Of a stretch of DNA of 42,622 bases, positions 1-42,622 are shown in pieces. The DNA is from Candidatus Gastranaerophilales bacterium (GTDB lineage: Bacteria; Cyanobacteriota; Vampirovibrionia; Gastranaerophilales; Gastranaerophilaceae), in the NCBI GenBank assembly GCA_944323045.1, contig CALUQX010000019.1:1-42622 (forward strand). The letters are read 5' to 3'. Positions within the stretch are counted from its first letter, which is position 1; the number at the start of each line of letters is the position of its first letter. The translations under genes and the position numbers were made by a program. Under the pieces are notes generated by a model. The model did no database searches, had not been told where the DNA came from, and saw only the letters and a list, made by a program, of their open reading frames with translations.

Positions 1-902
<902 letters not shown>

Positions 903-1008
903 TTACTCCTTCTTATTTTGTAAAACTTTTAACATGATTTTTATAACATCAACAAAAAAACTAATCAAGTGTTTAGAAGTGTTGAATAATTAAGAAATAG
1001 TTAAATTT

Positions 1009-1764
1009 TTAGAGTTTGTACGGATAATCGTCCTTAAACTCCCAATTGTCGTATTGTAGCAGCACTGAACAAAATTCAGGTTGCGTTTTACATCTGGATT
1101 TTGCATTATCACGTGATGTGACGGATCCGGACATGTATGGACGAAAGCCTATTGACTCATCGTGATATCCTCGCCCAAAGCAAAATGTAAATGCAAATGT
1201 ATCCTGACCAAACTTATCCGGCATTTTATCTCCGTTAACATCATACAAAATATCCATGCAGCTTCCTCTGTTTATTTTCAATTTTGAACCATCGCTTAAA
1301 TATACGGTAGGTGCATGTGCAAAAATATCATCGCTTTCATTAGTTGTTGAGTTGTATTCCGTTACATATTTATTATATTTAATATAAGGCAGCAGATATT
1401 TTTTCACCCAACTTTCCATATATGTATAATTCGTTCCTGAGTAATTGCCCTCTTCATCCTCTTCATAGACAGAAAAATCCCAAGTTTCTAACTCGCCATT
1501 GTCAATTTCAGACATCTGAATAGCTTGCTGCATGGTTGAGTAGAATTTTTTCAATTTTGTTGAATATTCAGTCTTTTTATAGCTCTGAATCAATGACGGG
1601 ATTGTTATCGCCGCAACTATACCGATTATGGCGAGGGTAATTAAGACTTCCGCCAGCGTAAAAGCGGCTTTTTGAGATGTGACCAAGTGAGTAAAGTGAG
1701 TGAGGTGAGTAAAGTTGTTACATTGATTAGAATTAGTGCTTGCGTTGTCATTTCTTGTTAGCAT
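1009..1764 (-). CDS. Type IV prepilin-like protein with Thr-His leader
   Basis: 251-residue protein with a type IV prepilin N-terminus: leader, then A/FTLAEVLITLAIIGIVAAITIPSL at about residues 34-57, followed by a variable C-terminal domain with an acidic tyrosine-rich stretch and several cysteines. A prepilin peptidase would be expected to cut before Phe; position -1 is Ala rather than the usual Gly. The leader carries the unusual Thr-His repeat FTHLTHFTHL (residues 18-27). The start follows an AAGGAGG ribosome site. It diverges from an XRE regulator at 1877, with a 30-bp inverted repeat between them. Role as pilin or secretion pseudopilin cannot be decided from sequence. Confidence 0.85.
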   Translation of the reverse strand: MLTRNDNASTNSNQCNNFTHLTHFTHLVTSQKAAFTLAEVLITLAIIGIVAAITIPSLIQSYKKTEYSTKLKKFYSTMQQAIQMSEIDNGELETWDFSVYEEDEEGNYSGTNYTYMESWVKKYLLPYIKYNKYVTEYNSTTNESDDIFAHAPTVYLSDGSKLKINRGSCMDILYDVNGDKMPDKFGQDTFAFTFCFGRGYHDESIGFRPYMSGSVTSRDNAKSRCKTQPEFCSVLLQYDNWEFKDDYPYKL

Positions 1765-1793
1765 GTATACCTCCTTATATTAAACCTTTTTAC

Positions 1794-1823
1794 AATATTA
1801 TTATTCACATGAATAATAATATT
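1794..1823. promoter_or_regulatory. 30-bp inverted-repeat operator between prepilin and XRE gene
   Basis: Two perfectly complementary 14-base arms (AATATTATTATTCA and its complement) around CA. It sits inside a leftward promoter candidate, TTGACT at 1824-1829 with an AATAAT -10 at 1800-1805 (18-bp spacer), so a bound repressor would block the prepilin promoter. Likely ligand: the regulator at 1877 (inference). Confidence 0.7.
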
Positions 1824-1876
1824 AGTCAAGTAATTAATATATTATACTACCCCGATAATAATGCTAAACTACTATT

Positions 1877-2080
1877 ATGATTAAAAACAAATTATCAGAG
1901 ATGATGGGTATAAGACGAATGAACATGGCAGAAACAGCAAGAATTGCCGGTTTAAGTCATGTTGCCGTATTTAAGATTTATCACAACAGAACCAAAACAA
2001 TTGAACTTGAGACCATAAACAAGCTTTGTTATGCGCTGGACTGTCGCATTCAGGATATATTTGAATATATTCCTGACTAA
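1877..2080 (+). CDS. Small XRE/Cro-type HTH regulator
   Basis: 67-residue single-domain helix-turn-helix protein. The core MAETARIAGLSHVAVFKIYHN (residues 16-36) is the paired helices of the Cro/CI fold, followed by ETINKLCYALDCRIQDIFEY, the usual closing helices. There is no effector domain. It is divergent from the prepilin at 1009-1764, 112 bp apart, and is its likely repressor through the inverted repeat at 1794-1823. No ribosome site precedes ATG; a TAAACT box ends six bases upstream, so a leaderless mRNA is possible. Confidence 0.85.
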   Translation: MIKNKLSEMMGIRRMNMAETARIAGLSHVAVFKIYHNRTKTIELETINKLCYALDCRIQDIFEYIPD

Positions 2081-2113
2081 CAAAAAAATTAATTTAGAGT
2101 TTTTAAATTAGAC

Positions 2114-2467
2114 ATGCTGGAAAAAATAGGAAATTACCCGACAACTTCATATATAACGCCTGCGCCAACTGCACCGAATACAAAAACACCGCGCAAAGAA
2201 AACTGGCTGGACAAATTCCAGACCGGAGTAAAAAATTCTGCGGATATGACGGACACAATAGTTGTGCCGCGTACTATTTTTAAGGGGTATTTAGGAATAA
2301 TGCTCGGGACAGCCGCCGCTACACTCGGGGCTTTTATAAATAAGCCAAAAGCTTTATCAACCGGATTAAAAATTGCTGGGCTGGGACTTTCAACATATGG
2401 AACCTGGGCATTTGTAAGACCGTTTATTATAAAAGACGCCAGAGGCGTTGAACATAAAAAGATTTAG
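2114..2467 (+). CDS. Hypothetical small membrane protein
   Basis: 117 residues, not recognised. The first 45 residues are polar and Pro/Thr-rich (TPAPTAPNTKTPRK). Two hydrophobic glycine/alanine-rich segments follow, at about residues 57-73 (GYLGIMLGTAAATLGAFI) and 81-103, suggesting two membrane helices joined by a short lysine loop, with a charged tail ending HKKI. It lies 33 bp after the XRE gene on the same strand and may be cotranscribed with it. In layout (polar start, two Ala/Gly helices) it loosely resembles the pair at 18.6-19.8 kb. No Shine-Dalgarno sequence is evident. Confidence 0.6.
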   Translation: MLEKIGNYPTTSYITPAPTAPNTKTPRKENWLDKFQTGVKNSADMTDTIVVPRTIFKGYLGIMLGTAAATLGAFINKPKALSTGLKIAGLGLSTYGTWAFVRPFIIKDARGVEHKKI

Positions 2468-2491
2468 TGACCAGTCACCGTTCACACTTGC

Positions 2492-2767
2492 TTATTGTTC
2501 AATAAGATGAAAGTCATCACCGAGTTCATTTTCCAGGTATCTTAATAATTCTGACGGTTTAATTCCTAAAGCCTCTGAGATACGCCAGAACATAGTTATT
2601 TTCAATTCAATCTCACCATTTTCTATCCGTCGCATATTACTTGAATCCAATTCATAAGAATTGCAGAAATTGTGGCGGGACTTCACATTCAAATTTATAC
2701 GTTTTTCCTTAATTATCTTCCCTAAAACTTTTATCAATTGTAACGTTTTTTTGTTTTTGTATTGCAT
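2492..2767 (-). CDS. XRE-family HTH regulator
   Basis: 91 residues with an XRE helix-turn-helix: LGKIIKEKRINLNVKSRHNFC, then SSNMRRIENGEIELKITMFWRISEALGIKPSELLRYLE. The ENGE and closing helix are typical; the first HTH helix is longer than usual. It is divergent from the prepilin at 2846, with a perfect 28-bp palindrome between them. Its own start has CATAAT ending six bases before ATG and no ribosome site, so the mRNA may be leaderless, and the palindrome would overlap its -35 region. Likely an autoregulated repressor. Confidence 0.85.
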   Translation of the reverse strand: MQYKNKKTLQLIKVLGKIIKEKRINLNVKSRHNFCNSYELDSSNMRRIENGEIELKITMFWRISEALGIKPSELLRYLENELGDDFHLIEQ

Positions 2768-2790
2768 ACAACCATTATGATAGATATACT
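2762..2790 (+). promoter_or_regulatory. Promoter of prepilin gene (TTGCAT-17-TATACT)
   Basis: TTGCAT at 2762-2767 and TATACT at 2785-2790 with a 17-bp spacer. Predicted transcription start is near 2797, just inside the palindrome at 2794-2821. Confidence 0.55.
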
Positions 2791-2793
2791 AAT

Positions 2794-2821
2794 AATTGTT
2801 AGGTATATATACCTAACAATT
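2794..2821. promoter_or_regulatory. Perfect 28-bp palindromic operator
   Basis: AATTGTTAGG, TATATATA, CCTAACAATT form an uninterrupted palindrome centred at 2807.5. It overlaps the predicted start point of the prepilin transcript and the -35 region of the divergent XRE gene. Best explained as the binding site of that XRE protein. Confidence 0.75.
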
Positions 2822-2845
2822 GAATTATTTATGGAGGACAAAAAT

Positions 2846-3631
2846 ATGGAAAACAACAAAAACGTAGCAACCAAAACTAATTACATCAGATACCGCACAC
2901 ACTTTACTCACATACTCTCGTACAAAATCGCTTTCACCCTCGCAGAAACCCTAATTACGCTCGCAATAATCGGCATTGTTGCAGCAATGACAATCCCGGG
3001 AATTGTGCAGAAATATGAAGAAAAAGTAACTGTTGTGAAAGTTAAAAAAGTATATTCTCTACTGTCAAATGCACTACAATTAGCAGAATTTGAAAACGGC
3101 ACCTTCAATAATACTATTTCAGGGACAGTAAGTAAAAATTTCTATGACTATATATCACCATACTTAAAAATAGAAAAATATTGCGGCAGTAATGAAGGCT
3201 GCTGGGCTGATACAACGATTAAATTTTTACATGGAGCAGATTGGGAAAACATTAATACCTATAGAGCATATCAAAAAGCTGTTATGAATGACGGAATGCT
3301 GCTACAATTATTTACAAAAGATACCTTCGCTGTTTCAGGAGAAATACGTGTAGATATAAACGGTTATAAAAAGCCAAATACATTAGGAAAAGACATTTTT
3401 AAGTTTACAATTGATGGTAATAAGATTTTACCATATGGAATGGCATCTACAAATGAGGAAGAAACTTTTTCAACACACTGCAATTTAACATCTGAGAATA
3501 ACTATAATGGAGATGCGTGTACTGCATGGGTTATTTATAACGAAAATATGGATTACTTACACTGTAATGACTTAAGTTGGGATGGCAAAAAATCTTGCAA
3601 GCAAAAGGATTATGTGAACAGTGAACAGTGA
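2846..3631 (+). CDS. Type IV prepilin-like protein with Thr-His leader
   Basis: 261 residues from this start. The ATG at 2846 follows a GGAGG ribosome site by eight bases; a longer frame back to 2762 would run through the operator and is not used. The N-terminus is a leader with RTHFTHIL, then A/FTLAETLITLAIIGIVAAMTIPG, the prepilin transmembrane helix with Glu5. The C-terminal domain has four or more cysteines (YCGSNEGCW, HCN, ACTAW, SCKQ) that could form disulfides. It shares only the first 60 or so residues with the other prepilins here. Confidence 0.85.
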   Translation: MENNKNVATKTNYIRYRTHFTHILSYKIAFTLAETLITLAIIGIVAAMTIPGIVQKYEEKVTVVKVKKVYSLLSNALQLAEFENGTFNNTISGTVSKNFYDYISPYLKIEKYCGSNEGCWADTTIKFLHGADWENINTYRAYQKAVMNDGMLLQLFTKDTFAVSGEIRVDINGYKKPNTLGKDIFKFTIDGNKILPYGMASTNEEETFSTHCNLTSENNYNGDACTAWVIYNENMDYLHCNDLSWDGKKSCKQKDYVNSEQ

Positions 3632-3755
3632 ACTGTTGTTTTTGAAAAGACGTTAAGACGTTAAGACGATAAGTTCTTTAATAAGAGTTAACCAACGAGG
3701 AATGCCGCATTGGCTGTAATTTTTTAAAAGACGTTAAGACGTTAGGACGTGTCTT
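3612..3755 (+). repeat. GTGAACAGTGAAC / GACGTTAAGACGTTAGGACGT entry repeats
   Basis: Short tandem words that precede the GC-rich core element: GTGAACAGTGAAC overlapping the end of the prepilin gene, then GACGTTAAGACGTTAAGACG, and again GACGTTAAGACGTTAGGACGT just before 3756. The same words in the same order precede the cores at 6874 and 33013. Confidence 0.7.
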
Positions 3756-3997
3756 GGATTTGCCTGTCACATCGTTCGCGAATAACGAGTACGCTTACGC
3801 TTTAACTCTTCGCTCACTCGCTCTCCACGCTCACAGAGTTTCGCCTATTGTGCTTACGCACAAGCCGGCTCAATCCGTTCGCTATCCGGACTCGCTTCGC
3901 TGTCTTACTCGCCGGCGTTAAACGGGTCTGCAACGCCGCCGCCTTCGCGTCGCCGTTTCGCCCTCTGCCGGCTCGCGCTCCGTCCGTCCGCAAATCC
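3756..3997 (+). repeat. GC-rich mosaic repeat, family A, copy 1
   Basis: 242 bp bounded by GGATTTGC and its inverse GCAAATCC. Inside are TCCACGCTCAC and CGTTCGCTATCCGGA, shared with copies at 6874-6983, 9015-9117 and 33013-33228, and a TTGTGC-ttac-GCACAA hairpin. A block at about 3918-3967 matches the core of the family B element at 23993-24044, so one repeat is nested in another. A 74-codon reading frame across it (3848-4072) is incidental. This repeat block fills most of the 533-bp gap 3632-4164. Confidence 0.8.
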
Positions 3998-4002
3998 GCT
4001 AA

Positions 4003-4111
4003 GTTCGTTAATAAAATAAGGCAACGCTTGAATCTAGCTTTGTCCTATTTTGAAATCCGCTTAGTCACCTAATCACCTAATCACTTTACTCACTTCTGTA
4101 ACTACTGTTCA
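4003..4111 (+). repeat. GTTAATAAAATAAGGCAACG exit repeat and AATCACCT tandem
   Basis: After copy 1 come GTTAATAAAATAAGGCAACG and then tandem eight-base units CTTAGTCAC, CTAATCAC, CTAATCAC, TTTACTCAC. The same exit sequence recurs at about 7005, 23868 and 33238. The unit ACTCACTT also encodes the Thr-His repeats of the prepilin leaders. Confidence 0.7.
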
Positions 4112-4164
4112 CCGCTCGAGTGCACAAAATTAGGTGTGACAGCCTTCTTTAGCAGGTTACAATT

Positions 4165-5073
4165 TTACTTAAAAAACTTCTTTCTATACCATTTTAATCC
4201 GCTCATTTCCAGAGCATCACCGCCTTTACAGGCAATCACAAGCGTCATTGTTTTTGCATTCTTTGCTATAATTTTGCCGGCGGCAGCATTAACATTTCTG
4301 ATTACACGCAGTTTATAAGGGTTGGGGATAAAAAATCTTCTGCCAATTGTCACATAACACGGCAGCCAAGGATGTAATGCCCGTATATGTGCGTGCATTT
4401 CGTCTGCAGTTTTTTGTGTAAAATCAAGCATCATCTCATCAGGTGTAATATTAGGGTAATAACTTGCCTTGCGCTCATCCTGTTTAACCGGACTGATAAT
4501 TCCGAACTGCAAACGCTTAAGAACATCACACATCAAAATCCTTGCTGCAAATACTGTTTTTTCTTTGAGTTCTTTACCGGTATCGCAGGGTAATATATCC
4601 ACTTTTTCCTGTGCAAGTATGGCGCCTGTGTCGTAATTTTCATCTATCAGGTGAAACGTCACACCGGAATGTTTTTCCATATGTTTAATTGTCTGCAAAT
4701 AAGGGTTTGGACCTCTGTATGCTGGCAAAAGCGACGGATGAACATTTATACTTGCTATTACCGGAATATCATAAACAGATTTTTTAATTTTCTCCCGCCA
4801 TGTGCCGACAAACATTACATCTGTATTAAGCCGCAGCAGCTCCCGTCTAAAGGCTTCAGAATTTGCTGATTTACATTTTATCTCATGCAATTTGTACTGT
4901 TTAATAAGAGTCAAATCATGTGATGTCATAAAAAAATCACGAATAAATAATTTAAATGGCGAAAATACAGTTCTTTCATATCTAAAGACGCCGACAATCT
5001 GTGCACCTGCCTCCAGTGCACCTTCGATTAAATTTGCCAACATTTCGCCTTTGCCAAGTATTACGACTTTCAT
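4165..5073 (-). CDS. Formyltransferase family protein (methionyl-tRNA formyltransferase-like)
   Basis: 302 residues. An N-terminal Rossmann start MKVVILGKGEM leads to the formyltransferase active site: INVHPSLLPAYRGPNP gives Asn110 and His112, and DENYDTGAI gives Asp148, the Asn-His-Asp triad that moves formyl from 10-formyl-tetrahydrofolate. Spacing and length match methionyl-tRNA formyltransferase (about 315 residues), with a smaller C-terminal domain after residue 205. The region before the triad (GTWREKIKKSVYDIP) departs from typical Fmt, so a sugar-amine formyltransferase is an alternative. No ribosome site is evident upstream of ATG. smpB lies upstream on the same strand. Confidence 0.75.
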   Translation of the reverse strand: MKVVILGKGEMLANLIEGALEAGAQIVGVFRYERTVFSPFKLFIRDFFMTSHDLTLIKQYKLHEIKCKSANSEAFRRELLRLNTDVMFVGTWREKIKKSVYDIPVIASINVHPSLLPAYRGPNPYLQTIKHMEKHSGVTFHLIDENYDTGAILAQEKVDILPCDTGKELKEKTVFAARILMCDVLKRLQFGIISPVKQDERKASYYPNITPDEMMLDFTQKTADEMHAHIRALHPWLPCYVTIGRRFFIPNPYKLRVIRNVNAAAGKIIAKNAKTMTLVIACKGGDALEMSGLKWYRKKFFK

Positions 5074-5140
5074 AATTAACGCCCGTATTTTATATATAAT
5101 AAAAAATTTTACATCAGCAAGGTTATATGTGGCAAGTTTT

Positions 5141-5593
5141 TTACCATTTTATTTTTGAGGCGCGGTCTATTTCGCGGTTAACTGTTTTTTTCGCGATGTC
5201 ATCACGTTTGTCGTGTAGTTTTTTACCTTTAGCAAGCCCTATTTCTATTTTAGCGAACCCTTTTACTATAAAGACTTCCAGCGGAACGATTGTATAGCCG
5301 TCTTTTTTGACTTTAGTATGCATTTTTAGAATTTCTTTTTTGGTGAGGAGTAATTTTCTTGTGCGTTCTGCCTGATGGTTAAAGCGGTTGCCCTGCTCGT
5401 AAGGGGATATGTGGCAGTTGTACAGGAATATTTCACCGTCTTCAATTTTGCAAAAACTGTCTTTTAGATTAATTGCATTTTTGCGGATAGATTTAATTTC
5501 AGTTCCGGTCAGGACAATTCCGGCTACATATTTTTCAAAAATCGTGTAGTCGTGAAATGCTTTTCTGTTAGTTGTTACAATTTTGCGTTCCAT
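5141..5593 (-). CDS. smpB: SsrA-binding protein SmpB
   Basis: 150 residues, the usual SmpB length. Recognised by GTEIKSIRKNAINLKDSFCKIEDGEIFLYNCHISPY and the C-terminal KGKKLHDKRDDIAKKTVNREIDRA. It binds tmRNA and delivers it to ribosomes stalled on broken messages. No tmRNA gene was recognised nearby. The start has no Shine-Dalgarno sequence; an extended -10 box (TGTTATAAT) ends six bases upstream, so the transcript should begin at the A of ATG. Confidence 0.96.
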   Translation of the reverse strand: MERKIVTTNRKAFHDYTIFEKYVAGIVLTGTEIKSIRKNAINLKDSFCKIEDGEIFLYNCHISPYEQGNRFNHQAERTRKLLLTKKEILKMHTKVKKDGYTIVPLEVFIVKGFAKIEIGLAKGKKLHDKRDDIAKKTVNREIDRASKIKW

Positions 5594-5599
5594 ACAATC

Positions 5600-5608
5600 A
5601 TTATAACA
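5600..5608 (-). promoter_or_regulatory. Extended -10 promoter of smpB, predicted leaderless
   Basis: On the minus strand TGT-TATAAT is followed by six bases (GATTGT) and then ATG at 5593. No good -35 box is seen 17 bp upstream, as expected for an extended -10 promoter. Confidence 0.6.
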
Positions 5609-5712
5609 CAGAATTTTTATTATTTATAAACTAATAAATGAATAAGTTAAACTTTACACCACAAGCGGAACATATTCTAATTGTCGGACATATTTTCTGA
5701 CTTATTACATTC

Positions 5713-6675
5713 TTAATTGTCCTGACCATAGAGGAAACATTTCACACAGTGGCGTTCATTCAAAGCTGTTATTGAAGGGACGGATTCTCTGCACAGCGGC
5801 ATAACTTCAGGGCAGCGTGTATTGAATTTGCATCCTTGCGGAAGATTTTCCGGAGAAGGCAAATCACCGGTCAACAACTTTTTATTTGTTTTACGTCCGA
5901 ATTTCGGTACTGCATTCAGTAGTGCTTTTGTGTAAGGATGTTTAGGATTGTTAAAAATGCTAAAAGTATTGCCTAATTCAACAATTTCCCCTAAATACAT
6001 TATTGCCACTCTGTCTGCAAGATATTTAATTACACTCATATCGTGAGTTATTAGGATGAAAGTCAGATTATATTTATCTTTCAATTCTTTAATCAAGTTT
6101 ATGATTTGAGCCTGAATACTAACATCTAACGCGCTGACAGGTTCATCAGCGAGAATAAATTCCGGTTCCAGCATCAGTGCGCGTGCTATTGCGATGCGCT
6201 GGCGCTGACCGCCGGAAAATTCATGCGGATAAAGGCACAGGCAGCTTTTATCCAACCCGACAAGTTCAATTTTTTCTTCAACCTTTTTTTCTATTTCGGC
6301 ATTGGAAAGTTTTGTATTGACTTGTAAAGGTTCTTTTAGAATATCAATAATACGCATTTTAGGGTTAAGGCTTGCGTAAGGATTTTGAAAAACCATCTGG
6401 GCGTGTTTGCGAAACTCCTTAGTATCGTGGCGGTTGAGGTTAAGGATATTTTTATCTTCAAAAATTATTTCGCCGGATTTTGCAGGTTCCAGTTTCAGAA
6501 TAGCTTTTGCAAGGGTGGATTTGCCGCATCCTGATTCACCTGCAATAGCAAGAATTTCACCTTTTTTGATATCTAGTGAAACGCCATTGACTGCATGTAT
6601 AGTTTGTTTTTTTCCCAGAATACCTTTGTCGGATTGATATTCCACATATAAGTCTTTAATATTAACCAGATTCAT
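5713..6675 (-). CDS. Oligopeptide/dipeptide ABC transporter ATP-binding protein (OppF/DppF type)
   Basis: 320 residues from the ATG at 6675. Walker A AGESGCGKST, signature FSGGQRQRIAIARAL, Walker B FILADEPVSALD and the H-loop ITHDMS are all present. The C-terminal extension (LLTGDLPSP, then GCKFNTRCP, MPLCRE, RHCVKC) is the cysteine-bearing domain of OppD/OppF ATPases. It would energise peptide or nickel uptake, but no permease, binding protein or partner ATPase is in the window. A longer frame to 6798 is rejected because TTGCCA-17-TATAAT lies at 6682-6710, placing the transcription start at the A of this ATG. Confidence 0.9.
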   Translation of the reverse strand: MNLVNIKDLYVEYQSDKGILGKKQTIHAVNGVSLDIKKGEILAIAGESGCGKSTLAKAILKLEPAKSGEIIFEDKNILNLNRHDTKEFRKHAQMVFQNPYASLNPKMRIIDILKEPLQVNTKLSNAEIEKKVEEKIELVGLDKSCLCLYPHEFSGGQRQRIAIARALMLEPEFILADEPVSALDVSIQAQIINLIKELKDKYNLTFILITHDMSVIKYLADRVAIMYLGEIVELGNTFSIFNNPKHPYTKALLNAVPKFGRKTNKKLLTGDLPSPENLPQGCKFNTRCPEVMPLCRESVPSITALNERHCVKCFLYGQDN

Positions 6676-6681
6676 ATAGAG

Positions 6682-6710
6682 ATTATAAACCGGATATTTC
6701 ATTATGGCAA
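6682..6710 (-). promoter_or_regulatory. Promoter TTGCCA-17-TATAAT, predicted leaderless
   Basis: -35 TTGCCA at 6705-6710 and -10 TATAAT at 6682-6687. The -10 box ends six bases before the ATG at 6675, with no ribosome site between. Confidence 0.65.
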
Positions 6711-6873
6711 TAAGAAATGCGGGCGATTTGAATTGTTCCGCTAAAAAGATAATGCATCCAGAGTCGGGCTTCAGCCCGACATCATGAATGGTGGGCACTT
6801 ATTCTGTGACCGGTGAACCGTAATCAGTGAACTGTTGTTTTGAAAAAGACGTTAAGACGTTAGGACGTGTCTT

Positions 6874-6983
6874 GGATTTGCTCCACGCTCACAGAGTTTC
6901 GCCTAAAAGCCTTGCGGCTTAGTCGGCTCAATCTGTTCGCTATCCGGATTTTTGCCTGCGGCACTCCATCCGTGCGCAAATCC
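6874..6983 (+). repeat. GC-rich mosaic repeat, family A, copy 2
   Basis: 110 bp between GGATTTGC and GCAAATCC, preceded by GTGAAC and GACGTTAAGACGTTAGGACGT words (from about 6826) and followed by GTTAATAAAATAAGGCAAC near 7003. The hairpin at the variable site is AAGCC-ttgc-GGCTT, unlike copy 1 but equally self-complementary. Confidence 0.8.
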
Positions 6984-7049
6984 GCTGAGACGTTAAGTCC
7001 GTTAATAAAATAAGGCAACACGGAATGCCACATTGACATTTTTTCATGT

Positions 7050-7166
7050 CCTCCCCTTGAGGGAGGACCGAAATCTCTGATTTCGAGGAGGGGGTAGGCA
7101 AAGCCTACTCTTATACTCTGGATGTCTGCTAAAGAAGAGTCGTAGGGTGCTGTCGTTTCGACGCAC
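7050..7166. repeat. Cluster of short hairpins
   Basis: Three adjacent inverted repeats: TCCTCCCCTTGAGGGAGGA, CGAAATCTCTGATTTCG and a GTAGGC/GCCTAC stem, then GTGCTGTCGTTTCGACGCAC. The last resembles GTGCGTCATTTCGACGCAC at 7994-8012. No gene is supported here. Confidence 0.5.
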
Positions 7167-7206
7167 CGGTTCTCTGTGAATTGTGAACGGTGAACAGTGA
7201 ACAGTT

Positions 7207-7397
7207 GTTACATGAATCAGGCAACGCCACCATGTCATCGCGCAGCGGATTGCGAGCAGAGGCACGAGCGCGTAGCGCGAGAGTTGACGCCGAAACGGAA
7301 ACGTTCAGTTTTCGTTGGAGGCGGAACGGTGCCGTTTAACGCGAGCAATACAGTCGCAATTCTAGCAAGTTGTAGATAATGCGCGATCTCAAAACAG
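7207..7397 (+). repeat. Family B repeat, plus-strand copy
   Basis: Begins GTTACATGAATCAGGCAACG and ends GCGCGATCTCAAAACAG. The first 35 bases and the end match the reverse complement of 23959-24096; the middle is diverged. It is preceded by GTGAACGGTGAACAGTGAAC. Confidence 0.75.
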
Positions 7398-7419
7398 AAG
7401 TTACTAAGGCACTAAGGAG

Positions 7420-7497
7420 TTACAAAATATCAGTCAATGTTAAAGATATGTCACCCTGAACTCGTTTCAGGGTCTCTTGTTGCTTGACTGTTTTCAT
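7420..7497 (-). pseudogene. 5' stub of a lost prepilin gene
   Basis: The 26 bases of complement(7491..7516), covering ribosome site and start codon, are identical to 22673-22698 in front of the intact prepilin at 22692. After ATG only 25 codons remain (MKTVKQQETLKRVQGDIS...) before a stop, with no FTLAE helix. The first part of the peptide is encoded by a CCTGAAACGAGTTCAGG hairpin repeat. A strong promoter and a divergent XRE gene are still in place. It looks like a prepilin gene whose body has been replaced by repeat DNA. Confidence 0.6.
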
Positions 7498-7544
7498 TTG
7501 GAGTTGCTCCTTTCTTTATATGTAAGTTACAAATTTATATAAAC

Positions 7545-7573
7545 ATTATAACGCGTATACGCGTTCTTGCCAA
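7545..7573 (-). promoter_or_regulatory. Promoter TTGGCA-17-TATAAT with operator in its spacer
   Basis: -35 TTGGCA at 7568-7573 and -10 TATAAT at 7545-7550 on the minus strand. The palindrome AACGCGTATACGCGTT at 7550-7565 lies in the spacer. It would drive the prepilin stub and be shut by the XRE protein at 7660. Confidence 0.7.
7550..7565. promoter_or_regulatory. 16-bp palindromic operator AACGCGTATACGCGTT
   Basis: Perfect palindrome. A half site, AACGCGTAT, recurs at 7638-7646 next to the ribosome site of the XRE gene, and TGCGTATA lies at about 7606, suggesting autoregulation. Confidence 0.7.
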
Positions 7574-7659
7574 GTTTCAAGGGTTATATATGCGTGGTGT
7601 AGTGTATGCGTATATCACTATATTATTAAAAACAAATAACGCGTATGTAAGGAGTATTT

Positions 7660-7983
7660 ATGGGAAATTATAACGCATCCACAATCGGGTTAATTATCAA
7701 AAATCACAGAAAACAAGCCGGGTTAACTCAATTTGAACTCTCTGAATTAATAGAAATCGACGACAAGCAGCTTGGCAAAATTGAGCGCGGGGTGCATTAT
7801 CCGAGTGTGCCAACCTTCCTCAAAATAATTAAAGCCTTAAACATTGATATCAATGAATTCTATTCAGGCGATACTCCGTCAACTTCTGTCGAAGAAAGCC
7901 GGCTTATGCGCCTTATTAGAACTGCATCCCCAAAAGAGTTAGACCTCGTTTATAAAATCTTAGAAGTCATCCGCAATAATTAG
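7660..7983 (+). CDS. XRE-family HTH regulator (107 aa class)
   Basis: Residues 8-65 are a Cro/CI HTH domain: IGLIIKNHRKQAGLTQFELSEL, then KQLGKIERGVHYPSVPTFLKIIKAL. This is followed by NIDINEFY and a C-terminal helix ending ELDLVYKILEVIRNN. The layout (HTH, I/FDINEF, one C-terminal helix) is shared with regulators at 22216 and 36381. A GTAAGGAG ribosome site precedes ATG. It is divergent from the prepilin stub at 7420-7497, so it appears to be a repressor that has outlived its target. Confidence 0.88.
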   Translation: MGNYNASTIGLIIKNHRKQAGLTQFELSELIEIDDKQLGKIERGVHYPSVPTFLKIIKALNIDINEFYSGDTPSTSVEESRLMRLIRTASPKELDLVYKILEVIRNN

Positions 7984-8017
7984 TATATGTAGAGTGCGTC
8001 ATTTCGACGCACCTTTT

Positions 8018-8073
8018 GAGATCCCGCAAGGCGTTGATTCTCGCGTGTCGCCTCAATGCCGCTGCGGGATGAC
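8018..8073 (+). repeat. Family C hairpin repeat, copy 1
   Basis: 56 bp starting GAGATCCCGCAAGGCGT and ending GCCGCTGCGGGATGAC; the ends pair (ATCCCGCA with TGCGGGAT). A second copy is at 34564-34619. The rest of the gap 7984-8310 holds further short inverted repeats and the groES leader; no gene is seen. Confidence 0.7.
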
Positions 8074-8310
8074 ATATAATTTAATCCGTTAATGTGATAT
8101 CCCATGTTGCCTTATTTTTATTAACTACTTAGTGTCTCAGTGCCTTAGTAACTTAGCAACGTAGTGTGCAGTAGTGACTGCACCTTACGTTTAGCTCTTA
8201 GAGGTCATCCGCAATAATTAATTTTTCCTTAAGGATTTAATATATTTTTCAAATTAGTTGTATAAATATAATTGTGTATAAGATTTTTATATGAAGAAGG
8301 AGAAAATATT

Positions 8311-8595
8311 ATGATTAAACCATTAGGTGACAGAATTGTTGTAAGAATTATTGAAGACAACGAACAGACATCAGGCGGTATTTTTATTCCGGACAGCGCA
8401 AAAGAAAAGCCGCAAAAAGGTGAAGTCGTTGCAGTCGGATTAGGAAAAATCAATGATAAAGGCGAAAGAGAACCTATGGATGTTAAAGTAGGTGATACAA
8501 TTCTTTACGCTAAATATTCAGGAACCGACATCAAAATGGACGGCGTTGAATACAAAATCCTGTCTGTTAAAGATGCTTTAGGGGTGCTTGAATAA
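8311..8595 (+). CDS. groES: Co-chaperonin GroES
   Basis: 94 residues from the ATG at 8311, which follows an AAGGAG ribosome site; an upstream in-frame start at 8272 is not used. MIKPLGDRIVVRIIEDNEQTSGGIFIPDSAKEKPQKGEVVAVG is the GroES fold with its mobile loop. It caps the GroEL ring in protein folding. Unusually, groEL does not follow directly: a four-helix-bundle gene and repeats lie between. I find no CIRCE element upstream. Confidence 0.97.
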   Translation: MIKPLGDRIVVRIIEDNEQTSGGIFIPDSAKEKPQKGEVVAVGLGKINDKGEREPMDVKVGDTILYAKYSGTDIKMDGVEYKILSVKDALGVLE

Positions 8596-8601
8596 TAAAA
8601 G

Positions 8602-8637
8602 TGATTAGGTGACTGAGTGACTAAGTGATTAAGAGGG
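8602..8637 (+). repeat. GTGATTAGGTGACTGAG tandem repeat (left side of inserted gene)
   Basis: Tandem eight-base units GTGATTAG GTGACTGA GTGACTAA GTGATTAA. This is the inverse of the CTTAATCACCTAATCACC sequence just after the four-helix-bundle gene at 8992-9008, so that gene is bracketed by inverted repeats. Confidence 0.7.
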
Positions 8638-8641
8638 TTTC

Positions 8642-8995
8642 ATGTATCACAGAAATTTAGAAACATGGAAAAAAGCGATAGAATTAGTAATAGATATTTA
8701 TGCGGAAACTAAGCTATATCCAGATGAAGAAAGATTTGGATTAACAAGTCAAATCAGACGTGCGGCAGTATCTATACCCTCCAATATCGCTGAAGGCGCA
8801 GCAAGAACTTCAGATAAGGACATGCTTAGATTTATTGATATAGCACTTGGGTCTCTTGCTGAACTTGACACTCAATTAGTAATTGCTGATAGGTTAAATT
8901 ATTTACAAAATACCAATTTGTTCGAGCAAATAAGTAGAGTAACAGCATTGGTTTCCGGGGTAAAAAAATATTTGACACAAAAAGCAACTTCTTAA
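8642..8995 (+). CDS. Four-helix-bundle protein (23S rRNA intervening-sequence family)
   Basis: 117 residues. LETWKKAIELVIDIY, FGLTSQIRRAAVSIPSNIAEGAAR and FIDIALGSLAELDTQL are the hallmark pattern of the S23/four-helix-bundle family, whose members occur in 23S rRNA intervening sequences and, as distant relatives, beside diversity-generating reverse transcriptases. Function is unknown; basic helices suggest nucleic-acid binding. No reverse transcriptase or rRNA is present. It sits between groES and groEL on the same strand with AGAGGG before ATG and inverted AATCACCT repeats on both sides, which suggests it arrived as a cassette. Confidence 0.88.
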   Translation: MYHRNLETWKKAIELVIDIYAETKLYPDEERFGLTSQIRRAAVSIPSNIAEGAARTSDKDMLRFIDIALGSLAELDTQLVIADRLNYLQNTNLFEQISRVTALVSGVKKYLTQKATS

Positions 8996-9014
8996 TCACC
9001 TAATCACCTGTCTT

Positions 9015-9117
9015 GGATTTGCTCCACGCTCACGGAGACTCGCCTAAGGAGCGTTGCTCATGTCGGCTCGTTCCGTTCGCTATCCGGACTCGCTACGCTC
9101 CGTCCGTCCGCAAATCC
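9015..9117 (+). repeat. GC-rich mosaic repeat, family A, copy 3 (between inserted gene and groEL)
   Basis: 103 bp between GGATTTGC and GCAAATCC, the most compact copy. Variable-site hairpin GAGC-gtt-GCTC. Flanked by AATCACCT units at 8992-9008 and TAATCACTTAGTCACTT at 9119-9136. Confidence 0.8.
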
Positions 9118-9159
9118 GCTAATCACTTAGTCACTTGATTGCATAATTACAGTAGTTAG

Positions 9160-10821
<1,662 letters not shown>

Positions 10822-10850
10822 TTTCCTTTCTTTGTGTAATACAAAGTGCA

Positions 10851-10877
10851 GCGGGCTGGGGGTTAACCCCAGCCCGC
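10851..10877 (+). terminator. groEL terminator
   Basis: Stem GCGGGCTGGGG / CCCCAGCCCGC with a five-base loop followed by a T-rich run. It lies between convergent genes and could serve both. Confidence 0.85.
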
Positions 10878-10899
10878 CGTTTATTATATTTATTATATT

Positions 10900-12336
10900 T
10901 TATTTAGCACCGGACAATGTGTCTAAAAATGCCTGCAATTTACCCGGGTCAACATCATATTTTTCAGCTATAGCATATACTGCTTTTTTGCCTTCAGGTG
11001 TTGTGATGTCGTGTGTCTGACTGTAGCGTCCGACTTCTATAAGCATTTTATCAGCTTTTTCGTGGTCAATATTGAAGATTTGTTCAAGTGCGTCTTCTGT
11101 GGAGATGTCTTGCTGCATTGTATTGAGTATTATATTTTGTGTTGCTGTATAGTCTGCAGCAAAGTCATATCCTTTAGGTTCTGTTGTTCTGGTCAAAACT
11201 CCTTTTTCGACTTCTTCAGTTTTGTCTTTTTTACCGAACAGACGTTTGAAAAATCCTTTTTTCTTTGGCTTGTCAACATCTGCAGTGTCATCGGTTTTAT
11301 CTTTTTTGCCGAACAGACGTTTAAAGAATCCTTTTCGTTTTGGCTTTTCAGCGGCTAGATTTTCATCCGGTTTTTCAGAAACAAATTTGCCGTCAACTTT
11401 ATAAATTTCTTCACCTAAACGATTGTTTTCGCCGTCAGAATCCGGATGCCCTGTTTTAGGGATGAATCTGTAGTATTTAGTTTCACCGATTTCATCAGTT
11501 GTTTTACCTTGAACGATGTATTCTTTATCGTTAGAGCCGTCTATTTTGGCTTTTTTAAGTTTCATTTCACCAAGTTCCATAGAAATTTCATCTTGCTGAA
11601 CTGTTACATAATCGTTGTTACCGAAAGTTTTTGCGGCGACAAGCGGATCACCGAGTTTTCCGTCAGCCCCGAAGGCGCGTCTGACTTTTACCTGAGATTC
11701 AGGAAGTTTGTATTCGGCAAAGTCTTGTTTTAACCCGTCAATATCGCGTCTGACGATTTTTCCGCCGTGACTTGTTACCCATTGTTCTGTATCAATTTTT
11801 ACATTTTCAGGGTTGGTAAACGGATCCAGATCGGTGTCATTGTCATCATCGGTTATTGGGGTTTCATCCGCGTCAGGAATTTCTTCATCACCCGGAATTT
11901 CGTCGTCACCGGTTACTTCATCATCGCCGGTAATTTCTTCTGTATCATCATCACCCGTTACCGGAATGGTTGTGTCGTCTGTCACCGGTGCTGTATTGTC
12001 ATTGTCTTCAGGGGCACCGACAAATTCATAACCTGCGGCTTTTGCCATGGCATTCATCTCGTCTGCGGTGTAGGTGAATTCCTGTCCTACCTGCATACTG
12101 GTATAATTTGTTGCCAGATTTCTTTCCTCGTGGATTTTGTTCAAAGCGTCATACATATTAAGGGCATCTTGCTTGGTCAGTCCTTTTCCGTCGACATCTT
12201 TTAGCTGTCCGCTTTTACGTAATTCTTCAAAAACATTCTTAAGTTCCCAGGTAATACCGCTGGATTTTGGTCCTCTGTCCTGTAACTTAATTTTAAAATC
12301 TCCGTTAAACGGACCATTCACACCATTTGTAGACAT
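10900..12336 (-). CDS. Acidic low-complexity protein with tandem KGFFKRLFGKKDKT repeat
   Basis: 478 residues, function not recognised. The N-terminal 100 residues are helical; residues 110-172 are extremely acidic (ITGDDEVTGDDEIPGDEE). A domain at about 190-320 (GGKIVRRDIDGLKQ ... KVRRAFGADGKLGDPLV) is shared with the EF-hand protein at 12954 (GKIIEREVNGQKQ ... KVRRAVNEDGTLGDTLV). Two near-identical basic repeats follow, KPKRKGFFKRLFGKKDKT at 331-348 and again at 356-373. The C-terminal 90 residues are helical. There is no signal peptide or membrane helix. A start ribosome site AGGAGAAG is present. Confidence 0.75.
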   Translation of the reverse strand: MSTNGVNGPFNGDFKIKLQDRGPKSSGITWELKNVFEELRKSGQLKDVDGKGLTKQDALNMYDALNKIHEERNLATNYTSMQVGQEFTYTADEMNAMAKAAGYEFVGAPEDNDNTAPVTDDTTIPVTGDDDTEEITGDDEVTGDDEIPGDEEIPDADETPITDDDNDTDLDPFTNPENVKIDTEQWVTSHGGKIVRRDIDGLKQDFAEYKLPESQVKVRRAFGADGKLGDPLVAAKTFGNNDYVTVQQDEISMELGEMKLKKAKIDGSNDKEYIVQGKTTDEIGETKYYRFIPKTGHPDSDGENNRLGEEIYKVDGKFVSEKPDENLAAEKPKRKGFFKRLFGKKDKTDDTADVDKPKKKGFFKRLFGKKDKTEEVEKGVLTRTTEPKGYDFAADYTATQNIILNTMQQDISTEDALEQIFNIDHEKADKMLIEVGRYSQTHDITTPEGKKAVYAIAEKYDVDPGKLQAFLDTLSGAK

Positions 12337-12459
12337 AGTTTACTTCTCCTTAATTAGCACAATATACTCATGTTTATTACTTATATAAAAACTATTTGCA
12401 TACAGGAATTGCAGAAATACTTAATTTCGTAACATAAATTAACAAAAAAGATACAAAAA

Positions 12460-12481
12460 GCGGGTAAAATCATTTACCCGC
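12460..12481 (-). terminator. Terminator of His-rich protein gene
   Basis: GCGGGTAAA / TTTACCCGC stem with a four-base loop, T run on the minus strand, ten bases after the stop at 12491. Confidence 0.8.
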
Positions 12482-12490
12482 TTGCATTTG

Positions 12491-12799
12491 CTATTTTCTA
12501 ATGTCTTTTCTATCAGGCATTGGTCTGTCCGGATGATGGAACTTTTTGTCCGGTCTAAAATCACCGTGATGATGACGACAGTGACAGTCCATATGATGAT
12601 GTGGAGCCGGTGCTGCAAACTGAGGCGGCATCATTGGCATCGGACAAGGCGGTTGTGGTTTGTTAACCGCACTGAACAGGCATAAAGCCACAAGACATCC
12701 TAAAAATGACCCGAGAATTACAAGCAAAAATCTGCTTAATTCTTTTTTGTCACAATTGCATCCTTTTACTTCGTTTTTAATTTCTTCGTTTTCTGACAT
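12491..12799 (-). CDS. Single-pass membrane protein with His/Pro-rich tail
   Basis: 102 residues. A charged N-terminus with CNCDKKE is followed by one membrane helix (FLLVILGSFLGCLVALCLFSAV, about residues 24-45). The tail is rich in Pro, Met and His: PPCPMPMMPPQ, then HHHMDCHCRHHH and scattered His-Asp. The clustered His, Cys and Met residues suggest metal binding outside the membrane, but this is inference from composition; I do not recognise a family. GGAGG precedes the start. It is monocistronic, with its own terminator. Confidence 0.75.
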   Translation of the reverse strand: MSENEEIKNEVKGCNCDKKELSRFLLVILGSFLGCLVALCLFSAVNKPQPPCPMPMMPPQFAAPAPHHHMDCHCRHHHGDFRPDKKFHHPDRPMPDRKDIRK

Positions 12800-12903
12800 A
12801 AAAAACCTCCTTCTTAAACTACTAAATTCTAAACCACCAAATTTAGTTTACATTTATATAACGACTTTTGTCAAATTTTTGTTCATTTTTTATATGTAAA
12901 AAA

Positions 12904-12934
12904 TTCAAGACACAGAATAAATCCATGTCTTGAA
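12904..12934 (-). terminator. Terminator of EF-hand protein gene
   Basis: TTCAAGACA / TGTCTTGAA stem followed by a run of T on the minus strand. Confidence 0.8.
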
Positions 12935-12953
12935 GAGATAATATTGCAATAAA

Positions 12954-14819
12954 TTATTCTTCACGCGGTATTTGTACAAATTCGCCGATATCGTTTGCTT
13001 CTTTTGCTTTATCCATAATTTTGTAGGCTTTTTCTCTGGAAATTTCTTTTCCCTTTTCATTAAACCATTTACCGTCTTTGAATGACACTAAAACATCACC
13101 ATTGGTATCTTTAAATGTTTGTTCCGGGAATTTGCCGGATTCTCTTATTGTTCCATATATTAACTGTGAAGTCATTATATAGCTGCCTCTTTTGGAAGAT
13201 AAAAACTTATTCATATCAAAAGATTTTGATTTTAGATTGCCAGCTTCATCATAGGTATTATCTGCTATAATTGAGGAACCAAATATTGTTTCCCTGGTGT
13301 TAGGCGGATTATTAATACTGCTTCTATCGCCTGAGCCTGTCTGTTTTAAAGGAGTTTCTTCATTTGCGGATGTTTTAGTAGGCTCATTTGGTGTATCGGC
13401 TTTTATTTCACTGCCAATCGTTCCGTCTTGATTAATAGCAAAATTCTTGCCGTCTTTTGTAAAGACTGTGGAGCCGTCTTGCGGTGCAAGCGTATATCCT
13501 TCTTGCAGGGCTTGATTAATATTAGCCTGCTGTTCCGGTGATTCAAAGCCTTTTACAACCATTGGCTGATTATGTTCTTGAGAATCGATTTCACCCTGAC
13601 TCAATTCAGCATCACGGGTGTCAGCAACATATGTTGCCATTTCAATATCTGATACACTTTCATCATTATTGCCATTTGAGGCTTCAATAAATGTCCTCAA
13701 TTCATCAACTGTAACTTCGCCATCCTTAGTCGTATCCATTGCCTCAAATGTTATTTGAGCACCCATACGTATTTGTTCTTCTGAAAATTGTGCTTTTAAT
13801 TCTTCTGGGGCGGTCTGCAATTCGTAATTAATGTATTCTTCAGCAGTAATATTTCCCTGCTTATCTCCAAAGTTGTTATTAATTATGTCAAACGTTTCCT
13901 GTGCAGTCTTTTGTGGATCTGAGATATCAATAGCACCTTGTTCTTGCATTTGCTGTGAAGCCTGTCCTTGTTTAAGATTTTGGACATATTCTTTCAAACC
14001 GGCTTGATCAAGCGTTTTACCGTCTTTTTTAAATATCAAAGTCGGTTCACCGCCAATTGAGACAAATGAGCCTTGAATATCTTGCGGGATTTCGGCATTA
14101 TCAGGAAGTCCCAGAGCCTGACGCATCATGTTATCCATTTTTGTTTGCGTAATATATTTGTTTTTACCCATTGTACTGATAGGAACAAGAGTGTCGCCTA
14201 GGGTGCCGTCTTCATTAACCGCACGTCTTACTTTTTCGCCGTTTACAGTCACTACTGCAATGTTTTGTTTTTGTCCGTTAACTTCACGTTCTATAATTTT
14301 ACCGTCTAGAGTGTCAACGACATCTGCGGCAGACTGTTCAACTGTTTTTAAAGGAACAGAAGGTGCATCTGTTTCTATTTGTGATGCCAGACTTGCCAGT
14401 TTATTCTCTAGTGCAGGAGGTTTTGGGGCATCCTGCGGAATTGAACCCGCCGGCTTGTTATCCGGAGTTTCCGGTGTTTCTTTAGTTTCAGGCGTTTCTT
14501 GAGCTTTGCCTGTTAAAACTTCAACTATTTTGTTAAAAATTCCGGCATCAAACTGCATTACCTGTCCGGAAGAAACCTGAAAATCTGTTTTCCAGTTGTT
14601 GCCAACACCTTTACCTATTTTACCGGCATCGTTACCGCCGGAGAAAATACTGTCTTTTCCGGCATTTACATTCATCTGCTGGTTTTGATTAACAAGAGAC
14701 ATTACCTTCTGCCAATCTGACAATTTGACATTGGTAAGTTTCACACCTTTTTGCTCAAGATGTGATTTTATTGCCTGAGTTATACCTTGACCGTTGCCAA
14801 CTGTAACATTAATTGACAT
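12954..14819 (-). CDS. EF-hand repeat protein, lineage-type
   Basis: 621 residues. Residues 1-105 are a helical domain (DWQKVMSLVNQNQQ), then a Pro/Glu/Thr linker (about 107-135). Residues 173-275 match the domain in the 10900 protein. A clear EF-hand loop, DTTKDGEVTVDE, lies at 362-373 with all calcium ligands; degenerate loops are at about 317-329 (DKQGNITAEE) and 399-411 (RDAELSQGE). Two DGK-type repeats follow at 423-475 and a basic C-terminal segment ends near FVQIPREE. There is no signal peptide or membrane segment. Likely calcium-binding; cellular role unknown. Confidence 0.8.
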   Translation of the reverse strand: MSINVTVGNGQGITQAIKSHLEQKGVKLTNVKLSDWQKVMSLVNQNQQMNVNAGKDSIFSGGNDAGKIGKGVGNNWKTDFQVSSGQVMQFDAGIFNKIVEVLTGKAQETPETKETPETPDNKPAGSIPQDAPKPPALENKLASLASQIETDAPSVPLKTVEQSAADVVDTLDGKIIEREVNGQKQNIAVVTVNGEKVRRAVNEDGTLGDTLVPISTMGKNKYITQTKMDNMMRQALGLPDNAEIPQDIQGSFVSIGGEPTLIFKKDGKTLDQAGLKEYVQNLKQGQASQQMQEQGAIDISDPQKTAQETFDIINNNFGDKQGNITAEEYINYELQTAPEELKAQFSEEQIRMGAQITFEAMDTTKDGEVTVDELRTFIEASNGNNDESVSDIEMATYVADTRDAELSQGEIDSQEHNQPMVVKGFESPEQQANINQALQEGYTLAPQDGSTVFTKDGKNFAINQDGTIGSEIKADTPNEPTKTSANEETPLKQTGSGDRSSINNPPNTRETIFGSSIIADNTYDEAGNLKSKSFDMNKFLSSKRGSYIMTSQLIYGTIRESGKFPEQTFKDTNGDVLVSFKDGKWFNEKGKEISREKAYKIMDKAKEANDIGEFVQIPREE

Positions 14820-14903
14820 GAGCTCTCCTGTTATTTCTTCTATAAATTAATAAACAATTTTTATAGAAGTAAAATTCAGAGACATCTGTTTTTGTTACAA
14901 ATC

Positions 14904-15821
14904 TTAACTGTTAAATAACTCGCTTGAAAGATATCTTTCGCCGTTATCAGGGAGAATTACAACGATATTTTTGCCTGAGTTTTCTGTACGTTTAGAAATT
15001 TCCAGCGCTGCTGCCATTGCTGCCCCGCCTGAAATTCCGGCGAGAATCCCTTCTTTATGCGCAAGACTCTGTGCAATTACAATGGCATCTTCATCTTTGA
15101 CCGGATATATTTCATCAGTTAAATTTTTATCAAAGTTTTCTGGGATGAAATTTGCCCCGATACCTTGAAGTTTATGTGCACCTGCCGGTTTACCGGCAAG
15201 CACCTGACTTGATGCCGGTTCAACCGCCACAACAATAAGATTCGGATTAAGTTCTTTCAATCGCTTTGCAGTACCGGATAGCGTTCCGCCTGTTCCGACT
15301 CCGGCTATCAGAATATCGACTTTGCCCTCCATATCATGCCAGATTTCATTTGCGGTTGTCAGATAATGACTTTCAGGATTGTCAGGATTGTTAAACTGCT
15401 GCGGGATAAATGAATTTTTAATTTCTTTATGTAATTCTTCTGCCTTATCAACCGCACCCTGCATACCTTTAGCACCTTCTGTCAGAACAAGTTCTGCCCC
15501 GTAGCCTTTAAGCAGCAGCCGGCGTTCAATACTCATTGTGTCAGGCATGGTTAAAATCATTCTGTACCCCTTAATTGCGCAGGCAAACGCAAGTCCAATA
15601 CCTGTATTTCCGCTTGTAGGTTCAATAATTACAGTATCTTTATTAACGAGTCCTTTTTGTTCAGCTTTTTCAAGCATATGGAGTGCCGGACGATCTTTTA
15701 CAGACCCTGCCGGATTAAAATATTCAAGTTTGGCAAAAATATTTGCACAGCCGTCATTTATTTTATTTATTCTTACAATCGGAGTATTGCCGATAAGTTC
15801 CAACATATTGTTTGCTAACAT
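14904..15821 (-). CDS. cysK: Cysteine synthase A (O-acetylserine sulfhydrylase)
   Basis: 305 residues, standard length. It makes cysteine from O-acetylserine and sulfide using PLP. NPAGSVKDRPA places the PLP lysine at residue 42; EPTSGNTGIGLAF is the substrate loop, and GVGTGGTLSGTAKRLKE holds the phosphate-binding glycine/threonine loop. The start overlaps the end of hydE by seven bases, so the two are translationally coupled and share a transcript. This coupling may link cysteine or sulfide supply to iron-sulfur enzyme maturation (inference). Confidence 0.96.
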   Translation of the reverse strand: MLANNMLELIGNTPIVRINKINDGCANIFAKLEYFNPAGSVKDRPALHMLEKAEQKGLVNKDTVIIEPTSGNTGIGLAFACAIKGYRMILTMPDTMSIERRLLLKGYGAELVLTEGAKGMQGAVDKAEELHKEIKNSFIPQQFNNPDNPESHYLTTANEIWHDMEGKVDILIAGVGTGGTLSGTAKRLKELNPNLIVVAVEPASSQVLAGKPAGAHKLQGIGANFIPENFDKNLTDEIYPVKDEDAIVIAQSLAHKEGILAGISGGAAMAAALEISKRTENSGKNIVVILPDNGERYLSSELFNS

Positions 15822-16834
15822 TTTTCTCTCCTATTCTTACTATCGCCTCTGTCTTGCCCTATTATTCTGCCTATTTGAGTCAGACTCTTTTCCATTTCAG
15901 AGTAATCAACCGAAATTTTATCCGGATAAATTTCGTATTTTTTTCTGAACTCCATTGCTGTAACATTTGGCATAACGACATTTGCCCCGCTTTGAAGCGC
16001 TATATTTCGTCCGTTTTTGACAAGCGTTTCCATTGCTGTTGTTGCAGGAATATTAATATATGGTAATAAAAGTCTGGTTAATGCCATAACTTTCAGTGCA
16101 AGAGTAAAACTACCTGCAGAAGCATTGCCAAGCGGGGTGTCTTTATGCGGAATAAATGGTCCTATGCCAATCATATCCGCATTTAATTCTTTAAAAAACA
16201 AAATATCATCTGCAAGCGATTCAACTGTTTGTTCGGGCAGTCCGACAAGGCATCCTGTTCCTGTTTCAAATCCGAGTTTCTTTAAATCATAAAGGCATCG
16301 TTTTCTGTTTTCAAAAGATGCCGCCGGATGTAATTTTTTGTACAACTTTTCATCAGTTGTTTCGATTCTCAACAGAAATCTGTCTGCACCTGCACTTTTT
16401 AGAATTTTGTACTCTTCAAAAGTCATTTCGCCTGTACTTAGAGTTATGGCAGTGTCAAATTGTTTGATTTGTTTAATTATTTCAGCGAGTTTTTCTGCTG
16501 AAAAATAACTGTCTTCCCCGCCCTGCAAAACAACTGTCTTATATCCCCGTTGTGCTGCCATACCGGCTGTTTCGACTATTTGTTCGGGTGAGAGTCTATA
16601 TCTTTCTACATTTTTGTTTTCTGAGCGGAGTCCGCAATAAAAGCAGTTTCTTTTACATATATTGCTAAATTCAATCAAAGCTCTGAGATGCACCTCATCG
16701 CCAACATATTTTGCTCTAACTTCATCTGCTGCCTTAAATAATTGGTCATTAATTGTGTCATCAGTAAGTATTTCAACAAGTTCAACTTTAGTCAGCGAAT
16801 GATTTTGTTTTGCTTTTTCGATTAAATTTTCCAT
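15815..16834 (-). CDS. hydE: [FeFe]-hydrogenase maturase HydE (radical SAM)
   Basis: 339 residues. The radical SAM cysteines are CKRNCFYC (Cys60, 64, 67) in ALIEFSNICKRNCFYCGLR, the HydE-type context, followed by YRLSPEQIVE and VLQGGED. HydE helps build the dithiolate-bridged cluster of [FeFe] hydrogenase, so the organism probably makes hydrogen by fermentation. hydF, hydG and the hydrogenase are not in the window. Biotin synthase and PylB are relatives, but the motifs favour HydE. A TTG start five codons upstream is rejected because TATAAT ends six bases before this ATG, giving a leaderless message. Confidence 0.88.
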   Translation of the reverse strand: MENLIEKAKQNHSLTKVELVEILTDDTINDQLFKAADEVRAKYVGDEVHLRALIEFSNICKRNCFYCGLRSENKNVERYRLSPEQIVETAGMAAQRGYKTVVLQGGEDSYFSAEKLAEIIKQIKQFDTAITLSTGEMTFEEYKILKSAGADRFLLRIETTDEKLYKKLHPAASFENRKRCLYDLKKLGFETGTGCLVGLPEQTVESLADDILFFKELNADMIGIGPFIPHKDTPLGNASAGSFTLALKVMALTRLLLPYINIPATTAMETLVKNGRNIALQSGANVVMPNVTAMEFRKKYEIYPDKISVDYSEMEKSLTQIGRIIGQDRGDSKNRREKC

Positions 16835-16840
16835 AAAAAA

Positions 16841-16846
16841 ATTATA
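16841..16846 (-). promoter_or_regulatory. -10 box of hydE-cysK, predicted leaderless
   Basis: TATAAT, six T residues, then ATG. The -35 region is only T-rich, so promoter strength is uncertain. Confidence 0.45.
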
Positions 16847-16871
16847 CAACGAAAAATATAACTAAAAAAGA

Positions 16872-16891
16872 AACCGGCATTGCTGCCGGTT
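16872..16891 (-). terminator. Terminator of the sigma/Spy operon
   Basis: AACCGGCA / TGCCGGTT stem followed by TTTCTTTTTT on the minus strand, nine bases after the stop of the Spy-like gene. Confidence 0.85.
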
Positions 16892-16899
16892 CATCGTTT

Positions 16900-17538
16900 T
16901 TATTTTTCTGCATCTGCTGGAGGAGGTACTTCTCTATCAGGCGCTGGCGGGAACGGTTTAGGACCGTAACCCGGTTTGAAATCAGGTCCGCCAGGGCGGT
17001 GTCCTTTTTTGAATTGTTTTTCAAACTGTTTGCGTCCTTCTTTTTTAATCTTGTTCAATTCTTTTAGCTGTTTTTTAGTAAGAATTGATTCAAATTCTTT
17101 CATGTTTGCAACACGAATTTCGTGTGCTTTTTTGTGCAATTCTCTAATTTCGCCTTTAAGTGCATCAATTTTTTCCTGTTGCATTTCCACAGCCATTCTT
17201 GAACGTTTTACAGCCTCTATTTCATCACGTTTTTGTTTCATCTGTTCAAATAAAGGTTTAAGTTCTTTGTGACCTTTCATACGAATTTCTTTTGCTTTTT
17301 GAATTTGTTCTTCTGAAAGATTCAGGCGTTTTTCAAATTCGCTGACGCGTTTTGGTTTTTGTTTGCTGCATTCCTGTTTTTTAGGTTTGTCACAGGACGG
17401 AGTTTTGTCAGTTTCTTGAGTTGTAGTAGTTTGGACATTTGGTGTTGTTACAGTTGTTGCCTGAACATTTTCGGCAAATACAGATGAAGTCATTGTAAAT
17501 GCCAGTACGCTTGCTAAAATAAGTGCTTTTTTCATCAT
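16900..17538 (-). CDS. Spy/CpxP-like exported protein
   Basis: 212 residues. A signal peptide MMKKALILASVLAFTMTSSVFA is followed by a Thr-rich linker with CDKPKKQEC, then a long basic helical region. It contains two LTxxQ-like motifs, LNLSEEQIQKAKEIR (about 72-86) and LTKKQLKELNKIKKEG (about 153-168), as in the Spy/CpxP/zinc-resistance family of periplasmic stress chaperones. The last 40 residues are Pro/Gly-rich. It follows the anti-sigma and ECF sigma genes in one leftward unit, which fits an envelope-stress output gene. Confidence 0.8.
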   Translation of the reverse strand: MMKKALILASVLAFTMTSSVFAENVQATTVTTPNVQTTTTQETDKTPSCDKPKKQECSKQKPKRVSEFEKRLNLSEEQIQKAKEIRMKGHKELKPLFEQMKQKRDEIEAVKRSRMAVEMQQEKIDALKGEIRELHKKAHEIRVANMKEFESILTKKQLKELNKIKKEGRKQFEKQFKKGHRPGGPDFKPGYGPKPFPPAPDREVPPPADAEK

Positions 17539-17564
17539 AAAGTTTTTCCTTTCATTTTCAAAAG

Positions 17565-18062
17565 TTACAACAAATCTTTTAAGGTTTCTGCCAGTTCTTT
17601 TTTGGCATTAAAGAGTCTTGATTTTACTGTCCCTACCGGACATTTTAATTTTTTTGCGCAGTCTTCATATGTATAACCATATATTTCACACATGAGAACT
17701 ACTTCTTTCATTTTAGGTTTCAATGCATTGATAGCTGCTAAAATTGTTTTCTGTCTTTCATTTTTGACAACTGTTAATTCAGGTGAATCCTTGCGGTCGC
17801 GGACTGTGTTTAAAACTGTATCGTCTGTTTCCATTTTGTCCTGATGTTTGCGGTAAGAAGACTTTAAATAATCTTTTGAAACATTTTTTGCAACTGTATT
17901 AATCCAGCTTTTGAAAGTCCCCTGTTCTTTGTATTTGTCAGAATTTTTCCATACTTTCAGGTAAACTTCCTGCTCCAAATCTTCATTATCTTCTTTTGTA
18001 ATAAGCCGGATAATACTTTTTACATTTGCTCTATTTTGTTTTACAAGTTTGTTAAAGTCCAT
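17565..18062 (-). CDS. ECF-type RNA polymerase sigma factor
   Basis: 165 residues. Region 2 is DNEDLEQEVYLKVWKN ... TFKSWINTVAKNVSKDYLK (about 26-76) and region 4 is LKPKMKEVVLMCEIYGYTYEDCAKKLKCPVGTVKSRLFNAKKEL (about 114-157), typical of ECF sigma-70 proteins lacking region 3. It redirects RNA polymerase to stress promoters. It overlaps the preceding zinc-finger anti-sigma gene by one base (TAATG-type junction) and precedes the Spy-like gene by 26 bp. The order anti-sigma before sigma is the reverse of the commoner arrangement. Confidence 0.93.
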   Translation of the reverse strand: MDFNKLVKQNRANVKSIIRLITKEDNEDLEQEVYLKVWKNSDKYKEQGTFKSWINTVAKNVSKDYLKSSYRKHQDKMETDDTVLNTVRDRKDSPELTVVKNERQKTILAAINALKPKMKEVVLMCEIYGYTYEDCAKKLKCPVGTVKSRLFNAKKELAETLKDLL

Positions 18063-18406
18063 TATTCCACCAATATCAGCCCGTAAGAGTCAACAGGCAG
18101 TCCTAAATCTTCCGCACTCAGAGTTGTACCGTATTTGATTGTGTCAGAAATGTCGGTATTGAAATTAATCAACCCTAATACAGTTCCGCTCAACAGCATT
18201 GCACATACAGCACAGGCAATTTTTATTTGTGCTGTTTGTTTATGCTTTTGTACATACACCGGTTTGACTTCTTGCAAAAGTTTTGAAACTTTTTGCATTT
18301 TTTCATGTTCTGCACGGCATTCAGGGCATTCCTTCAGGTGCCGCTGTAGTGTGGCGTCATCGGCAAAAATAAATAAACCTTCATATTTTGTGCATTTTTT
18401 GTTCAT
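18062..18406 (-). CDS. Zinc-finger anti-sigma factor (membrane)
   Basis: 114 residues from the ATG at 18406, which has an AGAGGTT ribosome site; a start at 18442 would lie upstream of the TATAAT box at 18425-18430. The N-terminus has HLKECPEC, the His-x3-Cys-x2-Cys zinc motif of anti-sigma factors, with Cys5 as a possible fourth ligand. One membrane helix (IKIACAVCAMLLSGTVLGLI) lies in the middle, with a 35-residue tail outside the cytoplasm. It would hold the ECF sigma inactive until an envelope signal. Assignment rests on the motif plus adjacency. Confidence 0.8.
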   Translation of the reverse strand: MNKKCTKYEGLFIFADDATLQRHLKECPECRAEHEKMQKVSKLLQEVKPVYVQKHKQTAQIKIACAVCAMLLSGTVLGLINFNTDISDTIKYGTTLSAEDLGLPVDSYGLILVE

Positions 18407-18592
18407 TTTTTTAACCTCTGTACTATTATAACGAAACACCATTTAGAATTGTTCATTTTTTATTTTCAATTTTAATGAACTTCCTGCTGTACTACAAAAT
18501 TATACCATAACAATTGAATAAAAAAATATTTGGATATAGAATATTTAATGGCAAAAAATTTTATGTTTGTATTTTAAATGACTTGAAGAATC

Positions 18593-19198
18593 ATGGCTTA
18601 TCAGGATAAATTAGTAAAAACTTTTGATTATATAGCGAAGAACCTTAATGCAACGCATACCGTTATGGCAATTGCGGCAGTTAAGGGCATTTGTCGTCCT
18701 ACATTTACCATGATGGATAAAACAGAAAAACCTGAAACCAAAAAATATACAGCACTTAGAGAGGGTATAACAGAAGCGGTTGCAATTCCTGTTTATTTTA
18801 TATGCGGTGAACTCGCAGGATTCGGGGCAAAAGTCATGAAAAAATTTCAGGATGCCGCAGCAATAAAAAAAGCCCAAAAAGCTGCAGAAAAAACCGGAGA
18901 TGTGGTTGATATTGAAAAACTTAAACAGTCGCCTGAAATGACCAGAAAAATTGCCAAAAATCTGAGATTTTTGGGAGTTTGTGCAGCAGCGCTTGTTGTA
19001 ATTCCTTCAATCTGTTCAATTGCAATAAAGCCGATTGTTGATGAAATTATTAAACCGCCAGCCTCACCCAAAATACCTCCTAAAAAGCCTTCAGCCCCTT
19101 TAAACATGAATACTTCACTCGCAGTAACTAAACCAATCGTACGTCCGAGCATGAATTCATTCATCGGACATTACGGAATGAAAGCAGGTGGCGTATGA
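18593..19198 (+). CDS. Membrane protein, first of a paralogous pair
   Basis: 201 residues, not recognised. CRPTFTMMDKTEKPETKKYTALREG (about 34-58) precedes a hydrophobic segment AVAIPVYFICGELAGFGAKV; a second (FLGVCAAALVVIPSICSIAIKPIV) is at about 126-150, and the tail is Pro-rich. The next gene, overlapping by four bases, has the same layout with GRPGAILIDNKISDDTKKYAAAKEF, so the two are tandem duplicates. Probably two membrane helices; they may work as a heteromer. The ribosome site is weak. Confidence 0.7.
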   Translation: MAYQDKLVKTFDYIAKNLNATHTVMAIAAVKGICRPTFTMMDKTEKPETKKYTALREGITEAVAIPVYFICGELAGFGAKVMKKFQDAAAIKKAQKAAEKTGDVVDIEKLKQSPEMTRKIAKNLRFLGVCAAALVVIPSICSIAIKPIVDEIIKPPASPKIPPKKPSAPLNMNTSLAVTKPIVRPSMNSFIGHYGMKAGGV

Positions 19199-19800
19199 TT
19201 ACAGCATTAACACGCGCACTATCTTCAAATGCATTAACAACTATTGCTACCAATACAAGCAGCCAGATGATCTGTGAAACAACTCTTAAAGCCATAGGAA
19301 GACCGGGTGCCATTCTCATAGACAACAAAATTTCTGATGACACCAAAAAATACGCTGCTGCAAAAGAATTCCTCTATCAAGCAACCTGTCTTGTTGTTTT
19401 TGGATTGTTAATTGTCCCTGTGTTTAAACACGGAACATTCAAAGCCGCTAAAAAACTCTTAGGTAAAACTCACCCTGAAATTAATCAATTCAAAAGTTCA
19501 ACAGAATATCTCGATTATTATAAAATAGCAAGCAAAAAAATGCAAAACAGACTGGCAACATTGAGTAAAGACCATTCTGAAAATAAATTTACTCCTGAAC
19601 TCCGTGAACAATTGAAAACACAGGAAAATCCGGACAAATATGACTGGATTAAGGGGGCAATAGAGACAGGAAGTTTCGCGGGGTCTATAATCGGACTTGC
19701 AATACTTGCTCCTCAATTGAGTCATGCAACGATTCACCCTACACTTAGATTTTTAGGGTTTGAAAAACCTAAATCAAAAAATCTGGATACTCAGGCTTAA
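19195..19800 (+). CDS. Membrane protein, second of a paralogous pair
   Basis: 201 residues, exactly as long as its neighbour, joined by an ATGA overlap that implies coupled translation. The GRPGAILIDN ... DDTKKYAAAKEF motif (about 35-59) aligns with the first copy. Membrane segments are at about 63-78 (ATCLVVFGLLIVPVF) and 160-180 (GSFAGSIIGLAILAPQLS), with a polar central region between. No known domain was recognised. Confidence 0.7.
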   Translation: MITALTRALSSNALTTIATNTSSQMICETTLKAIGRPGAILIDNKISDDTKKYAAAKEFLYQATCLVVFGLLIVPVFKHGTFKAAKKLLGKTHPEINQFKSSTEYLDYYKIASKKMQNRLATLSKDHSENKFTPELREQLKTQENPDKYDWIKGAIETGSFAGSIIGLAILAPQLSHATIHPTLRFLGFEKPKSKNLDTQA

Positions 19801-19808
19801 TTTTTTCC

Positions 19809-19817
19809 TGTTATAAT
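19809..19817 (+). promoter_or_regulatory. Extended -10 promoter of polyprenyl synthase, predicted leaderless
   Basis: TGT-TATAAT ends at 19817, six bases (ATTTAT) before the ATG at 19824. There is no ribosome site and no good -35 box. It is identical in form to the smpB promoter. Confidence 0.6.
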
Positions 19818-19823
19818 ATTTAT

Positions 19824-20666
19824 ATGAGAAATTATCAGCAAATTTTTGATACTGTTAAATCAGACATAGATATAATCATAAATAACCTGACGGCAAAACT
19901 CAATTTGCAGGAGCCTCTTCAAACAAAAGTAAAAGTGTTTCTCAATGCACCGGCAAAACGTATCCGCCCGCTGCTTGCCATATTGTATTTAAAAGCCGCC
20001 GGCGTGCATTTGCAAGAAAAGCATTACAAACTTTTAACCGCTGTAGAACTTGTCCATAATGCATCATTAATCCATGATGATGTAATAGATGAGGCTGATG
20101 TAAGGCGGAACCAGACAACATTAAACAGGTCGTTCAACACAAAACTTGCCGTAATTGCAGGTGATTATCTGCTTTCTTGTGCAATGGATTTTTTGCAAGA
20201 AATCAACAATCAGCAAATACTTTCAAATTTTATACAAACACTTTCTGCAATGTGTAAGGGAGAAATACATCAGTATTTTTCAACAAATAAAATACCTTCA
20301 CTAGAAGATTACATAACTAAATGTGAACAAAAAACAGCGCGTCTTTTTATGACAGCGCTTGAATGTTCGGCTGTTCTTTCACCGGAAATCAGCCGCACAG
20401 ATGCACTGCTTTTCGCCAGAAATTTTGGTATTGCATTTCAGATAAAAGATGATTTAACAAATATTTTGACCACAAAATCAGATATTAAATCAGGGATTTA
20501 TACAGCACCTGTTATACTTTCAGCAGATTCTGACAATCCGGCTATTGAAAAAACATATGATTTGTTAAATAATTATATTGATAATACTAAAAAATATTTG
20601 AATAATCTTGAAAATAATGATTATAAAAAAGCTTTAGAAGAACTTACGGAGCTTTACAGAAAATGA
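19824..20666 (+). CDS. Polyprenyl diphosphate synthase (trans, long chain)
   Basis: 280 residues, somewhat short for the family (about 320). The first Asp-rich motif, LIHDDVIDEADVRR (about 83-96), is intact and binds magnesium and the allylic diphosphate; KRIRPLL is the early substrate motif. The second motif reads FQIKDDLTNI, where the final Asp of the usual DDxxD is Asn, and the following KPxGxD-like segment is reduced. It should make an octaprenyl- or heptaprenyl-type chain for quinone or carrier lipid. It overlaps lepB by four bases, so the two are coupled. Confidence 0.88.
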   Translation: MRNYQQIFDTVKSDIDIIINNLTAKLNLQEPLQTKVKVFLNAPAKRIRPLLAILYLKAAGVHLQEKHYKLLTAVELVHNASLIHDDVIDEADVRRNQTTLNRSFNTKLAVIAGDYLLSCAMDFLQEINNQQILSNFIQTLSAMCKGEIHQYFSTNKIPSLEDYITKCEQKTARLFMTALECSAVLSPEISRTDALLFARNFGIAFQIKDDLTNILTTKSDIKSGIYTAPVILSADSDNPAIEKTYDLLNNYIDNTKKYLNNLENNDYKKALEELTELYRK

Positions 20667-21301
20667 CTAAAGAAAAAATTTTGAACCTGTATAAAAAATA
20701 TCAACCGGCAATAAAAGAAACAATAGACACAATTGTTTTTGTGGTTGTAATGATTATAATAATTAAATTTTTTATAGGCGAAATACGCTGGATACCATCG
20801 GGGTCAATGCGTCCCACAATCATAGAAGGCGATAGGATTTTTGTAGAACGTTATTCACGTTTCTATTCTACCCCGAAACGCGGCGATGTCATGGTATTCT
20901 ACCCGCCGTTTGAAGAGTTGAAAAATACTCCGTGGAAAGTGTTTGCAAGATTAACCGGATTTTTCTGTAAAGATATTGCTTATATAAAACGCGTAATCGG
21001 ACTTCCTGGTGAAAAGTTCGAAATAAAAATGGATGCCTCTGGAAAATCAATGGTATACATTAACGATAAACCGCTTGATGAACCATATATAAGCAGTGTT
21101 TATGACTACTCATATTGTACGGGTGAAATGTATTGCGGACCGTTTATAATTCCGGAAGGCGAATATTTTATGATGGGGGACAACCGCGGCAATTCAAAAG
21201 ACAGCCGCTACTGGGGAACTCTGCCGCAGGACAGATTTATTGGCAAGGCTGTATTTTTATTCTGGCCTTTTACAAGAATGAAATCTCTAACACAATATTA
21301 G
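20663..21301 (+). CDS. lepB: Signal peptidase I
   Basis: 212 residues. One N-terminal membrane helix (TIVFVVVMIIIIKFFIG, about 23-39) anchors the enzyme. PSGSMRPTI holds catalytic Ser48; RGDVMVFYPP is box C; YIKRVIGLPGE holds catalytic Lys109; GDNRGNSKDSRYWG is box E. It cleaves Sec and Tat signal peptides, such as those of the exported proteins at 16900 and 25106. The start overlaps the polyprenyl synthase by four bases. The convergent gene ends within its last codons. Confidence 0.96.
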   Translation: MTKEKILNLYKKYQPAIKETIDTIVFVVVMIIIIKFFIGEIRWIPSGSMRPTIIEGDRIFVERYSRFYSTPKRGDVMVFYPPFEELKNTPWKVFARLTGFFCKDIAYIKRVIGLPGEKFEIKMDASGKSMVYINDKPLDEPYISSVYDYSYCTGEMYCGPFIIPEGEYFMMGDNRGNSKDSRYWGTLPQDRFIGKAVFLFWPFTRMKSLTQY

Positions 21302-21675
21302 AACAATAAGTGGTAATATTTCATATAATCCGCCATAATAGCAGAACTTGTACCATTTGCTACTGTTGCTTTTAAGTTTTGTTCATTATCAGTTTCAGAT
21401 ACGCTTTTAACCTTCTGGTTTTGTTCTTTTTGTTGCTGCTGGCTCTGTTCTGTTTTAAGATTATCAATATATTCCTGCACTGTGGCTTTAATTTCTTCAA
21501 CTTTAGCTTTATCTGTAGAAAAGTCACCGGATGACTTAACCCCTGCTTCTTCCAGCTCTTGCAGCACCTGACTCCACTCATTATAATTGACAACAGAGGT
21601 GCCCTGTGCCTGCGCTGCTGCCTGCGCTCTTTCCAGTTCATCAATTGATTTAATTTCATCAATATTGTAAGCCAT
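21298..21675 (-). CDS. Hypothetical Gln/Glu-rich protein
   Basis: 125 residues from the ATG at 21675, which has a GGAG ribosome site eight bases upstream; a longer frame to 21774 lacks one. The body is hydrophilic and helical (ELERAQAAAQAQG, EWSQVLQELEEAG), with a glutamine-rich stretch TEQSQQQQKEQNQK near residue 77 and a tail DYMKYYHLLF. No signal peptide or known domain. The style matches the other lineage-type proteins at 10900, 39937 and 41368. The end overlaps lepB by four bases on the opposite strand. Confidence 0.6.
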   Translation of the reverse strand: MAYNIDEIKSIDELERAQAAAQAQGTSVVNYNEWSQVLQELEEAGVKSSGDFSTDKAKVEEIKATVQEYIDNLKTEQSQQQQKEQNQKVKSVSETDNEQNLKATVANGTSSAIMADYMKYYHLLF

Positions 21676-21905
21676 TTTTAACACTCCATAATATACTCTC
21701 TTATATATACTAAGTATATTATTCCCGTGATTTTTCAGTGGTTCGCATATTTGTAACAAAGCGTAACATTTCATCCTGAATCTTAAGGCTTGTGACGCTT
21801 TATCAACCAGATTGTAAAATTTTTGTAATATTTATGACTATATATTAAAGTTCAGGTCAAAATGTGCCGATAAAATAATTACGATAAAGAATAAGGAATG
21901 TAGAA

Positions 21906-22082
21906 ATGACTGATCCGATATCAACTTTTGGAAGTTTTGAATACAAAGGCAAACCGGCATATGATCCAAACGCAAATAGTGTGGATGAAGAAATCAAAAA
22001 CGGTAATATATTCAATCCACAAAATAATATTTTAAAAGCAAATATCAACGAAATATCTATATTTCCGCGAAAATCTCAATAA
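21906..22082 (+). CDS. Small protein of 58 residues
   Basis: Begins MTDPISTFGSFEYKGKPAYD and ends EISIFPRKSQ. AAGGA lies about eight bases before ATG, a rho-independent terminator follows 35 bp after the stop, and a gene-sized gap surrounds it. The FxYKGKPAYDPN segment is reminiscent of the YTGK repeats in the 39937 protein, but the match is short. It is hydrophilic with no membrane segment. Support is moderate: start signal, terminator and sensible composition. Confidence 0.55.
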   Translation: MTDPISTFGSFEYKGKPAYDPNANSVDEEIKNGNIFNPQNNILKANINEISIFPRKSQ

Positions 22083-22117
22083 GACATTCTAATTTCCTCC
22101 TTCTAATAATTCTTATA

Positions 22118-22147
22118 AAAAGTCCCCTGTAAAAACAGCGGACTTTT
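22118..22147 (+). terminator. Terminator after the small gene
   Basis: AAAAGTCC ... GGACTTTT stem with an inner CTGT/ACAG pairing, then TTATTATTTA. Confidence 0.7.
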
Positions 22148-22215
22148 ATTATTTATATAATTGGTTGTACTGTTCTGACAAGAAAGGCGTAGAAGAACTT
22201 TTTTGCAAATGATGC

Positions 22216-22533
22216 TTAATTATAGAATCCGCATATTACTTTATAAAGCGTCCTGAGTTCATCATCATCAAGTTTTTGAGCTATAGCATTAATGTTTGCG
22301 AGTATATTTTCGCGGCTTTCAAGATGTTCTGTGATAAAAAATTCATTAATATCAATATCGAAAGCACGGGCGAGTTTTGCCAGCGTTTCTAAAGACGGGA
22401 CATTACGTCCGGTTTCAATGCGCTGAATTGTTCTAAAGTTGACGTCAATAAGTTCAGCAAGCTGTTCCTGCGACATGTGTCTGCTGCGTCGTAATTCTTT
22501 TATTCTTAAGCCTATACAATTCAAATCGAACAT
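22216..22533 (-). CDS. XRE-family HTH regulator (105 aa class)
   Basis: Residues 6-63 form a Cro/CI HTH domain: IGLRIKELRRSRHMSQEQLAEL, then FRTIQRIETGRNVPSLETLAKLARAF. This is followed by DIDINEFF and a C-terminal region ending ELRTLYKVICGFYN. It has the same layout as the regulators at 7660 and 36381. It diverges from the prepilin at 22692 with 158 bp between, where ATGTCRTA half sites overlap the prepilin promoter. Likely its dedicated repressor. Confidence 0.9.
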   Translation of the reverse strand: MFDLNCIGLRIKELRRSRHMSQEQLAELIDVNFRTIQRIETGRNVPSLETLAKLARAFDIDINEFFITEHLESRENILANINAIAQKLDDDELRTLYKVICGFYN

Positions 22534-22591
22534 AATGATATCCTACTATTATCTATATCATGTAAGTACGGTATAAATATGCATTTTTATC

Positions 22592-22620
22592 TTGACAATG
22601 TCATATAAATGTCGTAATAT
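22592..22620 (+). promoter_or_regulatory. Prepilin promoter TTGACA-17-TAATAT with operator half sites
   Basis: -35 TTGACA at 22592-22597 and -10 TAATAT at 22615-22620. Half sites ATGTCATA (22598-22605) and ATGTCGTA (22609-22616) sit 11 bp apart in the spacer, about one helical turn, with an inverted ATGACAT at 22622-22628. AATGTCAT and ATGACATT form an inverted repeat at 22597-22629. Confidence 0.75.
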
Positions 22621-22691
22621 CATGACATTAATATGCATAAATATTCAAATTTAGACACAAACAGTACTTAACAAGAAAGGAGCAACTCCAA

Positions 22692-23822
22692 ATGAAAATC
22701 AACACAAAAATCAGTGAAGCAACCGCTCAGACACATTCAAGAAACAACGGTACTCACCGTACTCACTACACTCACTTAATCACTTTTCCAAAAGTTGCGT
22801 TTACTCTCGCCGAAACCCTCATAACCCTTGCAATCATCGGCGTAGTAGCGGCGATAACGATACCAAGCTTAGTGAAAAATTACAATGAGCATGCATGGAC
22901 AACCGCACAGGATGTGTTTACAAAGAGACTTGAGGTCGCAACCCGCCAGATGAATACCGAGGAAAAACTTGCGGGTTATTCAAACACCATGGATTTTGTA
23001 AACGAATTAAAAAATAAGATTAAAATAACAAAAATATGTGATAATAACAACTTAACAAAATGTTTTGGCAAATCATTTACCAGCACAGACGGTCATATTA
23101 TCGATGTAGATACTCTTAAAACCGGTGCTCAATTTACAAAAGAAGCCTGGGTAACAGAGACAGTCGGTGTACAGTTTGCAAATGGTATAAATGCAATAAT
23201 TGCATATAATCCAAATACGACTCAAGAACCATTCAACAATCAATTCAGTGCAACTGCAAACAGTATGGCTATACTTTATGATGTATCCGGCAATAAAAAT
23301 CCTAATATAATAGGTAAAGATATTAATTCTAATGGTAATGTACGTTCTTTTGGCTGCATATTTGATACAGATTTAGTAGGAGGAGCATGTGTTATACAAA
23401 TACTCTCTCCAGATACTGGTTATAGTCCTGTTACATCTGAAGAATGTAAAAAGATGGCAGACAGTGGTTATGGAAATATTAAAAGTTTATGCGAATCAAC
23501 TGATTCAGACTATTGGGCAGGAGCAGTAAAGGCTTGTGGAGGAACGAGTAATATGCCGGATCAGAATCAACTTGCTGCTATTGCATCATATATATATGAC
23601 CATCCAGTATCTACACAGGAAACAATCTGGAATGGACTTACCGCTGATGAAGAAAAAAGGGCACCGCTAACGGTGATTAATACTAATCCTGTAATGGTTT
23701 GGTCATCATCAGAAGCCCCTGATACTGCAAACATGCGTAGTTTTTCTGAAAGTGCTACAGCCTGGGGTTGGTGGTATCGTAGCGATAAACTAGGCGCAAT
23801 ATGTGTAGATAATAATTACTAG
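22692..23822 (+). CDS. Type IV prepilin-like protein with Thr-His leader and large C-terminal domain
   Basis: 376 residues, the largest prepilin here. The leader contains GTHRTHYTHLI (residues 20-30), then A/FTLAETLITLAIIGVVAAITIPSL. The C-terminal 300 residues are unlike the others, with cysteines (KICDN, KCFG, GCIF, ACVIQ) and an end rich in Trp and Ser (VWSSSE ... WGWWYRSDKLGAICV), which suggests a secreted lectin- or adhesin-like fold; this is inference. GAAAGGAG gives the start. It is under the operator-bearing promoter at 22592-22620. Confidence 0.85.
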   Translation: MKINTKISEATAQTHSRNNGTHRTHYTHLITFPKVAFTLAETLITLAIIGVVAAITIPSLVKNYNEHAWTTAQDVFTKRLEVATRQMNTEEKLAGYSNTMDFVNELKNKIKITKICDNNNLTKCFGKSFTSTDGHIIDVDTLKTGAQFTKEAWVTETVGVQFANGINAIIAYNPNTTQEPFNNQFSATANSMAILYDVSGNKNPNIIGKDINSNGNVRSFGCIFDTDLVGGACVIQILSPDTGYSPVTSEECKKMADSGYGNIKSLCESTDSDYWAGAVKACGGTSNMPDQNQLAAIASYIYDHPVSTQETIWNGLTADEEKRAPLTVINTNPVMVWSSSEAPDTANMRSFSESATAWGWWYRSDKLGAICVDNNY

Positions 23823-23867
23823 TTAGAAGTTGTATTTACCAATCCGGCTAATCATAAAAGGCACTAA

Positions 23868-23958
23868 AGTTAATAAAAATAAGGCAACGCTTGAATCTTG
23901 CATTACCTCATTATGAAATCCTCTTAATCACCTAATCACTCAGTCACCTAATCACTTT
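23868..23958 (+). repeat. AAGGCAACG exit repeat and AATCACCT tandem
   Basis: GTTAATAAAAATAAGGCAACGCTTGAATCTTGC, matching the block at about 4009-4040, then tandem units CTTAATCAC CTAATCAC TCAGTCAC CTAATCAC. Together with the family B copy it fills the 329-bp gap 23823-24151; no gene is seen. Confidence 0.7.
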
Positions 23959-24096
23959 AAAACAGAAATCGCGCAACTGCTTGGTTGCTCGCACTAAACG
24001 GGTCTGTAACGCCGCCGCCTTCGCGGCGCCGTTTCGCCCTCTGCTCGCAATCCGCAAGTGTGCGATGACATGGTGGCGTTGCCTGATTCATGTAAC
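23959..24096 (-). repeat. Family B repeat, minus-strand copy
   Basis: 138 bp; its reverse complement starts GTTACATGAATCAGGCAACG like 7207. The GC-rich core at about 23993-24044 (AACGGGTCTGTAACGCCGCC ...) also occurs inside family A copy 1 at about 3918-3967. Confidence 0.75.
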
Positions 24097-24151
24097 CCGC
24101 TTAATCACTTAATCACTTCAGGTAACAACCGTTCACAGAATCAACGACATA

Positions 24152-25099
24152 CTATTGGAGTTGCGGAACTTCTTTGTGTGTTTCCAGATATTTTACTGCA
24201 TAAACAGCTCCCACTGCGCCATCTGCGGCTGCTGTAATCACCTGTCTCAAAGGTGTTTTTCTTACATCGCCAACAGCAAAAACCCCCTCTACAGATGTCT
24301 GCATTGTTTCATCAGTCAGAATAAAACCGTTTGCGTCCTGTTCAAGCTGTCCTGTAATATTTTCAACATTCGGAGTCATACCAATATAAGGAAACACGCC
24401 ATTAACCGCTAAATTAGTTTTTTCACCCGTTTTGACATTCTCCAAAACAGCAGTGTTCACAAGGTCTTCACCTTTTATTTCTTTCACTACACTGTTCCAG
24501 ATAAATTCAATTTTATCATTTTTAAACGCGCGTTCCTGCACAATTCTATCAGCGCGCAATTCATCGCGGCGGTGAATTACATAAACTTTATCCGCGAATT
24601 TTGTCAGGTACATTGCCTCTTCAACAGCAGCATTGCCGCCGCCGACAACTGCAACAATTTTATTTTTATAAAAAGCGCCGTCACATACTGCACAATAACT
24701 TACGCCGCGTCCGACAAATTCTGCCTCCCCAGGAACGCCTAATTTCATTGGTTGTGCGCCGGTTGCAATAATAACTGTTTTAGCTTTGAATTCGCATTCC
24801 TTTGTCAAGATAACTTTTGGATTTGATGTCAAATCAATCTTTTCAATCTCCTGCATCGGGAATTTTTGTACGCCGAATTTATCTGCGTGTTCTTCAAACT
24901 TCTCCATCAAATCAAAACCGCCGACAATCGGAAATCCCGGATAATTTTCCAATTCCAGATAGTTAGAAGGCTGTCCGCCCATCATACTAACATCAATTAC
25001 CGCTGTTGAAACCGCTCCGCGGCTTGCATATATTGCGGCAGAAAGTCCTGCTGGTCCGCCGCCTAAAATTACTGTATCAAATTCGTATATATTGTTCAT
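24152..25099 (-). CDS. trxB: Thioredoxin reductase
   Basis: 315 residues. The FAD site GGGPAGLSAAIYASRG is at residues 14-29, the redox pair is CAVCDGAFY (about 137-145), the NADPH site is VGGGNAAVEEAMYL, and the C-terminal FAD motif is GVFAVGDVRKTPLRQ. It passes electrons from NADPH to thioredoxin. A GAGGATGT ribosome site lies just upstream, and the gene follows the exported protein gene by six bases, so both are probably on one transcript. No thioredoxin gene is in the window. Confidence 0.96.
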   Translation of the reverse strand: MNNIYEFDTVILGGGPAGLSAAIYASRGAVSTAVIDVSMMGGQPSNYLELENYPGFPIVGGFDLMEKFEEHADKFGVQKFPMQEIEKIDLTSNPKVILTKECEFKAKTVIIATGAQPMKLGVPGEAEFVGRGVSYCAVCDGAFYKNKIVAVVGGGNAAVEEAMYLTKFADKVYVIHRRDELRADRIVQERAFKNDKIEFIWNSVVKEIKGEDLVNTAVLENVKTGEKTNLAVNGVFPYIGMTPNVENITGQLEQDANGFILTDETMQTSVEGVFAVGDVRKTPLRQVITAAADGAVGAVYAVKYLETHKEVPQLQ

Positions 25100-25105
25100 A
25101 CATCC

Positions 25106-25642
25106 TCACTTTCCCATTATACTCATACCAGAAATTTTTTCTCCGACAAGTGAATATTTTGCTGTTTCTGTTTTTATAACAGATTTATTTACATCTGAAA
25201 GTGTTTCCAGTGTCAAAGTATTTATGCCTGTAAACCTTTCTCCGTCTAAATTTAATTCAACAGTATCAGTTAGAATTTTATTATCATAATTTCCCCGCTT
25301 AGTAAATCTGATAGTAGAACCGTCAACATATTTTACTGTAATAGAGGCGCTTGCCCCTGTAAATGGATTGCTTAAATTTATGACGCTGCCTGTGCGTGAT
25401 AAGTTCCACAAATCAATACCTGTTTGTTTAAAAATCGGAGAACCGCCATTGTCAATAAGTTTTGAAGAGACGCGCCATGTACCCATAAAGCCGTTTGGCA
25501 CACGTTCTTCCATTGATATACCTGTTTTTAGAGTATAACATAACAAGTCTCTGTTCATAATGCCAGCATAACTTATCGCTGCCGTTGAAAAAACAGAGAT
25601 TAGTAATATAAATAATGCTAATATTTTTTTATTTATTATCAT
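25106..25642 (-). CDS. Exported hypothetical protein
   Basis: 178 residues with a clear signal peptide (KKILALFILLISVFSTAAISYA, cut about residue 26). The mature part looks all-beta, with GTWRVSSKLIDNGGSP, SASITVKYVDGSTIRFTKRG and TVELNLDGERFTG as alternating strands. One cysteine lies in the mature part. No family was recognised. It probably acts in the cell envelope. It lies six bases upstream of trxB in the same direction, so a redox or envelope link is possible but unproven. AAGGG precedes ATG. Confidence 0.7.
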   Translation of the reverse strand: MIINKKILALFILLISVFSTAAISYAGIMNRDLLCYTLKTGISMEERVPNGFMGTWRVSSKLIDNGGSPIFKQTGIDLWNLSRTGSVINLSNPFTGASASITVKYVDGSTIRFTKRGNYDNKILTDTVELNLDGERFTGINTLTLETLSDVNKSVIKTETAKYSLVGEKISGMSIMGK

Positions 25643-25691
25643 AACCCTTATTAAATAATATATAACAAAAACTTATTTAATATCAAGTTTT

Positions 25692-27080
25692 TTACACAGT
25701 TGTCAATTTGGATTGAAGGACTTGAGCGGATTCTTCGTAACCAACCCGTCCCATAAGAGCATAGGTATAATTTTTAGCCTGTTCAACACCCGGCTGGTTA
25801 AATGTGTCAATATTATATAATTCACCGGCAATTGCTGTTTGGACTTCCAGAAGATACAACAGTTGTGCTACATAATAGCCGTTGATTTTAGGAAGAATGA
25901 TTGTGACAGTAGGTCTTTGATAATCTGCAAGCGCAACACGAGTAGCGTCGGCTTCTGCATTGATTAACTGGTTAACTGTTTTACCGCCCAAATAACCGAT
26001 GCCGGTATATTCAAATATTGCAGGAATTTCAAGATTGTTATCAAATTCTTTTACTCTTACAAAGGTAATTACTTTGTTATTTGGACCTTCATTGTAGAGT
26101 TGAATTTGAGAATGTTGATCAGTTGCTCCAAGTGCCTTAATCGGAGTCGGACCAATTTCGACATCATTGCCGTTTTTATCTTTGTTTTTGCCTAAAGATT
26201 CTGCCCACAACTGTACATACCAGTCAGAAACATATTTCAGACGGCTGGAATAAGGCATCATTACAGATAAATTTTTACCTTTTTTTGTGTCCATAAGATA
26301 ATGAATAAGTGCGTTTTGCGCCGCGATATTTTCGTTTATATCGGTATTTTTTAACGCCAGATCCATATCTTTAAAGCCATTAACAATCTCATCAATATCA
26401 ATACCGACCAGAGCAAAAGGCAAAAGCCCGACGGCTGAAAATACAGAAAAACGTCCGCCCACATCATCCGGAACCACGAACGTTTTATATCCCTCCTGTT
26501 CAGCAATTTGTCTTAAGACACCTGTTTTTTTGTCGGTTGTTGCAACGATATTTTTTCTGTAATCATCTCCTAATTCCTGCTCAAGAATATTTTTTACAAT
26601 CATAAACTGAGACATAGTTTCAGCGGTTGAGCCGGATTTTGTGATTACATTAACTAAAGTTTTTTTCAAATCCAGAATCTCTAACAATCCAGAAATAGTA
26701 TCAGGGTCAATATTATCTAAGAAGAAGATTCTAGGCAGCCCGTTGCGTTGTTCCGTCGTCAACAAATTCCAGTATGGTTTTAATAAAGCTTCAGTTACTG
26801 CAAGTCCGCCAAGCGCTGAGCCTCCGATACCGAGAACGAGCACATTTTCAAATCTATCCTGAACCATTGCGGCATATTCTTTTACATACCAGAGAGTTTC
26901 TTCATTATATCCGAGATTCATCCACTGGAGCCACTGACCGGGTTTGTCTTTGCGTTTATTCAAATCAGCAATAATATGAGTTATAGTATCTTTATATTTA
27001 TCGAATTCTTCACGGATATTTAATCCATTTTTTGAGCCAATAATTGTTTCATCAACATTCCGGTAGTTTAACTCTATCAT
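25692..27080 (-). CDS. pgi: Glucose-6-phosphate isomerase
   Basis: 462 residues, in the range of the shorter bacterial enzymes. VLGIGGSALGGLAV and VITKSGSTAETMSQF form the sugar-phosphate isomerase (SIS) phosphate-binding loops; YSSRLKYVSDWYVQLWAESLGK is a PGI signature, with the later GATDQHSQIQLYNEGP segment. It interconverts glucose-6-phosphate and fructose-6-phosphate in the cytoplasm. With gap at the left edge it supports glycolysis. The ribosome site (GAAAGG) is about 16 bases from ATG, unusually far. The gene is leftward, downstream of the PfkB kinase. Confidence 0.95.
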   Translation of the reverse strand: MIELNYRNVDETIIGSKNGLNIREEFDKYKDTITHIIADLNKRKDKPGQWLQWMNLGYNEETLWYVKEYAAMVQDRFENVLVLGIGGSALGGLAVTEALLKPYWNLLTTEQRNGLPRIFFLDNIDPDTISGLLEILDLKKTLVNVITKSGSTAETMSQFMIVKNILEQELGDDYRKNIVATTDKKTGVLRQIAEQEGYKTFVVPDDVGGRFSVFSAVGLLPFALVGIDIDEIVNGFKDMDLALKNTDINENIAAQNALIHYLMDTKKGKNLSVMMPYSSRLKYVSDWYVQLWAESLGKNKDKNGNDVEIGPTPIKALGATDQHSQIQLYNEGPNNKVITFVRVKEFDNNLEIPAIFEYTGIGYLGGKTVNQLINAEADATRVALADYQRPTVTIILPKINGYYVAQLLYLLEVQTAIAGELYNIDTFNQPGVEQAKNYTYALMGRVGYEESAQVLQSKLTTV

Positions 27081-27208
27081 GCCAGTAAATGTACCTTTCT
27101 CTCTTAAAAATTAAAGCCTACACAACAATCATCCTTTATACACTTATTATATACACTAAAAAAGTAATTTCAAGTGGCGCGTTTGACTAGCAGACGCGCT
27201 ATAAATTA

Positions 27209-28252
27209 CTATACAATTTCATAAGTATAATCAGGAGTCTGATTCAAAAGTTCTTCTATTTTTTCAAATGTTCTGAGTCCTTGAGTTGCGCCGAATTCTG
27301 AAACTACACCGGCAGAATTTACAGAGGCATACATCAAAGATTTTCCTATATCGTTATTTGTTCTTCCGAGTGCAGCGCAGAATGTTGATGCAAAAGCGTC
27401 TCCTGCCCCCAGAGTTGAGACAACAGGTCCGTCAAACAACGGACAGATGTAATAATTTTTCCCATCGTAAGCATAAGCCCCGTTACTGCCGTCTGTAATT
27501 ACAATTATCTGGTAATCACTTACTTTCAATTTCTTGAACATTTCTTTCACATCAGGGTGAATTTTTTCACAAGAATATTTTATTTCGCGAGTGTCCGGAC
27601 GAACCTGAATCTGAGTAGCCAGAGAAGCCTCTTCTTTATTCATAACCACAATTTGTGCAGTACAGAGTATATTTTTTAAATAGTTAAATCCTCGTTTAAT
27701 ACTTGATGTTCCGGCATTGAAACAAACAAAAACGCCGTTTTCATTCGCAAATTTTACAATATCATCAAGAACTTTGTTGCTTTCTCCGTTCAAAGGTGCA
27801 ATATACAGAAGTTTAGCATTTTTTATTGCATCAAAATTTATATCTTCTTTTTTCATTTTAGCGTTTGCACCACGGTGAGCAAGAACTGTTCTATCACCCT
27901 GAAAACTTACCAGAATAATTGAAAAGCCGGTACTCAATTCAGGATCCTGAATTATATTAGACAAGTCAACATTTTTATTCTGAAATGATTCCAGAACACC
28001 TTTAGAATAAATATCGTCACCTATCTTAAATATTGCACTCGTCTTCAATCCAAGATTTGCAAAATTCACTGCTGTGTTAACTCCGCCGCCGCCAACCTGT
28101 GATGTAAATTCAGTAATCTCAACTTTTGCTCCATATGGATAACTCATAAATTCAGATTTCTTATTTTTTGTGTAGACAGAAACAATATTTGCATCGTCAC
28201 TCTCTACAAAAACATCCATTGTCGCACTTCCAATTGTTATTACATCACACAT
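27209..28252 (-). CDS. PfkB-family sugar kinase
   Basis: 347 residues. The N-terminal motif is VGGGGVNTAVNFANLGLKTSAIFKIGDD (about 53-80) and the C-terminal signature STLGAGDAFASTF (about 280-292) holds the catalytic Asp and anion hole. It is a ribokinase-like fold that phosphorylates a sugar, sugar phosphate or nucleoside; the substrate cannot be told from sequence (ribokinase, fructokinase and adenosine-kinase types remain possible). A GGAGGAAAAGAAT ribosome site gives a firm start. It lies upstream of pgi on the same strand, 128 bp apart, consistent with sugar entry to glycolysis. Confidence 0.9.
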   Translation of the reverse strand: MCDVITIGSATMDVFVESDDANIVSVYTKNKKSEFMSYPYGAKVEITEFTSQVGGGGVNTAVNFANLGLKTSAIFKIGDDIYSKGVLESFQNKNVDLSNIIQDPELSTGFSIILVSFQGDRTVLAHRGANAKMKKEDINFDAIKNAKLLYIAPLNGESNKVLDDIVKFANENGVFVCFNAGTSSIKRGFNYLKNILCTAQIVVMNKEEASLATQIQVRPDTREIKYSCEKIHPDVKEMFKKLKVSDYQIIVITDGSNGAYAYDGKNYYICPLFDGPVVSTLGAGDAFASTFCAALGRTNNDIGKSLMYASVNSAGVVSEFGATQGLRTFEKIEELLNQTPDYTYEIV

Positions 28253-28375
28253 ATTCTTTTCCTCCTCTATAATTTCATATTAACATAAAAATGTAAAATT
28301 ATATTACATTACTGGCAAAAATATATATGTTCAGACCTTATACCCCAAGTATCACTTTAAATACAGGAACAAAAA

Positions 28376-30601
28376 ATGAAAATACAACCTCAACTATTTA
28401 TTACCCCGCATTCAGTTTTGAAAAATAACAATCAGAACAAAAACAACAGTAATACAGCAACACATTCTACCCCGCAATACAAACCCGCATATTATCAGGA
28501 TTACAATATAAATTTTGGAGCAAGATTATTCAGAACTCCGGCAAACTTCTATGCTCAGCCATTCAACAAATCCGGAATGCCGCAGACTATGAAAGATTAT
28601 TTGAATGACGATTATGAAGACCGTCAAAACATTCCGCCTGCACAAATGATGAAAATAGTTTTTGAACCAATACAAATTGCCGATAATCTTGAAGATGTAA
28701 AAGAATTGTTCCCTGATGAACCACTGTTTGAAAATCTAAGTTCCACCCCTAAAAGAAAAGTACGTACAGGTGTCATCGCAGAAATTGATTTAATGAAAGA
28801 TGAAAACGGTAAACTCTTTAAAGACATCAATGATAGTTTAGGTCTATATCTGCTTAAAAAAATCTATCTTGAAGGAAAATCTCTAAAAGAAATAAACAAT
28901 GATTTTCAAAAAGATATTTCGCCGGAATATAGAGGCTTAAGTCCAATTGACTACTCCACCCTCGGAGCATACGGGATAAAAATGCCTAATCTGGCATTCT
29001 GGAAATCATTCCTCGCAACACGTGAAGACTTCCCTTACGAATACAAACCGCGAAAAGCATACGAAAGAACTGTGTCACAATCAAAACAAGAACAAAAAGA
29101 ATTGTCACTTGAAGATATAAAAAATCTTCCGCCAAAGACAAATGCGCAACCCTCAACAAAACAAAAAGGGAAATTTGATAACATCAAAGATTGGGAAATA
29201 GACAAGCTTGCCGATGCCATGCTCTCCGGTAAAGGTGATGAAAATGAAACCCGTAGAATTTTAAAGAAAAAGAATATAAAAAATTCCGAAAGCACAAATT
29301 TTGTTATGAAATACATGTGGGCTATCATGCCAATAGTTCTTGAAAAAACAAATGCCTCAGCCGAAATGAAAAGTTTTTGGGCTGATTATGACGCCACAAA
29401 CAAATCACAAAAGGAAATTATGGGGGATTACTGGAAACAAACCCCGCAAATGCAAGCGCTGCAATCGCTTATGATGAAAGATACAATAAAAATGTTTATG
29501 GAAGCCTACGGAGTAGACGGAAACAATGAAGAGTTCCAGCAATTGCTGCAATACCCTGCGCAAATAGCCGAACGCCGAAAACAGTTTGATAAAGAACACG
29601 AACTTAAACAAAAATATTACGATGAAATGTTTGCAGAACTTGACATTCAGGAACAACCACAGGTCAATGAAACACCTTCTACTGAACCAACTGACTCTCC
29701 TGTTGAGGATAATCCAGTAGAAAAAAATGAAGATATTTCCCATATTAAAATTACTCCTGCAACCGGTGAAATTCAAATTTCAGATGATTTACGCAAGCAG
29801 TTTGAACAAAAAATCCTTGATGAACTTGATATTTTGCCTAACAATTATAAAAACAAGTATATGGCATTTATGAAAAAACATCCGCTTGTAGATGATGAAT
29901 TCAAACTGACATGTCTATGCGGCAATACAGGTTTAATACGCACCATTGCACCTGAAATACTTACCAGTGAAAATGCAAAAGACATTTTCAATTTAATAGA
30001 CAAAGAATTTACAGAAGCCGAACCTGTCATGTTTAACAACCTGCGGCAGGCATTTATTGATACCTTATCAGAAATGAATGTTGAAAATGTTCAAAATTTA
30101 TACTGGGAAGATAGTTTTTCAGGGTTACGCGAAGGACTCACACTAATACCGGACAATCTAAAGGGTAGATTTAAAAAGATTATAGAAAACAAATATGCAT
30201 CCTACAAGTCGCCGATAACAAATTCAGAAGCTCTAAAAATTACCAATGTAGTTATGCAATTACTTCTTAAGACAAATCCTGATGAGATAAGCAGCAAAAA
30301 TCAATATATGAATGAAGCATATCAGGTTGTACATTTAGCGCTTGTAGAGAATCAGCAAATTAGAAAAGACTTAAAAGAATATATTCAAAAAAATGATGTC
30401 ATAACTAAACAGGGCGGGAATATGCGCGCGTTGTTAAGACCAGAGGTGCCTGAAGAAACAAAGAAAGAAAAAGTGATAAATTTGATAGCAACGAATAAAA
30501 ATCTCGCAGCATATATAACAGCGCTGATAATTGATTTAGCGACATCTGATTATGCATTATATCTTAAACTTAAACAACTAAAAGATTCAATTTCACAATA
30601 A
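28376..30601 (+). CDS. Large hypothetical protein, lineage-type
   Basis: 741 residues, not recognised. The N-terminus is Asn/Gln-rich (NNNQNKNNSNTATHS), then YNINFGARLFRTP; a central part rich in charged helices (KFDNIKDWEIDKLADAMLSGKGDENETRR, about 270-297); an acidic Pro/Thr linker at about 430-455 (NETPSTEPTDSPVEDNPVEK); and a helical C-terminal domain of about 280 residues. No signal peptide or membrane segment. AGGAAC precedes ATG. A 34-codon frame starting at 28328 overlaps the beginning in another frame and is probably incidental. It diverges from the PfkB kinase. Confidence 0.7.
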   Translation: MKIQPQLFITPHSVLKNNNQNKNNSNTATHSTPQYKPAYYQDYNINFGARLFRTPANFYAQPFNKSGMPQTMKDYLNDDYEDRQNIPPAQMMKIVFEPIQIADNLEDVKELFPDEPLFENLSSTPKRKVRTGVIAEIDLMKDENGKLFKDINDSLGLYLLKKIYLEGKSLKEINNDFQKDISPEYRGLSPIDYSTLGAYGIKMPNLAFWKSFLATREDFPYEYKPRKAYERTVSQSKQEQKELSLEDIKNLPPKTNAQPSTKQKGKFDNIKDWEIDKLADAMLSGKGDENETRRILKKKNIKNSESTNFVMKYMWAIMPIVLEKTNASAEMKSFWADYDATNKSQKEIMGDYWKQTPQMQALQSLMMKDTIKMFMEAYGVDGNNEEFQQLLQYPAQIAERRKQFDKEHELKQKYYDEMFAELDIQEQPQVNETPSTEPTDSPVEDNPVEKNEDISHIKITPATGEIQISDDLRKQFEQKILDELDILPNNYKNKYMAFMKKHPLVDDEFKLTCLCGNTGLIRTIAPEILTSENAKDIFNLIDKEFTEAEPVMFNNLRQAFIDTLSEMNVENVQNLYWEDSFSGLREGLTLIPDNLKGRFKKIIENKYASYKSPITNSEALKITNVVMQLLLKTNPDEISSKNQYMNEAYQVVHLALVENQQIRKDLKEYIQKNDVITKQGGNMRALLRPEVPEETKKEKVINLIATNKNLAAYITALIIDLATSDYALYLKLKQLKDSISQ

Positions 30602-30620
30602 ATATATAGAATAAAAAAGT

Positions 30621-30645
30621 GGGCGCGGGCTTGCAGCCCGCGCCC
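30621..30645 (-). terminator. pnp terminator
   Basis: GGGCGCGGGC / GCCCGCGCCC stem with a short loop and a TTTTTT run on the minus strand. It lies between convergent genes. Confidence 0.85.
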
Positions 30646-30662
30646 CTTCAACTCATTACATC

Positions 30663-32807
30663 TTAACCAAGATGAGCTTTTTCTTCATCGGTTACCCCTT
30701 TAATTGTGAGGTTAACTCTACCTTTGTCATCTATTTTGATAACTTTTACAATAACTTCATCACCGATGTGTAAATGTGGTTCAATAGCATCTATACGTTC
30801 TTTGCAAACCTGAGAAATATGAACCATACCATCCTTGCCCGGAGCAAGTTCAACAAAAGCCCCGATTGGAATAATTCTGACGACTTTGCCTTTTAAGACC
30901 ATGCCTTCTTCTGCATGGAAAGTAAGATCTTTAATCATCTTTCTTGCTATTTCAGCACCTTCCTGATCGTTGGAAGTAATTGTAACAACGCCATTGTCCT
31001 GAATATCAATTTCGGCTCCGGAGGCATCAATAATTTGTCGGATTTGTTTACCTCCCGGTCCGATTACAGTTCCGATATCTTCAACAGGAATTGTCATTGT
31101 TGTAATGCTAGGCGCAAACGGAGAAAGATGATCTGCAGGAGCTGTGATTACTTTTCTCATTTCGCCGAGAATATGTAATCTGCCTTCTTTTGCCTGTTGT
31201 AGTGCACGACGTAAAGTATCATTTGCAATACCTTTTGCTTTCATATCCATTTGAAGAGCAGTAATACCTGTATCATTACCTGTAACTTTAAAGTCCATAT
31301 CGCCTAAAAAGTCTTCAATACCTTGAATATCGGTTAAAACAACAGGCTCTTTACCTTCTTCGGTAATCATACCCATAGCAACGCCGCCGATCATACATTT
31401 TACAGGAACACCGGCATTCATCAATGCCATTGATGAACCGCAAGTAGATGCCATTGATGTTGAGCCGTTAGATTCTAAAACATCAGAAGTTACGCGGATT
31501 GTGTAACCGAATTCTTCCTGAGAAGGAAGAGCCGGAACATTTGCACGTTCTGCAAGGTTTCCGTGTCCTACTTCACGTCTGCCCGGTCCTCTCAACGGTT
31601 TAACTTCGCCTACTGAAAATCCCGGGAAAATATACTTATGCATATAAGTTTTTTCGGTTTCAGGATCAACGCCATCCAGTTCCTGTTTCATCCCCGGACC
31701 TGCAAGGGTCGCAACTGAAAGCACCTGAGTTTGTCCTCTTGTGAACACAGCAGAGCCGTGAGCGCGTGGAATAACTCCAACTTCACACCAGATAGGACGT
31801 ACATCATGCGGCTTTCTGCCATCAGCACGCACACCCTCATCCAGAATCATTGTACGCATAATTTTCTTTTCTGCATTTTTAAACTCTTCTGCTACAAAGT
31901 CAATGCCTGTTTCTTCAATGATTTTTTTGATGTAATCATCGTCAGGCAGGGCATCTATTTTTTCTTTTACCAGAGCTTTAGCTTCTTCAAGTTTATTTTG
32001 TCTGTATTCGCGGTCGAAGTTGTGATAAGCATCAAAGATCATATCGTGAGCAGTTTCATCAATAATCTTTTTAATTTCTGATGTATCATAAGGATTTACA
32101 AATTCCTGCTTTTCAACGCCGCATTGTTTTGCAAATTCAACTTGAGCCTCACATTGTTTTCTTATTTCAACTTGAGCGAATTCAACTGCATTCATGATAT
32201 CATCTTCAGTAACAAATTTACAGCCTGCTTCAACCATGATAACGCTGTCATGTGTACCTGCTACAACGATATCTAAATCAGATTTGTCAGCCTGCTGGTG
32301 AGTAGGATTAGCTATCATATTTCCGTTTTCATCGCGGGAAACGCGAACTGCCCCAATAGGACCTTCAAATGGAGCACCTGAAAGCATTAAAGCACATGAA
32401 GCCCCTAACATTGCCAGTGTATCAGGTTGGTTTTGCTGGTCGTAGCTGAATAATTGAGCAACGATTTGAATATCGTTTCTATATCCTTTAGGGAATAGAG
32501 GTCTTATTGGTCTGTCAATAAGACGGGAAACAAGAATAGCCTTGTCACTTGCCTTACCTTCGGAACGGTTGTAACCGCCGGGAATACGACCAATAGAAGA
32601 CATTCTTTCTTCGTAATCAATTAACAAAGGGAAGAAGTCAATACCAACACGTGGTTCTTTAGAGACAACGCAGTGAACAAAAAGCATTGTATCTCCGCAT
32701 CTTACGGTAACAGACCCATTAGTGGATTGCGCATACTTTCCGGTTTCGACAGTAACGGTTTTACCGCCGATTTCAATTTGGAATTGTTTAGTTTCCGGTA
32801 TAGTCAT
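30663..32807 (-). CDS. pnp: Polyribonucleotide nucleotidyltransferase (PNPase)
   Basis: 714 residues from the ATG at 32807, preceded by AGGAAAGGAAA; a longer frame to 32855 is less likely. Two RNase PH cores are seen (early VRCGDTMLFV ... GGYNRSEGKASDKAILVSRLIDRPIRPLFP; later RAHGSAVFTRGQTQVLSV), then a KH domain (VIGPGGKQIRQIID, near residue 566) and a C-terminal S1 domain (GKVVRIIPIGAFVELAPGKDGMVHISQV). It degrades RNA phosphorolytically from the 3' end and is a core degradosome component. It is complete and monocistronic here, without an adjacent rpsO. Confidence 0.97.
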   Translation of the reverse strand: MTIPETKQFQIEIGGKTVTVETGKYAQSTNGSVTVRCGDTMLFVHCVVSKEPRVGIDFFPLLIDYEERMSSIGRIPGGYNRSEGKASDKAILVSRLIDRPIRPLFPKGYRNDIQIVAQLFSYDQQNQPDTLAMLGASCALMLSGAPFEGPIGAVRVSRDENGNMIANPTHQQADKSDLDIVVAGTHDSVIMVEAGCKFVTEDDIMNAVEFAQVEIRKQCEAQVEFAKQCGVEKQEFVNPYDTSEIKKIIDETAHDMIFDAYHNFDREYRQNKLEEAKALVKEKIDALPDDDYIKKIIEETGIDFVAEEFKNAEKKIMRTMILDEGVRADGRKPHDVRPIWCEVGVIPRAHGSAVFTRGQTQVLSVATLAGPGMKQELDGVDPETEKTYMHKYIFPGFSVGEVKPLRGPGRREVGHGNLAERANVPALPSQEEFGYTIRVTSDVLESNGSTSMASTCGSSMALMNAGVPVKCMIGGVAMGMITEEGKEPVVLTDIQGIEDFLGDMDFKVTGNDTGITALQMDMKAKGIANDTLRRALQQAKEGRLHILGEMRKVITAPADHLSPFAPSITTMTIPVEDIGTVIGPGGKQIRQIIDASGAEIDIQDNGVVTITSNDQEGAEIARKMIKDLTFHAEEGMVLKGKVVRIIPIGAFVELAPGKDGMVHISQVCKERIDAIEPHLHIGDEVIVKVIKIDDKGRVNLTIKGVTDEEKAHLG

Positions 32808-33012
32808 AATTTTCCTTTCCTGCGGACTACCTGTCCGCAATTGTGCATTCAGCACATTTAGTTATACACTTCTAATGTTCATTCTGATTATAACACAAAA
32901 ATGGGAAACAGTGAACAGGCGGACTAGTCCGTTTTTATATATTTGGCGCAGTTACCGGTGAACGGTTGTTTTGGAAAAGACGTTAAGACGTTAGGACGTT
33001 AGGACGTGTCTT

Positions 33013-33228
33013 GGATTTGCCTGTCGCATCGTTCGCGAATAACGAGTTCGCTTACGCTTTAACTCTTCGCTCACTCGCTCTCCACGCTCACGGAGACTCG
33101 CCTATTGTGCTTACGCACAAGCCGGCTCAATCCGTTCGCTATCCGGACTCGCTTATTTGCGTTGACTGCACTTCTTTAGCAGTCAACCAGAGTATAAAAG
33201 TGGACTTCGTCCACCCGTCCGCAAATCC
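33013..33228 (+). repeat. GC-rich mosaic repeat, family A, copy 4
   Basis: 216 bp between GGATTTGC and GCAAATCC, closest to copy 1 in its left half. The right half carries two extra nested hairpins, GTTGACTGC / GCAGTCAAC and GTGGAC / GTCCAC, absent from the other copies. GACGTTAAGACGTTAGGACGT units precede it (from about 32979) and GTTAATAAAAATCAGG follows. Reading frames across it are not genes. Confidence 0.8.
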
Positions 33229-33342
33229 GCTAAGTTCGTTAATAAAAATCAGGCTACGCCAACTTTTCCTCGCTCCTCCACCATGTCATCGCGCGGTGGG
33301 ATGACGGAGCGGAAGGGATTGCGCAACGAGAGTAGTAGGTTT

Positions 33343-33364
33343 GGGTTTCCACCCCAACAAAAAC
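33343..33364 (+). repeat. Direct repeat left of type I toxin-antitoxin locus
   Basis: GGGTTTCCACCCCAACAAAA plus AC, nearly repeated at 33785-33806. The two copies bracket the small RNA and toxin genes with an offset of about 442 bp. Confidence 0.6.
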
Positions 33365-33406
33365 AATATATGTATATTACGAAAGGTATACAATTAATCG
33401 GAACTC

Positions 33407-33435
33407 TTGACAAATTTGAGTAAATAGTAAATAAT
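33407..33435 (+). promoter_or_regulatory. Promoter of small RNA (TTGACA-17-AATAAT)
   Basis: -35 TTGACA at 33407-33412, -10 AATAAT at 33430-33435, predicting a start at the A of ACAGGGTGGCAG (33442). Confidence 0.65.
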
Positions 33436-33441
33436 GTAAGT

Positions 33442-33521
33442 ACAGGGTGGCAGTTTTCCAGACTGCCGGATACTCTTAGAAGGTCAACGGTTCTTATTCT
33501 TTAGGGCAAGAACCGTTTTTT
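33442..33521 (+). ncRNA. Candidate antitoxin small RNA, about 80 nt
   Basis: Starts ACAGGGTGGCAG, forms a GGCAG-ttttccaga-CTGCC hairpin, then GATACTCTTAGAAGG, and ends in an intrinsic terminator (AACGGTTCTT / AAGAACCGTT, then TTTTTT at 33516-33521). It converges with the toxin gene on the other strand and its terminator stem overlaps the last codons of that gene, so the two RNAs are complementary there. No open reading frame is apparent. Assignment as an antitoxin RNA is inferred from this layout. Confidence 0.6.
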
Positions 33522-33574
33522 AATATGTAAAATATCAAAAGGATTAGTAATAAACTAATATTGAAATTATCCAT
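33494..33574 (-). CDS. Candidate type I toxin peptide, 26 aa
   Basis: Reads MDNFNISLLLILLIFYILK followed by a polar tail NGSCPKE: one membrane helix with a charged end, the usual form of type I toxins. A very strong ribosome site (AAAGGGGG, 33580-33587) precedes ATG. The 90-base leader contains CUCUUUCUA (33649-33641), able to pair with UAGAAAGGG over that ribosome site, so early translation would be blocked. It faces the small RNA at 33442-33521. I do not recognise the family by sequence. Confidence 0.6.
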   Translation of the reverse strand: MDNFNISLLLILLIFYILKNGSCPKE

Positions 33575-33670
33575 ATCGACCCCCTTTCTAGTCGGGAACC
33601 AACCCGAAGGTCTACAATGTACTTGTCGGTCGGTTTCGTTTAGAAAGAGTATCTGCTACCCTGTAAGATT

Positions 33671-33699
33671 ATGTTAACACAACCCTGCATTTATGTCAC
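33671..33699 (-). promoter_or_regulatory. Promoter of toxin mRNA (GTGACA-17-TAACAT)
   Basis: Predicts a start at 33664, the A of ACAGGGTAGCAG. This is the same 5' word as the facing small RNA, differing in one base of twelve. Confidence 0.5.
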
Positions 33700-33784
33700 T
33701 TGATTTATTGTGATGATGCAAAGTTATGCATTTAAACATTATTGTTTGCTTGTTCCTAAAGACAAACTGACAAATATGGAGAGT

Positions 33785-33806
33785 GGTTTCCACCCCAAAC
33801 AGAAAC
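33785..33806 (+). repeat. Direct repeat right of type I toxin-antitoxin locus
   Basis: GGTTTCCACCCCAAACAGAA plus AC; partner of 33343-33364. Followed by an AATCACC unit and GTAACAACCGTTCAC words seen in other repeat zones. Apart from the type I locus and repeats, nothing else is seen in the gap 32808-33892. Confidence 0.6.
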
Positions 33807-33892
33807 TTAATCACCCAATGTAACAACCGTTCACAGCTCACGGTTCACTGAATTATTGTTGCCGTAGTGACTGCGCCTATTTTCTAGTCTTC

Positions 33893-34198
33893 TTAGGCTA
33901 CTTTCAATGTCAGACCTAATTCTTTTAAAATTTTGGCAAGAGTTGTGATTTTGGGTTCTTTCTTACCTTTTATAATGTTATATAACCCCATTTTGCTTAA
34001 ATCTACCTTGTCTGCAAAACCTTGCATTGTATCACGGGATTTTATAACAAGTTCCAGTGCACGATAGAACACATTAAAATCACCATCTTCTAAATATTGT
34101 TCAAATGCATAGCTTAAGTATTCTTTCAAATCTTCCTGATTATCAAATGTAATACAAAAAGCATCATTCATTGATATTGAGTTTTTATATTCCGTCAT
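33893..34198 (-). CDS. Type II antitoxin, HTH (HI1420-like addiction module antidote)
   Basis: 101 residues. The N-terminal part (DLKEYLSYAFEQYLEDGDFNVFYRALELVIKS) and the C-terminal HTH (MQGFADKVDLSKMGLYNIIKGKKEPKITTLAKILKELGLTL) match the HI1420-type antidote family. The start overlaps the toxin gene by 14 bases, so toxin precedes antitoxin in one transcript, as in HigBA-like modules. It neutralises the toxin and probably represses the operon by binding the 30-bp palindrome at 34517-34546. Confidence 0.9.
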   Translation of the reverse strand: MTEYKNSISMNDAFCITFDNQEDLKEYLSYAFEQYLEDGDFNVFYRALELVIKSRDTMQGFADKVDLSKMGLYNIIKGKKEPKITTLAKILKELGLTLKVA

Positions 34199-34514
34199 TG
34201 TTATGCCTCCATATTGCTAAGTATTCTTTGGCTTTTAAAATGTCTTTATTTTGTTGTTTTTTGTCTCCGGCATTGAGGAGCAGGACAACAATATTATCTA
34301 TTTCATAATAATAAATTCGATAGCCGCTGCCAAAATTAAAACGTAATTCTGAAATATCATCATCAAGTCGTTTAAAATCACCAAAATTATTATTTTCTTC
34401 AATTCTCGTCAAACGGTCTTGAATTCGAATGCGAATGGACTTATCCAGACTTTTTAGCCATTCTGCAACTGGCACTCTATTATTCGTATGTTTATAAAAT
34501 AGAATTTCTTTCAT
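34185..34514 (-). CDS. Type II toxin, RelE/HigB-like (HI1419-like addiction module killer)
   Basis: 109 residues from ATG at 34514. VAEWLKSLDKSIRIRIQDRLTRIEENNNFGDFKRLDDDISELRFNFGSGYRIYYY and LLLNAGDKKQQNKDILKAKEYL are the pattern of the Gp49/HI1419 branch of RelE-ParE toxins, usually ribosome-dependent mRNA cutters. A GTG start two codons earlier would lie in the operator. TTGACA-17-TACTAT ends six bases before ATG, predicting a leaderless toxin message. Confidence 0.9.
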   Translation of the reverse strand: MKEILFYKHTNNRVPVAEWLKSLDKSIRIRIQDRLTRIEENNNFGDFKRLDDDISELRFNFGSGYRIYYYEIDNIVVLLLNAGDKKQQNKDILKAKEYLAIWRHNNDGI

Positions 34515-34516
34515 AT

Positions 34517-34546
34517 ACACATAGTAAACTATAGTTTACTATGTGT
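34517..34546. promoter_or_regulatory. 30-bp palindromic operator of type II toxin-antitoxin operon
   Basis: ACACATAGTAAACTA and its complement form a perfect palindrome. It covers the promoter: -35 TTGACA complement(34544-34549), -10 TACTAT complement(34521-34526), 17-bp spacer. Confidence 0.8.
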
Positions 34547-34563
34547 CAATACCTGAATTTATT

Positions 34564-34619
34564 GAGATTCCGCAAGGCGTCGACTTCTGTGTACTGCGAC
34601 AGTGCCGCTGCGGGATGAC
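34564..34619 (+). repeat. Family C hairpin repeat, copy 2
   Basis: GAGATTCCGCAAGGCGT ... GCCGCTGCGGGATGAC, 56 bp, like 8018-8073. It lies between pyrF and the toxin-antitoxin promoter. Confidence 0.65.
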
Positions 34620-34649
34620 GTTAATTGACTTGTCCACCCAGCGGGGGCA

Positions 34650-35405
34650 CTATCTTTCTTCCTGCAATTCTTCCATAGCGGATTCTATTTCATCAATAAT
34701 CAATTTAGCGGCGGCGATTCTGTCTTCTGCCATTGTTATCGGGCGTCCGACTACCATATAATCTACTCCCGCAAGTATCGCATCACGCGGGGTATCTACG
34801 CGCACCTGATCGTTAACAGATGACCATGTAGGACGCGTTGCAGGGCACAAGATAATAAAATCCTCTCTTACGCATTTTCTTATCTTTTTTGCCTCCTCTG
34901 CACTCGCGACAACCCCGTCTAATCCGTTTTCTTCAGCCACCTTCGCAAGCTGCAGTACATAAGATTCTATATTCTTGTCAACACACAATTCTTCGGTCAG
35001 CGTTCTCTGTCCAAAACTGGAAAGCAAAGTAACCCCCAAAATTGTAGGCGGTTCACATCCAATTGATTTAGCGGCGGCACGTGAGGCTTTCACCACAGAT
35101 GCAACCATTTTTGAACCGCCTTGAATATGAACATTAAAAAAGTTAATTCTGTTTTTGACAAGACTTATAGCGGCTTTCTGAACAGTGTGCGGAATATCGT
35201 GGAATTTGCAGTCAAAATAACATTTAGCGCCGAGTTCTTCCAACAGTCTGAATGCCTCAAATCCGTAATTAACAATTAAGGGTAACCCAATTTTAAAATA
35301 ACCAACATAATCTTTAAGTTCTCTGACGAGTTCTCTAGCCTCTTTGAGGTTGTCAACATCTAAGGCAAGAACAATTCTATCTTTAGCACATTCGGGTTTA
35401 ATCAT
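34650..35405 (-). CDS. pyrF: Orotidine 5'-phosphate decarboxylase
   Basis: 251 residues from ATG at 35405, preceded by GGAGAGAGG; a longer frame to 35486 would run through the upstream terminator. IVLALDVDNLKEA opens the barrel, and CYFDCKFHDIPHTV carries the catalytic Asp-Lys-x-x-Asp charge network (family DxKxxDI). Later motifs are VASAEE and a phosphate-binding VVGRPI. It makes UMP, the last step of pyrimidine synthesis. No other pyr genes are adjacent. The carboxyl end is Glu-rich. Confidence 0.95.
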   Translation of the reverse strand: MIKPECAKDRIVLALDVDNLKEARELVRELKDYVGYFKIGLPLIVNYGFEAFRLLEELGAKCYFDCKFHDIPHTVQKAAISLVKNRINFFNVHIQGGSKMVASVVKASRAAAKSIGCEPPTILGVTLLSSFGQRTLTEELCVDKNIESYVLQLAKVAEENGLDGVVASAEEAKKIRKCVREDFIILCPATRPTWSSVNDQVRVDTPRDAILAGVDYMVVGRPITMAEDRIAAAKLIIDEIESAMEELQEER

Positions 35406-35463
35406 CGCCTCTCTCCTAACACAACATGAATACCACAAACCAATGAGAAAATCAAGAAAAAAA

Positions 35464-35486
35464 GTGCCGCCAGCTATGGACGGCAC
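35464..35486 (-). terminator. Terminator after the prepilin gene
   Basis: GTGCCG ... CGGCAC stem with inner CC/GG pairing, followed by TTTTTTT on the minus strand, between the prepilin stop at 35523 and pyrF. Confidence 0.8.
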
Positions 35487-35522
35487 AAAAATCGTTTTGG
35501 TTTCACATTTGTATAAAACTTA

Positions 35523-36254
35523 TTAATCTTCAGATTCTTCACCAGTAGGATTGTTTTCTGAACCATATAAAACAGCTCTGGCAGCAGGTGATGCCGGTGC
35601 TACAGTCTGATCATAGAATTTGATAGGGAAGATATCATTAATCTTAACAATATCTGTACATTCACCTCCGCTGTTTGGACAAGAAACAGATCTATTTGGT
35701 CCTTTTGTACCATTTGCATCTATCCAACCCTTACACGGTTCAGCTTCTGTGCAATTTTGCTGTTCTCCATCAAATGAAAATATTATTCCATCTTGGAATC
35801 TGAATACAAAGTTAGATCCTTCAGTCCCAATGGCAGATTGGGCAGTCTCTTGAGATGGGTCAGTTCCGTCATTTTTAATCTGAACTTTATAATCATCTAG
35901 CTCACCACCTGTTAATGGAGTACCATTAGTTCTCGCTTTGAACAACTTATAAAGAGACGAAGGAAATTCATCTATACTCTTTTCTTTGTCGTCACTTGCT
36001 ATATCACCATCAGTGGCAGCATATGCAGATGTTCCTGCCAAATCATAATCTTCAAGAGCGATATTCATAACAACAGCCTGTGAAAGGACAGACAGAGCCT
36101 TTTTATAAGCGGTTTTAAATTGTGCGCCGCTTGTGTTATTAATCAAAGTCGGCATGGTCATAGCCGCAACTACCCCGATAATAGCCAAAGTAATCAATAC
36201 TTCCGCAAGTGTGAATGCACTACTCATTGCATTGTGTTTTGTAATTAGTCTCAT
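35523..36254 (-). CDS. Type IV prepilin-like protein (short leader)
   Basis: 243 residues. Leader MRLITKHNAMSSA is short and lacks the Thr-His repeat, then FTLAEVLITLAIIGVVAAMTMPTL. Ala again occupies -1. The C-terminal domain has GSNFVFRFQDGIIFSFDGEQQ and a cysteine cluster (NCTEAEPCKG, SCPNSGGEC), with an acidic end. A GGAGGTAAAC ribosome site precedes ATG. It diverges from the XRE regulator at 36381, under a strong promoter with operator half sites, and is followed by its own terminator. Confidence 0.85.
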   Translation of the reverse strand: MRLITKHNAMSSAFTLAEVLITLAIIGVVAAMTMPTLINNTSGAQFKTAYKKALSVLSQAVVMNIALEDYDLAGTSAYAATDGDIASDDKEKSIDEFPSSLYKLFKARTNGTPLTGGELDDYKVQIKNDGTDPSQETAQSAIGTEGSNFVFRFQDGIIFSFDGEQQNCTEAEPCKGWIDANGTKGPNRSVSCPNSGGECTDIVKINDIFPIKFYDQTVAPASPAARAVLYGSENNPTGEESED

Positions 36255-36283
36255 GTTTACCTCCGATTTTCTATTACATATTC

Positions 36284-36324
36284 AGTATATCATATCAATA
36301 TCAATTTGTCAAGTTTATTGATAT
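36284..36324 (-). promoter_or_regulatory. Prepilin promoter TTGACA-17-TATACT with operator half sites
   Basis: -35 complement(36307-36312), -10 complement(36284-36289). ATATCAAT at 36292-36299 and 36298-36305 lies in the spacer, with the inverse ATTGATAT at 36317-36324. Likely bound by the XRE protein at 36381. Confidence 0.75.
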
Positions 36325-36380
36325 AAATATCATTTATTAAGTGTAAAATCACGTATATACTTATAAAAAAGGGGACGATT

Positions 36381-36698
36381 TTGGACAAAAATTTTGTAGG
36401 AAAACAGCTAAAACAAATACGAATTTCAAGAGGTATCTCACAGGAGAAATTGTCAGAATTGGCGGACATTTCGCCCCGTCAAATGTGTATCATAGAAAAC
36501 GGAAATTCTCTGCCTTCACTTGATACGTTTATCAAGATTGCAAAAAATTTACATTTCGACATAAATGAGTTCTTTGACATTGAATCTGAACCTACAGAAT
36601 CGCTCCGAAATACAATTATTGAAAAAATTAAAATAGCCGATAGAAGACAGCTTAATTTGTTAAATGACATAGTCGACGCCGTGGCAAGAAACGTCTAA
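36381..36698 (+). CDS. XRE-family HTH regulator (105 aa class)
   Basis: Starts with TTG at 36381 after an AGGGGAC ribosome site. Residues 5-63 are the HTH domain: VGKQLKQIRISRGISQEKLSEL, then PRQMCIIENGNSLPSLDTFIKIAKNL. HFDINEFF follows, then a C-terminal helix QLNLLNDIVDAVARNV. The layout is the same as the regulators at 7660 and 22216. It is divergent from the prepilin at 35523, 126 bp apart. The weak start codon would keep its level low. Confidence 0.9.
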   Translation: MDKNFVGKQLKQIRISRGISQEKLSELADISPRQMCIIENGNSLPSLDTFIKIAKNLHFDINEFFDIESEPTESLRNTIIEKIKIADRRQLNLLNDIVDAVARNV

Positions 36699-36770
36699 TA
36701 TATTTGCGTCGAGCATGTTATTTGGGTAAACTTGGTGAGGAGGCACGAAGTTCTCAGTGACCAGTCACAG

Positions 36771-38117
36771 TTATATATCCACATCACGCATCATATCTAT
36801 TAATGTCTGAATTGTCGTTTCCATTGACACGCTATCTGATGTACGCTGTTGCAAAAAGCCATTAACCTTAGGCATCATTTCTATCGCTGTATCCAGTTTC
36901 GGGTTTGACCCCGGTTGATACATACCTACATCAATAAGGTCTTTATTTTCTCTATACATAGCAAGTATCTTACGCATCTTAGATGCCGCCTCTTTGTGTT
37001 CTGGCGTTGCAATAGCTGACATAAGCCTTGAAATACTTCCCAGAACATCAATTGCCGGATAGTGGTTGCTTTCGGCAACTTTTCTGGACAAGAAAATGTG
37101 TCCGTCAACAATACCACGCACGGTATCTACAATCGGATCGGAAATATCATCACCTTCCATAAGTACAGTATAAAGCGCTGTAATTGACCCTTTCGGGCTG
37201 TTGCCGGCACGTTCCAAAACTTTTTGCAGCCATGAAAAAATAGATGGCGGATAACCTTTCATAGTAGGCGGTTCACCAATGGACAAGCCTACTTCACGAC
37301 CCGCCATTGCACAACGGGTAACGGTATCTGTCATCAAGAAAACTTTTTTGCCCTGATCTCTGAAGTATTCACAAACAGCGGTTGCGGTAAGAAGGGCTTT
37401 TTGTCTTATCAATGGCGGCTGGTCACCGGTTGAGCACACAAGCACTGATTTTTTCATACCCTCTACGCCCAGTGAATCTTCTACGAATTCTTTTACTTCA
37501 CGACCACGTTCTCCGATTAGTGCCATAACGTTAACATCTGCATCGGAATTTCGCGCAATCATACCTAAAAGTGTACTTTTACCAACACCGGAACCGGCAA
37601 ACAGCCCCAGACGCTGTCCGCAGCCCATGGTCATACACGAATCTATTGCGCGTACTCCCGTTGAAAACTGTTCGGTAATAATCGGGCGTTCAAACGGTCC
37701 CGGCGGCGGACCTTCAATCGGACGCCATGCTGCTCCGGAAATATCCATAGGTTTGTCATCTATAGGTTCACCCATCGGATTAATCAATCTACCTAACAAA
37801 AAATCTCCTACAGGAATAATAATCGGGCGGCGGGTTGATGTAACAAGGCTCCCCTGACCTATCCCCGCGCCATCAAGCAATAACAGCAGTTGTGCCGCAT
37901 CTCCCTTAAATGCAACAACCTCAGCAGGTTTCTTTTCCCCGTCATATGTTTCTATATAGCACAAATCCCCTATTTTCAACCCGGGTAATTTAACTTCTAC
38001 GGTCAAGCCCAAAAGTTTGGATACTGTACCTTTAAATTCATACAGTGAAGTTTCTTCCAGTTTATTATGCACCCGTGTTTTTAAATCTTTAAGTCTTGAG
38101 TCATCTAAATCATTCAT
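36771..38117 (-). CDS. fliI: FliI/YscN-type export ATPase
   Basis: 448 residues. F1-beta-like ATPase with Walker A GLFAGSGVGKST (171-182), VNVMALIGERGREVKEF, Walker B-type KVFLMTDTVTRCAMAGREVGLS, and YPPSIFSWLQKVLERAG. These mark the FliI/SctN branch that powers type III export in flagella or injectisomes rather than the rotary ATP synthase. No other flagellar or secretion gene is in the window. TTGAAA-17-TATAAT ends six bases before ATG, so the message is predicted leaderless. Flagellar and secretion roles cannot be separated here. Confidence 0.88.
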   Translation of the reverse strand: MNDLDDSRLKDLKTRVHNKLEETSLYEFKGTVSKLLGLTVEVKLPGLKIGDLCYIETYDGEKKPAEVVAFKGDAAQLLLLLDGAGIGQGSLVTSTRRPIIIPVGDFLLGRLINPMGEPIDDKPMDISGAAWRPIEGPPPGPFERPIITEQFSTGVRAIDSCMTMGCGQRLGLFAGSGVGKSTLLGMIARNSDADVNVMALIGERGREVKEFVEDSLGVEGMKKSVLVCSTGDQPPLIRQKALLTATAVCEYFRDQGKKVFLMTDTVTRCAMAGREVGLSIGEPPTMKGYPPSIFSWLQKVLERAGNSPKGSITALYTVLMEGDDISDPIVDTVRGIVDGHIFLSRKVAESNHYPAIDVLGSISRLMSAIATPEHKEAASKMRKILAMYRENKDLIDVGMYQPGSNPKLDTAIEMMPKVNGFLQQRTSDSVSMETTIQTLIDMMRDVDI

Positions 38118-38123
38118 AATTCT

Positions 38124-38152
38124 ATTATAATGATGTGTTTGACAAATTTCAA
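38124..38152 (-). promoter_or_regulatory. Promoter TTGAAA-17-TATAAT, predicted leaderless
   Basis: -35 complement(38147-38152), -10 complement(38124-38129), then AGAATT and ATG at 38117. Confidence 0.65.
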
Positions 38153-38178
38153 TAAATTTACAATATTTTTCATTAGAA

Positions 38179-38204
38179 AGGCGCCTTCTTATCAGAAGGC
38201 GCCT
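38179..38204 (-). terminator. Hairpin after rplR
   Basis: AGGCGCCTTCT / AGAAGGCGCCT stem with a four-base loop, 18 bases after the rplR stop. The T run is short, so termination efficiency is uncertain. Confidence 0.6.
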
Positions 38205-38222
38205 TAAAACTATTATTATTAA

Positions 38223-38591
38223 TTAGAACATCAAGCCAGCTTCGCGAGCAGCATCAGCGAGAGCAGCGATACGACCGTGGTATAAGAAACCTCCGCGGTC
38301 AAATACTACACATTCGATACCTGCTTTTTTAGCTTTTTGAGCGATAGCTTCACCAACTACCTTAGCAGCTTCAATGTTTCCGCCGTGAGATAATTTTTCT
38401 CTCAAGTCTTTATCATTTGAAGATGCTGATGCGATAGTTACGTGTTTTTCATCGTCTATCAATTGAGCGTAAATGTGTTTAGTACTTCTGTAAACAGCCA
38501 ATCTTGGGAATTCAGATGTACCTGACAATTTTGTTCTGATTGCCTGATGTCTTTTTTGTACTTTTGGTTTTCTAGCTTCTTGTTTAATCAT
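38223..38591 (-). CDS. rplR: 50S ribosomal protein L18
   Basis: 122 residues from the ATG at 38591, which follows GAAAGGAC by about ten bases, the same spacing as gro[31 protein letters not shown] and the end [28 protein letters not shown] are L18. It binds 5S rRNA in the central protuberance. In most bacteria it follows rplF and precedes rpsE; here a hypothetical gene separates it from rplF, and a hairpin and fliI follow instead of rpsE. Confidence 0.96.
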
Positions 38592-38650
38592 TTTATTTTG
38601 TCCTTTCATTACTTGCTTTAGCGGGCTCAACACCCTTCACATGCAACATT

Positions 38651-38974
38651 TTAAGCTTTTGTATCTAATACCAATTCGACTTTTGACTTATCAACATATT
38701 GTTGTCCTAAGTTTTTGTCGATTTTATCAAATATATCACATAGCATTGCGGGGGCGTCTACTGATGTAGAGATGCGAATCCCTTTGTCTGTGAGTTTCTT
38801 ATCCGTTTTTTGAATATTAAACGAATCCATTAATCTTATATCTACAATATCTAATTTCTGATTATATGTTTTGTCTATATATTCTTTTGTTTGTATAAAT
38901 TTATTCTGAATTTCCTCATCTTTAGTATTTTGAGGGAAACGAACATCATATATACCGGAGAATGAAACTTTCAT
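38651..38974 (-). CDS. Hypothetical protein between rplF and rplR
   Basis: 107 residues, not recognised. It begins MKVSFSGIYDVRFPQNTKDE and is hydrophilic with mixed strand and helix (KEYIDKTYNQKLDIVDIRLMDSF, then KVELVLDTKA). No signal peptide or membrane helix. AAGGTTATCAA lies before ATG. It sits inside what is normally the spc ribosomal operon, 60 bp before rplR, and probably shares its transcript. The upstream gap holds tandem repeats. Confidence 0.6.
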   Translation of the reverse strand: MKVSFSGIYDVRFPQNTKDEEIQNKFIQTKEYIDKTYNQKLDIVDIRLMDSFNIQKTDKKLTDKGIRISTSVDAPAMLCDIFDKIDKNLGQQYVDKSKVELVLDTKA

Positions 38975-38988
38975 TTGATAACCTTATT

Positions 38989-39195
38989 TTAATTTCCGAA
39001 ACAAGTTCGGATTTGATATCCGTAAGGCTTGCTTGCGTGCGCCAACTTTTATCTTCAATTGTCAATGTCTGTCTCAACGAGATCACGAAACAAGTTCAGG
39101 ATAAGATATCCGTCTGACGCTTGCTCGCCGCCGACTCAGATCCCGAAACAAGTTCGGGATAAGATATCCGTAAGGCTCACTTACGTTCGCCAACG
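38989..39195 (+). repeat. Three tandem hairpin repeats between rplF and the hypothetical gene
   Basis: Units of about 57 bp starting near 38990, 39083 and 39139, each with CGAAACAAGTTC(A/G)GGAT, AAGATATCCGT and GCTTGCTTGCG / CGCCAAC-like ends. The units hold a CCCGAA/TTCGGG hairpin and a GGAT/ATCC hairpin. A related CCTGAA ... TTCAGG hairpin is at about 7453-7472. Spacing is irregular and unit arms pair, so this is not a CRISPR array. Confidence 0.75.
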
Positions 39196-39201
39196 GCTAT
39201 C

Positions 39202-39741
39202 TTACTTTTTACCGGCTTTACCGGCTTTGCGTCTGATGTGTTCGCCTTCATATCTAACACCTTTGCCTTTGTATACTTCAGGCGGACGTTTGCTTCTGAT
39301 ATAAGCGGCAACATCACCAACAGTTTGTTTATTTGAACCTTTTACACTAATTTTAGTGTTAGCCTCAACAGCAATTGTAATGCCGGCAGGCGGTTCAACT
39401 ATTACAGGGTGAGAATAACCCAGTGACAAATTAAGATTTTTGCCTTCCATTTGTGCTCTGTAACCTACACCTTGAATTTCCAGTTTCTTTTCAAACCCGT
39501 CTTTAACACCGTGAACAGCGTTTGCAACAAGTGTTCTGAACAGACCGTACAATGCGTCTGTTTCTCTGGAATCACCTACTTTTGACATAACAATGTGATT
39601 GTCTTCGATTTTAACAGCAATTTCAGGACGTACAACAACAGTTTCTGTGCCTAATGGTCCCTTTGCTGTAACAGTTTGACCGTCAAGAGTAATTTCAACA
39701 CCTTGCGGAATTTCAATCGGTTTTTTACCAATACGTGACAT
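39202..39741 (-). CDS. rplF: 50S ribosomal protein L6
   Basis: 179 residues from ATG at 39741, with an AAGGAG ribosome site; the longer frame to 39906 runs through the leader and is rejected. MSRIGKKPIEIPQGVEITL and the end GKGVRYEGEHIRRKAGKAGKK are L6. It binds 23S rRNA near the factor-binding site. The gene has its own promoter at 39845-39873 and a leader of about 97 bases, unlike its usual place inside the spc operon directly after rpsH. Confidence 0.96.
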   Translation of the reverse strand: MSRIGKKPIEIPQGVEITLDGQTVTAKGPLGTETVVVRPEIAVKIEDNHIVMSKVGDSRETDALYGLFRTLVANAVHGVKDGFEKKLEIQGVGYRAQMEGKNLNLSLGYSHPVIVEPPAGITIAVEANTKISVKGSNKQTVGDVAAYIRSKRPPEVYKGKGVRYEGEHIRRKAGKAGKK

Positions 39742-39838
39742 AATTTTTCTCCTTTTGGGTATATTAACTACAATCGATAAAACACAAATATTTCGGCTTC
39801 TTGTTTTATCAGCGGGCTTTTCTACCAATTGCACCCGC
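39742..39838 (-). promoter_or_regulatory. Structured leader of rplF
   Basis: Two hairpins: AGCGGG ... CCCGCT (39811-39839) and GATAAAACA ... TGTTTTATC, then the AAGGAG ribosome site. It could be a ribosomal-protein autoregulatory leader; no known class was recognised. Confidence 0.4.
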
Positions 39839-39844
39839 TTAAAT

Positions 39845-39873
39845 ACTCTACCACAGATATAAATAAATGTAAA
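39845..39873 (-). promoter_or_regulatory. Promoter of rplF (TTTACA-17-TAGAGT)
   Basis: -35 complement(39868-39873), -10 complement(39845-39850), lying between the upstream gene's terminator and the rplF leader. Confidence 0.55.
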
Positions 39874-39911
39874 CTTATTTATTAATATTCGTAAAGAAAT
39901 GCACAAAAAAA

Positions 39912-39928
39912 GCGGGAATAAATCCCGC
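39912..39928 (-). terminator. Terminator of the YTGK-repeat protein gene
   Basis: GCGGGA / TCCCGC stem followed by TTTTTTT on the minus strand, nine bases after the stop at 39937. Confidence 0.85.
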
Positions 39929-39936
39929 CTTTTATA

Positions 39937-40458
39937 TTAATATTTATAGTCAGTCATATAGTCTGCTTTGTACTCTAGAAAGTCATTTTTATTATTTACT
40001 TTACCTGTTGTATCATTGTCCGGCATTTTATTTATATCTTTGCCTTCTTTAGTTATTTCACCTTTGTCTGGCGGATTATCATCTAGTTTATTTACTTCTG
40101 TTTTGTCTATTTTAGTGGCGCCTTCTGCAATACCGGCAGCAGCACCGGCAGTAGCGGCTTCGGCTGCAGTTTTCGCAATGTTAGATACGGTTTTATATTC
40201 AGTTCTATAATCTAAGCGACCGACATTATCTTGCATCTCACCGGAATACTCGACATCATTTGAATACGCCACAGTACCTGTATATCCAATCTCATCATTA
40301 GTCTTGCCGGTGTATGAAATTTCACCCTCAGCCTTACCAGAAAATCCGCTGCCGAATACTGAATTTGGCTTGCCTTCTTTCTGATTTTCTACATTTGTTT
40401 TGTTTTTTAATGAATTTGGGTCAACTTGATTTAATTTTTGAATTCCGTTAATGTCCAT
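39937..40458 (-). CDS. YTGK-repeat low-complexity protein between rpsH and rplF
   Basis: 173 residues, not recognised. Residues 38-74 repeat a Tyr-Thr/Ser-Gly unit: SGFSGKAEGE, ISYTGKTNDE, IGYTGTVAYS, VEYSGE. An Ala-rich helix (AKTAAEAATAGAAAGIAEGA) follows, then a charged Asp/Lys tail ending DYMTDYKY. No signal peptide. The partial protein at 42288 carries the same GFTGKTG and VDYSGKE units, so they are paralogs. GAGGT precedes ATG and a terminator follows, so the gene is an independent unit inserted in the ribosomal cluster. Confidence 0.65.
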   Translation of the reverse strand: MDINGIQKLNQVDPNSLKNKTNVENQKEGKPNSVFGSGFSGKAEGEISYTGKTNDEIGYTGTVAYSNDVEYSGEMQDNVGRLDYRTEYKTVSNIAKTAAEAATAGAAAGIAEGATKIDKTEVNKLDDNPPDKGEITKEGKDINKMPDNDTTGKVNNKNDFLEYKADYMTDYKY

Positions 40459-40660
40459 TTTTTTACCTCATTTTTTCTGTGCTACACATGTGCTTTCGAA
40501 ATCACCAATAATGTATCTTACGACCATGTTCAAAAAAAACTTTAATTTGAAAAATCACAATGTGCTTCATTAAGTATTACTATTCCCGTATTTTAGACCA
40601 TTTTTACACCAAATTTACATTTTGTTACATTACTCTCAACAGATTGATTATATAAACTAA

Positions 40661-40685
40661 TCGGGCGGAATAAAATTCCGCCCGA
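40661..40685 (-). terminator. rpsH terminator
   Basis: TCGGGCGGAAT / ATTCCGCCCGA stem, then TTAGTTTATAT on the minus strand, 24 bases after the stop. Confidence 0.8.
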
Positions 40686-40708
40686 CTCTAAAATATCTAT
40701 TTGAAAAA

Positions 40709-41107
40709 TTAATATACGTAGCAAAGAACTTCGCCGCCGATATTTTCTTTGCGGGCTTTTCTGTCAGTCAAAAGACCTTTGCTTGTTGAAATAATAGCGA
40801 TACCCATACCGCCGAGTACCTGAGGCAAGTTTTTAGCCTTGCTGTATGTTCTCAAGCCCGGTTTTGAAATTCTTTCCAATTTTGAAATAACCGGTTTATG
40901 TTTTGCATCATATTTCAAAGTTATTTCTAAAACTTTGAATTTACCAACTTCTTTTACGTTGTAATTTTCGATGAATCCTTCTTCTTTTAACAATTTTGCC
41001 AGTTCAACTTTCAATTTAGATGAAGGCATTTCAACAGAAGGGTGAGAAACCATACTTGCGTTTCTGATTCTTGTAAGCATATCTGCTATCGGATCTGTCA
41101 TTGACAT
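40709..41107 (-). CDS. rpsH: 30S ribosomal protein S8
   Basis: 132 residues. [31 protein letters not shown] and the end [27 protein letters not shown] are S8. It binds the central domain of 16S rRNA and in E. coli represses the spc operon. The start is M1, eight bases after GGAG; a second Met two codons on is possible. The upstream leader has a TATAAT box (complement 41183-41188) and a TGCC ... GGCA hairpin. It stands alone, with a terminator instead of rplF directly behind it. Confidence 0.96.
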
Positions 41108-41315
41108 AATTTTTCTCCTTTTAAAGACATTACTGCCTTTTCTTGTGGACTTGCCAAATAAATCATTTATCCGGCAGTATCCATTATACTACCTGTCACT
41201 TGTCGAATTAATGGCGCCTGACTTAATTTGTTTTGCAGGCTTATTTCGATAGTCTGACAAAAGTAAATTAACATAAAATCAAATATTTTACAAGCGAATT
41301 TTTACAAAAAGTTAA

Positions 41316-41337
41316 CAGCGGGTAAATATACCCGCTG
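41316..41337 (-). terminator. Terminator of the 41368 gene
   Basis: CAGCGGGT / ACCCGCTG stem with TTAACTTTTT after it on the minus strand. Confidence 0.75.
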
Positions 41338-41367
41338 TGATGTATGGTTTGTATTGTTGAAAATTCA

Positions 41368-41997
41368 TTAATAAACTTTTTTATTAAAATGTATATCATT
41401 TAAGACTGTATTGCCTTTAGAATCATATTCATAAACATATGCTGTAAATGTTCCGTTTTCATTTTTCACCTGCAGGTAACCTTTAACAGGTTTGCCTTCA
41501 GCATTATAAATTATATTGTTCCTATAATCACGATTCTTTGACTGATACTCAACTGACACACCGCCGCGGGCTACTTGCTGAGCTTCAAATTCCGAAATTC
41601 TTATGGATTCCCCTTCTTCATTAAAATATGTTTTACCGCCGTTCATATCCAGCATATAATTCAGACCGTTATCATCTTTCATTGATATTGGGGTGGCTTT
41701 AGACCCGAATCCGCCTTCTTTCAAAAAATTAAGATCGGGTATTGTATCCCCCAATTTACTTTTATCAAGTTGTTTATTTAACTTGTTCAAGAAAACTTGT
41801 AAATCTGATTGTTGCGGCTCGCCTGACTGAACTGTTTTCATTGTCTCATTGGATGAATTGTGTATATTATCCGATTTTAATTTACTGCCAAAGCAGGAAT
41901 TCAGACTATTATTTTTTATCTGACTAACCCCGCCATCTTTGTTGCCGGCATAACTCAAAATAAAAGCATACTCATTTCTCAGTTCATGTAATAACAT
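41368..41997 (-). CDS. Hypothetical lineage-type protein upstream of rpsH
   Basis: 209 residues, not recognised. Polar Ser/Asn-rich first third (NNSLNSCFGSKLKSDNIHNSSNE), a helical part DLQVFLNKLNKQLDKSKLG, then strand-rich segments with DGNG-like turns: LDMNGGKTYFNEEGESI, YNAEGKPVKGYLQVKNENGTF and YEYDSKGNTVLNDIHFN. This DGK-turn style recalls the 10900 and 12954 proteins. No signal peptide. A GGAGG ribosome site and its own terminator mark it as monocistronic. It takes the place where rplE-rpsN would normally be. Confidence 0.65.
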   Translation of the reverse strand: MLLHELRNEYAFILSYAGNKDGGVSQIKNNSLNSCFGSKLKSDNIHNSSNETMKTVQSGEPQQSDLQVFLNKLNKQLDKSKLGDTIPDLNFLKEGGFGSKATPISMKDDNGLNYMLDMNGGKTYFNEEGESIRISEFEAQQVARGGVSVEYQSKNRDYRNNIIYNAEGKPVKGYLQVKNENGTFTAYVYEYDSKGNTVLNDIHFNKKVY

Positions 41998-42194
41998 AAA
42001 TTTCCTCCTGTTTAATTAATCCCCTGTTAATAAAAATAACTTATATTTTATTAAACAATTTTATATACAGAAAATTGCCTTTATCCCTCTTACAGGTATC
42101 GTGCAGGATGCTAATAATAAGCCTAATTCAGTCTGTTCAACACCTATCTTTACATTTTGTTACATTCCGGATGATACAGTGACTTTACAGCACA

Positions 42195-42221
42195 CGGGAC
42201 AGAATAAAAAATTCTGTCCCG
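42195..42221. terminator. Hairpin downstream of the 42288 gene
   Basis: CGGGACAGAAT / ATTCTGTCCCG perfect stem. The T run is weak on both strands, so it may be a transcript-end stabiliser or a weak terminator. Confidence 0.5.
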
Positions 42222-42287
42222 ATATTATGCTATTTAAATAATTGCCATACATATACCATTCATTATCGACGGCTAGTTTGTTTTAGG

Positions 42288-42622
42288 CTATGCGCCTTGT
42301 CCATTAGAAATTCTACCACCGAACAAGCCTGATCTCATAGCCTTTTGCATATCCTCAGCACTTATTCTGTCTTCAGGGGGTTCTGCGGACGTATTATTGT
42401 TTATTTTCGGGTTCGTTGTATTATATGCTGCATTCGCTTCTTTACCCTCGCCGGCTGGCTCATCTTTTGGCGCTGGCGGATTATCATTTGAAACTTCTTC
42501 TTTTGCTATTTTGCTTGTGTCCTGCGTACTTACTTCTTTGCCAGAATAGTCAACACTAGCTGAATATTCCACCATACCATTATCGTCTATAACAACACCC
42601 GTCTTACCGGTAAATCCGTTGC
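42288..42622 (-). CDS. YTGK-type low-complexity protein, 5' end cut by window edge
   Basis: The frame is open to the right edge (NGFTGKTGVVIDDNG precedes the first internal Met), so this is a partial gene and the Met at 42575 is not its start. Visible residues include VEYSASVDYSGKE, a Pro/Glu-rich middle (NPPAPKDEPAGEGKE) and a tail AMRSGLFGGRISNGQGA. The GFTGKTG and YSGK units match the 39937 protein (GFSGKAEG, YTGKTND, EYSGE). Function unknown; no signal peptide can be judged. Confidence 0.65.
   Translation of the reverse strand, partial: NGFTGKTGVVIDDNGMVEYSASVDYSGKEVSTQDTSKIAKEEVSNDNPPAPKDEPAGEGKEANAAYNTTNPKINNNTSAEPPEDRISAEDMQKAMRSGLFGGRISNGQGA

Follow-up and report, generated by a model that had tools for sequence, protein, structure and literature searches.

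The window, the whole of a 42,622-nucleotide contig that was analysed, belongs to a Gastranaerophilales metagenome-assembled genome (MAG; 1.98 Mb in 44 contigs). It contains four copies of a repeat, termed Family A, with ends GGATTTGC/GCAAATCC, as reported in an initial annotation of the sequence (Table 1). The real ends are slightly wider, with GTCTT on the 5' side of GGATTTGC and GC on the 3' side of GCAAATCC. Directly ahead of copy 3 and groEL is a gene for a 23S rRNA intervening-sequence protein (PF05635; 8642–8995). Copies 2 and 4 lie next to arrays similar to the GACGTTAR array of copy 1, and copy 3 next to CTAATCAC-type arrays. Short GTGAACAGTGAAC-type arrays (3614–3668, 6813–6867 and 32944–32998) lie beside GACGTTAR arrays and Family A copies, and several intergenic regions are thus islands of nested repeats. 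Most Family A copies have a GC fraction of 0.50–0.65 compared with 0.33–0.47 in the window, in agreement with the GC-richness noted previously.

Table 1. Family A copies and associated features of the window.
Feature	Coordinates	Strand	Remarks
GACGTTAR 8-nt direct array	3728..3750	+	Insertion place of copy 1
Family A copy 1, long form	3751..3999	+	GTCTT + P1...P1' + GC; GACGTTAR 8-nt array on left
Optional 60-nt left module, copy 1	3764..3823	+	Between P1 and conserved linker CTCCACGCTC
P4 hypervariable hairpin, copy 1	3848..3863	+	TTGTGC-TTAC-GCACAA; minus-strand loop GTAA
Nested Family B element, 77 nt	3902..3978	+	Ends GTCTT...GC; P5 apical loop of copy 1
Family A copy 2, short form	6869..6985	+	In GACGTTAR array, upstream of ABC-transporter ATPase gene
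P4 hairpin, copy 2	6907..6920	+	AAGCC-TTGC-GGCTT
Family A copy 3, canonical short form, 110 nt	9010..9119	+	Upstream of groEL-like gene at 9163
P4 hairpin, copy 3	9049..9059	+	GAGC-GTT-GCTC
Family A copy 4, long form	33008..33230	+	Left module + right module with two more hairpins; upstream of PNPase gene
60-nt left module, copy 4	33021..33080	+	

On the plus strand the layout of Family A is GTCTT-GGATTTGC-CTCCACGCTC-(arm I)-TTCGCTATC-(arm II)-GTCCGCAAATCC-GC, which gives a short form of about 110–111 nt. Long forms have a 60-nt left module, which copies 1 and 4 share with copies in other genomes (loci L025, L046, L053, L055 and L058), and several alternative right modules situated in the loop of arm II. 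RNAalifold, run on an alignment of 35 diverse copies with no structure supplied, folds the element as a three-way junction with helices P1 (GGATTTGC/GCAAATCC), P2–P3 (GC..ACAGA/TCTGT..GC), P3b (GCC/GGC), a hypervariable P4 and P5 (CGGAC/GTCCG). The initial annotation assigned a different hairpin to each copy at one site. The site, P4, is real, and the four copies carry three kinds of hairpin rather than four, with TTGTGC/GCACAA in copies 1 and 4, AAGCC/GGCTT in copy 2 and GAGC/GCTC in copy 3. The additional hairpins described for copy 4, GTTGACTGC/GCAGTCAAC and GTGGAC/GTCCAC, are present, and the stretch that contains them recurs reverse-complemented at 7092–7137, outside Family A, indicating that they derive from another dispersed repeat. 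The two occurrences of that repeat (7092–7137 and 33171–33216) have different complete hairpins at one place, TAGGC/GCCTA and GTGGAC/GTCCAC, respectively, a swap that resembles the behaviour of P4.

Compensatory double changes are found in 17 of 30–31 pairs among the 35 copies and in 22 of 30 pairs among 109 distinct copies, the latter in an alignment that is biased towards the model because it was fitted to it. Paired cells amount to 95–97%, against 27–44% when the partners are slid by 1–3 columns, and none of 500 shuffles reached the observed covariation. Pairing is thus kept despite sequence change, as originally proposed. Even P1 varies on both arms (GAAATTGC/GCAATTTC and GGATTTCC/GGAAATCC), and the most conserved columns are the unpaired linkers CTCCACGCTC and TTCGCTATCC. 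DNA folding z-scores were weak for two of the three single short copies tested.

BLAST located 46 matching pieces in the window's genome, and exact-pattern searches of the 1.98 Mb assembly gave 51 left and 59 right ends, the reversed control patterns giving no match; the working number for this genome is about 50–60 copies, most of them intergenic. The census was built on searches and on individual stretches of DNA. An exact 22-nt piece of Family A was found solely in Candidatus Gastranaerophilales MAGs of the genome collection. CM searches matched 124 of 191 genomes of the bacterial family, in 27 of 41 genera, with one to more than 20 copies per carrier and none in G002, a genome of the same genus as the window; two carriers outside the family were among those listed for an order-wide draw. 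Tandem copies separated by a single base occur in G090. No match came from the plasmid and phage records searched; the element is, however, present on two IMG/VR contigs. The open-access literature yielded no account of such repeats in Gastranaerophilales or Melainabacteria.

Comparison of occupied and empty sites defines the inserted unit. The site upstream of groEL is occupied in the window, whereas G003 has the same 8-nt array and flanks of about 91% identity with no element. Scanning joined flanks against the collected loci gave dozens of unoccupied sites, paralogous or orthologous. One occupied/empty pair is 98.6% identical over 358 nt and has one extra T when occupied; other pairs have no extra base. 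The unit is therefore [N]GTCTT...CCGC, N usually being T or C, with a net addition of 0–1 nt, and the occupied/empty pairs show no target-site duplication beyond one possible nucleotide. Identical exact ends are found in at least 46–62 distinct junction contexts, many of them at unrelated sites. Because insertion is exact, adds 0–1 nt and leaves no target duplication, Family A is a mobile element and more than a segmental duplication, although many copies share longer repeat islands. Plain segmental duplication, which had been named as the outcome that would overturn the original proposal, is excluded as the sole cause by these precise empty sites.

Insertions are also found outside intergenic regions. 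Two phage contigs carry Family A; in one of them the element is inserted in frame in the gene for the portal protein (L198 2777–2885 and L201), with a net difference of 37 codons, and a 74%-identical relative of this phage is without it. At L138 (1501–1610) it lies in frame between two ABC ATPase domains, within another repeat. In type IV pilin-like genes (L038, L048, L051, L006, L079, L081, L122, L063 and L027) the element and 8-nt arrays are in the N-terminal frame, placed just ahead of the FTLAEVLITL motif, and slippage of the 8-nt units there could toggle the gene on or off.

Two kinds of target are conspicuous among the junctions. In the genus of the window, 8-nt direct arrays (GACGTTAR, CTAATCAC, TTAGTGCC and TTATTCCC) hold many of the copies. 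In many genera the insertion point is TTCG^A, within the T-loop of a tRNA 3' end that has been duplicated. All 30 T-loop junctions have the minus strand as the tRNA-sense strand, and they involve tRNAs for Asp, Gly, Leu, Arg, Ile, Ser, Lys and others; among 46 non-redundant contexts, 12 are T-loops in this single orientation and none in the other. The order at these loci is an intact tRNA, a terminator, a short linker, a T-stem with TTCG, the element and a second tRNA 3' tail, and in many cases the linker complements the T-stem. Several tRNA genes are followed by one or two repeat units (L135, ∼1407–1650; L222, from 1212; L204, from 142; L216; L177, from 712; L051, from 3348), each of which ends with the 3' tail of that tRNA and holds Family A, B or C in its T-loop. 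At non-redundant junctions the minus strand favors purines only slightly. The idea that hairpin loops are preferred in general was considered and rejected, as stems at junctions are not longer than at flank controls (p = 0.18) and exceed only those of shuffled sequence.

At least two further families, B and C, fold differently but terminate as Family A does (minus strand, 5'-GC...AAGAC-3') and are found at the same tRNA sites. Family B has a conserved core, GCAGAGGGCG...GACCCGTTTAA, and P1 stems of wholly different sequence; Family C, in L177, contains GCGGATTTTGGC...GCCAATAATCCAAGAC. Family B is the 77-nt module of the Family A P5 loop, including that of copy 1 in the window, and also occurs alone at tRNA T-loops and elsewhere. 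The suggestion that palindromes grow inside palindromes is accordingly upheld in a specific form: the nested Family B has the same ends, so that the arrangement represents one independent element inserted into another.

G-U pairs are common in functional RNA. They account for 0.5% of Family A stem pairs when these are read as plus-strand RNA and for 1.3% when read as minus-strand RNA. The acceptor and T-stems of 29 tRNAs from the same loci contain 10.1% wobble and no A-C pair, so that wobble is about 8–20 times rarer in Family A (Fisher p = 1e-16 and 3e-24). The tolerance of wobble on one strand by which a structured RNA is recognized is lacking on both strands here, though covariation is present, and compensatory changes are almost all from one Watson–Crick pair to another. 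For this reason folding at the DNA level, or hairpin-templated correction of palindromes, is favored over selection on RNA. The initial annotation had left the choice between RNA and single-stranded DNA open; the evidence favors the DNA part of that proposal over the RNA part. On the plus strand A·C pairs outnumber G·T pairs (40 versus 16, p = 0.002; 29 versus 11, p = 0.006, in a set reduced at 90% identity), an asymmetry that involves few cells from related sequences. Hairpin loops read on the minus strand are mostly purine-rich and closed by C-G. Together these two features suggest, at modest strength, that it is the minus strand that folds. The lagging-strand bias expected of single-stranded DNA transposition is not evident, with about 20 of 33 neighboring copies co-oriented.

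No enzyme family searched for (Y1/RAYT, IS110 or reverse transcriptase) tracks Family A among the genomes searched. Gaps in MAGs are a serious caveat for such gene absences, since contigs often break at Family A copies. IS110 transposase was found in none of 14 carriers (G000, G001, G003–G006, G008, G010, G012–G014 and G017–G019). Y1 (PF01797) was not matched in carriers G001, G004, G012, G013, G014, G018 and G019, a result to which the same caveat applies, and RVT_1 gave no match in the copy-rich G000 and G001; the occurrence of Y1 and reverse transcriptase among carriers is patchy, and the window's genome is without a retron or reverse transcriptase. That genome has a single Y1 gene, which is RAYT-like (L031 1380–2030) and flanked by GGTGCGTCGTTTCGACGCACC-type palindromes, not by Family A, and no Family A copy lies within ∼1.5 kb of Y1 at the Y1 loci examined. 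A link to REP-type transposases is not borne out, as the lone gene has its own palindrome and several carriers have no Y1 match. Among the stretches read there was no large copy bearing these ends that might be an autonomous parent. Unpaired ends were examined in G000, G019 and G164. Those of G000 are cut off at contig ends, degenerate or joined onto other repeats; the end that recurs in G019 is a truncated Family A end joined to another repeat. In the G019 loci (L232–L238, L244 and L245) a 17-nt left-end piece is fused to about 100 nt of other sequence in similar contexts, and in L233 this fused repeat is just upstream of a pilin-like gene.

We favor, with moderate confidence, the reading of Family A as one of several families of protein-less mobile DNA with common ends, a non-autonomous element of about 111 nt that a trans-acting enzyme moves as folded DNA. 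The data show directly that the element is dispersed, that insertion is exact and duplicates no target, that a single orientation is taken relative to a recognized target and that the three-way junction is preserved. The mobile form would be the folded single minus strand. The enzyme, whether already present elsewhere in the cell or brought in by an incoming element, would recognize the unpaired linkers and the ends and would join the folded strand to the target as DNA. Selection for mobility would keep the fold while the stem sequences drift, and ordinary recombination adds copies by amplifying the repeat islands.

The main rival is correction of palindromes without selection, in which one arm templates the other during replication (quasipalindrome correction) and covariation is a by-product. 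Covariation by itself is no proof of selection, because such correction gives the same pattern of Watson–Crick-only changes. It accounts equally well for the wobble deficit, with hardly any wobble intermediates to be seen, and is in keeping with the wholesale replacement of the apical stem P4 and with the similar hairpin swap in the repeat at 7092–7137 and 33171–33216. We nevertheless consider it unlikely as the full explanation. The most conserved columns are the unpaired CTCCACGCTC and TTCGCTATCC, which we take as a sign of additional selection, and a passive process would not preserve one three-way junction through 27 genera. Spread mainly by recombination or segmental duplication of intergenic islands, together with the 8-nt arrays and other repeats, would explain the long flanks and neighboring repeats shared by several copies and the amplification of the truncated G019 end in similar contexts, at least one of them beside a pilin-like gene. 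The same exact ends in 46–62 distinct junction contexts, the occupied and empty states of single sites, which refute it as sole cause, and the copies in phages and at unrelated tRNA loci make this quite improbable as the principal route.

A structured RNA (small RNA, ribozyme or the RNA of a retro-element) that spreads through an RNA intermediate, like a bacterial SINE, seems less probable still. The covarying three-way junction, the GNRA tetraloops among the minus-strand loops, the tandem G·A between helices and the coincidence of the minus strand with the tRNA-sense strand in T-loop copies would all fit such an RNA, but wobble pairs are far below the level in the tRNAs of the same loci. Rfam has no gathering-threshold match in the window, and relatives give just sub-threshold matches at chance level. 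A retro-element in particular was rejected on the wobble deficit and on the results for G000 and G001, which are rich in copies and without an RVT_1 match. Movement as a miniature derivative of an IS110/IS1111-type element by the transposase of that element is highly improbable. Its attraction lies in a resemblance to IS110/IS1111 elements, which have subterminal inverted repeats, duplicate no target and enter hairpin or tRNA-like targets: the inverted repeats of Family A begin 5–6 nt and 2 nt in from the ends, insertion leaves no duplication and targets are directional. An IS110/IS1111 origin was rejected, as the transposase gene is missing from every carrier searched for it.

Compared with known systems, Family A differs from classical DDE MITEs in its subterminal inverted repeats and in having no target duplication beyond one possible nucleotide. 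It is like IS200/IS605-type non-autonomous elements in the lack of target duplication, the folded single strand that is probably involved and directional insertion, but it has no fixed tetranucleotide target, its two ends form a stem together and some carriers have no Y1 match. Lampson and Rice reportedly described msDNA-like repeats in Nannocystis exedens in 1997 (cited in PMC6868368); compared by description, these are likewise a folded DNA sequence dispersed in a bacterial chromosome, whereas the genome of the window has no retron or reverse transcriptase. With REP/BIME sequences the element has in common that it is a noncoding palindromic repeat of high copy number, probably acting as folded single-stranded DNA. 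RAYT genes are flanked by their own REPs, and GTAG repeats often have G-T stem pairs (PMC2817692, PMC3733652). In contrast, the RAYT-like gene here is beside a different palindrome and many carriers have none, and Family A ends in (T/C)GTCTT with no GTAG tag and almost no G-T pairs.

The closest published kind, judged by analogy, is that of the CGTC/TGTC-tagged palindromes and the Rickettsia palindromic elements (PMC3733652, PMC10969869). The CGTC-tagged palindromes, including Rickettsia RPE-4/RPE-6 and Neisseria dRS3, have no dedicated transposase and occur within genes; each is a single hairpin with an 8–9 bp stem that begins with complementary AT, a 4–5 nt loop, alternative complementary stem residues, an unpaired CGTC or TGTC tag at one end and a CCA tail (PMC3733652). 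Family A has a comparable left-end tag, (T/C)GTC followed by TT in nearly all copies, with a short unpaired tail opposite, and no dedicated adjoining transposase in the carriers examined. Unlike the single hairpin, it is a three-way junction of about 111 nt with a hypervariable arm, its first stem pairs are GG/CC and its tail is GC; compared by description, it further differs in having the same ends as differently folded families and in entering tRNA T-loops. It thus works like the CGTC/TGTC group and is not filed as a member, because the tag matches and the defining single-hairpin anatomy does not. Rickettsia palindromic elements, of ∼150 bp, are inserted in frame in genes (PMC10969869). Family A resembles them in size, in the existence of many families and in in-frame gene insertion; compared by description, it differs in being mostly intergenic in the window's genome, in sequence and in host phylum. 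We raise, as a tentative and rather doubtful possibility, that the GC...AAGAC families constitute a new class of transposase-less mobile DNA, served by one directional machinery that tracks no enzyme family searched, with the T-loop as a target and the tRNA kept intact by duplication of its 3' end.

How transposase-less palindromic repeats such as the CGTC repeats and the Rickettsia palindromic elements move is an open question (PMC3733652), for which Family A offers exact ends, dozens of occupied/empty pairs and a deep structural alignment. The wobble deficit is a sharp test and points to folded DNA as the unit that is kept in evolution. It also carries a general caution, in that strong covariation alone is insufficient to demonstrate a functional RNA; comparing the share of wobble pairs with that in tRNAs from the same genomes tells the two cases apart. 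The insertions in T-loops and the families with common ends make the hunt for a shared enzyme concrete.
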